Source: Limibacillus halophilus
GTDB taxonomy: Bacteria > Pseudomonadota > Alphaproteobacteria > Kiloniellales > CECT-8803
DNA length: 64,000 nt
NCBI RefSeq assembly: GCF_014191775.1
Contig: NZ_JACHXA010000003.1
Location: 372,001 to 436,000 of the forward strand
Reading direction: 5' to 3'
Position 1 is the first letter of the stretch. The number at the start of each line of letters is the position of its first letter. A model generated the notes under the pieces. It was not told the origin of the DNA. It saw only the letters and a list, made by a program, of their open reading frames with translations, and made no database searches. This document shows, piece after piece, positions 1-64,000 of the stretch. Made by a program: the position numbers and the translations under genes.

Positions 1-355
1 GCTCCCCGGCCACAAGATCGGCCCGCGACAGCTTCTTCAGGGAATAGGTAACCGTGTGGGTGTCCTCGACATTCAGCACGAAACAGATGTCATTCTGCTT
101 CTTGGGCCGCCCGCGGTGATTGACTGAATGCAGCACCATCACGTCCAACGCCGAGAGGTCCGGGCAGCCGGCCGCCGCCATGCAGCGCACGATCCATCGC
201 GAAAAGGCGTTGCTGACGGTAATCAGGCCAAACTCCAGTTCCGACAGTTCGGCGGCCGTTTCCGACACCAGGTGCGACGAGGAGACGATGCGTTGCCCCT
301 TGCGGCCGCGTTGCAACCCGGGGGGGTGCTCGCCCTGGGCCGATTCCTTGCTCAT
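1..355 (-). CDS. Winged-helix (MarR-like, COG5631 type) transcriptional regulator, 3' part cut off by window edge
   Basis: The reading frame starts at the ATG at 355 and runs off the left edge, giving 118 residues without a stop. The visible part ([17 protein letters not shown]...) has a charged N-terminus, then helices typical of a winged-helix domain, with the stretch [18 protein letters not shown] followed by [18 protein letters not shown], which resembles the recognition region of predicted MarR-family regulators of the COG5631 group. Its ATG overlaps the TGA of the upstream hydantoinase gene in the sequence ATGA (352-355), so the two are almost certainly translated together. I infer that it regulates the hydantoinase operon. 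The family call is from memory of the sequence pattern; the DNA target is unknown. Confidence 0.7.
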
Positions 356-3300
356 TCCGCCGCCTCCCGCCGTTCGGAAACCGGACCGAAGCCACCACCG
401 GTCGGGCTCTGTACCACGAAGACATCGCCCGGCTTCATCTCGGTGCGGTCGGTGCCGCTCATCGGATGGATGGTGCCATCGGCCCGCTCGACCCAGTTCT
501 TGCCGCACTGGCCGTTCTCGCCACCGGCAACGCCGAAAGGCTCGATAAGACGATGACTGCTGAGGATGGCGACAGTCATATCTTCCAGGAACCGCAGGCG
601 CCGCAGCGTGCCATCGCCGCCACGGTGGCGGCCCTTGCCGCCACTGCCCCGCCGGATCTCAAAGGATTCCAGCAAGATCGGAAAGCGGAACTCCAACACT
701 TCCGGGTCGGTCAGGCGCGAGTTGGTCATGTGGGTGTGAACCCCGTCGCAACCGTCGAAATCCGGCCCGGCGCCCGATCCGCCGGCGATGGTCTCGTAGT
801 ACTGATAGCGTTTGTTGCCGAAGGTGATGTTGTTCATCGTCCCCTGCGCTGCCGCCAGCACACCGAGCGCGCCATATAGCGTATCGGTGATGATCTGACT
901 GGTTTCGACGTTTCCGGCCACAACGGCTGCGGGATAACGCGGGTTCAGCATCGAACCTTCGGGGATGATCAGGTCGAGAGGCTTGAGACAGCCTTCGTTC
1001 ATGGGAATCTCGTCTTCGACCAACGTGCGGAAAACGTAGAGCGTGGCCGCCCGGCATACCGCCGAGGGCGCGTTGAAATTGCTCGTCAATTGGCCGCTGG
1101 TGCGCGAAAAATCGATGGTTGCGCGTCGCGCCTTCTTATCGATGGTGATATCGACCGCTACCTGATTGCCATCGTCCATCGGGCAGGTGAAGCTGCCGTC
1201 GGTCAACACATCCAGCACACGGCGGACCTGTTCTTCGGCGTTGTCCTGCACGTGCCCCATGTAGGCGATCACGACGTCGAGGCCAAAGTGATCGACCATC
1301 TTGCGCAGTTCTTGCACCCCCTTCTCGTTGGCGGCGATCTGCGCCTGCAGGTCCGCGATATTCTGGTCGGCGTTTCTTACCGGGTAAGGGCCCGAGGTCA
1401 GCAATTCGCGCAACGGACCTTCACGGAACTTGCCCTGATCGACCAGCTTGAAGTTGTCGATCAATACGCCTTCGTCCTCGACGGTGTGGGAATCCGGCGG
1501 CATTGACCCCGGTGTGATTCCGCCGACGTCGGCATGATGGCCGCGGCTGGCGACGTAGAAGAGGATATCCTTGCCCGCCTGATCGAAGACCGGCGTTACA
1601 ACGGTGATGTCCGGCAAGTGCGTGCCGCCGTTATAGGGTGCATTCAAAACATAAACGTCACCCGGCTTGATGTGCCCGGCGTTCTCCCGAATCACAGCCC
1701 GAATCGACTCGCTCATCGACCCCAGATGAACCGGCATGTGTGGGGCGTTGGCGACCAAATGGCCGTTCAGATCAAAAACGGCGCAAGAGAAATCCAGCCG
1801 TTCCTTGATGTTGACCGAGTGCGCCGTCTTCTCCAGAACCGAGCCCATTTGTTCGGCAATAGACATGAAAAGGTTGTTGAAAACCTCCAGCATGACGGGA
1901 TCGACCTTGGTGCCCACGGCCTCCTGGCGTTTGATGGCCTGATATCGGTCCATGACCAGATGATTGCGCTCGGTTAGCTTGGCGCGCCAGCCTTTCTCAA
2001 TCACCGTGGTGCTGTTCGGCTCGATCAGCAACGCCGGGCCTTCCAAGTGATCGCCAACCAGCAGATCGTCCCGGTCGTACACCGGCGCCTGGACCCATGC
2101 GCCTTCGACGTACATCGGCGCCTGCGCGCGCGGCACCAACGGCGAGGTGCGTTTCTCCATTTCAAGCAACGGATCGTCTGACACGCCGGTATGACCGATG
2201 CCCTCGACGGACACCAACTCGGCGATCAAGGGCTTGCCTTCCAGCCCAAAGCCGAAGCGCTGCCGATGCGCCTCCTCGAAAGTCGCCCGGAGCGCATCCA
2301 GGTCATCCAGATTGTCGGGCACCCCAAACGAGGTATCGCTACCTTGGTAGCGCACGTAGATTTCGCGCTTGAATGACATGCTGTCCTCGGAGATACCCTG
2401 GGCCTTCAGGTCCTGGCGGGCTTCCTCGGTCAAAGCAGCCGACAACCGCTTCAGTTCCCCGCGCACCGCAGGGTCATCCAGACGACCCTCGACGCCCTGC
2501 TGGGCGAAGGTGCGCAGATCGGCCAGCCCCATGCCATAGGCCGATAGTACACCGGCATAGGGGTGGAGGAAGATGCTGGTCATTCCCAAGGTATCGGCAA
2601 TGTCGCAGGCATGCTGGCCGCCGGCGCCGCCGAAACAGTTGAGCGTATACTCGGTTACGTCATACCCGCGCTGGATGGAGATTTTCTTGATGGCGTTTGC
2701 CATATTCTCCACGGCAATGCGCCGGAACCCCTCGGCAACCTCTTCCGGGCTCCGTTTGTCGCCGGCTTCCCGCTCGATCCTCTGGGAAAGCTCTTGGAAT
2801 TTCTGCCTTACAACATCGATATCCAACGCCTCGTTGGCGTCGGGCCCGAAGACCTTCGGGAAAAACTCCGGCACGATACGGCCCAACATGACGTTTGCAT
2901 CCGTGACTGCCAAAGGTCCGCCGCGCCGATAGCAGGCGGGGCCGGGATTGGCGCCGGCGGAGTCAGGGCCGACCCTGTAACGGCTGCCATCAAAGTGAAG
3001 AATCGAGCCGCCACCTGCCGCAACCGTATGAATTTGCATCATGGGCGCGCGCATCCGAACACCTGCGACCTGCGTCTCAAAGGCCCGCTCGTATTCCCCC
3101 GCATAGTGGGAAACATCGGTGGAGGTGCCGCCCATATCGAAGCCGATAATTTTTTCGAAACCACCCATGGTTGCCGTGCGAACACACCCGACGATGCCGC
3201 CGGCCGGGCCGGAAAGGATGGAGTCCTTGCCTTGGAACCGCCGCGCGTCCGTCAGACCGCCGTTCGACTGCATGAACATCAAGCGCACATCGCCGAGCTC

Positions 3301-4005
3301 GCCCGCGACGCGGTCCACGTAACGCCGCAGAATCGGCGAGAGATAAGCATCAACGACGGTCGTGTCGCCACGCCCGACAAACTTCATCAGCGGGCTCACT
3401 TCGTGGCTCACCGAAACCTGAGCAAATCCGATCCGGCGGGCTATTTCGGCAACCAGTTTCTCGTGGTCGCTGTAGCGGTAGCCATGCATGAAAACAATTG
3501 CACAGGACCGGAAGCCCTGCTCGAAAGCCTCCCGCAACTGACGCTCCACAAGGCTCTCATCAGGGGCGGCCAAGACCTTTCCATCCGCCATGACACGCTC
3601 GTCAATCTCCACCACCTGCTCGTAAAGCTGTTCGGGCAACTCGATCTTGCGCGTGAAGAGGTGTGGTCGATTCTGATAGGCGATACGCAAGCCGTCCTTG
3701 AAGCCCTTGGTTACGACCAGCAGGGTGCGCTCACCCTTCCGCTCAAGCAAAGCATTGGTGGCCACCGTGGTGCCCATCTTAACGGCGTCGATAATCTCCG
3801 CAGGTATCGATTCCTGCTTGCCGATGCCCAACAGGTTCCGAATGCCTTGAATTGCGGCATCGGGATATTGCTCCGGGTTCTCACTGAGCAATTTGTGGCT
3901 CCGCAAACTGCCGTCCGGCTGGCGTGCAACGACATCCGTAAAAGTACCCCCACGGTCGATCCAGAACTGCCAGGTACCCGTCGTCGTTACTTGATGCTCG
4001 GCCAT
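352..4005 (-). CDS. Hydantoinase A/B fusion, 5-oxoprolinase family
   Basis: This 1217-residue protein joins both halves of the ATP-dependent hydantoinase/5-oxoprolinase family, as in eukaryotic-type 5-oxoprolinase. The HyuA half covers about residues 12-690, with an actin-like ATP-binding motif [12 protein letters not shown] at 15-26 and a second glycine-rich motif [12 protein letters not shown] near 290. The HyuB half runs from about 700 ([11 protein letters not shown]) to the end and contains [12 protein letters not shown] near 1077. Such enzymes open five- or six-membered cyclic amides (5-oxoproline, hydantoins) using ATP in the cytoplasm; the substrate here cannot be told. The frame is open to a TTG at 4023, but the ATG at 4005 sits behind GGGGGTTGCA and is preferred. 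The stop overlaps the start of a regulator gene. A tandem 11-bp repeat lies just upstream of the start. Confidence 0.92.
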
Positions 4006-4021
4006 TGCAACCCCCAAAAGC

Positions 4022-4042
4022 AATTTATCGATAATTTATCGA
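4022..4042. repeat. Tandem 11-bp direct repeat upstream of the hydantoinase gene
   Basis: AATTTATCGA occurs at 4022-4031 and again at 4033-4042, separated by one T. On the minus strand this reads as two copies of TCGATAAATT, ending 16 bases before the ATG at 4005. The repeat is AT-rich compared with its surroundings. It may be an operator or promoter element for the hydantoinase operon, possibly bound by the coupled winged-helix regulator; that is inference from position only. Confidence 0.5.
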
Positions 4043-4265
4043 CGAAACCTAGTTCAACACACCCCGCCACGCAAGCATCTAGCGATGTGCAGACGCACTT
4101 TCTGGCGCGCCAAACACTGCAATCAGAAGAGATTACGGCTTTCTTCGCCATTGGCACCCCCATTCTATGATCGCTTCATCTGGTCGGGGGAGGGTTGTTC
4201 TTTCCGCATAGGCAAAGCGGACGGTTTCCCTTTCAATAACCATAGTCCCAAGGTATCAAAGACTT

Positions 4266-5021
4266 ATGAGCATCTGGGGAAAGATTGTTGGCGGTGCGGC
4301 GGGCTTTGCCGTTGGAGGGCCTTTAGGAGCCATCCTCGGTGCGGTGGCCGGTCATGCCGTGGACAAAATGGCCGAAGACAGCAAACCACCCGGCGATGAT
4401 GGCGATACGGGCGCCGGCAATGATCCAACCCGCAGAATCGCCTTTACCATCGCCGTCATCGTGCTGGGCGCCAAGATGGCCAAGGCCGACGGCCATGTCA
4501 CCAAGGATGAGATCGCCGCCTTCCGGCAGGTGTTCCACATTCCTCCGGAGGAGGTGAAGAACGTCGGCCGCCTGTTCGATCAGGCCCGCCGCGATGCCAA
4601 TGGATTCGAGCCCTATGCCAAGCAGATCGCTCGGTTGTTCCGGGATCGCCCGGCAGTGCTCGAAGAACTGCTGGACGGCCTGTTCCACATCGCCCGAGCC
4701 GATGGCCATGTAACCCCGGAAGAACTGGACTATCTGCAGGCCGTTGCCAACATCTTCGGCCTGGACGAAGCGGCATGGCATCGTCTCAAGGCAGCCAACC
4801 TGGGTCCCGACGCCGAAGATCCCTATCATATTCTGGGGGTTACTCGGGAAACCGTCCCCGAAGCCATAAAAGCCGCCTATCGAAAGCTTATCCGTGAGAA
4901 TCACCCTGATCGTCTGGTAGCTGAAGGCATGCCGCAGGAGTTCGTCGCGATGGCCAACGAAAAGATGGCCAAGATCAATGTCGCCTACGACCGCATTTGC
5001 AAAGAAAAGGGCATTTCATAA
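4266..5021 (+). CDS. djlA: DjlA-like co-chaperone: TerB domain plus J domain
   Basis: The 251-residue protein has three visible parts. Residues 5-33 form a glycine-zipper-like hydrophobic stretch (GGAAGFAVGGPLGAILGAV). Residues of about 55-165 form a TerB/DjlA helical domain with two acidic repeats (KADGHVTKDE and RADGHVTPEE). Residues of about 186-248 form a C-terminal J domain with the HPD tripeptide at 213-215, which stimulates DnaK ATPase. This order matches DjlA, although the N-terminus is not a classical single membrane anchor. The gene is divergent from the hydantoinase operon and followed 16 bases later by an EamA transporter gene. The cellular partner is presumably DnaK; a specific client cannot be inferred. 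Confidence 0.88.
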   Translation: MSIWGKIVGGAAGFAVGGPLGAILGAVAGHAVDKMAEDSKPPGDDGDTGAGNDPTRRIAFTIAVIVLGAKMAKADGHVTKDEIAAFRQVFHIPPEEVKNVGRLFDQARRDANGFEPYAKQIARLFRDRPAVLEELLDGLFHIARADGHVTPEELDYLQAVANIFGLDEAAWHRLKAANLGPDAEDPYHILGVTRETVPEAIKAAYRKLIRENHPDRLVAEGMPQEFVAMANEKMAKINVAYDRICKEKGIS

Positions 5022-5037
5022 TGGCGTTGGATCGCTG

Positions 5038-5922
5038 ATGCTTTCCATTCGACCCCTGCATCTCATGTTGTTTCTCCTGGTCATGTGCCTGTGGGGTTTC
5101 AATTTCGCCGTCGTCAAGATCGGCTTACGGGATTTGACACCCTTGATGCTAACGGCCCTGCGCTTCGGGCTGGTTGCCGTGATCTTGCTACCGTTTGTCA
5201 AACCGCCCAAAGGACGATGGCTGGACATTGCAATTATCACGATCCTGCTTGGTGTATTGCACTTTTCGTTGAACTTCACGGGGCTGGCGGGTCTAAATGC
5301 CTCGACTGCGGCAATTGCCATTCAGCTCCAAGTCCCCTTCGCCTCAATACTGGCGGCCATCTTCCTCAATGATAAACTTGGCTGGCGGCGAGGCCTTGGC
5401 ATGACCATCGCATTTGTCGGGGTCGCGGTGATTGCTGGCGAACCGCGCGTCGAAGGTCAGTACTTTTACCTAAGCTTGGTCATCCTCGCCGCTTGCATAT
5501 GGTCGGTCGCCAATCTTGTGATTAAGATCCGCCCCCCAATTGACGGGCTTTCGCTTCTTGCCTGGATGTCGGCCTTTTCCGCGCCTGCGTTGTTCCTCTG
5601 CTCGCTCGCTCTGGAGACCGGCCAGATGGAGGACTTGAGGGCCATCGGTTGGGAAGGCGTTACATCGGTAATTTATCAAGCCGTCTTCGTGGTGGTGATT
5701 GGCTATGGTATCTGGTACCGGCTTTTACCGCTCTACGATATGAACATCACCATGCCCATAACGCTGTTGATCCCGCCCGTGGGGGTGCTTTCCGGCGTTA
5801 TCGTCCTGGGCGAAAGCCTCACGCTCACCTTCATAACAGGCGCTGCCATTACCATCGTGGGCGTCGCCATTATCCTGGTGCGCAGACCAACCACCGCCGC
5901 CCCGGAAATCGAGCGGGTGTAG
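5038..5922 (+). CDS. EamA-family (DMT superfamily) transporter
   Basis: The 294-residue protein is almost entirely hydrophobic, with about ten predicted membrane helices arranged as two EamA repeats; the first starts with LHLMLFLLVMCLWGFNFAVVK and the second near residue 155. Members export amino acids or other small metabolites across the inner membrane; the substrate is unknown. The frame is open further upstream to 4978, but that start would lie inside djlA, so the ATG at 5038, 16 bases after the djlA stop, is chosen. No strong ribosome-binding site is visible, which suggests coupling to djlA. The next gene starts 8 bases after the stop. Confidence 0.88.
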   Translation: MLSIRPLHLMLFLLVMCLWGFNFAVVKIGLRDLTPLMLTALRFGLVAVILLPFVKPPKGRWLDIAIITILLGVLHFSLNFTGLAGLNASTAAIAIQLQVPFASILAAIFLNDKLGWRRGLGMTIAFVGVAVIAGEPRVEGQYFYLSLVILAACIWSVANLVIKIRPPIDGLSLLAWMSAFSAPALFLCSLALETGQMEDLRAIGWEGVTSVIYQAVFVVVIGYGIWYRLLPLYDMNITMPITLLIPPVGVLSGVIVLGESLTLTFITGAAITIVGVAIILVRRPTTAAPEIERV

Positions 5923-5930
5923 GGACGCCT

Positions 5931-6617
5931 ATGATTATCGAGCAACGCCCCTCCCCGAACCAGGAAGACCGGCCGGGCGCGGGGTTGGTCGATTTTCTGA
6001 TTCTGCATTACACCGGCATGCGATCAGCCCAGGAAGCGCTTGATCGGTTGTGCGATCCGGCAGCCAAAGTCAGCGCCCACTACTGCATCGACGAAGACGG
6101 CCGCACCTGGGAACTGGTGCCGGAATCCAGGCGCGCCTGGCACGCTGGCGTTTGCTATTGGGACGGCATCACCGATATCAACAGCCGTTCTATCGGGATC
6201 GAACTGGTCAATCCGGGACACGCTTTTGGATACCGCCCCTTCCCGCAAGCGCAGATCGAAAGCCTGGAAAACCTTTGTCGGTCGGTTTTGGAGCGTCATA
6301 ACATCGCACCGCAACGAATCCTTGGCCATTCGGACCTCGCTCCCCTGCGCAAGGAAGACCCAGGCGAGTTATTCCCTTGGCGGCGCTTGGCGGAGAACGG
6401 GATCGGCCTTTGGTGCGATGAACCACTGGATACCGACAGGGATTTGGTCGGCGCCCTCCAAGAAATCGGATATGGATATATGGACGAAGACGCCGGCAAG
6501 GTCATTGCGGCGTTTCAGCGCCACTGGCGGCCCGCGTCGGTAACAGGTAAAGACGACCCGGAAACCCGTGGTTTGGCTGCCGCATTGCTTCAACGGATAG
6601 AGCAATCTTTCGCCTGA
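5931..6617 (+). CDS. N-acetylmuramoyl-L-alanine amidase, AmiD type
   Basis: The 228-residue protein has an Amidase_2 zinc domain over about residues 5-150 and a C-terminal peptidoglycan-binding-like helical segment from about 160. The zinc ligands fit AmiD spacing: H26 in ILHYTG, H133 in GHSDLAP and D143 ten residues later. It would cleave the amide between N-acetylmuramic acid and L-alanine in peptidoglycan or anhydro-muropeptides. No signal peptide or lipobox is visible at the N-terminus (MIIEQRPSPNQ), so unlike E. coli AmiD, which is an outer-membrane lipoprotein, this one may act in the cytoplasm on recycled muropeptides, as AmpD does. AGGGA precedes the ATG at 5931 at good distance. It follows the EamA gene closely and is likely in the same operon. 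Confidence 0.9.
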   Translation: MIIEQRPSPNQEDRPGAGLVDFLILHYTGMRSAQEALDRLCDPAAKVSAHYCIDEDGRTWELVPESRRAWHAGVCYWDGITDINSRSIGIELVNPGHAFGYRPFPQAQIESLENLCRSVLERHNIAPQRILGHSDLAPLRKEDPGELFPWRRLAENGIGLWCDEPLDTDRDLVGALQEIGYGYMDEDAGKVIAAFQRHWRPASVTGKDDPETRGLAAALLQRIEQSFA

Positions 6618-6690
6618 GCCTTGCAGGCGAACGTCCGGGCCCTTACGTTGCCTTCACGGATTGCAATTCAACAGGAGACCAAGCATCGCC

Positions 6691-7098
6691 ATGATCGGCC
6701 ATCACGAAGCGCTCATCTACACCATGGTCATGATGTCGGCCGCCGACAACGACATGACTGACAAGGAACTCAGCACAATCGCCGATATCGTGAGGCATCT
6801 GCCAGTGTTTGATGATTTCAAGGTGGACGATTTGCCAGCCTTGGCGAACCGTTGTTCCGAACTTCTTGCCGACGAGGACGGGCTGGACAAGGCACTGGAA
6901 ATGATCGCGTCCGCGCTGCCCGCCCAACTTCGCGAAACCGCTTACGCCGTCGCTTGCGACGTTGCAGCCGCCGACGGCCTGGCATCGCAGGAGGAACTGC
7001 GGCTTTTGGAAATGTTGCGCTTTACGCTGCCTGTCGGCCGCCTACCCGCCGCGGCAATCGAGCGCGGCGCGCGAGCGCGCTACACCCGGATGACCTGA
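6691..7098 (+). CDS. TerB-family protein
   Basis: This small acidic protein of 135 residues is all-helical by composition and shows the TerB repeat pattern, with MSAADNDMTDKELSTIADIV near the N-terminus and AAADGLASQEELRLLEMLR near the C-terminus, each with acidic residues that could bind metal. TerB proteins were named for tellurite resistance, but the wider family has no defined reaction. The frame is open from a TTG at 6661; the ATG at 6691 is chosen, with AGGAGA some 13 bases upstream. The gene follows the amidase gene by about 70 bases and converges on gyrB. Confidence 0.75.
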   Translation: MIGHHEALIYTMVMMSAADNDMTDKELSTIADIVRHLPVFDDFKVDDLPALANRCSELLADEDGLDKALEMIASALPAQLRETAYAVACDVAAADGLASQEELRLLEMLRFTLPVGRLPAAAIERGARARYTRMT

Positions 7099-7126
7099 AC
7101 CTCCTGGGGATCGCCGACCAAAATTA

Positions 7127-9571
<2,445 letters not shown>

Positions 9572-9611
9572 TCAGTCCGCCTTCGAATACCGGGAGGGGG
9601 TTTCCGTGAAC

Positions 9612-10856
9612 TCACGAATCGGGCGCAATGCGCCCTTCCCGGACAGAGAAAAACTCGGCGTTGCCGCCAATTCCATCAAACAGCGACGGGTCCGTGCCCG
9701 TCAGCCAGCTTTGGCCCTCAAGAGCCAACAACTCGTCGTACAGCGCGCGCCGACGTTCCTCGTCCAAGTGCGCGGCCACTTCGTCCAACAACAACAGCGG
9801 CGCAGCGCCACGCTCACTGGCAATCAAGCGCGAGTTCGCCAGCACGATCGCGATCAACAGCGCCTTTTGTTCGCCGGTCGAGCAAAGTTCCGCCGGCATG
9901 GCTCGCTGCAGGTGGCCTACCCGCAGGTCGCTACGATGTGGGCCAACCGCCGCTCCACCCTGCTCCGCATCCCCGCTTCGCGAGGCACGGAGATGCTCCT
10001 GCAAGCGATCTTCGACGGCGAGCGCGGGCATATCCGTTAGCCAGGCCTCCACGTCTCCCGCCACCGCCAGCGATGCGCGTGGAAAAGCGCCCCCGGCCAG
10101 GGCACAGGCGCTGGCCAAACGCTCCGCTAGCGCGCAACGGGCTGCCGCAATCGCCACACCCTGCTCCGCCAGTGTTTCCTCCAGCACCGTCAACCAAGCC
10201 GGGTCTGGGGTTCCCTTTTCCCAACGCAACAGGCGTGATCGCTCTCGCAAGGCCTGTTCGTACTTCGCAATCCGGCCCGCATGTGCCGGATCACTTCCAA
10301 AAACCAAGCGATCCAGGAACCGCCGTCGCTCGCTCGGCCCCTCCTGAAACAGGCGATCCATCTGTGGCGTCAGCCATACGACCGACAAAACCTCACCGAG
10401 AGCCTGCTGACTGCTGGCGAAAGCGCCATCCAGTTTCACGGCCCGCTTGTCGCGCGGACTGGCTGGATCACGTCCGGTTCCAAGAGACCGCCGCTCACCG
10501 GCAACCACCACCTCCGCGGCAACCGCCCACGGTTGAGAAGTTTCGCCACCCTCTGCCCCGTCACCGCCGACGCGCCGGTCCACCTCCGAGAGGCGCGCCC
10601 CGCGCAAACCGCGTCCCGGCGTCAGGAAGGAGAGCGCCTCCAGCAGATTTGTCTTACCAGCGCCGTTAGGGCCGGTCAGAATCACGGGCCGCCCATTCGT
10701 TTCCATTCCGGCCTGCCGGTAAGAGCGAAAGGCGTTGACCTGCAAACGCGCCACCCAGACGGTCGGCTGCCTCACTCCCTCTTTCGCCACCTCATCCGGG
10801 CCATCAAGGGATGCTGTTGGCATCTGGTTGGCTTTCAGGTGCTGCAAAGCGGCCAA
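9612..10856 (-). CDS. recF: DNA replication and repair protein RecF
   Basis: The protein belongs to the SMC-like ATPases that load RecA at single-stranded gaps. Walker A is GPNGAGKT at residues 62-69, the ABC signature is CSTGEQKALLIAIVLA near 318, and Walker B is LLLLDEVAAHLD near 355. The start is unusual: the TTG at 10856 is preceded by GGAGGG directly after the dnaN stop (spacing 4 bases), while the next ATG, at 10823, has no ribosome-binding site. With the TTG start the protein is 414 residues and has about 34 residues before the usual RecF N-terminal strand (WVARLQVNAFRSY). The start lies 10 bases after the dnaN stop, which suggests coupled translation. Confidence 0.95.
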   Translation of the reverse strand: MAALQHLKANQMPTASLDGPDEVAKEGVRQPTVWVARLQVNAFRSYRQAGMETNGRPVILTGPNGAGKTNLLEALSFLTPGRGLRGARLSEVDRRVGGDGAEGGETSQPWAVAAEVVVAGERRSLGTGRDPASPRDKRAVKLDGAFASSQQALGEVLSVVWLTPQMDRLFQEGPSERRRFLDRLVFGSDPAHAGRIAKYEQALRERSRLLRWEKGTPDPAWLTVLEETLAEQGVAIAAARCALAERLASACALAGGAFPRASLAVAGDVEAWLTDMPALAVEDRLQEHLRASRSGDAEQGGAAVGPHRSDLRVGHLQRAMPAELCSTGEQKALLIAIVLANSRLIASERGAAPLLLLDEVAAHLDEERRRALYDELLALEGQSWLTGTDPSLFDGIGGNAEFFSVREGRIAPDS

Positions 10857-10866
10857 AAGGCCCTCC

Positions 10867-11985
10867 TCAGACCCGCATCGGCATCAGGACATAGAGCGCG
10901 GACTCATCACCGACGTCGCGCACGATCGTTGGCGATGTCGCGTCGGAAAGCTGAAACAGCGCTTCAGAGCCTTCGATCTGCTCGGCGATATCCAGCAGGT
11001 ATCGTGAGTTGAAACCGATCTCCAGCGTCTCGCCCTTGAAAGCAACTTCAATCTCTTCGATCGCGCTACCGTTCTCGGGACTGGTGGCAGACAAGGTCAA
11101 CAGGCCCTCGCTGAACGAAAGCTTGACCGCGCGGCTCTTCTCCGAGGAAATCGTGGAGACACGATCGACCGCCTCGCGGAAGGCCTTGCGATCGACTTCC
11201 ATCGTACGGTCGTTGCCGCTGGGGATGACTCGCTCGTAATCGGGGAAGGTTCCGTCGATCAGCTTCGAGGTCAAGACGGTCGAACCGAAGGAAAAACGAA
11301 TCCTCGTGTCGGACAGGGCGATTGCGACGCTGTCGTCGGACTCGTCGAACAGCTTCCGAAGTTCACCGACGGTCTTTCTGGGCACGATCACCCCTGGCAT
11401 GCCTTTAGCACCCTCGGGCAACGGCATCTCAAAGCGCGCCAGACGGTGGCCGTCGGTCGCGACCGCACGCAGCACCGGGACGCCGCCGCTCTCAGCGGCA
11501 TGAAGGTAGATGCCGTTGAGGTAGTAACGGGTTTCCTCAGTCGAAATGGCAAACCGGGTGCGATCCACCAGGCTGCAAAGCTCTGGTGCCGCGACCTTGA
11601 AGGACTGCGGCAGATCAACCTGATTGGAAGCGGGGAAATCTTCACGCGGCAGCGTCGTGAGCGTAAAAGCGGACCGTCCCGCGGTCAGGGTCATCTGGCC
11701 GCTGTCACCCGCGAGCGATAACTCAACCTGCGCCCCGTCGGGAAGCTTGCGAACGATATCGTAAAGCGTATGCGCAGGAACCGTCGTCGCCCCCTCTTGC
11801 AACACCTCGGCCGCGACCTCTTCGATGATCGTCAGGTCCATATCGGTTGCCGTTAGCGACAAATTTCCGTCACCTGCGGCCAACAAGACGTTCGAGAGAA
11901 TGGGAATGGTGTTGCGGCGCTCTACAACGCTTTGCACGTGGGCCAGGGATTTCAGCAGCGCCGCGCGTTCAATGGTCAGTTTCAT
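10867..11985 (-). CDS. dnaN: DNA polymerase III sliding clamp (beta subunit)
   Basis: The 372-residue protein matches the three-domain ring clamp throughout, from MKLTIERAALLKSLAHVQSV at the N-terminus to SALYVLMPMRV at the C-terminus. It encircles DNA and tethers polymerase III and repair proteins. The frame is open for another 50 codons upstream, but the ATG at 11985 matches the universal clamp N-terminus, and GGGA lies just before it. A promoter with near-consensus alphaproteobacterial boxes lies at 12125-12153, giving a leader of about 130 bases, so dnaN is likely transcribed on its own as well as with upstream genes. recF follows with a 10-base gap. Confidence 0.97.
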   Translation of the reverse strand: MKLTIERAALLKSLAHVQSVVERRNTIPILSNVLLAAGDGNLSLTATDMDLTIIEEVAAEVLQEGATTVPAHTLYDIVRKLPDGAQVELSLAGDSGQMTLTAGRSAFTLTTLPREDFPASNQVDLPQSFKVAAPELCSLVDRTRFAISTEETRYYLNGIYLHAAESGGVPVLRAVATDGHRLARFEMPLPEGAKGMPGVIVPRKTVGELRKLFDESDDSVAIALSDTRIRFSFGSTVLTSKLIDGTFPDYERVIPSGNDRTMEVDRKAFREAVDRVSTISSEKSRAVKLSFSEGLLTLSATSPENGSAIEEIEVAFKGETLEIGFNSRYLLDIAEQIEGSEALFQLSDATSPTIVRDVGDESALYVLMPMRV

Positions 11986-12124
11986 GGCAGTCCCAATGGC
12001 TTGATTTCTAAGGCGTTTTCTATGACTTATGCCTTCACAGCGGAAGGCACATCCAACTTCATCCGAGCCACTATCTGACGATTGTTCGAGGGGGCGAATC
12101 GGCCCCTTACGGCACGGATGCATA

Positions 12125-12153
12125 ATATAGACCATACTGCCCGGAATCGTAAG
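12125..12153 (-). promoter_or_regulatory. Probable sigma-70 promoter of dnaN
   Basis: On the minus strand CTTACG (12153-12148) is followed by exactly 17 bases and then CTATAT (12130-12125). The alphaproteobacterial housekeeping consensus is CTTGAC-N17-CTATAT, so the -10 box is perfect and the -35 box matches at four of six positions. Transcription would start near 12118. The 130-base leader contains a small GC-rich inverted repeat around 12089-12106. Confidence 0.6.
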
Positions 12154-12261
12154 GGTTTTCGCGCTTTTTACAGGCCTATTTTGGGCTCCGTGGTGATCGA
12201 CCTTACAGGGTCGTCCAAACTACAGATTTCCAGACCGATGGAACCAGTCCAAGCACACCAG

Positions 12262-12897
12262 CTAAAGCTTCAGCATAGCCAACTTCGCGCCAAAACCGAT
12301 GAAGACGACACCGGTGATGCTCTTGAGCCACCGCTGGAACCTTTGGTTCCGGGTTGCGCCCGCCAAGCGCGCAAAAAGCATGATAATCAACGAGAACCAG
12401 ACCAAGTTCAGCAGCGAATGGATGAAAACGAGCGTGAAAGACGCACTCAAGGCGCCATCCATCCGCGAAATGAACTGTGGAAAGGCTGCGAGGTAAAACA
12501 TCGACACCTTTGGGTTCAATGCATTGGTCAAGAACCCCTCGGAATAGGCCTTAAGGAGCGTTCTGCGCCTTTTCGCAGGCGCGACGTCCCCGACGGCGGG
12601 TGCAACCCCACGCCATGCCTCCAGCAAGGCCTTTAAACCGATCCAGCACAGATAGGCTGCACCCAGCATTTTAACGATGAAGAATGCTTGCGCCGATTGA
12701 ACGAGAATAATTGAAATACCCAGGATCGACAGGGCACCGTGAAGATAGAAAGCCGACACAAATCCGGCAACGTTGGCGAAACCTGCCGCTTTTCCCGACG
12801 TGGGAACGGTCCTTGCGATCAAAACACCATTCGGTCCCGGCGACATCACCAGCAGTGCCGCAATGAAGGAGAAGCTCAGGACCGTTGCGAGATCCAT
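12262..12897 (-). CDS. LysE/RhtB-family amino-acid exporter
   Basis: The 211-residue protein has about six hydrophobic helices and the family's N-terminal signature MSPGPNGVLIA at residues 18-28, plus the conserved segment GFLTNALNPKVSMFYLAAFP near 120. LysE/RhtB proteins export amino acids such as lysine, threonine or homoserine lactone from the cytoplasm; the substrate here is unknown. The ATG overlaps the dnaA stop by one base (TAATG at 12899-12895), so it is translationally coupled to dnaA. Its position between dnaA and dnaN is unusual. Confidence 0.9.
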   Translation of the reverse strand: MDLATVLSFSFIAALLVMSPGPNGVLIARTVPTSGKAAGFANVAGFVSAFYLHGALSILGISIILVQSAQAFFIVKMLGAAYLCWIGLKALLEAWRGVAPAVGDVAPAKRRRTLLKAYSEGFLTNALNPKVSMFYLAAFPQFISRMDGALSASFTLVFIHSLLNLVWFSLIIMLFARLAGATRNQRFQRWLKSITGVVFIGFGAKLAMLKL

Positions 12898-14315
12898 TAG
12901 TTCTCCAGCATACGGCGCAACAGGTCGACTTCGTCGGCAAACCCGGCATCCAGACCCCGCAACTCATCGATCTTGCGCACCGCATGCATCACGGTGGTGT
13001 GGTCGCGGCCGCCAAATCGGCGACCGATCTCCGGCAATGACCGAGAGGTCAGCTGCTTGGAAAGGTACATGGCGACTTGACGCGGGCGCGCAACGGCGCG
13101 CGCGCGTCGCGCGGAAAGCATGTCGGCGTGGCGAATGTTGAAATGCTGCGCGACCTTGCGCTGTATCTCCTCGATCGTCAGGCGCCGTGCATTGGCGTGC
13201 AGCAGATCGTGCAACACTTCCTGCGCGGTCTCCAATGTCACCGGCCGCCCGACAAGCGTCGCGTGTGCGGTGATGCGGTTGAGCGCCCCTTCAAGCTCGC
13301 GCACGTTGGAGGTAATCTTGTGCGCCAGGAACTCCAAAACCTTCAAGCTGACATTGCACTTCATCTGTTCGGCCTTGGATTGGAGAATTCCAAGCCGCAG
13401 TTCATAGTTCGTCGAATCGATTTCCGCGACTAGGCCCCAACCCAACCGCGAACGCATGCGCTCCTCGACCCCTTCGAGGTTTGATGGGCTCTTGTCGGCC
13501 GACACCACGACCTGACGGCTCTGATCGACCAGCGCATTGAAGGTATGGAAAAACTCTTCCTGGGTGGACTCGCGACCACCGATAAACTGAACGTCGTCGA
13601 TCATCAAAACATCTACCGAACGGAACTGGTCCTTAAAGGCTACCGTATCCTTAGTGCGTAGCGCTCTGATGAACTGGTACATGAATTTTTCCGCAGACAA
13701 ATAGATAACCTTCTTCTGCGGACTGCGCTGGCGCACATGCCAAGCGATCGAGTGCATCAAGTGCGTTTTCCCGAGGCCAACGCCGCCGTAAAGAAACAAG
13801 GGATTGAAAGCGACGGATCCTGCCTCCGCAACGCGGCGCGCCGCCGCGTAGGCCAACTCGTTTGGCTGGCCGACGACGAAACTCTCGAAAGTCGAGCGCG
13901 GGTCCAAAGGTGCGGAAATATCGTCATAACCATCCCGCTTGGCTTCTGCTACCGGCGTGATATTGCCTTGCGCCAACGCATCTGCGTCATCATCCGCAGG
14001 TTCCTCATTGAATGCTTTGCCCGCACCAACAAGTGGCGCGCGCGTCGGGGAGGAACGGACGACGATCTCCACACCCTTAAGAGCGCCATCCTCGCTTGCC
14101 CACAGCGCCCGCAGACGATCCGAATAGTTGGAAATCACCCAGTCGCGCATGAAGCGGGTCGGTACGGCAAGGCGAACCTGCCCGTTGTTCAGTCCGACAA
14201 GCGTGAGAGGCTTAAGCCAACTCCGAAAAGCCGCCTCTCCTACTTCGTCGCGAAGCCGTCCTCGAACTTTGGCCCAGGCTTCGCTAACATCTCGTTCGCT
14301 TGCCGAATTACCCAT
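12897..14315 (-). CDS. dnaA: Chromosomal replication initiator DnaA
   Basis: The 472-residue protein has the four DnaA domains: an N-terminal oligomerisation domain (about 8-90, with AFRSWLKPLTLVGL), a variable linker rich in Asp (about 100-135), the AAA+ domain with Walker A GGVGLGKTH near 177 and Walker B DVLMIDDVQF near 238, and the C-terminal DNA-binding domain with GGRDHTTVMHAVRKI near 440. It melts the origin and recruits the helicase. The stop codon is shared with the start of the LysE gene. The leader contains a perfect inverted repeat at 14351-14368. I found no canonical DnaA box in the upstream gap, so the origin is probably elsewhere. Confidence 0.97.
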   Translation of the reverse strand: MGNSASERDVSEAWAKVRGRLRDEVGEAAFRSWLKPLTLVGLNNGQVRLAVPTRFMRDWVISNYSDRLRALWASEDGALKGVEIVVRSSPTRAPLVGAGKAFNEEPADDDADALAQGNITPVAEAKRDGYDDISAPLDPRSTFESFVVGQPNELAYAAARRVAEAGSVAFNPLFLYGGVGLGKTHLMHSIAWHVRQRSPQKKVIYLSAEKFMYQFIRALRTKDTVAFKDQFRSVDVLMIDDVQFIGGRESTQEEFFHTFNALVDQSRQVVVSADKSPSNLEGVEERMRSRLGWGLVAEIDSTNYELRLGILQSKAEQMKCNVSLKVLEFLAHKITSNVRELEGALNRITAHATLVGRPVTLETAQEVLHDLLHANARRLTIEEIQRKVAQHFNIRHADMLSARRARAVARPRQVAMYLSKQLTSRSLPEIGRRFGGRDHTTVMHAVRKIDELRGLDAGFADEVDLLRRMLEN

Positions 14316-14350
14316 TCCCCTTTTCTCCGCCCTCTCTTGCTCTCTCCGAC

Positions 14351-14368
14351 CGATCTCGAACGAGATCG
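14351..14368. promoter_or_regulatory. Perfect inverted repeat in the dnaA leader
   Basis: CGATCTCG and CGAGATCG flank a two-base AA centre, giving arms of eight bases 36-53 bases upstream of the dnaA ATG. The size and symmetry fit a dimeric repressor site or a short hairpin in the dnaA messenger. No binding protein can be named. Confidence 0.5.
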
Positions 14369-14719
14369 CCTCACCCCGCGCATCTAACTCTGCTACGAAA
14401 CCATCAGGACTAGCTCATCCGGAGAACAAAACCCTTCAACCAAAGGCGACAGAATATCGCCTCAGTTTACTTGCACTGTTTTGTTATTTTCCCAGGACTA
14501 TTGAAGTAGACCCGAAACACCTCACGACTAATACTCCCTGAGTTTTATTTTTTTCTTGTAATTCTAGTTTTTTATTTGCACCCGCCGAACGGGAAGTAAA
14601 GAGTACCGCCGCAGCAACGGTCATGCAATGAGACTGAATCCAGAACGCACGAATTTCTTCCATCAAAATTTATGGATTCGCAATCGGAGGCACCGCTCCA
14701 AGTCACCCGAGCCTCAGAC

Positions 14720-14754
14720 ATGCAAAAAGCCGCAACGGATATCCGTTGCGGCTT
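14720..14754 (-). terminator. Rho-independent terminator of rpsT
   Basis: Bases 14727-14754 form a perfect 28-base palindrome (arm AAGCCGCAACGGAT) and on the minus strand the stem is followed by a run of five T, 25 bases after the rpsT stop codon. Orientation and spacing fit termination of the rpsT messenger. Confidence 0.88.
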
Positions 14755-14778
14755 CAAGCCGTTAACCCAAGGCTGGGA

Positions 14779-15042
14779 TCAGCCGAGCGCCTTTACCCGA
14801 GCGGAAAGCCGCGAAAGCTTACGCGCCACCGTATTTTTTGGCATCACGCCGGCGCGCACGCCACGGTGCAGTTCCGGCTGCGCCTCGCGCAGTGCGGTTT
14901 GGGCGGCAGGCTTATCGCCGGACGCCAGAGCAACCTCGACCTTCTTCAGGAAGGTACGGATGCGATTCACACGCGTGCCATTGATCTCAGCGCGGCGCTC
15001 GTTTCTGCGGATCCGCTTTTGGGCGGATTTATGATGGGCCAT
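14779..15042 (-). CDS. rpsT: 30S ribosomal protein S20
   Basis: The 87-residue basic protein [18 protein letters not shown]... is a full-length S20, an rRNA-binding protein of the small subunit body. Residues K and R dominate the first helix, as in the family. It has its own near-consensus promoter at 15087-15115 and a strong terminator, so it is a single-gene transcript. The rpsT-dnaA neighbourhood is common in Alphaproteobacteria. Confidence 0.97.
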
Positions 15043-15086
15043 GTCAGACGACCTTTTTAAGAATTCCGGTGTTCAGAAGGCCGGGG

Positions 15087-15115
15087 TTATAACCGCAGCC
15101 AGACCGGGCGTCAAG
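15087..15115 (-). promoter_or_regulatory. Sigma-70 promoter of rpsT
   Basis: On the minus strand CTTGAC (15115-15110) is followed by exactly 17 bases and TTATAA (15092-15087). The -35 box is a perfect alphaproteobacterial consensus. Transcription would begin near 15080, leaving a leader of about 38 bases before the rpsT ATG. Confidence 0.8.
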
Positions 15116-15165
15116 CGCCGGTGGCATGGAAAGTCCAGCAATTACTTCAGCGGCCTGATGCCTGC

Positions 15166-15942
15166 TCAACGATGCTTCCAGGACGGCTTCCGCTTTTCAG
15201 CGAAGGCATTCATCCCCTCCTTTTGATCTTCAGTCGAGAAAGTTGAGTGGAAGACCCGCCGCTCGAACAAGACCCCTTCGGCGAGAGATGTTTCATAAGC
15301 GCGGTTCACTGCTTCTTTGCACATCATGGTGATCGGGCGCGACATCCCGGCGATTTTCGCACCGATCCGCAACGCCTCATCCAACATTTCGGCATTCGGC
15401 AGCACCTTGGCGACGAGGCCGCTGCGCAGGGCCGTGTCCGCATCGATGAATTCGCCGGTCAGGTTCATGTACATTGACAAAGACTTGCCAACGAAGCGGG
15501 TCAACCGCTGGGTCCCGCCGGACCCTGGAATAGTGCCGATTGTGATCTCCGGTTGTCCGAACTTGGCGCTCTCGCTCGCTATGATCATGTCGCACATCAT
15601 AGCCAACTCGCAACCGCCGCCCAGGGCGAACCCTGATACTGCGGCGATGGTCGGCTTGCGGGTGGTGGCAAGGCGCCCCCACCCCTTGGTGATGAAATCC
15701 TGACCGTAAACGTCCATGTAGGTCCGGTCTTTCATCTCCTTGATATCCGCACCCGCGGCAAAAGCCTTCTCGGATCCGGTGACGACAATAGCGCCGATGT
15801 CGTCGTCTGCCTCGAAATCGTCCAATGCGTGAGCTAGTTCATCGATCAACGCGGCGCACAACGCATTGAGCGCCTGTGGGCGATTCAAGGTAATGAGGCC
15901 AACGCCTCCTTTTTTCTCAGCGATGATATTCTCGTAGGCCAT
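15166..15942 (-). CDS. Enoyl-CoA hydratase
   Basis: The 258-residue crotonase-fold protein hydrates trans-2-enoyl-CoA in fatty-acid beta-oxidation. The oxyanion-hole segment is AFAAGADIKEM near 60-70, and the second conserved block GGGCELAMMCDMIIASE near 108-124 and QPEITIGTIPGSGGTQRL near 128-145 carry the two catalytic glutamates expected of a true hydratase rather than an isomerase. The length is that of the short-chain mitochondrial-type ECHS1 family. It lies downstream of the mutM pair on the same strand and upstream of rpsT; no pathway partner is adjacent. Confidence 0.93.
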   Translation of the reverse strand: MAYENIIAEKKGGVGLITLNRPQALNALCAALIDELAHALDDFEADDDIGAIVVTGSEKAFAAGADIKEMKDRTYMDVYGQDFITKGWGRLATTRKPTIAAVSGFALGGGCELAMMCDMIIASESAKFGQPEITIGTIPGSGGTQRLTRFVGKSLSMYMNLTGEFIDADTALRSGLVAKVLPNAEMLDEALRIGAKIAGMSRPITMMCKEAVNRAYETSLAEGVLFERRVFHSTFSTEDQKEGMNAFAEKRKPSWKHR

Positions 15943-16012
15943 GGTCCTCAGACTCTCCTCATGGAAATAGTGGGCCGACGGTCGTGCAGGCGCCCTTCGC
16001 CGGAAGGCTGCA

Positions 16013-16393
16013 TTATCCTGGCTGCAGTGTAAATCCGACGACCAGATGGCCGCCCGACCGTTCGAAACTGATGCTCAACACCTCACCTTCCCGGTGGAAG
16101 GTATCTCGTCCTGCCGATCGCCACCCCAGCTGCGAAAGCGTTCTCTCGTAAAATCGCCGAACCTCCGCTTCCTCCAAATCGCCGATTGCGTGCGCTTCGA
16201 CAATGCGTCCTGACGGTTTGTCAAAGGCCATCCCTTGGCCCTGGATCTCCTCGAGGCCGCGCATCAGTGGAAGATCCTGGATATCGGACAGGAAGGCCTG
16301 TCCATCTTGAGCCAGACTCCCACCCGCCAGTAAGGCCGACAGGCAAACGGCGGCCAGGAAAATAGAGCGCAGGGTGCGGGACAAGCGGTTCAT
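16013..16393 (-). CDS. Small exported protein of unknown function
   Basis: The 126-residue protein starts with a clear signal peptide (positive n-region MNRLSRTLR, hydrophobic core IFLAAVCLSALLAGG, cleavage expected after SLAQ near residue 29). The mature part of about 97 residues has an RGLEEIQGQGMAFDKPSGRI segment followed by alternating strands and a C-terminal VVGFTLQPG. I do not recognise a named family. It starts 15 bases after the mutM stop and is probably co-transcribed with it; homologues next to mutM are common in related genomes as far as I recall. A periplasmic location is inferred from the signal peptide. Confidence 0.75.
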   Translation of the reverse strand: MNRLSRTLRSIFLAAVCLSALLAGGSLAQDGQAFLSDIQDLPLMRGLEEIQGQGMAFDKPSGRIVEAHAIGDLEEAEVRRFYERTLSQLGWRSAGRDTFHREGEVLSISFERSGGHLVVGFTLQPG

Positions 16394-16408
16394 AACCTTC
16401 TTCCTACC

Positions 16409-17263
16409 CTAGCGTTGGCGGGTGGGACAATAGAAAGTCGAACGGCCCGATTGTACGATTCGCCTAATACCGATCCCCGAGGCGTCACCCGACTCCCCAC
16501 AATCACAATCCGGACAGCGTTCGCCTTCTCGACCATAGACCGCCCAGGCGTGCTGAAAGTATCCCAATTCTCCATCCGCCTGAACATAGTCGCGTATTGA
16601 CGATCCGCCGGCTGCGATCGCACGGGTCAGCACATCCCGGATCGCTAGTGCCAGACGTTCGGCCCGCGCGCCCTGAACCGTATGGGCTGAGCGGCGTGGT
16701 GACAGGCCCGCATGGAAAAGCGCTTCCGAAACGTAGATGTTACCCAGCCCAGCGACCACACGCTGATCTAGCAGCGCCGCCTTTATCGGTGAGCGCCTGC
16801 CCTTCAATCCAGCCGCTAACACTGGACCGCTGAAAGCGTTGCCGAGAGGTTCCGGACCCAATGCCGCCAACAGCGGATGGCTGGTCAAGGCCGCCTCGTC
16901 CGGCAGAATATCCATGATCCCGAAACGTCGTGCGTCATTGAAACGCACCTGCAGGCCTGCCTCTGTCTCGAAGACCACATGATCGTGCTTGCCCAACGGT
17001 AAATCGGGATCATCGACCATAAGCATTCGCCCCGACATGCCCAGATGGCAGAGCAGATAGGCGCCGTCATCGAGCCTGAACAGAAGATACTTGGCGCGCC
17101 GCTCAATGGCCACCACGCGCCGGCCCTCTAGCCGCGCAACGAAATCGCTTGGCAGCGGGAACCGCAAATCAGGTCGGCGCTGCAGAACACGACGCAGGCG
17201 CTGACCTTCCATCAAGGGCGCCAGACCGCGGCGTACGGTTTCGACCTCAGGGAGTTCCGGCAT
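16409..17263 (-). CDS. mutM: Formamidopyrimidine-DNA glycosylase with atypical zinc finger
   Basis: The 284-residue protein excises oxidised purines such as 8-oxoguanine and cuts the abasic site. The catalytic N-terminus [13 protein letters not shown] (P2, E3) is intact, as are the void-filling region and the helix-two-turn-helix with the [12 protein letters not shown] motif near 175. The C-terminal zinc finger is odd: the first pair is C250 and C253, an extra C255 follows, the spacing to C279 is 25 residues instead of about 16, and the place of the fourth cysteine is R282 (codon CGC) in FYCPTRQR. The [12 protein letters not shown] hairpin is otherwise normal. Divergent from ubiE with an 83-base gap. 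Confidence 0.93.
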
Positions 17264-17346
17264 GACTAAAACACTACGACTCGTCTTCTAACCTCAGATG
17301 CGTTGGAGAGTAGCCTAAGCGCAGTCGGCGCGCTATCTTGCGCGCC

Positions 17347-18114
17347 ATGAAAGAACAAGCTCCTTCCGGCGATACGGCATCCTTCGGGTTTCGCGAAGTC
17401 GCCCGTGCAGAGAAAGCGCCCTTGGTCCAGGGCGTATTCCGTTCGGTTGCGGGTCGCTATGACTTGATGAACGACTTGATGTCGGGCGGCATTCACAGAT
17501 TGTGGAAGCGTGAGATGGTTGCCTGGCTGGACCCGAAACCAGGCATGGCGCACCTCGACGTTGCCGGTGGCACGGGAGACATCGCATTTCGCATCCTCAA
17601 GCAGGTCGGGCAGGACAAGGCCGGTCCCATGACGATTTGCGACCTGACCCCGGAGATGCTGGAGGTGGGCCGCAACCGAGCCATCGATCATGGCATTACA
17701 GGGGGCATCCGTTGGGTATGCGGCGATGCCCAAAGACTGCCGTTTCCAGACCGCAGCATGGCCGCCTATACCATTGCCTTTGGTCTGCGCAACGTGACCG
17801 ACATTGATCTTGCTCTGGCGGAAGCGCGGCGGGTACTCAAGCCCGGCGGCCGTTTCCTGTGCCTTGAGTTCAGTCACGTGGTCGTCCCGTTGCTTAGCCA
17901 GATATACGACCGCTTTTCCTTCTCGGTGCTGCCCTGGCTGGGCGAGAAAGTCGCCGATGACCGTGACTCCTATCAGTACCTTGTGGAATCGATCCGGCGT
18001 TTTCCGGACCAAGAGTCGCTTGTCGCCCGCATGGCTGCTGCCGGGCTCGGCGAATCCCGTTATCGCAATCTGACCGGTGGGATCGCAGCTTTGCATTCCG
18101 CCTGGCGCCTCTAA
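17347..18114 (+). CDS. ubiE: Ubiquinone/menaquinone C-methyltransferase UbiE
   Basis: The 255-residue class I SAM methyltransferase carries the UbiE signatures: FGFREVARAEKAPLVQGVF at the N-terminus, motif I LDVAGGTGDIAFR near 77, and GLRNVTDIDLALAEARRVLKPGG near 150. It methylates the benzoquinone ring in ubiquinone (and, where present, menaquinone) synthesis. A TTG three codons upstream is open, but the ATG at 17347 gives the family length. The gene is followed 16 bases later by ubiB, so the two form a ubiquinone operon divergent from mutM. Confidence 0.96.
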   Translation: MKEQAPSGDTASFGFREVARAEKAPLVQGVFRSVAGRYDLMNDLMSGGIHRLWKREMVAWLDPKPGMAHLDVAGGTGDIAFRILKQVGQDKAGPMTICDLTPEMLEVGRNRAIDHGITGGIRWVCGDAQRLPFPDRSMAAYTIAFGLRNVTDIDLALAEARRVLKPGGRFLCLEFSHVVVPLLSQIYDRFSFSVLPWLGEKVADDRDSYQYLVESIRRFPDQESLVARMAAAGLGESRYRNLTGGIAALHSAWRL

Positions 18115-18130
18115 GTCGGGACGGGAAGCG

Positions 18131-19654
18131 ATGCGGCGTAGCCTACGGTCCTTTTACCGGCTTTTCACCATCGCGCGCACCCTGGCGCGCCACGATGCGC
18201 TGGCTTTCGTTGAAGACCTGGGTATCGCGCCCGGCCTCTGCCGAACACTGCGGTTCTTTTCGCCGCGCCGCAAATCGGGACGTCCCGGGCAGAAACTGGC
18301 CTCGGCACTCACCGAACTAGGCCCCAGCTTCGTGAAGCTGGGTCAGTTTCTTTCCACGCGCGCCGATCTGCTGGGTGAGGAAGTCGCGCTCGACCTTGCC
18401 GAGCTACAGGACCACCTGCCGCCCTTCCCCAGCGACCAGGCCCGCCGCGTTATAGAACGGGAACTGGGGCAACCGGTTGCAACATTGTTCTCAGCGTTTT
18501 CCGAGGAGGCGGTATCCGCCGCCTCCATCGCCCAAGTGCATTTCGCCGTAACCAGCGAGGGCGAGGAAGTGGCGGTCAAAATTCTGCGCCCCCAAATTGA
18601 ACGGGCTTTTCGCCGGGATCTCGACCTCTTCTACTGGTTGGCAAACTTGTCCCTACGTGCGCAGCCGCGCCTAGCCCGCCTCAAGCCTGTGGATTTGGTA
18701 AGGCTTTTCGAGGAACAGGTGACCATGGAAATGGACCTGCGCCTGGAGGCTGCGGCAGCATCGGAGCTAGCGGAGAACTTTGAGCATGACCCGACCTATG
18801 TTGTCCCGCATGTGGATTGGGAACGGACCGCGCGCCGGGTGTTGACCACCACCCGCCTGTCCGGCATTCCGCTCGATGACCGCGAGGCCTTGCTGGCGGC
18901 AGGGCATGATCTCGAAGAAGTCCTGACCCGTGCGGCGGCAACCTTCTTCAATCAGGTTTTCCGTGATGGCTTCTTTCATGGCGACCAGCACCCGGGGAAT
19001 ATGTTCGTCGATTCCGACGGCAATATCGGCGCTGTCGATTTTGGCATCATGGGGCGCTTGGACCACGAAACCCGCATGGTGCTGGCGGATATGCTGTTGG
19101 CGGTACTGGCGAAGGACTACCGCCGCCTAGCTCAAGTGCAGGTCGATGCCGGTTTCCTGCCCGCCGGACGGCCGCTGGACTCCTATGTCCAGGCCTTGAG
19201 AAGCGTTTGCGAGCCGATCTTCGGCAAGCCTTTGGCCGAGATTTCCTTCGCCAACCTCCTGACCCAGTTGTTTCAACTCACGGAATCGTTCGAGCTGGAG
19301 GTACAGCCGCAACTGACCTTGCTTCAGAAGAACATGATGATGGCCGAGGGCGTCAGCCGCGTTCTCGACCCCCGACTCAACATCTGGTCCCTGGCCGAGC
19401 CGCTGATCGCCGATTGGGTGGCCCGCAACCGCGGCGCGCCGGCACGAGCCCGCGAGGGCCTACAAACACTGGAGGCGACCCTGCGACGCATCCCCCGTAT
19501 TGTGGAAAATCTGGAGCGCGCGACCAAGGAGCTGGCGAACGACGGCCTCCGGCTCGCCCCTCAGGACAGCCATCGAATGCGCTGGAGCGAAAAGGTAGCG
19601 CTTGCCGCTGCTTTCACCGCCGCCATTCTCGCTCTCTTCGCGCTGTTGGATTAG
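18131..19654 (+). CDS. ubiB: Ubiquinone biosynthesis accessory protein UbiB (ABC1/ADCK family)
   Basis: The 507-residue atypical kinase-like ATPase has the family KxGQ motif in SFVKLGQFLSTRADLL near 68-83, the alanine-rich nucleotide loop AVSAASIAQVHFA near 130, VAVKILRP for the catalytic lysine, the HPGN motif in GDQHPGNMFVD near 285, and the metal-binding VDFGIMG. A hydrophobic C-terminal helix (LAAAFTAAILALFALLD) anchors it in the inner membrane. UbiB helps extract or move ubiquinone intermediates. The frame is open into ubiE, but the ATG at 18131 follows GGGAAGCG and is preferred. A 139-base gap follows. Confidence 0.95.
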   Translation: MRRSLRSFYRLFTIARTLARHDALAFVEDLGIAPGLCRTLRFFSPRRKSGRPGQKLASALTELGPSFVKLGQFLSTRADLLGEEVALDLAELQDHLPPFPSDQARRVIERELGQPVATLFSAFSEEAVSAASIAQVHFAVTSEGEEVAVKILRPQIERAFRRDLDLFYWLANLSLRAQPRLARLKPVDLVRLFEEQVTMEMDLRLEAAAASELAENFEHDPTYVVPHVDWERTARRVLTTTRLSGIPLDDREALLAAGHDLEEVLTRAAATFFNQVFRDGFFHGDQHPGNMFVDSDGNIGAVDFGIMGRLDHETRMVLADMLLAVLAKDYRRLAQVQVDAGFLPAGRPLDSYVQALRSVCEPIFGKPLAEISFANLLTQLFQLTESFELEVQPQLTLLQKNMMMAEGVSRVLDPRLNIWSLAEPLIADWVARNRGAPARAREGLQTLEATLRRIPRIVENLERATKELANDGLRLAPQDSHRMRWSEKVALAAAFTAAILALFALLD

Positions 19655-19793
19655 ACGGTAAATTACTATCCTTCACTGTAGAAAACTTGCCGATACCGCA
19701 TTATTAAGCGTATTTTCCTGTAAATTCTGAATTCGGCGGTTGGAATAAAACCATCGGAGGATGATGTATACGGGGCAGACTCAAGGACTTTAG

Positions 19794-21008
19794 ATGCTTC
19801 AGGGCAAGCGCATACTCTTGATCGTGGCAGGTGGCATCGCCGCCTATAAGAGCCTGGACCTAGTGCGCCGCCTGCGGGAGCGAGGCTGCTCCGTTCGCGC
19901 TGTTCTCACAAAAGCGGGTGCAGAGTTCGTCACTCCCTTGTCCCTATCGGCGCTGACGGAGGACAAAGTCTATGGTGACCTTTTCTCGCTGACCGACGAA
20001 AAAGAGATGGGCCATATTCAGCTCAGCCGCGACGCAGATCTTGTGGTGGTCGCTCCGGCAACAGCCGATCTTCTGGCCAAGCTAGCCTGCGGCCTAGCCG
20101 ACGATCTCGCCTCCACAGCCCTTTTGGCGACCGACAAACCCGTATTGGCCGCACCCGCCATGAACGTGCGCATGTGGGACCATCCCGCCACCCAGCATAA
20201 CCTGCGAACCCTGAAAGAGCGTGGTGTGATCTTTGTGGGACCCAACGAAGGCGACATGGCCTGTGGTGAGTTCGGACCGGGACGTATGGCCGAACCCCTG
20301 GAGATTGTGGCGGCCATCGACACAGCACTTGGTGGCGAAGGTCCTTTGAGTGGTCTGACGGCGATCGTGACCAGCGGCCCGACCCACGAGGCTATCGACC
20401 CGGTACGCTACATCGCCAACCGCTCCTCAGGCCGCCAAGGGCACGCCATAGCCGCGGCGCTGGCCGGTTTAGGCGCCAACACGCTGCTCGTTACCGGCCC
20501 CGTCTCCCAGCCAGACCCTGCTGGCGTTCGCGTCGCCAAGGTCGAAACGGCGGAAGAGATGCTACGGGCCTGCCAGGAAGGCCTGCCCGCCGATATTTTG
20601 GTCTGCGCGGCGGCAGTCGCGGACTGGCGCGTTGCCAAGACGGCAGGGCAGAAGATCAAGAAAGAGGACGGCGGCAAATTGCCGGTGCTGTCACTCACTA
20701 CCAACCCGGATATTCTGGCCACTCTTTCCAAGCCGGGTCGCAAGCGCCCCCGCCTTGTAATTGGTTTTGCCGCCGAGACCGAAAATCTGGAGGCCAACGC
20801 CCGCAGTAAACGCGAGCGCAAGGGCTGTGACTGGATACTCGCCAACGACGTTTCGGATACCAATGGCATATTCGGCGGCGCGGAGAACGAGATCCTCGTG
20901 ATTGATACGGCCGGGCAGGAGTCTTGGCCTCGGATGGACAAACAGGCCGTGGCGCAACGCCTGGCGCAGCGCGTGGCCCAGCATTTTGCCAACAGGAAGA
21001 AGAGATGA
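19794..21008 (+). CDS. coaBC: Bifunctional phosphopantothenoylcysteine decarboxylase / phosphopantothenate-cysteine ligase
   Basis: The 404-residue fusion makes 4'-phosphopantetheine for coenzyme A. The N-terminal CoaC flavoprotein domain (about 1-180) has [13 protein letters not shown], the FMN-site [12 protein letters not shown] near 120 and the active-site cysteine in [13 protein letters not shown] near 155. The CoaB synthetase domain (about 190-400) begins with [20 protein letters not shown] and ends with lysine-rich KIKKEDGG and the ANDVSD motif. AAGGA precedes the ATG by about six bases. Its stop overlaps the start of dut as ATGA (21005-21008). Confidence 0.96.
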
Positions 21009-21463
21009 CCCAGAACACCAAGATCGCCGTTGCTGTCCAGCGCCTTCCCCACGGAGAGGACCTACCACTTCCAGCCTACGCGACGAGCGACAGCGCCGGA
21101 CTGGACCTGATGGCCGCAACGGATGAACCTCTGACGCTGCAGCCGGGAGAGCGGCGGTTGATCCCCACGGGCCTCGCAATGGCGCTGCCGAGCGGTTTCG
21201 AAGCACAAGTACGTCCGCGATCGGGACTTGCGCTCAAGCAGGGCATCACCGTGCTCAACAGTCCCGGCACCATCGATGCGGATTATCGCGGCGAAGTCGG
21301 AGTCATTTTGATCAACCTGGGACAGGAAGCCTTCACTGTGGAGCGCGGACAACGCATAGCGCAAATGGTCGTTGCCCCCGTTACCCAGCTTGCCTGGCAA
21401 GAAGTAAGGAATCTCGAAGACAGCGCCCGCGGCAGCGGGGGTTTTGGCTCAACGGGGCACTGA
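21005..21463 (+). CDS. dut: Deoxyuridine 5'-triphosphate nucleotidohydrolase
   Basis: This 152-residue trimeric dUTPase hydrolyses dUTP to dUMP and pyrophosphate, keeping uracil out of DNA and feeding dTMP synthesis. All five motifs are present: DSAGLDL (I), RPRSGLALK (II), [12 protein letters not shown] (III), GQRIAQMV (IV) and the C-terminal arm [10 protein letters not shown] (V). The ATG at 21005 overlaps the coaBC stop, indicating coupled translation; the coaBC-dut order is frequent in Proteobacteria. Confidence 0.96.
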
Positions 21464-21482
21464 AGGGCAAAGGTAGGAAAGA

Positions 21483-21938
21483 ATGCTGAGACTCTCCAAG
21501 AAGTTGCTCTTTGCAATAGAGGCGGTCGTCGACATCGCCTACAACGCCGGAACGGAGCCGGTGCGCTCCAACGAGATTTCCGAGCGACAGGGTATCCCGA
21601 GGCGTTATCTCGAACAGGTGCTGCAACATCTCGTGCAGAATGGTGTCCTGACGGGTCAGCGTGGCCCGCGCGGCGGCTATCGCCTGGCTCGCGAAAGGCG
21701 GCGCATCACGATTGGTGAAATCATCCGCACCGTTCGGGAATTGGAAGGCACGGGCGACCCGGCCAGCGAAACCGAGGGATCAGATATTGGCGTCAAGGTC
21801 GTTCGCCCGATCTGGACGGAAATGCAGCAGGAAATGATGTCTCGGTTTGATTTGATGACCGTTGAAGATCTTTGCCGAAAAGCCCGAGAGTTACGCATCG
21901 AGCGGGATGCGCCGGACATTCCGGATTTCTGCATCTGA
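21483..21938 (+). CDS. Rrf2-family transcriptional regulator, no cysteine cluster
   Basis: The 151-residue protein has the Rrf2 winged-helix N-terminus [20 protein letters not shown], the recognition region [19 protein letters not shown] (about 40-58) and the wing [12 protein letters not shown] (about 60-72). The three clustered cysteines that bind an iron-sulfur centre in IscR, NsrR and RirA are missing; only two cysteines occur, far apart near the C-terminus (DLCRKA and DFCI). This places it nearer to CymR-like cysteine regulators. It lies 29 bases upstream of cysK and probably controls it. AGGAAAG precedes the start. Confidence 0.88.
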
Positions 21939-21967
21939 ATCACACCAACGACGGAGGACGCATCACG

Positions 21968-22942
21968 ATGCCATCCAAAGGCACCGCCGTGCCCTGTTTC
22001 AGAGGGCGCATCTACAACAGCATTCTGGAGACAATAGGCGCAACGCCTCTGATACGCCTCCCGCGCCTCGCCAGTACGTATTCTACCAAGGGCGAGATTC
22101 TGGCCAAGTGTGAATTCTTCAATCCACTTAGCTCCGTCAAGGATCGCATTGGCATGGCTATGATAGAGGCCATGGAGAAAAACGGGCAGATCACGCCCGG
22201 GAAGACCACGATCGTCGAGCCGACCTCCGGCAATACAGGTATTGCGCTGGCCTTTGCCTGCGCCGCCAAGGGGTATCGTCTAATTCTGACCATGCCGGAG
22301 ACCATGTCTGTCGAGCGTCGCAAGATGCTCCGGTTACTGGGCGCCGAGCTGGAGTTGACCGAGGGCGCCAAAGGTATGCGAGGTGCTATTGCCCGCGCGC
22401 AGGAACTGCTCGACGAATTGCCCGACGCGGCGATGCCGCAGCAATTCTCGAACCCTGCCAACCCGGAAATCCATCGAACCACCACCGCCGAGGAAATCTG
22501 GGCCGACACCCAGGGCGACCTCGACGTCTTTATGGGCGGTGTCGGCACCGGCGGCACAATAACCGGCTGCGGACAAGTGCTCAAAGCCCGGAACCCGAAG
22601 CTGCGTGTCGTTGCGATCGAACCCGAAGACAGTGCCATCCTTTCCGGCGGCGAACCGGGCCCCCACAAGATTCAGGGGATCGGCGCAGGCTTCGTGCCGG
22701 ATAACCTGGATACCAGCGTCATCGACGAGGTGATCTGCATATCCAATGATCGTGCCTTTGCAATGGCGCGCCAAGCCGCCGTGCTGGAAGGGCTGCCGGT
22801 CGGCATTTCCTCCGGCGCCGCGCTGGCCGCGGCGATCGAGGTTGCCCAACGGCGCGAAATGGCTGGCAAGCGCATCGTCGTCGTTCTGCCTTCGGGGGCC
22901 GAACGTTATCTGACCACTGACCTCTTTGAGGGCTTGGTATAG
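21968..22942 (+). CDS. cysK: Cysteine synthase (O-acetylserine sulfhydrylase)
   Basis: The 324-residue PLP enzyme makes cysteine from O-acetylserine and sulfide. The PLP lysine is K58 in [11 protein letters not shown], the substrate-binding loop is [11 protein letters not shown] near 80-90, and the phosphate cradle is [10 protein letters not shown] near 190. The sequence follows the bacterial CysK pattern rather than CBS and lacks extra domains. The ATG at 21968 is preceded by GGAGGA at about nine bases; the frame extends upstream over the Rrf2 gene without support. The next gene starts inside its 3' end. Confidence 0.95.
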
Positions 22943-23540
22943 CACCTTGCCGGACGCATTCGACACTCTGCTGAAGTCGGTTCGAGACTGTCGCATTTGC
23001 GCGGCGCACCTACCCTTGGGGCCGCGTCCCGTCGTTCAGGCCAGCCAGACCGCCCGCCTGCTCATTATCGGACAAGCGCCTGGAACCCGCGTTCATGAAA
23101 CCGGCATCCCTTGGAACGACGCCTCTGGCGAACGCCTTCGCGACTGGCTGCGTCTTGACAGAGACCTCTTCTATGACCCGTGCCAGATCGCTATCGTTCC
23201 CATGGGATTTTGCTATCCGGGCCGCGATCCGAAGGGCGGCGACAATCCGCCACGCCCGGAGTGTGCGCCCACTTGGCACGCGCCTCTCCTGCGGCATCTG
23301 CCACAGGTGGAAGTCACGTTGCTGATCGGTATGCACGCCCAGGCTCGCTATCTGGCAAAAACCCGCAAGAAGACCATGACCGAAACGGTCGCTGCTTTTC
23401 GCGAGTACGGCCCTGAATTTATTCCGCTGCCCCATCCGTCATGGCGTAACACCGCCTGGATCAAGAGGAATCCCTGGTTCGAGCGCGATACCTTGGTTTA
23501 TTTGCGCGCACGCATGCAAAAGCTTTTCCCAAGCAACTAG
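22926..23540 (+). CDS. Uracil-DNA glycosylase family protein (iron-sulfur type)
   Basis: The protein of about 200 residues has the family 4/5 uracil-DNA glycosylase motif [20 protein letters not shown] (residues 49 onward) and a C-terminal PLPHPSWRN motif. Four cysteines are spaced C22-x2-C25-x70-C96-x16-C113, which fits the [4Fe-4S] ligands of family 4 enzymes. It would remove uracil, or a related lesion, from DNA. The start is uncertain: TTG at 22926 overlaps cysK by 17 bases; a second in-frame TTG at 22947 would avoid this. It pairs logically with dut upstream in limiting DNA uracil. Confidence 0.85.
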
Positions 23541-23689
23541 TGGTTTGAACCAGACAAAAGAGTCTGTTTCGGTGGCCCCATAGGCTGTGTGACGTACGAG
23601 TCTCCAGGCATGCGCACAGGTATCGGATGCTGTGCCACGTCCGCCGCCGCCACAACTCAAATGGGAGATCGGCAACTGGATTATCCGGT

Positions 23690-24499
23690 TCACCGTCCGC
23701 AAACTGCGGACACGGCAAGCGCAGGCATTGGTACTTTGTACTCTCCCTCCACAAGGAAGCTTTCGAGTTCGGTTTCCCACGAAGAGTAGATTTCATTCAA
23801 GACGGCATCCGTCTGTTGGTCGAGGATGACAGCCGCTCTTGCGGCGAACTTTCTGAAGTGATCGGCGAATCTCCCGGCCGGAGACCTGAAGACAAGAGGA
23901 AGCCGACGCACGTCTACCTCTTCGAAACCTGCCTGCTCCAGGGCCTCTCGCATGGCTTCCTCTGACGAAAGGGTAAAAGGAGGCGGCGACGGCGGCACTG
24001 CCGACATATCTGCTAGGCGCTGCACCGTGCCAAAGACGATCCGGAAAAAAGGAGACTCTGGCGGGCCGATCCAATGGCTGAGTGCCACCCGCCCTCCGGG
24101 TTTCAATACCCGCACCATCTCGCTGAACAAAGCCTCGGGGCTGCCTACATGCATGAGCCCAAACGAACAGATAACGGCATCGTATCTGTCATCTTCACGT
24201 GGAATGGACTCGGCGTCGCCCACGTCAAAGGCCGCCTTTGGGAAATCTCTTCGGGCCGCATCCACCATCGCCGCGGATGCATCAATGCCTTCTGCAAAGG
24301 CACCTAAGGCAACCGCTGCGCCGGCGGCCCTTCCGGTTCCGCAACAAAGATCAAGAACTTGCTTCTTGGGGGTTGTTTCGGCCATCGCTAGGAGTGTTGG
24401 AATCGCTTGGGTTGTGACCTGCCCCGTGTAATCGTTGTAGGTCTGCGCACGCGCATTCCAACCCACCATTTCAGCCTCTTTGAATGCTTCATAGGTCAT
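23690..24499 (-). CDS. Class I SAM-dependent methyltransferase
   Basis: The 269-residue protein has motif I VLDLCCGTGRAAGAAV near 47-62, an acidic residue after the second strand (EGIDASAAMVDAARRD), and the post-motif SFGLMHVGSPEALFSEMVRVLKPGGRVALS typical of UbiE/COQ5-like small-molecule methyltransferases. The methyl acceptor is unknown. The frame is open to 24640, but the ATG at 24499 is preceded by GGAGAGG and is preferred. It is divergent from an AraC/GlxA-type regulator, with a candidate operator in between. Confidence 0.88.
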   Translation of the reverse strand: MTYEAFKEAEMVGWNARAQTYNDYTGQVTTQAIPTLLAMAETTPKKQVLDLCCGTGRAAGAAVALGAFAEGIDASAAMVDAARRDFPKAAFDVGDAESIPREDDRYDAVICSFGLMHVGSPEALFSEMVRVLKPGGRVALSHWIGPPESPFFRIVFGTVQRLADMSAVPPSPPPFTLSSEEAMREALEQAGFEEVDVRRLPLVFRSPAGRFADHFRKFAARAAVILDQQTDAVLNEIYSSWETELESFLVEGEYKVPMPALAVSAVCGR

Positions 24500-24521
24500 G
24501 ATTTTCCTCTCCAAGTTCTTT

Positions 24522-24536
24522 ACACTGATCCAGTGT
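24522..24536. promoter_or_regulatory. Inverted repeat between methyltransferase and AraC-type regulator
   Basis: ACACTG and CAGTGT flank ATC, a perfect six-base inverted repeat 23 bases upstream of the methyltransferase ATG. Further right, GGCCA recurs at 24571, 24582 and 24591, near one helical turn apart, ahead of the regulator gene. Either could be an operator of the divergent pair; the sequence alone does not prove it. Confidence 0.4.
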
Positions 24537-24623
24537 GCTGACCGAAAGCGGTTTCTGTTAGGGCCGGATTGGCCAATAGCGGGCCATTTCGGCCATTGAT
24601 GCGCGAGGGAAACCACGGAGATT

Positions 24624-25658
24624 ATGAGTAGGGATTTCACAAGCGACCCACTTCGAATCGACGTCCTTGCTGCGGAAAGTTGTAGAGGCGCAATTCTCTA
24701 CGGCCTGTATGACCTTCTGGCGTCGGTCGGCACCGCCTGGTCCTACCTGACAGAAGGAACTTTTCAGCCGCCCATGACACGCGTCAGGATCGTTGCGCGC
24801 GACAAGGAGCCATTTCGCTGCATAGGCCGGGTACCGGTCATGCCGGATGCGACTCTTGAGGAAGCCGATGATGCAGAGATCATCTGTCTGCCCAATTTCA
24901 GGATTGGGGAGGTAGAAAGGCCAAAGGACGTGCTGGGACCGGAAATCGATTGGATTCTGCGCCGCCACGCATCCGGAGCCCGCCTCGCATGCGCCTGCTC
25001 TGGTGCCGCGCTCCTGGCCGATGCCGGCCTGTTGGACGGCGAAGAAGCCACGGCCCACTGGTCAATGAGAGAGATTTTTCGAAAGCGTTGGCCAAGCGTA
25101 GCGTTTTGCCCGGACCGTACGCTAACCTTCGCAGGGCCAGGAGACTCAATTGTGATGTCCGGTGGGATGGCCTCCTGGGCGGATCTTGCACTCTATGTGA
25201 TTGCGCGATTTCTTGGTCCCGAACATGCCGCCAAGTCCGCGCGGTTCTACTGCGTCGACCCCCGCCCCGATGGGCAGCGTCACTTTGCGGCACCCATGCG
25301 GCGGCTACAGACCGAGGACGCCGTCATCCGGGAATGCCAGGAATGGCTTGCCGACGGATACGGTGAACATGACGCCGTTGGCCGCATGATTGCCCAATCC
25401 GGCCTGCCAAGACGTACATTCGACCGCCGCTTCCGCGCAGCTACCGGCTACAGTCCAACGGATTACGTGCAGTCCTTGAGAATCGAAGAAGCAAAACAGT
25501 TCCTCGAAATGGAAGGGCACAATGTAGAATCAATTGCTGAAGCCGTGGGTTACTCGGACACGAGAGCTTTCCGCCGCCTGTTCAAGAAGATGACCGGGCT
25601 AAGCCCTGCGGAGTATCGGCGGCGCTTTTCGAGCAGCGGCTTCCTTTCGCCACGATGA
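24624..25658 (+). CDS. GlxA-type transcriptional regulator (DJ-1/PfpI domain plus AraC DNA-binding domain)
   Basis: The 344-residue protein has an N-terminal class I glutamine-amidotransferase-like domain (about 10-200), with the nucleophile-elbow-like ACACSGAALLADAGLLDG near 120-135, and a C-terminal AraC domain with two helix-turn-helix motifs (SGLPRRTFDRRFRAATG and AEAVGYSDTRAFRRLFKKMTG, about 250-330). Such regulators respond to small metabolites, often quaternary amines, but the ligand here is unknown. It likely controls itself and the divergent methyltransferase gene 124 bases away. About 170 bases without a recognisable gene follow, with a short inverted repeat at 25816-25828. Confidence 0.92.
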   Translation: MSRDFTSDPLRIDVLAAESCRGAILYGLYDLLASVGTAWSYLTEGTFQPPMTRVRIVARDKEPFRCIGRVPVMPDATLEEADDAEIICLPNFRIGEVERPKDVLGPEIDWILRRHASGARLACACSGAALLADAGLLDGEEATAHWSMREIFRKRWPSVAFCPDRTLTFAGPGDSIVMSGGMASWADLALYVIARFLGPEHAAKSARFYCVDPRPDGQRHFAAPMRRLQTEDAVIRECQEWLADGYGEHDAVGRMIAQSGLPRRTFDRRFRAATGYSPTDYVQSLRIEEAKQFLEMEGHNVESIAEAVGYSDTRAFRRLFKKMTGLSPAEYRRRFSSSGFLSPR

Positions 25659-25830
25659 AGTGTCACTCATTCTTTGACGCTTTGCTCTCGTTAAGGCGGT
25701 CGCCGCAGTCCTAAGTCTTGTCAATGACAGAGCGGGGCGTTTGAGAAGGGCTGCTTAGCCAACGATGCGGCCCTGCGCATACCGTCAGCAACAAGCGCGC
25801 GTGAGAGTTTCAAGTGTCTGATTCAGACCG

Positions 25831-26244
25831 CTAGGACACCTGACCTTCGATCCGGTCCATATCGTCGTCTGAGAATCCGAAGTGGTGGCCAATCTCGTGG
25901 ATCAGCACATGCCGCACGACGTGCATCAGGCTTTCCTCGGTTTCGCACCAATAGTCCAGGATCGGCCGTCTATAGAGAAAAATCGTGTCAACGTCTTCAG
26001 GCTGATCGCCGACCGACCGCCGCGTCAAATCCACACCCTGATACAACCCCAATAAATCGAAGGGGCTCTCACAGTCCATGGCCTCCATAGTTTCGTCGTC
26101 GGGAAAATCCTGCACCTGCACGACAACACCCTCGCAGTGACGCCGAAGGGAATCCGGTACGCCCGCGTAGCATTCCCGCGCCATCGCCTCTATGTCCGCC
26201 AGACTGGGTGGCGTCGTAAAGGGTCTGCTTGCTATGTAGGCCAT
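25831..26244 (-). CDS. Zincin-like metallopeptidase-family protein
   Basis: This 137-residue protein carries the extended zinc motif HEIGHHFGFSDDD near the C-terminus (HExxHxxGxxD), the arrangement of the small metallopeptidase family formerly DUF1025. An acidic middle part (FPDDETMEAMDCESPFDLLG) is also typical. A substrate has not been defined for the family. Two ATGs are possible; 26244 lies seven bases after AGGA, while the one at 26250 touches that site, so 26244 is chosen. It stands alone, divergent from phhB. Confidence 0.85.
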   Translation of the reverse strand: MAYIASRPFTTPPSLADIEAMARECYAGVPDSLRRHCEGVVVQVQDFPDDETMEAMDCESPFDLLGLYQGVDLTRRSVGDQPEDVDTIFLYRRPILDYWCETEESLMHVVRHVLIHEIGHHFGFSDDDMDRIEGQVS

Positions 26245-26333
26245 AACCATTTCCTTTTTGTGACGTCCACCTTGACGATCACGCCGCCAACCGCCGACCC
26301 TATTGCCTCAAATCACCGGGCAGGGAGAGATCG

Positions 26334-26627
26334 ATGGTCAAAAAACTTACCGGACCGGAACGCCAGAGCGCTCTCGATCAACTAACAGGCTGGCAGAATG
26401 TCGAGGATCGCGACGCCATCAGCAAGAGCTTCAAGTTTCGCTCTTTCATCGAAGCATTTGGCTTCATGTCGCGGGTCGCACTGCACGCCGAAAAACTCAA
26501 CCACCATCCTGAGTGGAGTAATGTCTACAACCGCGTCGACATTCTACTGACAACGCATGACGTAGATGGGCTTAGTGAATTGGATATGCAACTCGCATCA
26601 AAAATCGACCGGGAAGCAAGCCGCTAA
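26334..26627 (+). CDS. phhB: Pterin-4a-carbinolamine dehydratase
   Basis: This 97-residue protein is a full-length PCD/DCoH. The active-site signature is [19 protein letters not shown] near 59-77, with the catalytic histidine pair and a further histidine in [12 protein letters not shown]. It dehydrates 4a-hydroxy-tetrahydropterin during recycling of the phenylalanine hydroxylase cofactor. No phhA lies next to it in this window, so its partner would be elsewhere or it may serve in folate or moco metabolism. AGGGAG precedes the ATG. Confidence 0.92.
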
Positions 26628-26658
26628 CATGCAGCGACTGCCTCCGGCGATTGTGGTT

Positions 26659-27417
26659 TTACTGCATGCGCATTGCGCCATCCAGGCGGATGATATCGGC
26701 GTTCAGCATGGCGTTCTCACAGATGTGCAGCACCAACCGGGCGAACTCCGACGGGTGTCCAAAACGTGATGGGAAAGGCACCTGTCCGGCAAGATTGTCT
26801 TGGACTTCCTGCGGCATGTTCAAAAGGAGCGGCGTTCCGATCAGACCAGGCGCTATGGTCAACACACGCACACCTGAACGGGCGAACTCACGCGCGGCGG
26901 GCAACATCATGCCGTTGATCCCCGCCTTGGATGCCGCATAGGCGACTTGCCCGAGCTGACCTTCGACGCCGGCGATCGAAGACGTCGAGATGATGACGCC
27001 GCGTTCCCCATCATCGTTCAGAGGTTCGGCGCCCAGCATATCGGCCGCGCAAAGCCGAAGCATGTTGAAGCTACCGATAAGATTAACGGCGATGACCTTT
27101 TCAAAGGCATCCAAAGGCATTGCACCGTCTCGGCCGACAATCCGCTTTGCGGGCGCAATTCCGGCGCAATTGACCAAAATTCGACAGGGCCCGTGAGTGT
27201 CGCGAGCCTTGGCAACGGCCTCTTCACCGGCGGCGGCGCTGGCAACATCGCAAGCAAGACCGATACCACCTATTTCCGCCGCAACCGCCTTTGCCGCTTC
27301 CTCATTAACATCCAGGACCGCAACTTTTGCGCCCGATTTGGCCAAATGCCGGGCCGTTTCCGCGCCTAAACCCGAACCCGCACCGGTAACAACCGCGCCT
27401 AAACCCTTCACATCCAT
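26659..27417 (-). CDS. Short-chain dehydrogenase (3-hydroxyacyl-CoA dehydrogenase type II-like)
   Basis: The 252-residue SDR has the NAD-binding TGAGSGLGAETAR at 12-24, NCAGIAPAKRI near 85, and the catalytic Ser...Tyr-x3-Lys in STSSIAG...YAASKAG near 145-165. The pattern VNLIGSFNMLRLCA and IAPGLIGTPLL is characteristic of the HSD17B10-like 3-hydroxyacyl-CoA dehydrogenases of fatty-acid oxidation. A GTG at 27423 is open, but the ATG at 27417 lies at proper distance from AGGAGA. It converges on phhB. Substrate range is inferred from family resemblance. Confidence 0.88.
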   Translation of the reverse strand: MDVKGLGAVVTGAGSGLGAETARHLAKSGAKVAVLDVNEEAAKAVAAEIGGIGLACDVASAAAGEEAVAKARDTHGPCRILVNCAGIAPAKRIVGRDGAMPLDAFEKVIAVNLIGSFNMLRLCAADMLGAEPLNDDGERGVIISTSSIAGVEGQLGQVAYAASKAGINGMMLPAAREFARSGVRVLTIAPGLIGTPLLLNMPQEVQDNLAGQVPFPSRFGHPSEFARLVLHICENAMLNADIIRLDGAMRMQ

Positions 27418-27533
27418 CGTCACACTCTCCTGTCTAGAACCGCGTTCGGCGGCTTTCAGTCACACTTGGCGGTCTTACTAGCAGAGCGCGCCGCATATTG
27501 CGACCGCGAAGCTGCGCGACCATATTTGACACC

Positions 27534-27911
27534 ATGAACGGTCATCAAGATCCACTCGACGACAAACGCTTCCAACGCGACAGCGCGCGCGTTGAAACAG
27601 GGTTTTGGCCCAAAGTGCGTCGTGTATTCGGCCGCGTGCCCTTCCTGGAAGACGCAATTGCAGCTTACTTCTGCGCCCGCGATCCGGCGACGCCATTTCA
27701 AGTAAAGGCGATCGCGATGGCGGCGCTTGCCTATTTCGTGCTGCCTACTGATGTGGTTCCAGACTTTGTCGCCGGGCTGGGGTACACAGACGATGCGGCG
27801 GTATTTTTGGCGGCTTGGCGCAGCGTGGCCAATCACGTCAAACCTGACCATCGTCGGCAGGCCCAGGAGACTCTCGTAAGATTGCAGTCGGGGAAAACCC
27901 CCGAAGACTGA
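27534..27911 (+). CDS. YkvA-like DUF1232 protein
   Basis: The 125-residue protein carries the DUF1232 core VKAIAMAALAYFVLPTDVVPDFV near residues 55-80, with a hydrophobic helix and the diagnostic (Y/F)xxxPxDxxPD motif, followed by GLGYTDDAAVF. Function of the family is unknown; a membrane association is likely. The ATG at 27534 is chosen over an upstream open stretch without a ribosome-binding site. It is divergent from the SDR gene and followed after 60 bases by a DUF3429 gene. Confidence 0.85.
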   Translation: MNGHQDPLDDKRFQRDSARVETGFWPKVRRVFGRVPFLEDAIAAYFCARDPATPFQVKAIAMAALAYFVLPTDVVPDFVAGLGYTDDAAVFLAAWRSVANHVKPDHRRQAQETLVRLQSGKTPED

Positions 27912-27971
27912 TAGTCTGCAGGGTAATAACGGTTTATGTCGGTGAACCTGCGCCGATTGTGGAGAGATTGC

Positions 27972-28427
27972 ATGGCCTTGACTGAGGTTCCACGCCCCGC
28001 ACTAACCTTGGGTGTCGTTGGTCTGTTTCCCTTTTTGATCGGCGCAACCGGTAGCTGGCTTTTGCCCGACCCCTATAATTTCCTGGCCGCACAAGCAGGG
28101 TTGGTTTACGCGCCGGTGATCGTGACATTTCTCGGCGCGGTGCATTGGGGGTACGCAATGGCTGACGGCAAAAGCGCCATGTCTTTTGCCCGCCTTGGGT
28201 TTTCCATACTGCCGGCATTGGTGTCCTGGGTTGCGCTGCTGTCACATCCGACGCCGGCGCTAATCCTGATGGCCGCTTGTTTCTCCGCGCTCTATCTCGC
28301 CGATGTACGCGCTATTCAAACCGGTCGGTTTCCCGCTTGGTATAGAGACTTACGGCGACCACTGACCATCGTGGTGTTGCTCTGCCTTTTGAGCCTGCTG
28401 ATTTTCTCACTCAGGATGAACGCTTGA
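27972..28427 (+). CDS. DUF3429 membrane protein
   Basis: The 151-residue protein has about five hydrophobic helices and the DUF3429 pattern: LGVVGLFPFLIGATGSW, LVYAPVIVTFLGAVHWGYAM and LGFSILPALVSWVALL. The role is unknown; members sit in the inner membrane. The ATG at 27972 follows GGAGAG by five bases; an upstream ATG at 27936 is in frame but has no well-placed site. Its 3' end overlaps by 17 bases the 3' end of the converging EamA gene. Confidence 0.85.
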   Translation: MALTEVPRPALTLGVVGLFPFLIGATGSWLLPDPYNFLAAQAGLVYAPVIVTFLGAVHWGYAMADGKSAMSFARLGFSILPALVSWVALLSHPTPALILMAACFSALYLADVRAIQTGRFPAWYRDLRRPLTIVVLLCLLSLLIFSLRMNA

Positions 28428-29346
28428 CGGCTGCGGCTCGCGACTCGCTTCGCGCGATGTGATATGTGCTGCCGACGATCACCGCCGCCCCCAAACCGGT
28501 CCAAATCGTCGGTATCTCACCGAAAATGTAGAAACCCAGGGCGGAAGCGATGATGATTTTCGAGTAATCAAAGGGTGAAACGAAGGTCGCCTCCCCAACC
28601 TTGTAGGCCCGGAGCAGAAAGGACTGGGCGCCAGCACCGATCACGCCGATCGCCGCGAGGACCAGCCACTGCAGGACGGTGGGATCACGCCAGGCAATCA
28701 AAGCTGGAATACTCGTGGTCACCAGCGACGCAATGCAAAAATAGGTTAAAAGAACCGTCGTACTTTCCTCGCGCGGCATCATCTTGACCAGCACCACCGA
28801 GAGGCCAATCCCAAAAGCCATAAGCAAGGCGACCAGCATGACTGGATCAAAGCTGTGATGCCCAGGCCGCACCATCAGCAGGACGCCGCAAAATCCTATA
28901 GCCGTGGCAAGCCAGCGCTGCCACGCGACCGGCTCCTTCAACAGAATCACGGCCAGCAGGATGGTAAAGAGTGGTTGGGTGAAGCCAAGCGCGGCGACAT
29001 CGGCCAACGGCAAATGAGCCACCGCATAGAAACCGCACATCATGGCCACGCTTCCGATTACGCCGCGCAGCAAATGAATTCCGGGATGCCGGGTGCGAAA
29101 GGCTTTTGGGCCAGCCTTCCAGATGAAAGGCAGCAGAATGAAAAGCGCAAAGAATGCGCGCGCCATGGCAATCTGAAAGGGATCCAGGCCATCATAGGCC
29201 AGATACTTGATAAGAGCGCCGTTGATGGCAAATCCAAGCGCGCCTAGAACCATCCAACAGGCGCCTCTCGCATTGGGTGTCAGCCGCGCGAAGCGCAATA
29301 CAATGCTACTGGAAGTTGGCTTCTCGGTTATTGTGGTTTGTGTCAT
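28411..29346 (-). CDS. EamA-family transporter (second of a tandem pair)
   Basis: The 311-residue protein has ten predicted membrane helices in two EamA repeats. A cytoplasmic N-terminal tail of about 30 residues precedes the first helix. The segment FVSPFDYSKIIIASALGFYIF and the ending TYHIARSESRAAA are close to equivalent segments of the upstream gene at 29383-30324, so the two arose by duplication. The substrate is unknown. The start at 29346 is an ATG behind GAGGGG; a GTG at 29370 is a less likely alternative that would overlap the upstream gene. Confidence 0.87.
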   Translation of the reverse strand: MTQTTITEKPTSSSIVLRFARLTPNARGACWMVLGALGFAINGALIKYLAYDGLDPFQIAMARAFFALFILLPFIWKAGPKAFRTRHPGIHLLRGVIGSVAMMCGFYAVAHLPLADVAALGFTQPLFTILLAVILLKEPVAWQRWLATAIGFCGVLLMVRPGHHSFDPVMLVALLMAFGIGLSVVLVKMMPREESTTVLLTYFCIASLVTTSIPALIAWRDPTVLQWLVLAAIGVIGAGAQSFLLRAYKVGEATFVSPFDYSKIIIASALGFYIFGEIPTIWTGLGAAVIVGSTYHIARSESRAAAVKRSS

Positions 29347-29382
29347 GCCCCTCGCCACGGTCCGTTCCACAGACCATCTGAT

Positions 29383-30324
29383 TTACCGTCCACGCGGCGA
29401 AACCGTAGCAGCCCCCTTTGCACGCCCCTCCGCGCTGGCCCTGGCTTCCCGTCGCGCAATGTACAAGCTGGAAGCAGCAATTACCGCTGCGCCCACCCAC
29501 GTCCACACGTCACTCGTTTGTCCAAAGAAAAAATACGCCAATACGGCGATAAAAGGGAGTCTTGAATAATCGAAAGGTAGAATTGCCGATGCATCGGCGG
29601 AGGCATAGGCACGAGTGATGAAAATATGAGCGACGACAGCGAAGAACCCCAGAGCCACCATCAACATCCAAACTTCAAACGATGGCCAACGCCAGACAAA
29701 GAGTGCCGGCAACAGGGACAAGGGAGTCAGCAATAAGTTCATATATAATACAACCGCCGCAGGTGTTTCCGTATCCGAGAGGCGCTTCACGCATATTACT
29801 GAAACAGCCATGAACGCGGCGGCAATCACCGGCAGTGACATCAGGGGAGTCAGTTCCATGAAGCCCGGGCGCAGGATTATCAACACGCCGATAAACCCAA
29901 CAAGCGTTGCGCTCCACCGGCGCAACCGGACACGCTCGCGCAGGATTACCGCCGCACCGATCGTCGCAAAGAGCGGCACCGTGAAATTCAGCGCGACCGC
30001 CTCGGCCAGAGGCAACATGGCAACCGAGGTGAACCAGAAGAGCATCGCACAAAGGCCAAAGCCGGCGCGTGTTGCATGCAAGCCGAGGCGTTTTGTTTTC
30101 AGCGCCGTGGACCAATGCGATGCCAACCAAGGCAACATGAAGATCAGAGCGAAGAGGTTGCGGAAGAATGCCACCTGTATCGGGTGCAACTCTGCGGCAC
30201 CAAGCCGCACGAATATGTTCATGATCGAGAACCCCAAACAGGCAACGATCATGTAAAACGCACCTTGAACCGGACCGCTACAGGTACCGAAGCGGTCTTT
30301 CACCGACCTAATCAATTTTGGCAT
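29383..30324 (-). CDS. EamA-family transporter (first of a tandem pair)
   Basis: The 313-residue inner-membrane protein has ten hydrophobic helices in two EamA halves. Conserved features shared with the next gene are AILPFDYSRLPFIAVLAYFFF near 265 and SLYIARREARASA at the end. It starts with the ATG at 30324 and lies 36 bases upstream of its paralogue, so the pair is one operon, possibly making two exporters with related substrates. It is divergent from the acetoacetyl-CoA synthetase gene across 172 bases without a clear promoter. Confidence 0.88.
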   Translation of the reverse strand: MPKLIRSVKDRFGTCSGPVQGAFYMIVACLGFSIMNIFVRLGAAELHPIQVAFFRNLFALIFMLPWLASHWSTALKTKRLGLHATRAGFGLCAMLFWFTSVAMLPLAEAVALNFTVPLFATIGAAVILRERVRLRRWSATLVGFIGVLIILRPGFMELTPLMSLPVIAAAFMAVSVICVKRLSDTETPAAVVLYMNLLLTPLSLLPALFVWRWPSFEVWMLMVALGFFAVVAHIFITRAYASADASAILPFDYSRLPFIAVLAYFFFGQTSDVWTWVGAAVIAASSLYIARREARASAEGRAKGAATVSPRGR

Positions 30325-30496
30325 GATGGCCGCAAGAGTAACGACGCTTGCACCCAGGCGCTATACTCGCAAACGCAAAGCACCGTTGCGTGACAGGACT
30401 AGCGCCGCCTTGGCAGGTGCGCGTACTTTGCATAGTGTTCCGCATATGCCGAATCACCGGTCGTCTTGGCCCGTCGAACCGCAGGAGTAGATACCT

Positions 30497-32449
30497 ATGA
30501 CTCAGCCGCTCTGGCAACCGACACCCGAACGCAAGGAAGGCGCAAACATCTCTGCCTTCATGGAGCAATTGAAGCGGGACTGGGGTGTCGAGTTGTCCGA
30601 CTACGCTGAACTCTATGACTGGTCGGTCAAAGAAATCGAGAAGTTCTGGAGCAGTGTTTGGACCTTCGGCAAGGTGGTCGCCGAAACCCGGGGCGACAGG
30701 ATACTGGTGGACGGAACCAAGATGCCGGGCGCGGCGTTCTTCCCGGATGCACGTTTGAATTTTGCGCAAAATCTTCTGCGCAGACGTGGCCCCGAGGACG
30801 CTATCGTGTTTTGGGGTGAGGACAAGGTTAAACGTCGCCTTTCCCACGACGCCTTGAATGCGCTGGTCAGCCGATTGCAACAACGCCTGCAAGATCTGGG
30901 CGTCGGAGAAGGTGATCGTGTCGCCGGCTTCATGCCCAACATGCCTGAAACCGTTGCCGCCATGCTGGCGACCGCATCGCTTGGTGCGGTTTGGTCGTCG
31001 TGCTCCCCGGATTTCGGCGTACAAGGAGTTCTCGATCGGTTCGGCCAGATCGAACCGAAGGTGCTGTTCTGCCCGGACGGTTATTATTACAACGGCAAAG
31101 CCGTCGATTCCCTGGCCCGGGTCGCTGAGTTCTCTAAGGAGATACCCAGTCTCAACGGAATCATTGTCTGTCCGTACCTGAATGACGAGCCGGACGTTTC
31201 CACAATTGCCAAGGCCATGACATTGACGCAGGCCATCTCGGGTAAAACCGCAAACCCGATCCAATACCGGCACGTAGCCTTCAATGCACCGCTCTACATC
31301 ATGTTTTCCAGCGGGACGACGGGAAAACCCAAGTGCATTGTCCACGGCGTCGGCGGAACGCTGCTTCAGCACATCAAGGAGCACAAACTGCAGTGCGACG
31401 TGAAACCGGGTGACCGCGTGTTCTACTTCACGACCTGCGGGTGGATGATGTGGAACTGGTTGGTTTCCGGATTGGCAGCGGAAGCCACCCTTTTGCTCTA
31501 CGATGGGTCGCCTTTCCATCCGGTCCCGGAGATTCTTTTCGACTACATGGACGCCGAGCGAGGAACGCTCTTTGGCACCTCCGCCAAATTTATCGATTCC
31601 TTGAAGAATGCCGGAGCTGACCCGAAGTCGAGCCATGATCTCTCCAGCATTCGAATCATCGCCTCAACCGGATCCCCGTTGGTCGCCGAGGGATTCGACT
31701 ACGTATACGCACACATCAAGGAGGATGTCTGCCTGGCCTCCATCGCCGGTGGTACGGACATAATCAGTTGCTTTGTGGCAGGCAATCCGATCGGCGCGGT
31801 CTGGCGCGGCGAGATTCAAGCCCGCTGCCTGGGCATGGCTGTCGAGGTCTTCGACGATGAAGGTCAGCCGACGAGAGGCAAGAAGGGGGAACTGGTCTGC
31901 ACCCGCCCCTTCCCTTCAATGCCGATTTACTTTTGGAACGATCCCGACGGCGCGCGCTATCACAGCGCCTATTTCGAGCGTTATGACAATATCTGGTGCC
32001 AAGGTGATTTCGCCGAAATCACCGAACACGATGGGGTTATTATCTATGGCCGTTCGGATGCGACCCTGAATCCCGGCGGCGTTCGCATCGGCACGGCGGA
32101 GATTTATCGTCAGGTGGAGAAGCTACCGGAGATCGACGAGTCCCTGGTCATTGGTCAGGACTGGCAAGGCGACGTTCGTGTCGTATTGTTCGTCCGATTG
32201 GCGGCGGGAGCCGTGTTGGACGAGGACCTGATAAAACGCATCAAGACACAGGTCCGCACCGGCGCGACACCGCGACACGTTCCGGCCAAGGTCGTCGCGG
32301 TAGCCGATATCCCACGTACGAAATCCGGAAAGATCGTCGAGCTTGCCGTGCGCGATGTCGTCCACGGCCGGGCGGTGAAGAACAAGGATGCTCTCGCCAA
32401 CCCCGAAGCGCTCGACCTCTACGTGGGACTCGCCGAACTTCAGGAATAA
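30497..32449 (+). CDS. Acetoacetyl-CoA synthetase
   Basis: The 650-residue adenylate-forming enzyme activates acetoacetate to acetoacetyl-CoA in the cytoplasm. The N-terminus [17 protein letters not shown] and the block [18 protein letters not shown] are typical of this family rather than of acetyl-CoA synthetase. The AMP-binding P-loop is [19 protein letters not shown] near 270, and the C-terminal lysine lies in [14 protein letters not shown] near 615. GGAG lies about ten bases upstream of the ATG. With bdhA (47143) it forms the two steps of 3-hydroxybutyrate use, though the genes are far apart. Confidence 0.95.
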
Positions 32450-32458
32450 CCGGGGACG

Positions 32459-33370
32459 TCAGCGGTCGGATGCGCTGGCCATGGGGGCTGGAGCACCGCT
32501 TGTGGTGACAGTTACCTCGGCCTCCATTTCAATGAAATCGTCACGGTCGCCAAAATAGCTGCCGGAAAAAGGTAAAGCCTGCGCCGGGTCGCGTGCCACA
32601 CCAACACGGATCAGGTTACTGCCACCGATGATTCCATTCGTCGGATCGCATTCCACCCAACCGGGGCCCGGCAGATAAACCTGCACCCAGGCATGAGTCG
32701 CACCGGCGCCGACCGTGCCGTTGTCGCCGCCTTCCAAGGCCGGATCGTAGAGGTAACCGGTTACGAAACGTGCGGCCATGCCCAACGAGCGCAACGCCTC
32801 CATCATGAAAAGCGCGTAGTCACGGCAGGTTCCAGTTTGCCTTGCCAGCGTTTCCAACGGCGCTTGCACGCCTTCGTCCTCACGCGGAATGTACTGAAAC
32901 TCGTTGCGTATTTGTTTGGTAATCTGCTCCAGGAGGATCCAGATATCGGTCGGCCCGGTTTCATTGCGGAACTTTCTCGCCCAGGCATCTATTTTTTTCT
33001 CCGAATCATGGTACTGCCGCTCGATCGTGCGCGCCAGATCGGGGTACTCCTCGGACGAGTAGGAAATCGGCAGGGTCCGAGCCGCCGGGTCCAACGGAAA
33101 CTCAAACTCGCTGCTGCCATAATGTTCGACCATGATCATGCTGTCGACGAACAGCTCCTCGGCCGGCTCCTCGAATGTGGCAATGGCAACGGAATTGCCA
33201 AAGACGTCATGGAACCAGCGCAGCTCCGGTTGCGGCTTTATGATCAAGCCCGATGAAATGACACGGATGTCATGACTGTCCCTGGGCCGGAACATCATAC
33301 GATGCGGCCCAAAACGCACGGGCTTCTTGTAGCTGTAACGGGTGGTGTGGCGGATCGTCAGCAAGCGCAT
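32459..33370 (-). CDS. Transglutaminase-like protein of the ATP-grasp/alpha-E operon
   Basis: The 303-residue protein has the bacterial transglutaminase N-terminal beta domain (MRLLTIRHTTRYSYKKPV) and a transglutaminase-like cysteine protease core. The catalytic triad is visible as Cys in TGTCRDYALFM, His in THAWVQVYLPGPGW and Asp in ECDPTNGI. The ATG at 33370 matches the family start; an open frame extends 13 codons further. It is the third gene of a set with the alpha-E and circularly permuted ATP-grasp genes, known from comparative genomics as a putative peptide-ligation and processing system whose substrate is unknown. Confidence 0.92.
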   Translation of the reverse strand: MRLLTIRHTTRYSYKKPVRFGPHRMMFRPRDSHDIRVISSGLIIKPQPELRWFHDVFGNSVAIATFEEPAEELFVDSMIMVEHYGSSEFEFPLDPAARTLPISYSSEEYPDLARTIERQYHDSEKKIDAWARKFRNETGPTDIWILLEQITKQIRNEFQYIPREDEGVQAPLETLARQTGTCRDYALFMMEALRSLGMAARFVTGYLYDPALEGGDNGTVGAGATHAWVQVYLPGPGWVECDPTNGIIGGSNLIRVGVARDPAQALPFSGSYFGDRDDFIEMEAEVTVTTSGAPAPMASASDR

Positions 33371-33458
33371 TTGCGCTACTCGCTTCGCTGCTTTTGTAGA
33401 GGGCCTCACTTCTAACCCCGACTCCCCTCCGACCGCAAGCCGTGATCGTCACGCGGCT

Positions 33459-34409
33459 TCAGTGGAAGAACTGCGCGTCAATAGCGTTTGAGAGTTCAAC
33501 CAGCAGAAACTGAATGCGGTCCATCAAGCGATTCACGTGATCGCCGCGGTCCTCATCGTCGGTTGGTTGGCAGGCAAGTCGGTTCAGTTCCTTCAGTTTT
33601 TCTTTGATATCGGTGGAAGCCGTCAGCCCGTACTCCCGCTGCAACTCGGCAACGAGTTCCTCCAGTTCGCGCACGCAAGTGGTGATCGATCGCGGAAAGG
33701 CCGGATCGCAGAGGAAAAACCTGAGCACATCGGCTGCTATCATACCGCGCGGATGCACGCGTCTGAATGCGTGGTATCCGGCGCCCGAGCGCAGCAGGGT
33801 GTTCCAAAGGCTGGCGTCCGACGCCGGATCCTCGGTCGACGGGGCGATATCCAACGAAGGGCGTCGATACTTGATGTCGAGCAGGCGTGAAGTTTGGTCG
33901 GCACGTTCCAGATAGCGGCCAAGGTTATAGAAATGCCAGCCCTCGTCCCGATAATAGGTGCCCTCGGTGATGCCTGCGTGAGCCTGGCAGCTTTCCTTGA
34001 CCTCCGAGCAGACAAGCGAAAGTTTCTCCAGGGCCAGATCCTTGCTACGCAAACCGGTCAGGCGCCCATGGAACACGTTCACCTGTGTCCACATCTCAGT
34101 CGAGATCAGGTGGCGAAGTGCGCGTGCGTTTTCGCGTGCCTGGTGGACCGAAGCAATGATCGATGTCGGATTCTTACGATCCAGTAAATAGAAATGCACG
34201 ACGTTGTCCGCACTGGCCTCGTTATGAATTTTGAAGAAGCGCTCCTCGTCATCATTGAGTTGTAGAATCGGCAACCAATCGCGTGCTCCCAAACGGTCCC
34301 GTGCAAAGGATTCGTTGACCTGGAGGATGCGCGCCAAGTTCTCGGCCCGCTCCATGTACCGCGCGAGCCAGAAGAGATTGGAGGCGAAACGTGAAAGAAG
34401 CCTACTCAA
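33459..34409 (-). CDS. Alpha-E domain protein
   Basis: The all-helical protein of 316 residues opens with the family signature FASNLFWLARYMERAENLAR and repeats it as FYNLGRYLERADQTSRLLD near 165-185, the two halves of the alpha-E fold. Its function is unknown, but it is nearly always encoded beside a circularly permuted ATP-grasp enzyme and a transglutaminase, as here. The likely start is the TTG at 34409, which overlaps the upstream stop codon in TTGAGTAG; a GTG at 34433 would add eight residues and a longer overlap. Overlap implies coupled translation. Confidence 0.9.
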   Translation of the reverse strand: MSRLLSRFASNLFWLARYMERAENLARILQVNESFARDRLGARDWLPILQLNDDEERFFKIHNEASADNVVHFYLLDRKNPTSIIASVHQARENARALRHLISTEMWTQVNVFHGRLTGLRSKDLALEKLSLVCSEVKESCQAHAGITEGTYYRDEGWHFYNLGRYLERADQTSRLLDIKYRRPSLDIAPSTEDPASDASLWNTLLRSGAGYHAFRRVHPRGMIAADVLRFFLCDPAFPRSITTCVRELEELVAELQREYGLTASTDIKEKLKELNRLACQPTDDEDRGDHVNRLMDRIQFLLVELSNAIDAQFFH

Positions 34410-35847
34410 GGACCCAGGTATCCTTCGATCCACCGCCTTGCGACGAGTTAACCACTAGCGATCCCTTCTTCAACGCCACCCGCGTAAGCCCGCCCGGCAG
34501 CACCCAGGTATCCTTCCCGGTAACCGCGAAGGGTCTCAGATCGACGTGGCGCGGCACAACTTCGCCATTGAGCAGGGTTGGGCTGACTGAAAGGCTGATC
34601 ACGGGCTGACTGATATAGTTGGCAGGGTCGGCCTTTACTTGCGCGCGCAAGGCGTCCAATTCCGCCGCGCTTGCCTGCGGGCCGACCACAACGCCGTAAC
34701 CGCCTGCCTCGCCCACCGGTTTGACGACAAGTTCGCTCAAATGATCGAGCGTGTACTTCAGCGCTTCCGGCTCCGCGCAGATGTGTGTCTCGACATTATC
34801 CAGGATTGCCTCCTCATCCAGGTAGTAGCGGATGATGCGGGGCATATAGGCATAGACCGCTTTATCGTCGGCAACCCCGGTTCCAACCGCATTCGCGAGT
34901 GTTACCCGGCCCTTGGCATAGGCCCGCATCAATCCAGGGACACCAAGCGCGGAATCCTTGCGAAATGCCTTTGGGTCCAGAAAGTCATCGTTGATACGAC
35001 GGTAAACCACATCGACCCGGATCGGGCCGGCGACCGTGCGCATATAGAGGCAATCATCGTCATCCACGAAAAGGTCTTGCCCCTCGACCAGTGGAACGCC
35101 CATTTCCCGAGCCAGGAAAACATGCTCGAAATAAGCCGAATTATAGAAGCCAGGCGAAAGCAGCACGACCTGTGGATTATCAATGTTCGCCGGCGCGACT
35201 TCGGCCAAAGCATTTTGCAGATGTAATCCATAATCGCTGACCCTGCGGATCCCGATGTTGTCCATCAGGTCTGGGAATGTTCGCAGCATCAGGTGGCGGT
35301 TCTCCACAACATAAGAAACGCCCGACGGACAGCGCGCATTGTCCTCCAGCACCTTGAAGGCCCCTGCCTCATCACGCACCACGTCAATGCCGCAGATGTG
35401 CACATAGGTCCCCTGCGGCAGGTCCAGCCCTTGCATTACCTTCTGGTAATTGGCGTTCGTGAGGACCAGCTCCGCCGGGACGACACCGTCCTTTAGAATT
35501 TTCTGGTCGTGGTAGATGTCTGCCAGGAACAGATTCAGAGCTTTGACCCTCTGGCGTACGCCACGATCAATCACCGCCCAGTCAGCGGCTGTGATGACAC
35601 GAGGTATCACATCGAACGGCAGTATCCGGTCAATGGCTTCTGCATCGCTGTAAACGGTGAAGGTGATTCCGAGATTGTAGAGCTCTCGCTCGGCATTGCG
35701 TGCCCTGCGTTCCAGGCTTTGCAGGCCGATCTTGTCCAACAGTCTGCAAATCTCGACCGTTCCAGGCTGGTTTTCCCCTACCCGGCCCGTCAGTTCACAG
35801 AAAAAACTCTGATGATCGTAATTGGTAAGCACAGCACGACGGCTCAT
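34402..35847 (-). CDS. Circularly permuted ATP-grasp type 2 protein
   Basis: The 481-residue protein belongs to the circularly permuted ATP-grasp family (CP_ATPgrasp type 2), expected to ligate a carboxylate to an amine with ATP. Visible family blocks are IPRVITAADWAVIDRGVRQR near 80, HICGIDVVRDEAGAFKVLEDNARCPSG near 150-176, with acidic metal ligands (LEDN), and ELVVKPVGEAGGYGVVVGP near 370-390 for nucleotide binding. It is first in the operon with alpha-E and transglutaminase genes. The peptide or glutathione-like substrate is not known. Confidence 0.92.
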   Translation of the reverse strand: MSRRAVLTNYDHQSFFCELTGRVGENQPGTVEICRLLDKIGLQSLERRARNAERELYNLGITFTVYSDAEAIDRILPFDVIPRVITAADWAVIDRGVRQRVKALNLFLADIYHDQKILKDGVVPAELVLTNANYQKVMQGLDLPQGTYVHICGIDVVRDEAGAFKVLEDNARCPSGVSYVVENRHLMLRTFPDLMDNIGIRRVSDYGLHLQNALAEVAPANIDNPQVVLLSPGFYNSAYFEHVFLAREMGVPLVEGQDLFVDDDDCLYMRTVAGPIRVDVVYRRINDDFLDPKAFRKDSALGVPGLMRAYAKGRVTLANAVGTGVADDKAVYAYMPRIIRYYLDEEAILDNVETHICAEPEALKYTLDHLSELVVKPVGEAGGYGVVVGPQASAAELDALRAQVKADPANYISQPVISLSVSPTLLNGEVVPRHVDLRPFAVTGKDTWVLPGGLTRVALKKGSLVVNSSQGGGSKDTWVLE

Positions 35848-36131
35848 GACACCTCACTTTCCAGATCGCGGAAGAAGGACCAAGTAACCGTTTTGCTGTC
35901 CCCTGTTCTCATAGCGCACTTTTCATAATGCATTGTCTATAATGGTAGAATGCTGCGCTGCAAAATACAATGATCGCCTAATTTTCCCCAGTGTCAGCCA
36001 GAAATCGGCTTCACCTCGACGCCCATGCTGCTTAGACTTCGCCGCGGTTTTGAGGCATTAATCAGAAGTTCAAAAGCAGGCGTACCGGAGTTTGAAGCGA
36101 CTGCCGCCGCCGGAAGAGAAACATAACGACC
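35848..36131. other. Divergent promoter region between ATP-grasp operon and CitE-like gene
   Basis: This 284-base gap contains an AT-rich stretch at about 35915-35980 with a perfect TATAAT at 35938-35943 on the plus strand but no convincing -35 box at 16-18 bases. It must hold promoters for both flanking operons. No gene or structured RNA was seen in it. Confidence 0.4.
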
Positions 36132-37046
36132 ATGTCCGACAAGCCACTATCCTCTCAGCTTTGCCGCTGCTGGCTGTTCCTGCCGGCCGGCGACCCGCTG
36201 AAAACTTTGCTGGCCGCCGCTGAAAGCCCGGCCGATGCGCTGATTGCGGAATTCGAGGATTTCACCGCCCCCGAAAAGAGGCCCGCAGCACGCGCGCAAC
36301 TGTCCAAGGTGATTGAAGCCTGGCGGGCTGCTGGAAAACGCACCGCCGCCCGTATCAATCCCTTATCCGACGCCGACGGTTTGCGCGACCTAGAGGCGGC
36401 AATGGCGGCGGGCGTCGACGTTGTGGCCTTGCCAAAGGTGTCGATGCCGGGTCATGTCACCCAACTGGGAGAAGCGGTCGGCGCGCAGGAGCGAAAATTG
36501 GGCCGCCCCATCGGCAGCACCGAACTGCTGCCAAACATAGAAAGCGCAGCCGGACTGGTCCGCACCATAGATATCGTTACCGCGTCGCCCCGTGTGGAGG
36601 CGGCGCTCGTTGCGTCCGAGGACATGGCCAACGACCTGCAATGTGAACGCGGTCGCGACGGTTCCGAACTCCGCTACGTGCGGGAGCGTTTCCTGGTTGA
36701 ATGCCGGGCGGCGGGGATACAGCCGATCGATTGTCCCTATACCTGGACGGACCTGGAAGGCGTGGCCGCCGATTCGGCCTATGCCAGACGCCTGGGCTAC
36801 ACGTCCAAGAGCGCCGTAAGCCTGGAACATGCCATGACGATTCAGGCAGCGCTTACACCTGGAGCAGAGGCCATCGAGCAGGCGCGCCTTAAGGTTCGTG
36901 CCTTCGAAGCCGCGCGACAGCGTGGCGAAGGCCGTGTGGAAGTGGCGGGCTCGCTTGTCGAGATGCCGATCTACGCGGAAGCGCAACGCCTGTTAAAGCG
37001 CGCGGCGCTTTACGGTCTGCTCAACGATGATGACCAGGAGGAATAA
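36132..37046 (+). CDS. CitE-like lyase (HpcH/HpaI aldolase/citrate lyase family)
   Basis: The 304-residue TIM-barrel protein resembles the citrate lyase beta subunit: CWLFLPAGDPLKTLLAA at the N-terminus, the acidic LIAEFEDFTAPEKRPAAR near 38-55 where CitE has its metal ligand, RINPLSDADGLRD near 74, and TELLPNIESAAGLVRTIDI near 135 followed by ASEDMANDL. Family members cleave or form acyl-CoA carbon-carbon bonds with Mg2+. No citrate lyase alpha or gamma subunit is nearby, so the reaction is probably different, such as a malyl-CoA-type cleavage. It is followed five bases later by the agmatinase gene. Confidence 0.85.
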   Translation: MSDKPLSSQLCRCWLFLPAGDPLKTLLAAAESPADALIAEFEDFTAPEKRPAARAQLSKVIEAWRAAGKRTAARINPLSDADGLRDLEAAMAAGVDVVALPKVSMPGHVTQLGEAVGAQERKLGRPIGSTELLPNIESAAGLVRTIDIVTASPRVEAALVASEDMANDLQCERGRDGSELRYVRERFLVECRAAGIQPIDCPYTWTDLEGVAADSAYARRLGYTSKSAVSLEHAMTIQAALTPGAEAIEQARLKVRAFEAARQRGEGRVEVAGSLVEMPIYAEAQRLLKRAALYGLLNDDDQEE

Positions 37047-37051
37047 CCGCA

Positions 37052-38026
37052 ATGAGCGACGATCAGGCGGGCGATCAGGCTTTCCGAAACGATAACCCTC
37101 ACAACCGCTGGTCGGAGATGACATACGGCGGCGCGCTCAGCTTTCTGAGGCGTCGCTACAGCCGCGACCTGACGGGCGTCGATGTCGCTGTCACGGGCGT
37201 GCCCTACGACTGTGCGGTAACCTATCGGCCCGGTGCCCGCCTGGGACCGCGCGCGATCCGCGCCGCTTCGGTTCAACTCGCCGAGTTGAAAGCCTTTCCC
37301 TTCGGCTTCGACCCGTTCAAGACCTTGAACGTCGTAGACTATGGCGATTGCTTTCTAAACCCACACGACCCTTTGAGCATCATCGAGGCCATCACCGCAC
37401 ATATTTCGGAAATTCTGGCTCATGGGGCCTTTCCCCTGACCTTTGGCGGTGATCACTTCATTACCTATCCGGTACTGCGCGCCATCGCCCGCGCACATGG
37501 GCCAGTCGCTCTGGTGCACTTCGACGCCCATTGCGACACCTGGCCAGACGACGGGCAGGAGATCAACCACGGGACCATGTTTCTGCGCGCCAAGAACGAA
37601 GGCCTGTTGGACGTTGAGGGGTCGGTTCAGGTTGGGCTTCGGACCTACAACGACGACAGCCATGGCTTTGAGATTCTGAGTGCCCCTTGGGTTCATCGCG
37701 AAGGTAGCGCGGCCACCATCGAAGCAATCAGGGAAAGAGTCGGCGCCCGCAAGGCGTACCTTACCTTCGACATCGATTGCCTGGACCCTGCCTTTGCGCC
37801 CGGCACCGGAACCCCGGTATCCGGTGGCCTCACGCCTGCCCAGGCCCTGGAGATCCTACGCAGCTTGGGTAACATCGATTTCGTCGGCATGGATGTGGTT
37901 GAGGTAGCCCCGGCCTACGATCTATCCGAAGTGACGGCTATCAATGCGGCCACGCTCGCCCATGATTTCCTCTGCCTGCTGGCGGAAAAGAAAGGCGCGA
38001 AACGTTTGCCTATAGGCCGGCTTTAG
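37052..38026 (+). CDS. speB: Agmatinase/ureohydrolase
   Basis: The 324-residue ureohydrolase has the binuclear manganese motifs in order: [11 protein letters not shown] near 130-140, [10 protein letters not shown] near 152-160 and [22 protein letters not shown] near 240-260. Agmatinase, converting agmatine to putrescine and urea, is the best-matched member, but guanidinobutyrase or related guanidino acids are possible. The ATG at 37052 is preceded by AGGAGGA within the end of the upstream gene, so the two are one operon. It ends overlapping by four bases the 3' end of the converging thioesterase gene. Confidence 0.88.
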
Positions 38027-38436
38027 ACTTTCAGCGCCTCAAGTGCAGACCGAATGTCCGCAGGGATCTCAACCGGCGTCATACCCTCGCGCTGCACGAA
38101 TACATGCACGAAATGTCCGGTCGCAGCCGGCGTCTCAAGCCCCGCCTTGAAAAGGCCGATCTCGTACCGCACGGAACGCCGCCCCAAGTGTCCGACACGC
38201 AGACCGGCCTCGACCGGTTCGGGAAAGGCAAAGGAAGCCTTGAAGGAGCAGAAAGACTCTGCACAGACGCCAATCACCTTGCCGTCATGGATGTCTAAAC
38301 CACCCTCGGCAATCAAGTAGGCGTTAATCACGGTGTCAAAGTAAGAGTAGTATATGACGTTGTTGACGTGACCGTAGAGATCGTTGTCCATCCAGCGGGT
38401 CGGGATGGTCAGGAAGTGTTTGTATTCTTGACGCAA
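38023..38436 (-). CDS. Acyl-CoA thioesterase, 4HBT type
   Basis: The 137-residue hotdog-fold protein has the 4-hydroxybenzoyl-CoA thioesterase signature [22 protein letters not shown] near 15-36, with the acidic residue and GHVNN typical of YbgC/FadM-like thioesterases. It would hydrolyse acyl-CoA thioesters in the cytoplasm; chain-length preference cannot be judged. Convergent with speB. Confidence 0.88.
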
Positions 38437-38477
38437 GGTTCGCTTGCCTTTCTCGTTTAAGATCGAATGATCGAGGT

Positions 38478-38987
38478 TTACTCAGGTACGATAAGCGCGC
38501 GGTTCTCGTCCGCCAGTCCGATCAGGACGCTGGTGCCATCGGAGGCGACGTGCAGAACGCCGAAACGGGCAACCTGATAGGCCTGCCGTTGCCCTTCTTG
38601 GAAAAAGAAGCTTTCCGCGCCATAACGCATGCGTCCGGCGTCGGTGACAAGCTTGTACCGAAGTCGGACCTCGCTCGGTGCCAGTGGGCTTTCGTCATCG
38701 AAACGCTGAAACCGTGCGACGCCATCGCTATCCAACAGCATGATTGCCGTGCCCTTGCGCGGCGAACCTTTGGGGATTTCGCCCCTGGCATGGAGGTCCG
38801 GGCTGTAGTCGAGGCGCATGTAATCGCCCTGGATTAAAGAGCGCGGATCGACGGGCTGCAAAGGCAAGAGCACCTTTTGGCCCGTCTCGACAATCGACTG
38901 CTTGGCGAGAATATTCCAGTTGGCAAGCCCCAATACAAGGACGAGGCCAGCCAGGACTCCCAAAATATCAAGCGCACGGCGGTTCAT
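38478..38987 (-). CDS. GDYXXLXY-domain protein
   Basis: The 169-residue protein has one N-terminal membrane helix ([20 protein letters not shown]), and then a periplasmic or outer-face domain with the name-giving motif [13 protein letters not shown] near 53-65 and [16 protein letters not shown] near 125-140. Function is unknown. It is the third gene of a set with DUF2157 and DUF4401 genes; its ATG overlaps the stop of the DUF4401 gene as ATGA (38984-38987), and all three are likely one complex in the membrane. Confidence 0.9.
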
Positions 38988-40051
38988 TCCTCCAACCCCC
39001 GCACATCTTTCAAAAGATTAAAAAAGAGGGCCCAGGCAATCAGCAGAAAGGTGCCAGTTCCCATCATGATGAAAGACTTCTCAAGCAGCGTGAGATCAAG
39101 GGAATAGTAGTATCTGGCGATGAAATAGACTTCCAAAACAACGCCTGAGATTGCCAAGCCCCGCGAACCAGAAATGCCGGCTAGAACCAATGCCGGCAGC
39201 ACCGCCGATCCGGCAGGCGGCAGAATGCCCGTCACCGCCCCTGCGGTCGCCACCATCCCGACAATCAGCAGCTTTTCCTGCACCTCATCGACCTGGCGCC
39301 AGGCGATAGCGAAGGGCACCGCGATCGCCAAGTAATGAAACAACCGCGTCGCGTCTTCAAAGCGTGCGTTTCCGCCGTTGGGCGAATAGTCGAGATAGCC
39401 GTCGAAAAAGGCGGTCATCTCGAATAATCCAGCAAGTAGCAGACAGACGGTGGCCCCGGCGCGAAAGTCGAACTTGGCCGTGCCGAATAGCAGCAGGCAA
39501 ACCATAGCCAATATGACGACCGCCAATACCGGCGTAAGCTGCGCTTCGCTCGCATCATGGACCCACAGAGCAAGCAAAAAGAGTGCCAGAGCGGCAGCGA
39601 GGCCTTGCAAGAGTTGGCTGCTCCGCCAGCAAGCCGTTGCCACCGCAAAAGCCGTCGCAATCACGGTTGGTGCCCAGTAAGTCTCCAACTCGATCGCTAC
39701 CGCAAACACGATCAAACTGATTCCCGCAGCAGAGAGCGCGTCGGCAAAATGACCGGTAAAGCCAGCCGTAACCCGATTTCGCGCCAACGCGATCCCAGTA
39801 CTCAAAAACAGTGATCCGAGCAACAACGCGGGCAAAGTCATGTCGTCGATGTCGTCATCGAAGAAGGCGATGACCAGCGCTAGCGAGAAACCGAGCAGCA
39901 CCAGAGCCGTGAACCAAGCTGCAACGCCAAGTCCCAGCGACATGTACCAGGGCAGGTGATCGTCGCGCACGTTGCCCGTTTGATCGAGAAGCAGCGCAAC
40001 CTGGGCGTCGGCCAATCCAAATCGCTGGCACAGAAGGCTTCGGTTGATCAT
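38984..40051 (-). CDS. DUF4401 membrane protein
   Basis: The 355-residue protein has about ten hydrophobic helices after a short cytoplasmic start (MINRSLLCQRFGLADAQVALLL). The pattern matches DUF4401 proteins encoded with DUF2157. The role is unknown. The ATG at 40051 overlaps the DUF2157 stop as ATGA; the open frame extends further upstream but inside that gene. Its own stop overlaps the GDYXXLXY start in the same way, so the three are translated as a unit. Confidence 0.88.
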   Translation of the reverse strand: MINRSLLCQRFGLADAQVALLLDQTGNVRDDHLPWYMSLGLGVAAWFTALVLLGFSLALVIAFFDDDIDDMTLPALLLGSLFLSTGIALARNRVTAGFTGHFADALSAAGISLIVFAVAIELETYWAPTVIATAFAVATACWRSSQLLQGLAAALALFLLALWVHDASEAQLTPVLAVVILAMVCLLLFGTAKFDFRAGATVCLLLAGLFEMTAFFDGYLDYSPNGGNARFEDATRLFHYLAIAVPFAIAWRQVDEVQEKLLIVGMVATAGAVTGILPPAGSAVLPALVLAGISGSRGLAISGVVLEVYFIARYYYSLDLTLLEKSFIMMGTGTFLLIAWALFFNLLKDVRGLEE

Positions 40052-41088
40052 GACGCTACGACCTTGCTGTGACGCTGGTAGTGGCGAAACAACAAACCGA
40101 GGACGGTAAGGCAGCAGAAACTCCAGAAAACCAGCAGACCCCAACTTGCCAAGCCCGCCCCCAAGTCAAAGCTCCAGTCGCCGATGGCCGATTCGATTCC
40201 ACGTGCGCCCAGCATCGCGAAAAAGGCGGCAACTCCTAAAAGGACGATGGTAAGCGCGGCGAGATCGAACAGGCGCGATCCGTAAATACGCCAGGCAAGC
40301 GCGCAAGCAAAACAAAAGGCGAGCGCACCGAGACCGCTTTGCATGAAAACAGACCCCGTAAATACGCTTTCAAACAGAAATTGCACCGCGGACACGAACA
40401 GATGCCCGAGGAAGGCGAACAGCAGGAAGTGGCGCGGCCAGACCGCCCTCAACCATTCGAACCCCGCCGCGCGCCCGGCTTCGAAAGCAACTAAAAACAG
40501 GCCCGGTATCATCGACCAAAGGACCATCGCATGATCCCAGGTCACGGCTCTCAACGGCAGGAATACCTGATGCAGGAATGTCCAGCAGCCCAGATAGACA
40601 ACTAAGCCCCAGAGCACCCAATGTGCGGCGCTGCGGGACAGCAGCACCCAGGGCAGTGTCAGGAATGCCCAGGCGGTGAAAAGCTCATAAGTATCGGCGC
40701 CGGTTTGATAGACTTGCCCGGTCACCGCCAAAAGCAGCCCCGTCATGACAGTCGCCCCGATCAGGGCAACCTGCCCGACCAAACGCTGCGACCCGGCGAC
40801 CATCGCCAGGATGGCGAACGACAAGACGCCCACTTCCAAAACGGAGAACTTCTGCCAACGGGTCAGTTCATCCCAGTTAAAGGCGAAGAAAAAAATAACA
40901 CCTGAAAGGAAATGACCAGCCCCCAGCGCCAGCAGCGCGTGGCCTGTCCAGCGCCTCCAGAAAACCCGGTCCCGGGCCAGATAGGCAGCCTCGGCAAAGG
41001 CCATACCACCCAGCAAACTGCCCCTACGCATGCGAACCAGGTCGCCAAGGTCGACGGCCTTTTGGGTCAAAGCGATCCACCTTCCCAT
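40048..41088 (-). CDS. DUF2157 membrane protein
   Basis: The 346-residue protein begins with a soluble DUF2157 N-terminal part (MGRWIALTQKAVDLGDLVRM) and continues with about ten hydrophobic helices (such as HALLALGAGHFLSGVIFFFAFNWDEL near 48-73, the most conserved block of the family). Function is unknown. The open frame extends 72 codons upstream without a ribosome-binding site, so the ATG at 41088 is chosen by family fit. It heads the operon with DUF4401 and GDYXXLXY genes. A 260-base gap without a recognisable gene lies upstream. Confidence 0.87.
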   Translation of the reverse strand: MGRWIALTQKAVDLGDLVRMRRGSLLGGMAFAEAAYLARDRVFWRRWTGHALLALGAGHFLSGVIFFFAFNWDELTRWQKFSVLEVGVLSFAILAMVAGSQRLVGQVALIGATVMTGLLLAVTGQVYQTGADTYELFTAWAFLTLPWVLLSRSAAHWVLWGLVVYLGCWTFLHQVFLPLRAVTWDHAMVLWSMIPGLFLVAFEAGRAAGFEWLRAVWPRHFLLFAFLGHLFVSAVQFLFESVFTGSVFMQSGLGALAFCFACALAWRIYGSRLFDLAALTIVLLGVAAFFAMLGARGIESAIGDWSFDLGAGLASWGLLVFWSFCCLTVLGLLFRHYQRHSKVVAS

Positions 41089-41349
41089 AGTACAACTTAT
41101 GCTGGCTAGCCTAATGCCGGGAAAAAACCGCCGCAAGCAAATGCAACCGGCCATCCGGACAGATCGCAAGGTTAAAGATGCGAAACCAACCCCTGCTTGG
41201 GGGATTACTCTGTCGTGGGCTTTGGCATAGACGGCGGCAAATGAAATTTGCACGAGGTTGCCAGTAGAGATTCGAGCTTGTCCGTAAATCGCGGCGCTAA
41301 ACAACCATAGTGTGGCAAATAGGTGATATTCGAGCAGGCGCTGATTTTT

Positions 41350-42291
41350 CTAGTTTTGTCGCTTCTCCAGCGCGGGCTCCATTCCCGGTAGCACTTCGGG
41401 GAATCCCGCGGCGCGCAGTTCAACGCCCAGGCGGTCTTCCAACAGGCGGACGGCTTCTGTGGACCAAGCCTTGTCGCCGTAGCGCTTGCGCGCTTCCTCG
41501 AACAAGGCTCCTGTCAATTCCGCCAACGGCAGAGGTGTCGCGGTATCGCGCGCCAGATCCAAAGTGAGGTTCATATCCTTGAGCGCCAAATCCATTGTGA
41601 AAGCGCAGTTATAGGAACCGTTCAGGACCAACTGACCCTCGGTTTCGTGGGCGAAGGAGTTGCCGGATGAAATGCGAATGCCGTGGTAAGCCTTGGCAAG
41701 GTCCACGCCGGCCCGTTTGGCCAACATCAAGGCCTCGCCGCTGGCCAGCAGATGGACAAAAGCCAGCATGTTGGTGATGACCTTGACGACCGAGGCCGCG
41801 CCGATCGGACCCATGTGCTCTATTTCACCGCCCATGATCTGGAGGAGAGGCATGGCGCGCGCGACATCGGCCTCCTCCCCGCCGACAAGGATGGAAATTT
41901 CACCGGTCCAGGCACGATTGGCGCCGCCCGTTATCGGCGCTTCAACAACGGCGAGTCCGAGATCGACTGCGGCTTGGGCGTGCGCCTTCATCTCGGCGTC
42001 GTCCGTCGTCGACATCTCGATCCAGAGGGCACCGCGAGGGAGCGAGGCCAACAGTCCGGTATCTCCGGGCACCACTGCCGCCACGGCGCGCGGATTAGGC
42101 AAGGACGTCACCGCGGCTTGAGCATCGGCAGCGGCCTCCGCAATACTGCCAGCCCAAACGGCACCCTCGGCAAGTAGGCCGGCTGCGCGCTCCCGGTCCA
42201 GGTCGTGAACCGTTAGTTCATGTCCCGCTTTCAGGAGATTACGGGCCAGCGGATACCCAACATTCCCCAGACCGATGAAGGCTACCTTCAT
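41350..42291 (-). CDS. NAD(P)-dependent beta-hydroxyacid dehydrogenase (HIBADH family)
   Basis: The 313-residue protein has the Rossmann start KVAFIGLGNVGYPLARNLLKAGH, the substrate-binding EAPITGGANRAWTGEISILVGG near 115-137 and the catalytic lysine in AASVVKVITNMLAFVHLL near 165. Members oxidise 3-hydroxyisobutyrate, tartronate or similar beta-hydroxyacids. It lies 15 bases downstream of an enolase-superfamily dehydratase gene, so together they may degrade a sugar acid or a related hydroxyacid. The true substrate is unknown. Confidence 0.9.
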   Translation of the reverse strand: MKVAFIGLGNVGYPLARNLLKAGHELTVHDLDRERAAGLLAEGAVWAGSIAEAAADAQAAVTSLPNPRAVAAVVPGDTGLLASLPRGALWIEMSTTDDAEMKAHAQAAVDLGLAVVEAPITGGANRAWTGEISILVGGEEADVARAMPLLQIMGGEIEHMGPIGAASVVKVITNMLAFVHLLASGEALMLAKRAGVDLAKAYHGIRISSGNSFAHETEGQLVLNGSYNCAFTMDLALKDMNLTLDLARDTATPLPLAELTGALFEEARKRYGDKAWSTEAVRLLEDRLGVELRAAGFPEVLPGMEPALEKRQN

Positions 42292-42306
42292 AAGTTCTTC
42301 GCTCCT

Positions 42307-43509
42307 CTATCTGATGGGATCGCTAGCTGGAACGAGGTGCAGATCGCTGCCCTCGTAGGGGTGCGCTAGCGCAACTTCCTCATTTAACTCAACACCCAAA
42401 CCAGGATCGTCGGGCGGAATCACGTAGCCTTCCTCCCAGCGAATCGGCTTTTTGAGAATGCTGCTGTGAAATCCACCCCAGGTTTCTATGGATTCCAAGA
42501 TCAGGAAGTTTGGTGTGCAGGCACTAATCTGAATGTTCGCAGCACCTTCGATCGGCCCGCAGTAAAGGTGCGGCGCGATCTGCGCATAATAGGCCTCGGC
42601 CATGCCCGCGATCTTTTTGGCTTCGAGCAATCCGCCTACCCGCCCTAACGCCATTTGCAGGATCGAGGCTGCGCCACACTGCAGAACACGAGCGAATTCG
42701 TACTTGGTCGTCAAACGCTCACCCGTGGCAATTGGGATTCGGGTCTGACGCGCGACCTTGGCCATCTCTTCAGGCATCTCCGGTGGTGTCGGCTCTTCAA
42801 ACCAAAGCGGGTCGTAAGGCTCAAGGCGTCGCGCCAGTCGAATGGCGCCCGACGTCGTGAACTGACCGTGTGTTCCAAACAACAGATCGCAGCGCGTGCC
42901 GACGGCCTCCCGGATGCGCTTGCAAAAAAGCGCGCTCCGCTCAAGGGATTCCAGGCTGGGCTGACGCGGATCAAAGGCAGAATAGGGGCCGGCCGGGTCG
43001 AACTTCAGCGCCGTAAATCCCTGGTTCATGTACTCCACTGCCCGTTCTGCGGCGGCATCGGGATCGCTATAAACCGGCGAGGGCGCATAGGCGCCCCCCT
43101 CCTCCGGGCGTGGATAAAGATAGGTATAGCTCCGCAAGCGCTCATGCACTTTGCCACCCAACAACTCATACACGGGCTTGTTCAACGCTTTGCCCAGGAT
43201 GTCCCAGCAGGCCATCTCCAAGCCGCTCAAGACACCCATCAGCGAGATATCCGGCCGTTGGGAATAGCCCTGGCTGTAAACATTGCGCCAAAGCCGCTCA
43301 ATCCGGAAAGGATCGCTCCCTTCAACATGTCGGCTGAAGACATCCTCGATCATGGCGACGACAGCGGCAGGCCCGACTGTGGCATTATAGACCTCGCCGA
43401 CGCCTTCGATCCCATCGTCGGTCACTAACTTCACGAAAATGAAGTATCGCCCCCCGGCAAGGGGTGGCGGATTGCCAACCACGAAAGTCTTGAGATCACG
43501 AATCCTCAT
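42307..43509 (-). CDS. Enolase-superfamily (mandelate racemase type) sugar-acid dehydratase
   Basis: The 400-residue protein has the two-domain fold of mandelate racemase/muconate lactonizing enzymes. Metal ligands are seen in order: CDLLFGTHGQF near 205-215, WFEEPTPPE near 235-243 and IPIATGERL near 258-266, and a histidine base lies in IAPHLYCGPIEG near 310. The arrangement resembles galactonate or mannonate dehydratases, with conversion of an aldonic acid to a 2-keto-3-deoxy acid. It probably shares a transcript with the dehydrogenase downstream. Precise substrate is not deducible. Confidence 0.87.
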   Translation of the reverse strand: MRIRDLKTFVVGNPPPLAGGRYFIFVKLVTDDGIEGVGEVYNATVGPAAVVAMIEDVFSRHVEGSDPFRIERLWRNVYSQGYSQRPDISLMGVLSGLEMACWDILGKALNKPVYELLGGKVHERLRSYTYLYPRPEEGGAYAPSPVYSDPDAAAERAVEYMNQGFTALKFDPAGPYSAFDPRQPSLESLERSALFCKRIREAVGTRCDLLFGTHGQFTTSGAIRLARRLEPYDPLWFEEPTPPEMPEEMAKVARQTRIPIATGERLTTKYEFARVLQCGAASILQMALGRVGGLLEAKKIAGMAEAYYAQIAPHLYCGPIEGAANIQISACTPNFLILESIETWGGFHSSILKKPIRWEEGYVIPPDDPGLGVELNEEVALAHPYEGSDLHLVPASDPIR

Positions 43510-43685
43510 ACGGCAAATCCTTTGGCCTCGGCGCGCGGATGCTGCGAATCGCGTCGAGTATGAAGGAAGGCGTTATAATGCCAATGCCAAAGAACGACAT
43601 CATGGTGACGCTTTTTCTTTGGCCTTTTGCCATTCAAGGGCCAAAATTTGTGATCCGCACAGAGCTTTGCCGACAGGAGCAGAAA

Positions 43686-44054
43686 ATGCATGGTTCAAGA
43701 TTGGGATCACTGGTCATTGATTGCCAAACCGATGATCTCGCGGCGGCCGCTGAGTTCTGGGCGCAGGCGCTGGGTTATGAGGTCGGCGATGCTAGCGGAC
43801 CCTACGTCGATCTCGTCGGGCCGGATGGCGAGGTCAAAGTGCTGGTCCAGAAGGTCGAGCATGAAGCGCGGGTCCACCTCGACATCGAAACCGACGACCA
43901 AGAGGCGGAAGCAAGTCGTCTGGAAGCGCTCGGCGCCAAGCGTATCGCCAAGATTAAGCGCTGGATTGTTCTGGAGGCACCCAGCGGGCATCGCTTCTGT
44001 GTCGTCAACCCGCAACGCAAGGACTTTCCCGACAGTGCGAATCGTTGGCCATGA
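43686..44054 (+). CDS. VOC/glyoxalase-like domain protein
   Basis: The 122-residue protein has a single vicinal-oxygen-chelate domain with two beta-alpha-beta-beta-beta units: GSLVIDCQTDDLAAAAEFWAQ near 5-25 and VHLDIETDDQEAEASRLEAL near 62-81, ending with PSGHRFCVVNPQ. It belongs to the Glyoxalase_6-like group; no reaction is known. AGGAG lies seven bases before the ATG at 43686. Its TGA overlaps an ATG at 44051 in ATGA, suggesting coupling with the lipocalin gene. Confidence 0.85.
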   Translation: MHGSRLGSLVIDCQTDDLAAAAEFWAQALGYEVGDASGPYVDLVGPDGEVKVLVQKVEHEARVHLDIETDDQEAEASRLEALGAKRIAKIKRWIVLEAPSGHRFCVVNPQRKDFPDSANRWP

Positions 44055-44095
44055 CCGCCTTTGACTTTGAAGCAAATCGCGCCAAGCTTAATGGT

Positions 44096-44683
44096 ATGAG
44101 GAAATGGCCACACCTGCTCGCCGTGCTTGGGCTTGCCCTGCTGTTTGAACCCACTCGGGCTCCTGCGCAAGACCAGACCGTAAATCCAATCCTCAATTTC
44201 GAGATCGGCCGCTATCTCGGTTTGTGGCACGAGATCGCCAGCATTCCCGCTTGGTTTCAGGAAGACTGCGTGGCCCGAGCAACCGCGACCTATGCGCTCG
44301 CTGAAGAGCCCGGACGGCTCACCGTTCTCAACGCCTGTCAGACGGCTGGCGGCGGAAGGACGGAAGCCGAAGGCAGGGCCCGTCTCACGGGCGCGCTCAA
44401 CCGTGGTGCCTTGGAGGTAACCTTCGTCGAAATCTTCGGCTGGTGGCTCTGGCCCGCTGCGGGCGACTACACCATCATCGCCCTGGACGACGATTACCGA
44501 TGGTCCGCCGTTGGGCATCCCTCGCGTGATTACGGCTGGATACTTTCACGCGAGGAGAGTTTGTCCGACGAAACCCTGAAGATGATCGCCGCACACTTCC
44601 GCGCCGCAGGATACGATACCTGCCGTATCCTGACGACGCCTCGCCAGGACGGCGAGGCTCGGGTGCCACTTTGCGAAGATTAA
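44096..44683 (+). CDS. Bacterial lipocalin (Blc-like)
   Basis: Starting at 44096 the protein has 195 residues and a signal peptide (MRKWPHLLAVLGLALLFEPTRAPAQ, cleavage after AQ). The mature part has the lipocalin signature DIGRYLGLWHEIASIP-like block near 31-46, then WFQEDCVARATATYAL, as in Blc and apolipoprotein D relatives; three cysteines are present. Blc members bind fatty acids or lysophospholipids at the envelope. There is no lipobox, so it should be soluble in the periplasm. The ATG at 44051 overlaps the VOC stop and is an alternative start that would add 15 residues before the signal peptide. Confidence 0.88.
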   Translation: MRKWPHLLAVLGLALLFEPTRAPAQDQTVNPILNFEIGRYLGLWHEIASIPAWFQEDCVARATATYALAEEPGRLTVLNACQTAGGGRTEAEGRARLTGALNRGALEVTFVEIFGWWLWPAAGDYTIIALDDDYRWSAVGHPSRDYGWILSREESLSDETLKMIAAHFRAAGYDTCRILTTPRQDGEARVPLCED

Positions 44684-44690
44684 GTTCGCA

Positions 44691-45302
44691 TCAATCGATC
44701 GGGTTTTGACTCGGCTCGCCCTGCTCGCCCTCAAAGGGAGTCTGCGCCTTCTCGTTTTGCTGCTGACGCTCGGTACCCTTCGCGCTCTTCCTGGCCTTTT
44801 CAACCGACGCATTCAATTCGCTCTGGCTGCACAAGCCGAGAAGCACCGGATCGCGCGGGCGAATGTTAGCACTGTTCCAATGTGACCGCTCTCGCACCGC
44901 ATGAATGGTGTTTTTGGTGGTGCCGATCATTTTGCCGATCTGAGCATCCGAAAGCTCCGGGTGATGGCGCAGCAGCCAGGCAACGCCATCGGGCTTGTCC
45001 TGGCGCTTGGCGAGCGGCGTGTAGCGCGGACCCTTGGTGCGTTTTGCAGGCTGCGGCAGGTTCTGCTTCGCCAACTCCAGGCGCACGGAGGCGTCGGCCT
45101 CGCCGCGTTCCAGCTCTTCCTTGGTCAACTGACCGTTGGCAACAGGGTCCAGGCCGTGAATCCCGGTGGCCACTTCGCCGTCGGCTATGCCCTGAACCTC
45201 CAGCACATGCAAACCGCAGAAGTCAGCGATCTGGTCGAAGCTCAGTTTCGTGTTGTCAACCAGCCATACGGCCGTTGCCTTGGGCATGAGGGGGGTAGCC
45301 AT
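44691..45302 (-). CDS. trcR: Cell-cycle transcriptional regulator TrcR (DUF1013)
   Basis: The 203-residue protein matches the alphaproteobacterial DUF1013/TrcR family throughout: MPKATAVWLVDNTKLSFDQI, then FCGLHVLEVQGIADGEVA near 25-42, and a helix-turn-helix-like HPELSDAQIGKMIGTTKNTI near 110-130. The C-terminus is charged and low-complexity (KSAKGTERQQQNEKAQ). The family is thought to bind DNA in cell-cycle control. The start at 45302 is fixed by a strong Shine-Dalgarno site, AAAGGAGGT, four bases upstream. It converges on the lipocalin gene. Confidence 0.92.
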   Translation of the reverse strand: MATPLMPKATAVWLVDNTKLSFDQIADFCGLHVLEVQGIADGEVATGIHGLDPVANGQLTKEELERGEADASVRLELAKQNLPQPAKRTKGPRYTPLAKRQDKPDGVAWLLRHHPELSDAQIGKMIGTTKNTIHAVRERSHWNSANIRPRDPVLLGLCSQSELNASVEKARKSAKGTERQQQNEKAQTPFEGEQGEPSQNPID

Positions 45303-45432
45303 AGAACCTCCTTTTAGCGGGGGGCGTCTCATACGTCCCACCGACTGCACCATCCAACGAATGGACAGTGACTTTTAAACAATCATGGAATTGGGGCGGA
45401 ATATACGGACTCCCTCGCTGCGGATAAAGCCC

Positions 45433-46449
45433 TTATGCGACCTCCAACATGATCTTTCCGATATGGTTGGACGATTCCATCAACGCATGAGCAGCTGCGG
45501 CATGCTCCAGGGAAAAGGTTTTGTGGATGACCGGAGCGATCCGACCCGCCTCGATCAAAGGCCAGACCCGCTTGAGAAGCGCCTGGGCTATTGCTGATTT
45601 GAAAGCCACGTCGCGGGCCCGCAAAGTCGATCCCGTGACCGTCAAGCGCTTCAGCATGATCGATTGAAAGTTAATTTCGGCCACCGGCCCGCCCAGGAAG
45701 GCAATGAAAACCAACCGCCCGTCCGGCGCCAAAGCTTTGATATCGCGCGCGATATAATCGCCGCCGACCATGTCGAGGATAACGTTGACGCCCTTGCCAT
45801 CCGTCGCCTCCTTGACGACCTCAACGAAATCGTCATCCCGATAGTTGATCGCGCGTTCTGCGCCGAGCCGCAGACAGGCCTCCAGTTTTTCTGGGGATCC
45901 CGCTGTTGCGAATACGCGCGATCCCAAAGCCGTGGCAAGTTGAATGGCCGTGGTTCCGATACCGCTGGATCCCCCGTGCACCAAAAGCGATTCGCCCGGC
46001 TGCAATCCAGCACGATCGAACACATTGCTCCAAACCGTGAAGAAGGTTTCCGGCAAGGCTGCCGCCGCAATGAAATCCAGGCCTGCTGGAATCGGCAGGC
46101 ATTGCTCCACCGGCGCTGCGCAGTACTGGGCGTAGCCACCACCTGTTACTAAAGCGGTTACGGTATTTCCAAGAGAAAGCGACTGAACGCCTTCACCCAA
46201 GGCCACGATCTCTCCGGCAATCTCCAAGCCCGGTATATCGGACGCCCCCGGCGGCGGCGGATAGTTGCCGGCACGCTGCAATACATCGGGGCGGTTGACA
46301 CCTGCTGCACGAACGCGGAGCAACACCTCACCCGGCTTGGGAACCGGCAGCGGTCGTCGCGACGGGATAAGGACCTCGGGCCCACCCGGCTCCCTGATCT
46401 CAATGACGGTCATCTCATCTGGCAGGTTACCGGGTAAAGACGCACTCAT
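45433..46449 (-). CDS. NAD(P)H-quinone oxidoreductase (zinc-free MDR family)
   Basis: The 338-residue protein is a medium-chain reductase of the quinone oxidoreductase/PIG3 type. It has the N-terminal VIEIREPGGPEVLIPSRRP, AAGVNRPDVLQRAGNYPPPP near 62, ALPETFFTVWSNVF near 143 and the nucleotide motif VHGGSSGIGTTAIQLATALG near 165-184; zinc ligands of alcohol dehydrogenases are absent. It would reduce quinones or similar electrophiles with NADPH. GGGAG lies eight bases before the ATG at 46449; another ATG at 46413 could also serve. Divergent from a DUF1192 gene. Confidence 0.9.
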   Translation of the reverse strand: MSASLPGNLPDEMTVIEIREPGGPEVLIPSRRPLPVPKPGEVLLRVRAAGVNRPDVLQRAGNYPPPPGASDIPGLEIAGEIVALGEGVQSLSLGNTVTALVTGGGYAQYCAAPVEQCLPIPAGLDFIAAAALPETFFTVWSNVFDRAGLQPGESLLVHGGSSGIGTTAIQLATALGSRVFATAGSPEKLEACLRLGAERAINYRDDDFVEVVKEATDGKGVNVILDMVGGDYIARDIKALAPDGRLVFIAFLGGPVAEINFQSIMLKRLTVTGSTLRARDVAFKSAIAQALLKRVWPLIEAGRIAPVIHKTFSLEHAAAAHALMESSNHIGKIMLEVA

Positions 46450-46567
46450 AATCATCGCTCCCTTGGCTGCGGCTGGACCCAGGTCTAGTATGCCAACGGA
46501 CAGCGGCGCAAGCCCCGGCGATAAGTTGGCAATAGCAGCGTTATTCATTGCAGGGAGGAACCAAAGT

Positions 46568-46750
46568 ATGGATAGCGACGACCTGGAACCCCGCGCAAAG
46601 AAGGCCATTCTAAAAGACTTGGAAATCATGGGTGTTGCCGAGCTTGAAGATTATATCGCAGGGCTGCGGAGCGAGATCGAACGCGCTCAGGCCGTTATTG
46701 ATCGCAAGCAAAGCCACCGCGGTACCGCCGAAAGCCTTTTCAAGTCTTAA
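46568..46750 (+). CDS. DUF1192 small protein
   Basis: The 60-residue protein is acidic at the N-terminus and helical, with the DUF1192 core VAELEDYIAGLRSEIERAQAVI near 22-43, which looks like a short coiled coil. AGGGAGGA lies about eight bases upstream of the ATG at 46568. The family is restricted mainly to Alphaproteobacteria and has no known role. Its stop overlaps by four bases that of the converging small membrane protein gene. Confidence 0.88.
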   Translation: MDSDDLEPRAKKAILKDLEIMGVAELEDYIAGLRSEIERAQAVIDRKQSHRGTAESLFKS

Positions 46751-47001
46751 GCGGGCCCGCCACCGGATTCCTCCAATCCGCGCTTCGCAGTTGCGCGCAT
46801 GAAGAGGAACCAACCGATAATCCCAAGTACCAGAACGATGACCAACCACCCGATACGCGGCGCAAAGGGGCAACGGGTGTCAGGCCCCACACGCCAAGCG
46901 CCGCCGCGCGGTGACAAAATCACATGCAGCAACGGCAAGACGTAAAAGCCAAGGATGAAGGCCCAGGCCAGAAGCGTTTCGGAAAGCGGCTGATCCATCA
47001 T
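46747..47001 (-). CDS. Small two-helix membrane protein, unknown
   Basis: The 84-residue protein has two hydrophobic helices (LLAWAFILGFYVLPLLHVIL and GWLVIVLVLGIIGWFLF), separated by a loop with SPRGGAWRVGPDTRCP, and a basic C-terminal tail. It is reminiscent of the two-helix PLDc_N type but I cannot assign a family. Two adjacent ATGs (47001 and 46998) are possible starts, and an open TTG lies at 47022. No good ribosome-binding site is visible. Confidence 0.6.
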   Translation of the reverse strand: MMDQPLSETLLAWAFILGFYVLPLLHVILSPRGGAWRVGPDTRCPFAPRIGWLVIVLVLGIIGWFLFMRATAKRGLEESGGGPA

Positions 47002-47142
47002 GCGGCAATAGTGCGTCCTCAAACCCCCGTCGCCAAGTCACAAGTAGGTTTGTCGTTCGTTTTCGCCCTTTAACCGAGCCCGCGACCTCGCTATCACTGC
47101 GGAATGCATACAGGAACGAAGCAAACGAAAGGAATGCAAATC

Positions 47143-47925
47143 ATGTTGCAGGGTAAGACCGCCATCGTCACGGGCTCCACCAGCGGCATCGGCCTAGGCA
47201 TCGCCGAGGCGCTGGCAGCGCAGGGTTGCCGTATCGTGCTCAATGGGCTGGGCGACGCAACCGAAATAGAGGACACCCGCCGCGAGCTCGCCGAAAGTAA
47301 AGGTGTCGACGTGGCCTACGATGGCGCCGACATGACCCGGCCCGATGAAATCGCCGCCATGGTCAAAGGCGCCGCTGTACGCTTTGGAAGCGCCGATATC
47401 CTAGTCAATAATGCCGGGATTCAACATACAAGCACGATAGAGGCGTTCCCGCGCGACCGTTGGGACGCCGTCATCGCGATCAATCTGTCCGCCATCTTCC
47501 ATGCGACGCAAGCCGCGCTTCCATTCATGCGCAAGGCGGGTTGGGGCCGTATCATTAACGTGGCGTCGGCCCACGGTCTGGTGGCGTCGGCCAACAAATC
47601 AGCCTACGTCGCAGCCAAGCACGGCGCGGTAGGACTGACCAAGGTCACCGCCCTGGAAACCGCCGGCAGCGGCATCACCTGCAATGCCATTTGCCCGGGC
47701 TGGGTGCGCACCCCCCTCGTCGAGCGTCAAATCGAGGCCCTTGCCGCTAAGGAGAATTGCAGCATTGATGAAGCAGCCGTTGAATTGTTGAAAGCCAAGC
47801 AACCGTCCAAGCAATTCGTGACACCGCAACAAATCGGCGCGTTGGCTGCTTTCCTCTGTTCGTCGGCGGCCGAACAAATCACCGGCTCCACACAGTCGAT
47901 CGACGGTGGCTGGACCGCCCAGTAG
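47143..47925 (+). CDS. bdhA: D-3-hydroxybutyrate dehydrogenase
   Basis: The 260-residue SDR interconverts 3-hydroxybutyrate and acetoacetate with NAD. It has TGSTSGIGLGIAEAL at 10-24, NNAGIQHTSTIEAFP near 90, and the catalytic SAHGLVAS...YVAAKHG near 140-160; the GIQH and ICPGWVRTPLVERQI motifs are specific to BdhA, and the length is exactly that of known BdhA. The ATG at 47143 lies nine bases after AAAGGA. With acetoacetyl-CoA synthetase at 30497 it suggests polyhydroxybutyrate or ketone-body use. A candidate small RNA gene lies 150 bases downstream. Confidence 0.94.
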   Translation: MLQGKTAIVTGSTSGIGLGIAEALAAQGCRIVLNGLGDATEIEDTRRELAESKGVDVAYDGADMTRPDEIAAMVKGAAVRFGSADILVNNAGIQHTSTIEAFPRDRWDAVIAINLSAIFHATQAALPFMRKAGWGRIINVASAHGLVASANKSAYVAAKHGAVGLTKVTALETAGSGITCNAICPGWVRTPLVERQIEALAAKENCSIDEAAVELLKAKQPSKQFVTPQQIGALAAFLCSSAAEQITGSTQSIDGGWTAQ

Positions 47926-48077
47926 GGGGATCTACCAAGTCAATGCGAAGGCGGCTCATCTAGGATCCGCCCAAACCGCCAATAATGGAAACTCGTCCAA
48001 CAATCGACCCTGAATAAAGATCGCAATTATTTGCGTAAAATTTAATCAATTGTTAAGGACTTTAATATTATTGTAGA

Positions 48078-48177
48078 GCTGTACTCCGGTTGGACGGATA
48101 CCGGGGTCTTAACTCCCTCTTTTCGAAACCTCCCTGTCCTCTGGGCCGCCGATTAACAAAATCGACGGCCCTTTTCT
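48078..48177 (+). ncRNA. Candidate small RNA upstream of metY
   Basis: No coding frame with a product is visible here, but the plus strand shows a compact RNA-like order. A hairpin with eight-base arms (48083-48090 with 48100-48107, one G-U pair) is followed by an unpaired pyrimidine-rich stretch with CTCCCTCT at 48113 and CCTCCCTGT at 48129-48137, and then by a terminator stem (48143-48171) with a T-run. An AT-rich block lies just upstream (48020-48075), as expected for a promoter, though no clear -35 box is seen. The CTCCC motifs are complementary to Shine-Dalgarno sites, as in alphaproteobacterial trans-acting small RNAs. The start at about 48078 is an estimate. Confidence 0.6.
48143..48177 (+). 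terminator. Rho-independent terminator of the candidate small RNA
   Basis: GGGCCGCCGAT (48143-48153) pairs with ATCGACGGCCC (48161-48171) except for one C-A mismatch, with the loop TAACAAA. The stem is followed by TTTTCTT. It lies 218 bases after the bdhA stop and 210 bases before metY, so it fits an independent transcript better than bdhA. Confidence 0.82.
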
Positions 48178-48217
48178 TCGGTATTTCAATCTGTTAACTA
48201 TTTTGACACAAATGCGA

Positions 48218-48246
48218 CTTGACCAATCGCGTGTCTGCGCTTTAAC
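48218..48246 (+). promoter_or_regulatory. Probable promoter of metY
   Basis: CTTGAC (48218-48223) is followed by exactly 17 bases and TTTAAC (48241-48246). The -35 box is the alphaproteobacterial consensus; the -10 box is weaker. Transcription would begin near 48253, giving a leader of about 134 bases before metY. Confidence 0.55.
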
Positions 48247-48296
48247 GTTCCATCACCATCCCGGCAAGTGGACAGGTAGAGGCAACGAACGATGGA

Positions 48297-48330
48297 GGGC
48301 CACGATCCCAAAATGAGGATCGTCAGGCCC
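48297..48330 (+). promoter_or_regulatory. Hairpin in the metY leader
   Basis: GGGCCACGATCC (48297-48308) can pair with GGATCGT (48317-48323) and GGCCC (48326-48330) with a two-base bulge and an eight-base loop CAAAATGA. No T-run follows, so it is not a terminator. It covers the start codon of a short upstream frame and may play a part in control of metY. It does not match the SAM-II or SAM-V riboswitch sequence as far as I can see. Confidence 0.4.
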
Positions 48331-48390
48331 TTCACGCATTTCTGCCTTATGATTTTCTTCAGACCCGAGGCGGATTGGAGTCCTCCATGA
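48313..48390 (+). CDS. Possible 25-codon leader peptide ahead of metY
   Basis: The frame starts with ATG at 48313, encodes MRIVRPFTHFCLMIFFRPEA and five further residues, and ends with a TGA that overlaps the metY ATG in ATGA (48387-48390). The peptide contains Cys and Met close together (CLM). There is no obvious ribosome-binding site, and its start lies in the loop of the leader hairpin. A regulatory leader peptide for a sulfur-amino-acid gene is possible; chance is equally possible. Confidence 0.25.
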   Translation: MRIVRPFTHFCLMIFFRPEADWSPP

Positions 48391-49688
48391 CGAACCCGAA
48401 ATTCCTGAAGCCCGATACGCTGGCCCTACATGCCGGACATCAACCGGATCCCGTCACTGGCTCACGCGCGGTCCCTATCTACCAGACCACGTCCTACGTT
48501 TTCCGGAGCGGCGACCATGCCGCAGCACTCTTCAATCTGGAACAGGCGGGCCATCTCTACAGCCGTATATCGAATCCGACCGTTTCGGTTTTGGAAGAGC
48601 GCATCGCAGCCCTTGACCTGGGCGTCGGCGCCGTCGGCGCAGCCTCCGGTCACGCGGCGCTGTTTCTTGCGGTTGCGACGCTGATGGGCCAAGGCGGTCA
48701 TATCGTCTCATCGCGCTCGCTCTACGGTGGATCAGTCAATCTCTTCACGCACACCCTGCCGCGCTTTGGAATCACCACAACCTTCGTCGACCCTCGCAAG
48801 CCAGAGGCGTTCCGTGCCGCCATCCGCCCGGAAACGCGCATGATCTTCGCGGAGGTTGTGGGCAATCCTGGCTTGGAGATTCTTGATCTGCCGGCCGTTG
48901 CCGAAATCGCCCACAAAGCCAAAGTACCCCTGGTGATCGACAACACCTTTCTCACGCCGGCCCTGTTGCGCCCGGTTGAGATGGGGGCTCACCTGGTGGT
49001 TCATTCGGCCACCAAGTGGTTGGGCGGCCACGGATTGGCGATCGCCGGGCTGTTGGTTGACTCGGGGCGTTTCGATTGGGAGGGGTCGGGCAAGTTCCCT
49101 ACCATTACAGAACCCTACGAAGGCTACCATGGCATTGATTTTTCCGACGAATTCGGACCCCAAGCGTTTCTGATGCGGGCGCGCTCGGAAGGCCTGCGCG
49201 ATTTTGGGGCCAGCATGTCCCCGCAAACAGCTTTCTACATCCTGCAAGGTATCGAAACTCTCTCGATCCGTATGGAGCGGCACTTGGCGAACACCGAAAA
49301 GGTGCTGGCGTTCCTGGAGGGAAATGAGGCGGTTTCCTGGGTGTTGCACCCCAGTTTGAAGAGCCACCCCGACCACGCGCTGGCGCAGCGCCTGCTGCCG
49401 AAGGGCGCGGGCTCGATCATTTCCTTTGGCGTAAAGGGGGGCCGAGATGCCGGCGCCCGTTTCATCGAGGGATGCCAGCTTTCCTCGCACCTGGCCAATG
49501 TGGGTGATGCCAAGACCCTGGTTATTCATCCAGCAAGCACGACGCATTCTCAGCTTTCCACCGAAAACCTGCGCGAGGCCGGAGTCGGGGAAGATATGGT
49601 TCGGCTATCCGTCGGACTGGAAGATGCCGATGACATCATTGACGATTTGCGCAACGCCCTTCGCCATTCCCAGCGCGACGATCGTTAA
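48387..49688 (+). CDS. metY: O-acetylhomoserine sulfhydrylase (aminocarboxypropyltransferase)
   Basis: The 433-residue PLP enzyme of the Cys/Met metabolism family makes homocysteine from O-acetylhomoserine and sulfide. The MetY signatures are LHAGHQPDPVTGSRAVPIYQTT at the N-terminus, LYSRISNPTVSVLEERIAAL near 57-76, the PLP lysine in VVHSATKWLGGHG near 208, and the insertion TEPYEGYHGIDFSD near 240, which separates MetY from the shorter MetB and MetZ. GGAG lies six bases before the ATG at 48387. The leader has a promoter, a hairpin and a short frame. Confidence 0.93.
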   Translation: MTNPKFLKPDTLALHAGHQPDPVTGSRAVPIYQTTSYVFRSGDHAAALFNLEQAGHLYSRISNPTVSVLEERIAALDLGVGAVGAASGHAALFLAVATLMGQGGHIVSSRSLYGGSVNLFTHTLPRFGITTTFVDPRKPEAFRAAIRPETRMIFAEVVGNPGLEILDLPAVAEIAHKAKVPLVIDNTFLTPALLRPVEMGAHLVVHSATKWLGGHGLAIAGLLVDSGRFDWEGSGKFPTITEPYEGYHGIDFSDEFGPQAFLMRARSEGLRDFGASMSPQTAFYILQGIETLSIRMERHLANTEKVLAFLEGNEAVSWVLHPSLKSHPDHALAQRLLPKGAGSIISFGVKGGRDAGARFIEGCQLSSHLANVGDAKTLVIHPASTTHSQLSTENLREAGVGEDMVRLSVGLEDADDIIDDLRNALRHSQRDDR

Positions 49689-49722
49689 CACAAAACACTC
49701 TTAGTAACCTGGAAGTAAGCTC

Positions 49723-50535
49723 ATGGAACTGACCGTAGACGGCCACCGTGTTCATGCCGCCACCGGCGGGCGCCAGTTCGATCCCAACCTGCCGGCGATG
49801 ATTTTCCTGCACGGCGCAGGCATGGATCGAACAGTTTGGTCGCTGCAAAGCCGCTATTTCGCCCATCGCGGCCACGCGGTCTTGGTTCCCGATCTGGCCG
49901 GTCACGGTCAGTCGGATGGCGAGGCCAAGACAAGTATCGGTGACTGGGCGGACTGGGTATCGCAGCTTGTTACCGCGGCCGGAGTCGCCGGCGCCGTCCT
50001 GGTTGGCCATTCCATGGGATCGCTCATCGCCCTGGAGACCGCACGTCGGCATCCACAACAAGTCACCGGCCTCCTCTTGTTGGGCGTAGCGCCGCGCATG
50101 CCGGTTCACCCAGACTTGCTGGCCGCCGCTCAGGCCAACGACCGTAAGGCGGCATCACTGATTTCCGATTGGGGTTATGGACCAACCGGCCATATAGGCG
50201 GCGCCAAAATTCCCGGCCTCTACCTGGTTTGGGGCGGCGAGCGTTTGTTGGAGCAAGCGCACCCCGATAGCCTGTTCCGAGATCTGAGCGCATGCAATTC
50301 GCACAAGGTCGAATCCGATGGCATCACTTGCCCAACACTATTGGTTCTGGGTGACAAAGACCGCATGACCCCAGCAAAAGCCGGGCTCAAGCTGAGTCAA
50401 ATGATGGAACGGTCGGAAGCGATCGTCATTCCCGAAAGCGGGCACATGATAATGCTGGAAAAACCAGATGAAACACTGGCGGCCATGAAGCAATTCACGT
50501 CGCGCTTGAGCAAAGAAGGAAGACAGGCAGTTTGA
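49723..50535 (+). CDS. Alpha/beta-fold hydrolase
   Basis: The 270-residue protein has the alpha/beta hydrolase pattern: oxyanion region IFLHGAGMDRTVWSLQSRYF near 26-46, VPDLAGHGQSDGE near 53, nucleophile elbow VGHSMGSLIALE near 92 (Ser nucleophile), an Asp in LVLGDKDRMTP near 207, and the catalytic His in ESGHMIMLEKPDE near 235. The substrate is unknown. It follows metY by 34 bases and may be in its operon, which would hint at a homoserine or acyl ester substrate, but a MetX-like signature is absent. Confidence 0.88.
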   Translation: MELTVDGHRVHAATGGRQFDPNLPAMIFLHGAGMDRTVWSLQSRYFAHRGHAVLVPDLAGHGQSDGEAKTSIGDWADWVSQLVTAAGVAGAVLVGHSMGSLIALETARRHPQQVTGLLLLGVAPRMPVHPDLLAAAQANDRKAASLISDWGYGPTGHIGGAKIPGLYLVWGGERLLEQAHPDSLFRDLSACNSHKVESDGITCPTLLVLGDKDRMTPAKAGLKLSQMMERSEAIVIPESGHMIMLEKPDETLAAMKQFTSRLSKEGRQAV

Positions 50536-50625
50536 GGTTGCCTATACTTCAAACTCTTTTGCGAGTCGCCATGCATTTTCGGAATGCAGGGTCTGATTCG
50601 ATCACGCTAGCGGCTGGGGGACCGC

Positions 50626-51516
50626 ATGGATTGGGATAAGCTGCGAATATTTCACGCCGTTGCCGAGGCGGGCAGCTTCACCCATGCCGGTGATCAGCTT
50701 AACCTCAGTCAATCGGCGGTCAGCCGCCAGATCAGCGCGCTTGAGGACAGCCTCAATGTGACGCTGTTCCACAGGCATGCGCGCGGCTTGATTCTGACTG
50801 AACAGGGCGAACTGCTTTACCGTACGGCCCATGAAATTTTCGGAAAGCTTTCGATGGTCGAGGCCCAGCTTGCTGAAAGTAAGGATCGGCCGCGCGGTGC
50901 GCTCAAGATCACAACGACGGTTGCCTTTGGATCGACGTGGCTCGCGCCACGCATGCGCGAATTCATTGAGTTGTATCCGGATATTGAAACACACCTGATA
51001 TTAGCGGATCGGGAGCTTGACCTTTCGATGCGTGAAGCGGACGTCGCAATCCGGCTTTCCCCTCCCAGACAGGCAGACCTCGTGCAGCGGCACTTGCTGA
51101 CCGTCCACATCAATATCTACGCGTCGCCGCATTATCTGAAGAAAAGTTCGTCACCGGCATCCGCCAAGGATCTCGATAAACATCGACTGGTCGTTTATGG
51201 CGAGGATGCCCGCCCCCCCGTCCCGGATGTCAACTGGCTGCTGCGCATTGGCAACGACTCGGGGCAACTTCGCAAACCCGCGCTGACGGTGAACAACGTC
51301 TACGGCGTGATGCGCGCAGTGCAGGCCGGGGCCGGTCTTGGGGCCCTGCCGGAGTTCATGGCGCAGGGTTCGTCTGACCTCGTCCAAGTTCTTCCCGAGT
51401 TGACGGGACCCACCATTGACGCCTATTTCGTTTACCCTGAAGAGCTCCGCAGCTCCAAAAGAATCCAGGTTTTCAGGGACTTCCTATTACGCCACGTAAC
51501 GGCGCAGCGGTTCTAG
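50626..51516 (+). CDS. LysR-family transcriptional regulator
   Basis: The 296-residue protein has the LysR winged helix-turn-helix over residues 1-62 (WDKLRIFHAVAEAGSFTHAG and LSQSAVSRQISALE), followed by an effector-binding domain in two lobes (about 92-290). It ends with DAYFVYPEELRSSKRIQVF. The effector and target are unknown. It is 90 bases after the hydrolase gene and ends 128 bases before the structured RNA at 51645; a link to either is not proven. Confidence 0.92.
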   Translation: MDWDKLRIFHAVAEAGSFTHAGDQLNLSQSAVSRQISALEDSLNVTLFHRHARGLILTEQGELLYRTAHEIFGKLSMVEAQLAESKDRPRGALKITTTVAFGSTWLAPRMREFIELYPDIETHLILADRELDLSMREADVAIRLSPPRQADLVQRHLLTVHINIYASPHYLKKSSSPASAKDLDKHRLVVYGEDARPPVPDVNWLLRIGNDSGQLRKPALTVNNVYGVMRAVQAGAGLGALPEFMAQGSSDLVQVLPELTGPTIDAYFVYPEELRSSKRIQVFRDFLLRHVTAQRF

Positions 51517-51644
51517 AATCGGCATTTCAGGCGGGTCTGTTTAGTAGTTATATGGCATTTTCACCAAGCCATGCGCCACGTGCATGTCAATGCTGCTAAA
51601 TTTGGTGTGGTATAGCCGGCATCCATCATTATCTTGGGCTTATC

Positions 51645-51809
51645 GATGTTGCGTCGCAACATCAACCGGCTTGCCGACGTCCCCTCGTCGGCAAAGAGTT
51701 CCGGGCTCTTGGCCCGGAAGGGGTTCCTTTTTGGAATCCTACGTCTCCCAGACGTGAAGCCTCCCTGTTCAACTTGCCGGGAAATCGAAAGGTTTCCCGG
51801 CATTTTTTT
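51645..51809 (+). ncRNA. Candidate structured small RNA with six successive hairpins
   Basis: No gene product is recognisable here, but the plus strand is almost completely made of inverted repeats. In order they are 645-652/656-663 (eight-base arms GATGTTGC), 671-679/686-694 (nine-base arms, loop TCCCCT), 699-706/712-719 (eight-base arms TTCCGGGC), 722-727/733-739 (one bulge, loop TTTTT), 741-746/750-755 (ACGTCT, loop CCC) and the terminator 775-784/793-802 (all numbers plus 51000). Between the last two hairpins is unpaired GAAGCCTCCCTGTTC (51756-51770). The CCCC and CCTCCC stretches in loops and in the linker are complementary to Shine-Dalgarno sites, the layout of trans-acting alphaproteobacterial small RNAs. 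A 63-codon frame across it has no coding signs. The 5' end is estimated. Confidence 0.75.
51775..51809 (+). terminator. Rho-independent terminator of the structured RNA
   Basis: TGCCGGGAAA (51775-51784) and TTTCCCGGCA (51793-51802) pair perfectly over ten bases with loop TCGAAAGG, followed by seven T residues. It is the strongest terminator in the window and has no gene directly before it, since the LysR stop is 258 bases upstream. Confidence 0.93.
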
Positions 51810-51893
51810 CGGTGAGGTTGGCTGAGACTGCAAAAGTGGCGGGACGCCAGCACAAGAATATGGCATAGATGTGCGACGAGAATGGAGTGACAG

Positions 51894-52214
51894 ATGAGCC
51901 GATTTGATCCAGACGGTCTTAAAGACGCCGCAACGCTTACCCCCGAAAAGCGCCTTTGGTGCGCAGTGCTGTTCCGTATTTTCCAGGACGCCTGCCGCAA
52001 ATTGCCGGAGAGTGCCGACAATGCGGTGAAGATCGAATGTGATCAGGCGCGTTCATGGTTGCTGAGCGGACAGGACATGCGGATCGTTTGCGAACTCGCT
52101 GGTTTCGACCCCGATGCCGTTCGTGAATCGGCGAGGCGGATGGAACAGGCCGGATGGCCCGTCATTAAGCTCGACGTCAGCGAAAAGACCGAGGCAGCAC
52201 CACTGGCCGCCTGA
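51894..52214 (+). CDS. Conserved hypothetical protein, 106 residues
   Basis: The protein has a pattern LTPEKRLWCAVLFRIFQDAC near 15-34 and ARSWLLSGQDMRIVCELAGFDP near 52-73, followed by VRESARRMEQAGWP. I recall similar short helical proteins in other Alphaproteobacteria, but I cannot name a family; the second half could be a helix-turn-helix. GGAG lies seven bases before the ATG. The gene starts 85 bases after the terminator of the structured RNA, and so may be separately transcribed or controlled by it. Confidence 0.7.
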   Translation: MSRFDPDGLKDAATLTPEKRLWCAVLFRIFQDACRKLPESADNAVKIECDQARSWLLSGQDMRIVCELAGFDPDAVRESARRMEQAGWPVIKLDVSEKTEAAPLAA

Positions 52215-52271
52215 TGTGCAGCGATGTCATGTAAGAACGGAGCCGCGTCATCTCGGCTCCTTCTGTTCCCG

Positions 52272-52562
52272 CTATACGCCGTCAACCAATGCCAAGGAGC
52301 AAACCGATGCTCCCTGGCGTAATGCCTTCACCGGCGCATAGTCCGGCGAATGATAGAAAGTTCGCGCCTGCTCCATTGAGGGAAACTCGATAACTACCAG
52401 CCGTGTCGGCTTCCAAAGGTCTCCTTCGAACACCTCCAGTTCACCGCCCCGTACTTTATAGATTCCGCCGTACTTCTCGACTAACGGTTTTGCCTGCGCC
52501 TTGTAATTTTCATAGGCTTCCGGGTCGGTAATCTTGGTATCGACAATCAGATAGGCTGGCAT
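52272..52562 (-). CDS. DUF1330 protein
   Basis: The 96-residue protein is a ferredoxin-fold dimeric alpha-beta barrel of the DUF1330 family: AYLIVDTKITDPEAYENYKA at the N-terminus, VEKYGGIYKVRGGELEVFEG near 28-47, and VVIEFPSMEQARTFYHSPDY near 56-75. No reaction is known. Its last residues are LALVDGV at the stop, as in the family. Confidence 0.9.
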   Translation of the reverse strand: MPAYLIVDTKITDPEAYENYKAQAKPLVEKYGGIYKVRGGELEVFEGDLWKPTRLVVIEFPSMEQARTFYHSPDYAPVKALRQGASVCSLALVDGV

Positions 52563-52617
52563 ATCCAGTCTGCTCCCATTTCCTTGCTGTCCGGAGAGTT
52601 CATTCCGCTGCCGTAAT

Positions 52618-53355
52618 TTATTCCTCAGGTTGGCAGGGCCAGGTGGTCGGGCGAACCATGCCCGCTGGCAGGACCGTTTGGTCGTCCCCGCAAGAGCGCC
52701 CGAGATTCTCCGCCGTCAAGCCTTGGGTCTTGGAAAGGTCAACGCCCTCAAGATGCACGAGCATCATGATCGCTTGCGAAAAATCGGCACCCGATAAGGA
52801 CGCTCCACGGAGATCCGTGCGCACCAGCAATGCGCTGCGGAACTTTGCATCATCGAGAGTCGCCTGCGTCAACAGGGTCCGGCTCATCTCAGCTTTGGTG
52901 AGGTCGGCACCACGCAAATCGGCGCCTGTAAAATCGGCCCGCGCCAAATCGGCTTTATGGAGGTTTGCTCCCGGCAGATGCGCTTCCTTGAAATTCGCGC
53001 GCCCGGCATAGGCTCGCTCTAGATTGGCGCCTGTCAGCTCCGCCTCGGCCAGCCGAGTCCGCGACAGATCTGCCGAAATCAAGATTGCGCCTTTTAACTG
53101 CGCACTCTTGAGGTCGCTGCTGCTCAAATCCGCGCGCTCGAAGTTTCCGTTGTCGAGTTCACTACCCACCAAACGCAAGCGGGTTTTCGAGCAGGCGGTC
53201 CAATCGACGCCAGGCCTTGGGGAGTCGCTACAGCCGGCGAAGGGTTTGACTTGCATGACAAAAGGCGCAGCGGCAACCAACAAGGCGCCCAACAGGACCC
53301 TGGTCACCAATCTTCCGTTCGTCTGTCGCTTTTGCCTAATTCCTAGCGGACCCAT
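52618..53355 (-). CDS. Exported pentapeptide-repeat protein
   Basis: The 245-residue protein begins with a basic segment and a hydrophobic helix (RVLLGALLVAAAPFVMQV, about 18-36), which acts as a signal or anchor, then has about 26 pentapeptide repeats of the A(D/N)Lxx kind from about 60 to 205 (for example ADLSSSDLKSAQLKGA and ADFTGADLRGADLTKA). Such repeats form a right-handed quadrilateral helix. Cysteine pairs occur at both ends (FAGCSDSPRPGVDWTAC and RSCGDDQTV...WPC), perhaps forming disulfides. The role is unknown. It starts ten bases after the msrP stop and is probably in its operon. Confidence 0.88.
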   Translation of the reverse strand: MGPLGIRQKRQTNGRLVTRVLLGALLVAAAPFVMQVKPFAGCSDSPRPGVDWTACSKTRLRLVGSELDNGNFERADLSSSDLKSAQLKGAILISADLSRTRLAEAELTGANLERAYAGRANFKEAHLPGANLHKADLARADFTGADLRGADLTKAEMSRTLLTQATLDDAKFRSALLVRTDLRGASLSGADFSQAIMMLVHLEGVDLSKTQGLTAENLGRSCGDDQTVLPAGMVRPTTWPCQPEE

Positions 53356-53365
53356 TCACTTCCCT

Positions 53366-54358
53366 TCACATAAAGAGTTTCTCACCTTCAAGGCCATCAT
53401 AGAGTTCTGCAACATACTCGCCATAGCCATTGTAAAGCTGTGTCGGCACGCGTTCATCCAAACCTAACACGCGCTCGGTGGCTTGGCTCCAACGCGGGTG
53501 AGGAACTTCCGGATTGACGTTGGCCCAAAAGCCATACTCGCTGGCCTGGATATTCTCCCAGAAACTAAAGGGTCGTTTGTCGGTGAACTCAAACTGCACG
53601 ATTCCTTTGGTCGATTTGAAGCCGTACTTCCAGGGCACCGCCAGGCGCAAGGGGGCTCCATTCTGTTTAGGCATGGGCTTCCCATAAATTCCGGTTGCAA
53701 TGAAGGCCAGATCGTTCGTCGCTTCGGCGATCGTGAGCCCTTCTACATAGGGCCAGGGATACCACGCCGCCTTCTGACCAATAGCAACCTCGGGATTTGA
53801 AAAGGACACCATTTTCACATATTTGGCGCTAGACAGAGGCCGCGCAAGGTCAACCAAGGCTCGTAGCGGGAAGCCGCTCCAGGGCACAACCATCGACCAA
53901 GCTTCGACACAACGATGGCGATAAACCCGCTCTTCAAGCGGCATCTTGGCCAGCAGGTCATCTATATCAATTTCGAAGGGCTGCTCAACCATCCCATCGA
54001 TCCGAACCGTCCAGGGTCTGATTGGCAGATCCTGGGCGCGCTGCCAGATATTCTTTGAAGATCCGAACTCGTAGTAGTTGTTGTAGGTCGTGGCCAGCCG
54101 CTCATCGGTCAAGGGTCGCTCTGCCTTGTAGGTCGTATTCCGCTCAACCGGATACAGCTTGGCGCTTGGATCGTCCGTTGTCTCGGCGCTGGCTGTCTTG
54201 ATGTCCTGCTCCTCGCAACCCGCCAGCAAAGCACCGGCCGACATCAGAATCGGGCCGGCCGCCAGCCCTGCGACGAACCTGCGTCGCTGATGAAAGAGGC
54301 GTTCCGGCGTCACAGCGGACTCGGGCAGGGCCCAACCGCGTCGTTTGATAATCGGCAT
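53366..54358 (-). CDS. msrP: Protein-methionine-sulfoxide reductase catalytic subunit MsrP
   Basis: The 330-residue molybdopterin enzyme reduces methionine sulfoxide in periplasmic proteins. The molybdenum-ligating cysteine lies in YRHRCVEAWSMVVPWSGFPL near 148. Family blocks include NNYYEFGSSKNIW near 92 and PWKYGFKSTKGIV near 245. The N-terminus has a twin-arginine motif (HQRRRFVAG, about 23-31) and then LLAGC with C48, a lipobox, so it may be a Tat-exported lipoprotein. The usual membrane partner MsrQ is not seen on either side. It is followed by the pentapeptide-repeat gene. Confidence 0.92.
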   Translation of the reverse strand: MPIIKRRGWALPESAVTPERLFHQRRRFVAGLAAGPILMSAGALLAGCEEQDIKTASAETTDDPSAKLYPVERNTTYKAERPLTDERLATTYNNYYEFGSSKNIWQRAQDLPIRPWTVRIDGMVEQPFEIDIDDLLAKMPLEERVYRHRCVEAWSMVVPWSGFPLRALVDLARPLSSAKYVKMVSFSNPEVAIGQKAAWYPWPYVEGLTIAEATNDLAFIATGIYGKPMPKQNGAPLRLAVPWKYGFKSTKGIVQFEFTDKRPFSFWENIQASEYGFWANVNPEVPHPRWSQATERVLGLDERVPTQLYNGYGEYVAELYDGLEGEKLFM

Positions 54359-54512
54359 TTAACCGTTCCTCCTGGTGATTCCTAACCATGAATCATTGTC
54401 TGCCAGGACAAGAATACAACTACTACATAGATTACATTTGGTCACAAGAACGCGACCATACAATGATCAGCGCGAGACGCTGAACGTTCAGGCGAACCGC
54501 TTTCCCGCTGAA

Positions 54513-55301
54513 TCACTCAAAAGCGAGGGTTACCTCACCCAAGGGACCAAAGTCCGCCCGGCAACCTTGCCCAGCTTCGAGCAAGGCAAACTTTGCGGTA
54601 ACCAGACCCGTGGTTACCGTCTCCCCTGCCTGTAATCCACGCCCACGCCGTGTTAGATCGTTAGCCAACCATGTGAGCGCCCTGAGCGGATGGCCGAGGA
54701 CAGCCTCCCCGCGACCGCTGCTGAAGGCCTCTCCATCGACGGTTAATCGCACCTCTAGATTTGCTAGGTCGAGATGGCGCCAATCCTCCGTTCCCAGCCC
54801 CAAGACGAATGCACCATGTACGGCGTTGTCCGCCGCCAGCGAAGGTGCGCCACGTTTTGTCCAGTCCCTACCGAAGCTGCTGCTGACGATCTCGAAAGCC
54901 GGATGCAAGCTTGCGACGGCTTGGCTAACCTCGTCGCTGCTGTAGTCGGCGCCTCGGGGCGGCAGGTCCTCCGCGAGAATGAACGCAAACTCCGGCTCTA
55001 TAAGGCGGAACAAAAACCTGTCCGCCGGTAGATGGGCCGGACTGTCATGATAGGCTTCTTCCAACAGGCGACCGAAGAATGGGCCATCCACCCCAAGCAG
55101 CGTCTGCGCGACGGCTGAAGTCGCTGCGATCTTGTAACCGCAGGCCTTTGCGTTTTGCACGGCCAACAGCACATCCTGCACCACATAGCCCTCGGCCAGG
55201 TCAGCGGGTCGGATATCCGCCGGGAGCTCCGCCAAGGGCTGACGGTCGCGCCGTGCGCCCGTCAACATTTCAACACAGCGCTGGATCGCCGCCTGCTGCA
55301 T
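54513..55301 (-). CDS. 2-keto-4-pentenoate hydratase (MhpD-like, FAH superfamily)
   Basis: The 262-residue protein has the hydratase fold of the fumarylacetoacetate hydrolase superfamily: DIRPADLAEGYVVQDVL near 29, GYKIAATSAVAQTLLGVDGPF near 55-75 and the metal-binding FLFRLIEPEFAFILAEDLP near 97-115, with RALTWLANDL near 205. Members hydrate 2-hydroxypenta-2,4-dienoate in aromatic meta-cleavage or related keto acids. No other degradation genes are adjacent. It is separated from the EF-G-like gene by 95 bases with nothing visible. Confidence 0.87.
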   Translation of the reverse strand: MQQAAIQRCVEMLTGARRDRQPLAELPADIRPADLAEGYVVQDVLLAVQNAKACGYKIAATSAVAQTLLGVDGPFFGRLLEEAYHDSPAHLPADRFLFRLIEPEFAFILAEDLPPRGADYSSDEVSQAVASLHPAFEIVSSSFGRDWTKRGAPSLAADNAVHGAFVLGLGTEDWRHLDLANLEVRLTVDGEAFSSGRGEAVLGHPLRALTWLANDLTRRGRGLQAGETVTTGLVTAKFALLEAGQGCRADFGPLGEVTLAFE

Positions 55302-55396
55302 GCCGCCAGTCCTCTTTATCTAGCCAGCACCGATCAGGTGCTTGATGTTCCTGCGCCAGTTAACCCGCTTTAAGGCGTCTTGCCTACCGATCTTGC

Positions 55397-57439
55397 CTAT
55401 TGTGCCGCCTGGCGAGCCTGAACCACCTGATCTGCCAATCTGCCTTGAAGTTCCTGCAGGTGATCAAAGACAGCGGTAAAATAGGCGGTACCCTGGGTCA
55501 AGCTCCGCAACTCTATGATGAGATCCTGAAGTTCGGATTCCGGCATGTAGGCCTGATGATCATCCCAACCCGTCCAACCCGCCTTACCGTCAAACCCCAG
55601 AATCTGGCCTCGACGGCTGCTTATCAGCCCATGAATACGGTTGGTGAAGCTTTGCGGAACAGAGATGGTCACGAGGTGTATTGGCTCCAGGAGCACGGGA
55701 TCACACTCGACGAGCGCGTCGGTTATTGCCTGACGCCCGCAAATCTTGAAAGCCTGATCGGAGCTATCTACCGAATGGTGTTGGCCGTCGTAGAGTTCAA
55801 CTTCCAGATCGACCACCTGAAAGCCCAGGGGACCGCGGACCAGGGATTCCCGAACGCCTGATTCAACCGCCGGGATGTAGTTGCGCGGCACCGATCCACC
55901 GACAACGCTATCGCTGAACTGGAAACCGCTACCCCGCTCGCGTGGCTTGATCCGAATCTTTATGTCGGCAAACTGCCCGTGGCCGCCACTCTGGCGCTTA
56001 TAGCGCGAATGATGATCGGCCGATCTGCGAATGGTCTCCTTGTAGCCGGTTTGCGGTCTGTCGGTACGAACGGCGACATTGAACTTATTCTTGAGACGCT
56101 CAACGGCTAGCTTCAGATGCACCTCGCCCTGGCCGCGCAACAGCAACTGCCCCGTATCCTCACGCATGATGCTGCTGATCGAGGGGTCCTCCTCAGCCAA
56201 CTTCGCCAAGCCAGCTGTCAACTTCACCTCATCCTGACGGTTCTCCGGCTCAACGGCCACGGCGTAGACCGGCTCGGGAGATTCCGGCTTTAACACATCC
56301 GGATAGGTGATGTTGGTTTCGTCGAATAACGCGCCGGTCACAAGGTTGTCTCGGCGACCCAACGCAACCAAGTCGCCACTTTCGGCCCGCGCCAGCTTTT
56401 CGGTTTCTCCCCCCATGACCCGGTAAAGTCCGGACAGACGCTCACCAACGACATTCGCGCCTTCTGCCAGCGGGCCGCGCCAGACCCTGGCCATGCTGAG
56501 TTTCCCTGTATGCGGATGGTGCTGCGTCGCCAAGACACTGGCAAGATAAGAGCCCTTGCCTTCCAACGACAGGCGCTTGGCCGTGGTTGCCGCCTCCGGC
56601 GCTTCATGCCGCAAGGCTTTCCAAAGCCGGGTTACACCGTTCTCCCGCTCCGCCGACCCCAGGAAAACCGGAACAATCAGATCCTGGCGCAGATCAGCGG
56701 CTAACTGTTGATAAACCTCCTGGGTCGCCGGAATCTTGTCTTCAAGCAACTGTTCAAGCAGGTCATCGTCAAAATCGGCCAGTGATTCCAATAGCTCTTG
56801 ACGGGCTTCGCCCTCGCGGTCACGCATCTCATCGGGCATCTCGATCAGATCCGAAGGCTGGCCTTCGCGATAAGCGTAAGCGCGTTCACTGACAAGATCG
56901 ACAAAGCCGGTAACGGCTTCGCCGTCACGAATTGGAACTTGGCGCAATACGAGCGGTTTTTCGGAAACCTCTTGCAATCCAGCCATTAGGTCGCGCGCGC
57001 GCAAATCGGACTTATCCATCTTGTTGACATAAACAACATGCGGAATGTTGTGGCTGTCCATGAACTTGAAGAGCGGTGCGAGGATAGCCAGGCGATCAAG
57101 ATTGGGTTCCGTCACGACAACCACGACATCTGCAACCAGCAGAGCTTGATACGATAGCTCCAGCAACTCTACCGAGCCGGGCGCATCGATCAGGTGCCAC
57201 GTCTCTCCCAAGAAACTGCAATGCGCGAAATTGAGCTCTGTGGACATGCCGTGCGATCGCGCTTCTGCGGACGCATCGCCGACCGTGGCGCCATCTTTGA
57301 CCGAACCCCGGCGCGGTATGGCGCCAGCGGCATGAAGCAGAGATTCGAGCAGCGTGGTCTTACCGCTGCCATAAGATCCGACAATGGCCGCGCAACGCGG
57401 CCCCGATTGGGCTTTTCCAGGCGACTCGCTATTCGGCAT
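55397..57439 (-). CDS. EF-G-like translational GTPase (paralogue)
   Basis: The 680-residue protein has the five-domain EF-G order: G domain (about 15-290), domain II (about 320-400), domain III, domain IV and V (to about 670, with the conserved VDLEVELYDGQHHSVDSSDQ near 565-585). P-loop GSYGSGKTT (21-29) and NKMD (139-142) are intact, but switch II reads DAPGS with S89 in place of the catalytic histidine of DTPGH. The G2 region is degenerate (GMSTELNFAH). It is therefore an EF-G2-like paralogue rather than the translocase. The ATG at 57439 follows GGGAGGA; an open stretch upstream to 57586 has no support. Confidence 0.9.
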   Translation of the reverse strand: MPNSESPGKAQSGPRCAAIVGSYGSGKTTLLESLLHAAGAIPRRGSVKDGATVGDASAEARSHGMSTELNFAHCSFLGETWHLIDAPGSVELLELSYQALLVADVVVVVTEPNLDRLAILAPLFKFMDSHNIPHVVYVNKMDKSDLRARDLMAGLQEVSEKPLVLRQVPIRDGEAVTGFVDLVSERAYAYREGQPSDLIEMPDEMRDREGEARQELLESLADFDDDLLEQLLEDKIPATQEVYQQLAADLRQDLIVPVFLGSAERENGVTRLWKALRHEAPEAATTAKRLSLEGKGSYLASVLATQHHPHTGKLSMARVWRGPLAEGANVVGERLSGLYRVMGGETEKLARAESGDLVALGRRDNLVTGALFDETNITYPDVLKPESPEPVYAVAVEPENRQDEVKLTAGLAKLAEEDPSISSIMREDTGQLLLRGQGEVHLKLAVERLKNKFNVAVRTDRPQTGYKETIRRSADHHSRYKRQSGGHGQFADIKIRIKPRERGSGFQFSDSVVGGSVPRNYIPAVESGVRESLVRGPLGFQVVDLEVELYDGQHHSVDSSDQAFKICGRQAITDALVECDPVLLEPIHLVTISVPQSFTNRIHGLISSRRGQILGFDGKAGWTGWDDHQAYMPESELQDLIIELRSLTQGTAYFTAVFDHLQELQGRLADQVVQARQAAQ

Positions 57440-57664
57440 GACATCCTCCCTGTGCTGCGCTCGCTCTAACGAGTGCGCACCCGCCCTACGCGAAGGATAT
57501 CGCGGAGGCGGACTGCCCCCGTACGCGGCGTCTTGTATCGTTTTACAGGATTCAGTCTGAGCAATTTGCCCAGCACACGCAAGCATCCCGCACCCGACGC
57601 TGGTTAGGGCACCGGTCGAATTGATTCTACTGCGCTTCCGTGAAACCCTTGTTCCCTGCGCGGG

Positions 57665-59461
57665 TCACATTGACGTGTCCAGCCGCTCCAGTTCATCAAT
57701 CATCGATTCGATGACGGACAACCCCTTACCCCAAAAGGCCGGATCCGAGGCATCCAGATTGAAGGGCGCCAATAGCTCCTTGTGACGCTTACTGCCACCA
57801 GCGGCCAGCATTTCGAGGTACTTTTCGGCGAAGCCCGCCTCGGCTTCCTGATAAACGGCGTATAGCGAGTTCACCAGGCAATCGCCGAACGCATAGGCGT
57901 ACACGTAGAAGGGCACATGCACAAAATGCGGGATATACGACCAGAAGGTTCTGTAGTCGTCGTCGAACGACAGCGACGGCCCCAAACTGGCCTGCTGGGT
58001 TTGCATCCAAATGTCGCAGAGCTCATCGGGAAGCAACTCGCCCTCGCGTCGCTTGTCATGAACGATCGTTTCGAACTCATGAAAGGAAATCTGACGCACG
58101 ACTGTGTTCAACATATCCTCCACTTTCCCGGCGAGCATGATCTTGCGCCGGGTGGGATCGCTTTCGCTGCGCAGTAGTGATTGGAACGTCAACATTTCGC
58201 CGAAAACTGACGCGGTTTCCGCCAAGGTCAGCGGCGTGTTCGCCATCAAATATCCCTGATCGGCCGCCAACACCTGATGCACCCCGTGACCCAGCTCATG
58301 GGCCAGGGTCATAACGTCGCGCACGCGCCCCTGGTAGTTCATCAGGATATAGGGATGTGCTCCCGGAACGGTGGGATGCGAGAACGCGCCCGATGCCTTT
58401 CCGGGGCGTGGGTCGGCATCGATCCAGCCTTGCGAAAAGAAACGCTCGCCGACTTCGGCTAGGCGTGGCGAGAATTCTCCATAGGCCGTGAGCACATGCT
58501 TCTCGGCTTCGCCCCAGGCGATTCGGCGGTCATTAGCCTGCGGTAAAGGTGCGTTGCGGTTCCAGTACTCCAACTTCTCGCGTCCGAACCACTTAGCCTT
58601 CAGGGCATAATAGCGATGCGACAAGCGCGGATAGGCCGAACGAACTGCCTCCACGAGCGATTCGACAACCTCGTCCTCGACAACGTTCGCCAGATTGCGC
58701 GACGACACCGGCTTTTGAAACTTGCGCCAGGAATCCTCGATCGCTTTGTCCTTGGCCAGGGTATTTGTGATCTGCGTGAAAAGTCTGAGGTTCTGCTTCA
58801 GCACCGATGCCAACGACTTCGCCGCAGCCTTGCGCGTATTCTCATCGCGATCGGTCAGTTTGTTGAGAATCTGCGCCTCGGTCAGTTCTTCGCCGTTCAA
58901 CGGGAACTTAAGGGCTGCCATGGTCTCATCGAACAAGCGATTCCAGGCAGCGCGGCCCGTGACATGCTTTTCATGCAAAATGCGCTCTAGGTCCTCGCTT
59001 AACTGGTAAGGCCGGAAAGCACGCTGCTCCTCCAACCAAGGGCGATACCGCGCCAGATCACTGTCCTTCAGCTTCTCGGCCAAGTCCAGGTCATCAAGCC
59101 GGTTCAACTCCAGCGTGAAGAAAATCAACTGCGCAGAGATTCCAGTGACCGTCTCCTGAATGCTTTGGTGGAAACGCCCAACCTTTGCATCAGTCATATC
59201 TGTGCTATGGCGCAACTGTGCGTAGCTCATCAAACGGCCGAGTGTCTCCTCAATCGCTTCATAGTCCGAGATGGCTGCTGCAAGTTCCGAGCCGCTCAAT
59301 CCCGCTAATTTACCTTCGTAGTCCTGGCGAAAAGCCTTGGCCTTCGCCGCAGCATCCGAACAATCCTGTTTGACTGCTTGCGAGTCGGGGCCAGGATAGA
59401 GATGATCGAGATTCCAGGTGGGAAGCTGGTCGGCGGAGCGTTCGGCGTTGTCTTGGGACAA
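57665..59461 (-). CDS. pepF: Oligoendopeptidase F (M3 family)
   Basis: The 598-residue zinc metallopeptidase cleaves short peptides in the cytoplasm. The zinc-binding motif HELGHGVHQ lies near 390 in the M3 catalytic domain, and the N-terminal lobe opens with LPTWNLDHLYPGPDSQ. The C-terminal part has SYIPHFVHVPFYVYAYAFGD near 510-530. The only close start is the TTG at 59461, eight bases after CGAGG, so a TTG start is accepted. A 225-base gap lies between it and the EF-G-like gene, with nothing visible in it. Confidence 0.93.
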   Translation of the reverse strand: MSQDNAERSADQLPTWNLDHLYPGPDSQAVKQDCSDAAAKAKAFRQDYEGKLAGLSGSELAAAISDYEAIEETLGRLMSYAQLRHSTDMTDAKVGRFHQSIQETVTGISAQLIFFTLELNRLDDLDLAEKLKDSDLARYRPWLEEQRAFRPYQLSEDLERILHEKHVTGRAAWNRLFDETMAALKFPLNGEELTEAQILNKLTDRDENTRKAAAKSLASVLKQNLRLFTQITNTLAKDKAIEDSWRKFQKPVSSRNLANVVEDEVVESLVEAVRSAYPRLSHRYYALKAKWFGREKLEYWNRNAPLPQANDRRIAWGEAEKHVLTAYGEFSPRLAEVGERFFSQGWIDADPRPGKASGAFSHPTVPGAHPYILMNYQGRVRDVMTLAHELGHGVHQVLAADQGYLMANTPLTLAETASVFGEMLTFQSLLRSESDPTRRKIMLAGKVEDMLNTVVRQISFHEFETIVHDKRREGELLPDELCDIWMQTQQASLGPSLSFDDDYRTFWSYIPHFVHVPFYVYAYAFGDCLVNSLYAVYQEAEAGFAEKYLEMLAAGGSKRHKELLAPFNLDASDPAFWGKGLSVIESMIDELERLDTSM

Positions 59462-59612
59462 AGGTCATACCTCGGCGAGATGTTGGCTAACGTTGGACGA
59501 TATAGGTGGCATTTGTCCTTTCGCCAAGCGTATCGGACAAACCAGAACAAAAAGACTATGAAATTTCGGCTACTATGGAGCCGACATTGGGGAAAGAAAC
59601 GGGGGACTGCCC

Positions 59613-61403
59613 ATGGATTACAAAGCTTGGCCTAGCCTATCGGCGCTGTTCTATCATCAGGTAGAGTCCGAAGGGGACAATCCTTTTCTCTGGCAGAAAG
59701 TTGATGGGACGTACCAAGCGTTGAGTTGGCGGGAGGTCGCCGAGCGGGTCAAGGCGTTGTCGCGCGGCCTGCGGGACCTTGGCGTCAAACCCGGCGACCG
59801 CGTGACGCTGGTGGCGGAGAATTCGCCAAACTGGTTCATTGCCGACCTGGCAATTGTATCGGCGGGCGCGATCACCGTGCCGGCCTATACCACCAACACC
59901 GAAACCGACAACCAGCATATCCTGAATCACAGCCAGTCCATTGGTGCCATCGTTTCGAATAATGCCTTGGCCAGTCGGCTGCTTCCGGCTGCGATCAAAG
60001 CACCGGAATGCCGTTTCGTCGTCGCGATCGAAGATCCCGGCATCGACCAATCTTCGACTCTCGACATCCATCAGTGGGACGATGTCATGAGCCGCGGGAA
60101 GGAATTACCGGACGATGTGATGGATATTGTCCGCCGAGCCAAACGCGAGGACGTCTGCTGTTTCATTTACACATCCGGAACCGGCGGCACGCCCAAGGGC
60201 GTGATGCTCAGCCACGGCAACATCCTCTGCAATTGTATGGGCGCTTATCATTTGTTGGAGGAATTCGGCTTGGGCCGGGAAGTCTTTTTGTCTTTCCTGC
60301 CCCTCTCCCATTCCTATGAGCACACCGCCGGTCAGTACTTTCCCATGTCTATAGGCGCGGAGATCTATTACGCCGAAAGCGTTGAACAGCTGCTGACCAA
60401 TCTGGCCGAAGTACGCCCGACGATCATGACCGCCGTTCCCCGCCTTTATGAGTCGATGCATCAACGCATCCAGCGTGGCATCAACAAGCAGGGTGGGTTG
60501 AAGAAGAAGCTCTTCGACATGGCTGTGGAAATCGGTATCAAGCGTTACCGCGACCCTATCAGTCTAACGTTGCTCGACCGTATCAAGGATGTGATCGCCG
60601 ATCGGCTGGTCCGTCGGAAGGTGGCCCTCCGGTTCGGCGGCCGGTTGAAGGCATTTGTCTCGGGTGGCGCAGCGCTCAACCCGGACATCGGCACCTTCTT
60701 CATTGCGCTCGGTCTACGATTGCTTCAAGGCTACGGGCAGACCGAAGCCTCGCCCGTCATATGCGCCAACCCGCCGAGCTGCATCAAGATACACACGGTA
60801 GGCCCGGCTTTGACCGACGTTGATGTGAAAATAGCTGCTGACGGTGAAATCCTGGTCCGCGGCGAGCTGGTCATGCGCGGATACTGGCGCGACGAAGAAG
60901 CCACGGCGCGTGTTATCCAGGACGGTTGGCTGCATACCGGTGATATCGGCCGCTTGGACGAAGACGGCTATTTGGAAATTACCGACCGCAAGAAAGACAT
61001 CATCGTACTTTCCGGCGGCGACAATGTATCGCCCGCACGTGTCGAGGGTTTCTTGACGCTGCAGCCCGAAATTAGTCAGGCCATGGCTTTTGGCGACAAG
61101 AAACCGCATCTCGTCGCCCTGTTGGTGCCTGATCCCGATTGGTTGGGCGAATGGACCCGTGAAAACGGCAAATCCAGCGATCTGTCGATACTGCGCGACG
61201 ACCAGGATTTCCGCAAAGCGATAAATGCTGCCATCGAAAGGGTCAACAAATCTCTCTCATTGCTGGAAAAGGTCCGGCGATTCCAAATCGCGGACGAAGC
61301 CTTCAGCGTCGAGAATCAAATGATGACGCCGACGTTGAAGATCCGACGTCACGTCATCAAGCTACACTACGGCGCCTTGATGGACAGCTTGTACAAGGCC
61401 TAA
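59613..61403 (+). CDS. Long-chain acyl-CoA synthetase
   Basis: The 596-residue adenylate-forming enzyme activates fatty acids to acyl-CoA. The AMP-binding motif is CCFIYTSGTGGTPKGVMLSH near 180-200, the gate region FVSGGAALNPDIGTFF near 350, YGQTEASPV near 372, the adenylate motif WLHTGDIGRLDEDGYLEITDRKKD near 440-463, and the C-terminal lysine lies in MTPTLKIRRH near 575. The length and LSWREVAERVKALSRGL pattern put it in the FAA1/FadD15 group. GGGGG precedes the ATG at 59613. It is divergent from pepF and converges on a DUF3137 gene. Confidence 0.93.
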   Translation: MDYKAWPSLSALFYHQVESEGDNPFLWQKVDGTYQALSWREVAERVKALSRGLRDLGVKPGDRVTLVAENSPNWFIADLAIVSAGAITVPAYTTNTETDNQHILNHSQSIGAIVSNNALASRLLPAAIKAPECRFVVAIEDPGIDQSSTLDIHQWDDVMSRGKELPDDVMDIVRRAKREDVCCFIYTSGTGGTPKGVMLSHGNILCNCMGAYHLLEEFGLGREVFLSFLPLSHSYEHTAGQYFPMSIGAEIYYAESVEQLLTNLAEVRPTIMTAVPRLYESMHQRIQRGINKQGGLKKKLFDMAVEIGIKRYRDPISLTLLDRIKDVIADRLVRRKVALRFGGRLKAFVSGGAALNPDIGTFFIALGLRLLQGYGQTEASPVICANPPSCIKIHTVGPALTDVDVKIAADGEILVRGELVMRGYWRDEEATARVIQDGWLHTGDIGRLDEDGYLEITDRKKDIIVLSGGDNVSPARVEGFLTLQPEISQAMAFGDKKPHLVALLVPDPDWLGEWTRENGKSSDLSILRDDQDFRKAINAAIERVNKSLSLLEKVRRFQIADEAFSVENQMMTPTLKIRRHVIKLHYGALMDSLYKA

Positions 61404-61419
61404 TACAAGGTCCGACGAG

Positions 61420-62403
61420 TCAGGCACGCGGGCCGCTTGAAATCGACCCGCGTGCGTTGATTTCCTCGATTAGGAGGAAAAGTTCCGCCAGCCCCTTCAA
61501 GAACGCGGCGACGCTCGCACGGCTGTAGCCGCGCCAGAGGCTCCCTAGTCGAAAAGAATCTCCAGCTTGCCGCAGGGCGATCCAAACTTCCTGGCCTTCG
61601 AAGGCCAAGGCCATTTGCCCGCCGCCGAAGCGCCGATCCAGTGCCAGGAGCCGCTCCATGAAAAGCGGCGTCAGGAGGTAACGCGCCTCGACCTGGTCTT
61701 TCGAGTACACCTCGAAAACCTCTTCGAAACGCGGATCCTCCAACCGTACTTTATCGCCACCGCCGAACAGCCCACTCAGCGCACCGGCCAACCAGCCCGC
61801 ATCGCGCTTGACCAGCACACGCGTCGAGAAAGGCTTCAAGAACCCACAGCGGATCAACAGCCCGTCAAAGACCGTAACATAGGTTGTCTTGGTGCCATTC
61901 TTGGTATTCTGGGTGCGCTTTTCCTCCAGATACGCCTCGGCGATATCAAACGCGACGCCTGCGTGCTGACCCCGCACCCGGTCCTCAAGTTTAGACCGGT
62001 CATAAGATGGCAGGATCCCCAACTCCCTGAAGCGGTCCAGGGGAAATACGCCAGCCACACGGCTGTAGTCGAGATCCAGGTACCCAAAGATCGCCGTCAC
62101 CAAACTGCCTTCGCTGTCGGCCAAGCGTCTGGCAGCCCAACCGCAGCCGATCCCACCGACCAGGATCGCGGGAACAATCAGCATTGGGTTGATCACCTGC
62201 ATCTCATCGGTCGAGAGAAAGCTGGCAACGCCAAGCGCGCCACCGATCAGCAGTGAAACGCCGATTATTGCGAGACTTTGCCGACGCTTTCGATTCTGTG
62301 CATCCAGATTTGGCTCAATTTCACGCCGCCAGAAGTCCTCGAACCCCGCGAACCTCGGCCCCAACACATCGAATGACCGGCTTTCGGCGTCATCCTGTGG
62401 CAC
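61420..62403 (-). CDS. DUF3137 membrane protein
   Basis: The 327-residue protein has a soluble N-terminus (about 1-40), two hydrophobic helices (IIGVSLLIGGALGVASFL and NPMLIVPAILVGGIGCGWAA, about 45-90), and a long C-terminal domain with the family block VTVFDGLLIRCGFLKPF near 183. Function is unknown. It starts four bases after the lemA stop, and the pair DUF3137-LemA recurs in bacteria, so they should act together. A nine-base inverted repeat (61424-61432 with 61447-61455) covers its last codons. Confidence 0.88.
   Translation of the reverse strand: MPQDDAESRSFDVLGPRFAGFEDFWRREIEPNLDAQNRKRRQSLAIIGVSLLIGGALGVASFLSTDEMQVINPMLIVPAILVGGIGCGWAARRLADSEGSLVTAIFGYLDLDYSRVAGVFPLDRFRELGILPSYDRSKLEDRVRGQHAGVAFDIAEAYLEEKRTQNTKNGTKTTYVTVFDGLLIRCGFLKPFSTRVLVKRDAGWLAGALSGLFGGGDKVRLEDPRFEEVFEVYSKDQVEARYLLTPLFMERLLALDRRFGGGQMALAFEGQEVWIALRQAGDSFRLGSLWRGYSRASVAAFLKGLAELFLLIEEINARGSISSGPRA
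61424..61455. repeat. Nine-base inverted repeat between converging genes
   Basis: GCACGCGGG at 61424-61432 and CCCGCGTGC at 61447-61455 pair perfectly, with a 14-base loop. It lies in the 3' end of the DUF3137 frame, 20 bases after the acyl-CoA synthetase stop. It has no T-run, so it may slow transcription in either direction without being a full terminator. Confidence 0.4.
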
Positions 62404-62407
62404 CCCT

Positions 62408-62992
62408 TCACCTCTTCAAGTAATCGTCCGCATCAATGGGCTGGCGAACGGCTTCTTCTTCGACCTCGTAGTAAGGCATCTCGCTAACCTTTACCCAGCC
62501 CGCGATCATTGATGTTGGGAAAATCTGTACGAGGTTGTTGAGATCCGTTACCGCCGAATTATAGAACCGGCGTGCCGCCGATATATGCCCCTCGACCTCT
62601 GAAAACTGCATCATGGCTTCCTGGATAGGCTTTTCCGCCTTTAGGTCCGGGTAGGCCTCCACTTGTATCATTAGGCGCCCGACCTGCTTTTCCAGAGCTT
62701 GAACAACGCCCAGGTGCTCCGCAGCCGCTTCGCCGCTTTTCGGGCGCTCGGTTTCCTGGAACCGACTCCGCAACCGCGTGACCTCATTCAACAAATCGCG
62801 CTCGTGTTCCATGTACCGCGCCGCCAGCTTCAAAACGTTGGGCAGCAAATCGTAACGTTTACGCAATTGCACATCGATGGATGCCAAGGCCTCTAGGGCC
62901 CTGTTCCGAGTCGAAATGACCTTCACGTAGAGGCCGTAAAAAATCAGCGCCGCGACAGCTAGAACGATCAAGAAAGTGACGGTCGAATCCAT
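62408..62992 (-). CDS. lemA: LemA family protein
   Basis: The 194-residue protein has an N-terminal membrane helix (VTFLIVLAVAALIFYGLYV, about 4-22) and a mostly outer, helical domain with the LemA core RNRALEALASIDVQLRKRYDLLPNVLKLA near 29-57, and NSAVTDLNNLVQIFPTSMIAGW near 141-162. Function is unresolved; LemA forms long helical bundles at the membrane. The gene heads a two-gene operon with DUF3137 and is divergent from the indolepyruvate oxidoreductase gene across 262 bases. Confidence 0.93.
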   Translation of the reverse strand: MDSTVTFLIVLAVAALIFYGLYVKVISTRNRALEALASIDVQLRKRYDLLPNVLKLAARYMEHERDLLNEVTRLRSRFQETERPKSGEAAAEHLGVVQALEKQVGRLMIQVEAYPDLKAEKPIQEAMMQFSEVEGHISAARRFYNSAVTDLNNLVQIFPTSMIAGWVKVSEMPYYEVEEEAVRQPIDADDYLKR

Positions 62993-63122
62993 GCGGTCTT
63001 TCCCCCCTCAATCAATCGGCCCGCCAAGGGTAACAACCCGTAAAGGCTGCGAATAGCCCCGTCTGCCTGTCACTCAGACCACAGCAAGAATAATCTTGCC
63101 AAATAGGTCAGCATTGCTTACC

Positions 63123-63171
63123 TATAATCTTATCTTGCATGAGAGGTTGCCTTTACCGACATCTTGCAAGA
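63123..63171 (+). promoter_or_regulatory. -10 box and ATCTTGC repeats upstream of the indolepyruvate oxidoreductase gene
   Basis: A perfect TATAAT lies at 63123-63128, without a good -35 box at 16-18 bases. ATCTTGC occurs three times in the same direction, at 63093, 63132 and 63161, and the last copy extends to the palindrome TCTTGCAAGA (63162-63171). This may be an operator set downstream of the start point. The link to the gene is positional. Confidence 0.4.
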
Positions 63172-63254
63172 GGCTCGAATCTTCCCAGAGCGGCGGAGAA
63201 GAATCGCTCGAGAAGACGGCGATGAAGTTTTTGCTGAACGGGAGGACGGACGGG

Positions 63255-64000
63255 ATGGCGTTGCAAGCGGTCTCACTCAATGACAAGTTCGAGCTGGAAA
63301 CCGGCCGGGTTTACCTGAACGGGACACAGGCGTTGGTGCGTTTGCCGATGATGCAGCGCCAGCGCGATCTGGCAGCGGGCTTGAACACGGCTTGCTTCAT
63401 CTCTGGCTATCGCGGGTCGCCGTTGGGCGCGGTCGATCAGCAGTTGCACCGAGCCAAACCTTTCGTCGAAAAAAATCACATCTACTTCCAGCCGGGCGTC
63501 AACGAGGATTTGGCCGCCACCGCCATCTGGGGCAGCCAGCAAGGCGATATCTTCAACGACTTCAACTACGACGGCGTCTTTGCCATGTGGTATGGCAAGG
63601 GACCGGGTGTTGACCGTTCGGGGGATGTCTTCAAACACGGCAACCACGCCGGAACGGCGAAGCACGGAGGCGTCCTGCTGCTTGCCGGTGACGATCACAC
63701 CGCCAAATCATCGACAGTCGCGCATCAGAGTGAATACGCCTTCGTTGACGCCATGATCCCGGTCCTGAACCCGGCGGGCGTGCAGGAATTCCTGGACCTG
63801 GGCATTTATGGCTGGGCGATGAGCCGCTTTTCCGGTTGCTGGATCGGCTTCAAGACCATCGCCGAAACCGTTGATTCCTCGGCCAGTGTTTACGTAGACC
63901 CGCAGCGCGTGAAGATCGTGCTGCCTCAGGACGTGGAAATGCCGCCGGAAGGCCTGAACATCCGTTGGCCCGACGAGCGACTGGAGCAGGAAGAGCGGCT
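63255..64000 (+). CDS. Indolepyruvate ferredoxin oxidoreductase family protein, N-terminal part
   Basis: The first 248 residues are in the window and the gene continues beyond its right edge; the family is about 1150 residues. The N-terminus shows LNDKFELETGRVYLNGTQAL, then QRQRDLAAGLNTACFISGYRGSPLG near 36-60 and QPGVNEDLAATAIWGSQQGD near 80-100, the thiamine-diphosphate-linked alpha region of fused 2-oxoacid:ferredoxin oxidoreductases. These oxidise aryl pyruvates to acyl-CoA with reduction of ferredoxin. The ATG at 63255 has GGAGG ten bases upstream; an in-frame ATG at 63222 would add 11 residues. Confidence 0.9.
   Translation, partial: MALQAVSLNDKFELETGRVYLNGTQALVRLPMMQRQRDLAAGLNTACFISGYRGSPLGAVDQQLHRAKPFVEKNHIYFQPGVNEDLAATAIWGSQQGDIFNDFNYDGVFAMWYGKGPGVDRSGDVFKHGNHAGTAKHGGVLLLAGDDHTAKSSTVAHQSEYAFVDAMIPVLNPAGVQEFLDLGIYGWAMSRFSGCWIGFKTIAETVDSSASVYVDPQRVKIVLPQDVEMPPEGLNIRWPDERLEQEER

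Follow-up and report, generated by a model that had tools for sequence, protein, structure and literature searches.

The window analysed here is the whole 64-kb stretch of DNA from Limibacillus halophilus, and the locus of interest lies on its plus strand, where the gene for a LysR-type regulator is followed by promoter-like elements, a tandem series of six hairpins (H1 to H5 and a terminator) and a further short gene. The features are as follows.

50626-51516, plus strand: LysR-type regulator gene, LsrB/VtlR-like (Pfam LysR_substrate and HTH_1), directly upstream of the RNA
51582-51595, plus strand: candidate LsrB/VtlR box GCATGTCAATGCTG, fitting the group's pattern GCATRNC-N5-TG
51608-51613, plus strand: probable -35 element TGGTAT, followed by a 16-nt spacer; the aligned T is present in 47/55 and the G in 48/55 homologues
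51630-51635, plus strand: probable -10 element TATCTT; a T/A-rich hexamer lies at about the same distance in the 61 upstream regions compared
51645-51663, plus strand: 5' hairpin H1, 8 bp with a 3-nt loop
51647-51661, plus strand: PhaR-type operator TGTTGCGTCGCAACA, within H1, an exact match to TGYTGCNNNGCARCA
51664-51740, plus strand: variable middle domain, here made up of H2, H3 and H4
51672-51693, plus strand: H2, with TCCCCT in its loop
51699-51719, plus strand: H3
51720-51740, plus strand: H4
51741-51755, plus strand: H5, ACGTCT-CCC-AGACGT, 6 bp with a CCC loop, near-invariant in a 47-sequence alignment
51756-51774, plus strand: single-stranded, near-invariant linker GAAGCCTCCCTGTTCAACT, which contains CCTCCC and is the presumed anti-Shine–Dalgarno seed
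51775-51809, plus strand: Rho-independent terminator, with a 12-pair stem at 51775-51802 (one G-U pair; ten perfect pairs) and T7 at 51803-51809
3' of the terminator: downstream gene of 106 amino acids

The original prediction described 51645-51809 as a terminator-ended, non-coding RNA with anti-Shine–Dalgarno motifs. The six hairpins were indeed present in tandem on the plus strand at these coordinates, as were the terminator stem and the seven T residues, and the C-rich motifs that had been singled out were found as TCCCCT in the loop of H2, CCC in that of H5 and CCTCCC in the linker. Folding of 51645-51815 gave a minimum free energy of -88.4 kcal/mol against a mean of -54.3 (SD 3.9) for dinucleotide shuffles, i.e. 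a z-score of -8.82, with none of 200 shuffles folding equally well, and in the centroid structure nearly all bases of the linker were unpaired. The sequence of the RNA is present as a single copy in its genome. Its proposed nature is further supported by the invariance of the linker, by hairpins that are kept despite sequence change and by the promoter-like elements that precede the 5' end.

The RNA sequence found matches in 54 of the 58 genomes of a set of relatives drawn from eight families of the order, and in these a core of approximately 40–45 nt was near-identical; the constant part of the RNA is TCCTACGTCTCCCAGACGTGAAGCCTCCCTGTTCAACTTGCCGGG, and its 3' module hardly varies within the order. 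When named genomes were scanned with the core pattern, at least 120 stretches were found, and among the matches listed (80 titles) most came from Rhodospirillales-type or unclassified Alphaproteobacteria, for example Pelagibius, Nisaea, Tistlia, Oceanibaculum and Dongia. Cultivable relatives that carry the locus include Pelagibius litoralis (L088), Nisaea denitrificans (L046) and Oceanibaculum pacificum (L074). With a covariance model built from the 3' module, 197 of 385 alphaproteobacterial genomes were matched at E ≤ 0.001, matches among which sibling genes can be included. Two contigs labelled Planctomycetota and Nitrosomonadales (L052 and L094) also matched the core pattern, without the H5 sequence, and are probably chance matches or misbinned.

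Comparisons were made with 119 distinct homologues (150 matches, from which 31 duplicates had been dropped) and with a class-wide set of 70 loci. Of the latter, 30 were chosen automatically and 40 picked by hand in order of rank, with a single locus for each genome; the denominators include contigs too short to show an upstream gene. The 3' module was aligned for 47 of 57 reference sequences. Within it, six of the seven pairs counted in the H5 stem never vary, and the terminator covaries: 98.6% of cells were paired, compared with 90.3% in shuffles, the covariation score was 0.229 as opposed to 0.091, and three of eight counted terminator pairs changed on both sides. Compensatory change had been proposed as a check on the RNA; both paired cells and covariation score exceeded those of shuffles, but pairs changed on both sides were no more frequent (3 in the 3' module versus 2.5 in shuffles). 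As for the frame of 63 codons that overlaps the region, a coding role is not supported: among 61 homologues, the spacing between the 5' end and CCTCCC is spread over the three phases (14, 21 and 26), and we have rejected this coding frame because the phase of the conserved linker is not kept. A stop-free frame of some kind runs through the RNA in 49 of the same 61 homologues, so that its presence here is uninformative.

The segment between the first hairpin and H5 is unconserved in sequence and varies from 21 to 112 nt in length, and its hairpins differ in number and sequence yet remain hairpins. Folds and loops were counted in the 57 of 61 members that contain ACGTCT. The median z-score of the middle segment was -3.73, with values below -2 in 54/57 homologues, whereas upstream control DNA of the same length gave a median of +0.06 and values below -2 in 4/56. 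The six-hairpin plan of the original prediction describes this locus correctly but is not fixed, as three hairpins were predicted in 2 members, four in 15, five in 20, six in 22 and seven in 2. CCC was present in 39 of 124 middle loops and GGG in none, a strand asymmetry that fits a plus-strand RNA with anti-Shine–Dalgarno loops, and 24 of the 57 members had at least one loop of the CCC type. We also applied RNAalifold to 11 sequences of similar length, these being 11 of the 14 references (among 57) in which the operator lies 105–114 nt before the linker (L056, L030 and L077 were excluded). H1, H3, H5 and the terminator were recovered, and for 7 of 31 pairs at least one sequence had a change on each side. 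This alignment did not yield H2 and H4, probably because MAFFT fails to align them.

The product of the upstream LysR gene had as its best match in the PDB 9hh1, at 332 bits, the next match scoring 123 bits; 9HH1 is Agrobacterium tumefaciens LsrB, to which the window protein is approximately 50% identical. A LysR gene followed on the same strand, within 700 nt, by the sRNA was found at 51 of 61 operator-bearing loci but at 18 of 58 others, and a LysR gene adjoins the RNA in 50 of the 70 class-wide loci. In the window the LysR gene ends approximately 126 nt before the inferred RNA start. This start was placed near 51642 because TATCTT ends 9 nt before H1. A scan for a strict sigma-70 consensus found no promoter here, and a sigma-54 promoter was considered for the GCATGGC element and dropped, as its spacing looked too short.

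The published LsrB/VtlR box, GCAT-N3-TG-N3-T, lies at -61 to -49 of PabcR1, and the motif described in Brucella abortus is CAATGCAGCCATGCA, which on the other strand reads TGCATGGCTGCATTG. Promoters of the homologues show a similar box at the published position. GCAT[AG]NC was found before the promoter in 55 of 61 homologues, followed five bases on by T in 53/55 and G in 49/55, and the distance from GCAT to H1 is 59–67 nt in 54 of the 55 box-bearing members, which agrees with the published position. One mismatch or fewer to the published box was seen in the expected interval in 40/61 homologues, compared with 5.5% of shuffles; among the 61, which include the window, a further 20 had two mismatches and one had three. 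The window box itself has two, a number reached by 33% of shuffles and so not significant alone, and its assignment therefore rests on alignment with relatives.

The first hairpin coincides with a second regulatory element. The exact match to TGYTGCNNNGCARCA, which we take to be the PhaR motif, is the only one in the window and begins approximately 4 nt after the inferred start. The original prediction recorded H1 correctly as an inverted repeat forming a hairpin but missed that it is also a palindrome of protein-binding type. The motif was found exactly in 55 of the 119 distinct homologues and with one mismatch in 6 more, and its distance to the linker ranges from 56 to 148 nt. Across the 3.48-Mb genome there were seven operator-motif sites, as opposed to one for the reversed pattern. 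Two lie inside genes, as read from ORFs, one is the RNA locus, and one is at a phasin gene (identified by Pfam and NCBIfam; L037, G000:C10:13306-13320), where the PhaR-type operator follows closely after a -10-like element in a geometry much like that of the sRNA. Three more such palindromes are apparently intergenic, located by a GNAT-like gene (L031), upstream of a carD-like gene (L033) and between genes for a patatin and an enoyl-CoA-hydratase-like protein (L035), the neighbours, patatin excepted, being named from a reading of ORFs.

The genome encodes PhaR, near a PhaC-like ORF. In the class-wide set, 32 of 70 copies had the operator with one mismatch or fewer, and PhaR was found in 31 of these 32 genomes compared with 28 of the 38 others (p 0.009, with related genomes counted apart); the sole operator-bearing genome without it (G281) is 70% complete and has an exact operator. 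In the remaining 38 copies the best operator-like site had two or more mismatches, and PhaR control is therefore not universal. Since H1 is at once a hairpin and an operator-type palindrome, RNA structure cannot be taken as the sole cause of changes on both of its sides, and we set its covariation aside as evidence for the RNA because a DNA operator palindrome would give the identical pattern. For Sinorhizobium meliloti, a palindromic PhaR motif has been described, gel shifts showed PhaR binding to the promoters of phaP1, phaP2 and phaZ and to that of the sRNA gene mmgR, and granules of polyhydroxybutyrate (PHB) were shown to titrate PhaR.

The exact complement of eight linker bases, CAGGGAGG, lies 3–10 nt before an ATG at 17 sites in the genome, versus 4 for the reversed pattern, although several of the 17 precede no real gene. 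The genes at these sites include phaB, two encoding ABC substrate-binding proteins, an EF-G-like gene and a short-chain dehydrogenase. Within the window such complements form the ribosome-binding sites of the EF-G-like gene (57437-57452, minus strand) and of a 60-aa ORF (46551-46570, plus strand). The phaB gene is approximately 3.4 kb from phaR, and its ribosome-binding site is the exact 8-nt complement of the linker. A complement of at least 7 nt was present in 12 of 30 phaB leaders, these being the best-scoring of 58 matches and some of them from near-identical genomes, compared with 7 of 72 control leaders, whose start codons are uncertain (p 0.0013); with the phaB of this genome excluded, the count was 11/29 (p 0.003). 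Three of the 30 leaders had complements of 4 nt or less. These data are suggestive only of phaB as a target, because PHB genes drew attention once PhaR was suspected, because near-identical genomes were included and because a strong Shine–Dalgarno sequence pairs with any C-rich RNA. The phasin gene was considered as a target and rejected, its leader giving only a modest duplex (-16 kcal/mol).

The original prediction had not recognized the six-hairpin architecture as a known family, and a search of the 64-kb window against Rfam at gathering thresholds gave no match. In a lax scan, the plus-strand matches that share the linker were to SorX (28.5 bits; threshold 46.6), MmgR/suhB (18.9 bits; threshold 41) and BjrC1505 (18.6 bits; threshold 50). 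A match to NmsRb of Neisseria (23.8 bits; threshold 52) and a minus-strand match to SorX (17.3 bits) were taken as chance. CcsR RNAs, which the original prediction had named for comparison, have anti-Shine–Dalgarno loops, and no CcsR family was among the seven matches listed from Rfam with E values of 10 or less. According to a published account, CcsR1–4 derive from the 3' UTR of ccaF1.

BjrC1505 (RF02356) resembles the window RNA in its several hairpins, its GCCUCCCUGUU-UCAACUU linker and its terminator. We have rejected membership of this family, given the sub-threshold score; BjrC1505 is more likely a sibling gene, near metC, and the model had no match in this genome (G000) at E ≤ 0.001. 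At 13 BjrC1505-type loci, the nine in which the linker was located had no operator (three or more mismatches), and two of the loci were by a metC-like gene; in the named-genome set, eight core matches without the operator lay just upstream of metC. A sibling-like element upstream of metC is also present in the window at 48060-48180 (plus strand), where a AACCTCCCTGTCC linker precedes an inverted repeat of terminator-like form and a T-rich stretch; siblings in other genomes occupy the same metC-upstream position. The 3' module thus appears to be common to a group of sibling genes, and the window RNA is its LysR-adjacent member.

Parallels also exist with AbcR1 and NfeR1, LsrB-activated sRNAs of rhizobia, for which a sigma-70 promoter preceded by an LsrB box, C-rich anti-Shine–Dalgarno seeds and ABC-transporter targets have been described. 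The published passages concerned make no mention of PhaR control of AbcR1 or NfeR1, which would set the window RNA apart. The ar15 model (RF02345) was absent from the lax Rfam matches and had no match in 142 genomes of the class, but the controls were equally blank, so that this search says nothing about its absence. Open-licence papers yielded no LysR-adjacent sRNA of this kind, nor one under LsrB and PhaR together. By the measure of Rfam the RNA represents a new family; its kind (anti-Shine–Dalgarno, trans-acting sRNA) is known, and its regulatory start is unusual.

A bacterial small RNA that is widely conserved, and whose gene neighbours that of a stress regulator, is very probably encoded here. 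Its sequence, conservation, folding statistics, synteny and motif matches and the presence of phaR have been observed; transcription, the binding of both regulators, the use of Hfq and the targets we infer. Our working hypothesis, which we consider reasonably probable, is that this is a trans-acting anti-Shine–Dalgarno sRNA that the LsrB-type regulator turns on and PhaR turns off and that feeds back on PHB metabolism and ABC transporters. The RNA, of about 165–170 nt, would be transcribed from its own promoter, which the neighbouring LsrB/VtlR-type regulator would activate through a box with its centre near -54. Repression would come from PhaR, which senses PHB granules, at the operator, whose transcript would form the 5' hairpin, and granule build-up would titrate PhaR and so release the sRNA. 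The linker GAAGCCUCCCUGUUCAAC, perhaps together with C-rich hairpin loops, may then pair with the ribosome-binding sites of chosen mRNAs and block their translation, plausibly with the assistance of Hfq; phaB and the genes for ABC-transporter binding proteins are the candidate targets. The middle hairpins probably stabilize the RNA and carry extra seeds. More tentatively, we propose that an LsrB-like LysR regulator and this sRNA may be an ancient, class-wide pair, operating as a two-input gate in which a redox- or host-signal regulator acts to turn on and PhaR to turn off, with the operator transcribed as the 5' hairpin and with C-loop modules gained and lost to retune the targets.

The 5' part may, however, be a precursor only, from which RNase E would release the 3' module of 75 nt, with H1–H4 serving in processing or stability; we give this a substantial, if less than even, chance of being correct. 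The model for it is SorX (RF02784) of Rhodobacter sphaeroides, reported to be cut from a 116-nt precursor (pre-SorX) to 75 nt and to derive from the 3' UTR of the ompR mRNA. SorX, the best of the Rfam scores, shares with the window RNA the CCUCCCUGUU linker and the terminator, over 51736-51808, though below threshold, and when 18 of 30 relative loci were scanned only one (L024) exceeded the threshold, at 50.3 bits. Sequence is kept, moreover, in H1 and the 3' module only and not in the middle. On the other hand, the middle hairpins are maintained in nearly all members and have C-rich loops, suggesting more than a discarded leader, and the window RNA, with a LysR-type gene upstream of it where SorX comes from ompR mRNA, has conserved promoter-like elements.

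It is also conceivable, but unlikely, that the origin of the RNA is linked to the upstream LysR gene on the same strand, as the SorX precedent, the short distance between the two and their class-wide pairing would allow. This sits poorly with the conserved box, -35-like and -10-like elements that lie between the genes at a set spacing from H1, and with the tandem copies of Methylocystaceae, each of which has its own operator-like palindrome and the second of which does not directly follow LysR. These copies, on the contig L100 (1006-1428), are approximately 280 nt apart.

Comparison with MmgR (suhB, RF00519, alpha-r8) of S. meliloti, which the original prediction had suggested, proved apt, as the 3' module is shared and PhaR control of MmgR has been demonstrated in that species. 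Both RNAs have the order hairpin, CUCCCU linker, AACUU and terminator, and PhaR-type palindromes occur at many suhB-family promoters, just as an exact one occurs here. That the locus merely represents this lineage's copy of MmgR/suhB is nevertheless highly improbable and is already contradicted: for the window RNA, the match to RF00519 (51736-51816) is far below threshold, and the genome has a separate 55.6-bit MmgR match (L202, G000:C3:370052-370126, minus strand), 1.9 kb to the left of the window, on which ground the identification was rejected. The window RNA is, in addition, longer (about 168 nt by inferred length, compared with 77 nt), and its palindrome closely follows the -10 element, whereas that of MmgR type lies between -35 and -10. 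No LysR gene was found at any of 31 suhB loci examined and no strict LsrB-type box at any of 27 that could be anchored. The MmgR/suhB promoter at L202 has the PhaR-like palindrome TTTTGCAGTGCGGCA, with similar palindromes at many MmgR-family loci across the class. Least credible of all is that the palindromes are purely structural, an attenuator or REP-like array acting in cis on the 106-aa gene, for although strong hairpins and a terminator lie just upstream of this ORF, the linker is near-invariant and unpaired, the sequence is single-copy and, of the loci searched (for which the downstream sequence available was limited), none but this genome and L004 showed the gene, whereas the RNA is present in 54/58 genomes of the relatives set.

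Control of sRNAs by LsrB/VtlR has been described in rhizobia, Agrobacterium and Brucella, and in one paper LsrB is called unique to Rhizobiales. If an LsrB-type LysR regulator does accompany an anti-Shine–Dalgarno sRNA across much of the class, this wiring would look ancestral, and if PhaR does act at the start site, the RNA would join MmgR as a second sRNA that responds to PHB and would connect carbon storage with stress sensing and nutrient uptake. The locus may thus couple gene silencing to stress and to the storage of carbon. Elsewhere in the same genome there is a sub-threshold match of 35.4 bits to ar14 (RF02344; L278, G000:C1:149337-149434), the family to which the LsrB-activated NfeR1 presumably belongs.
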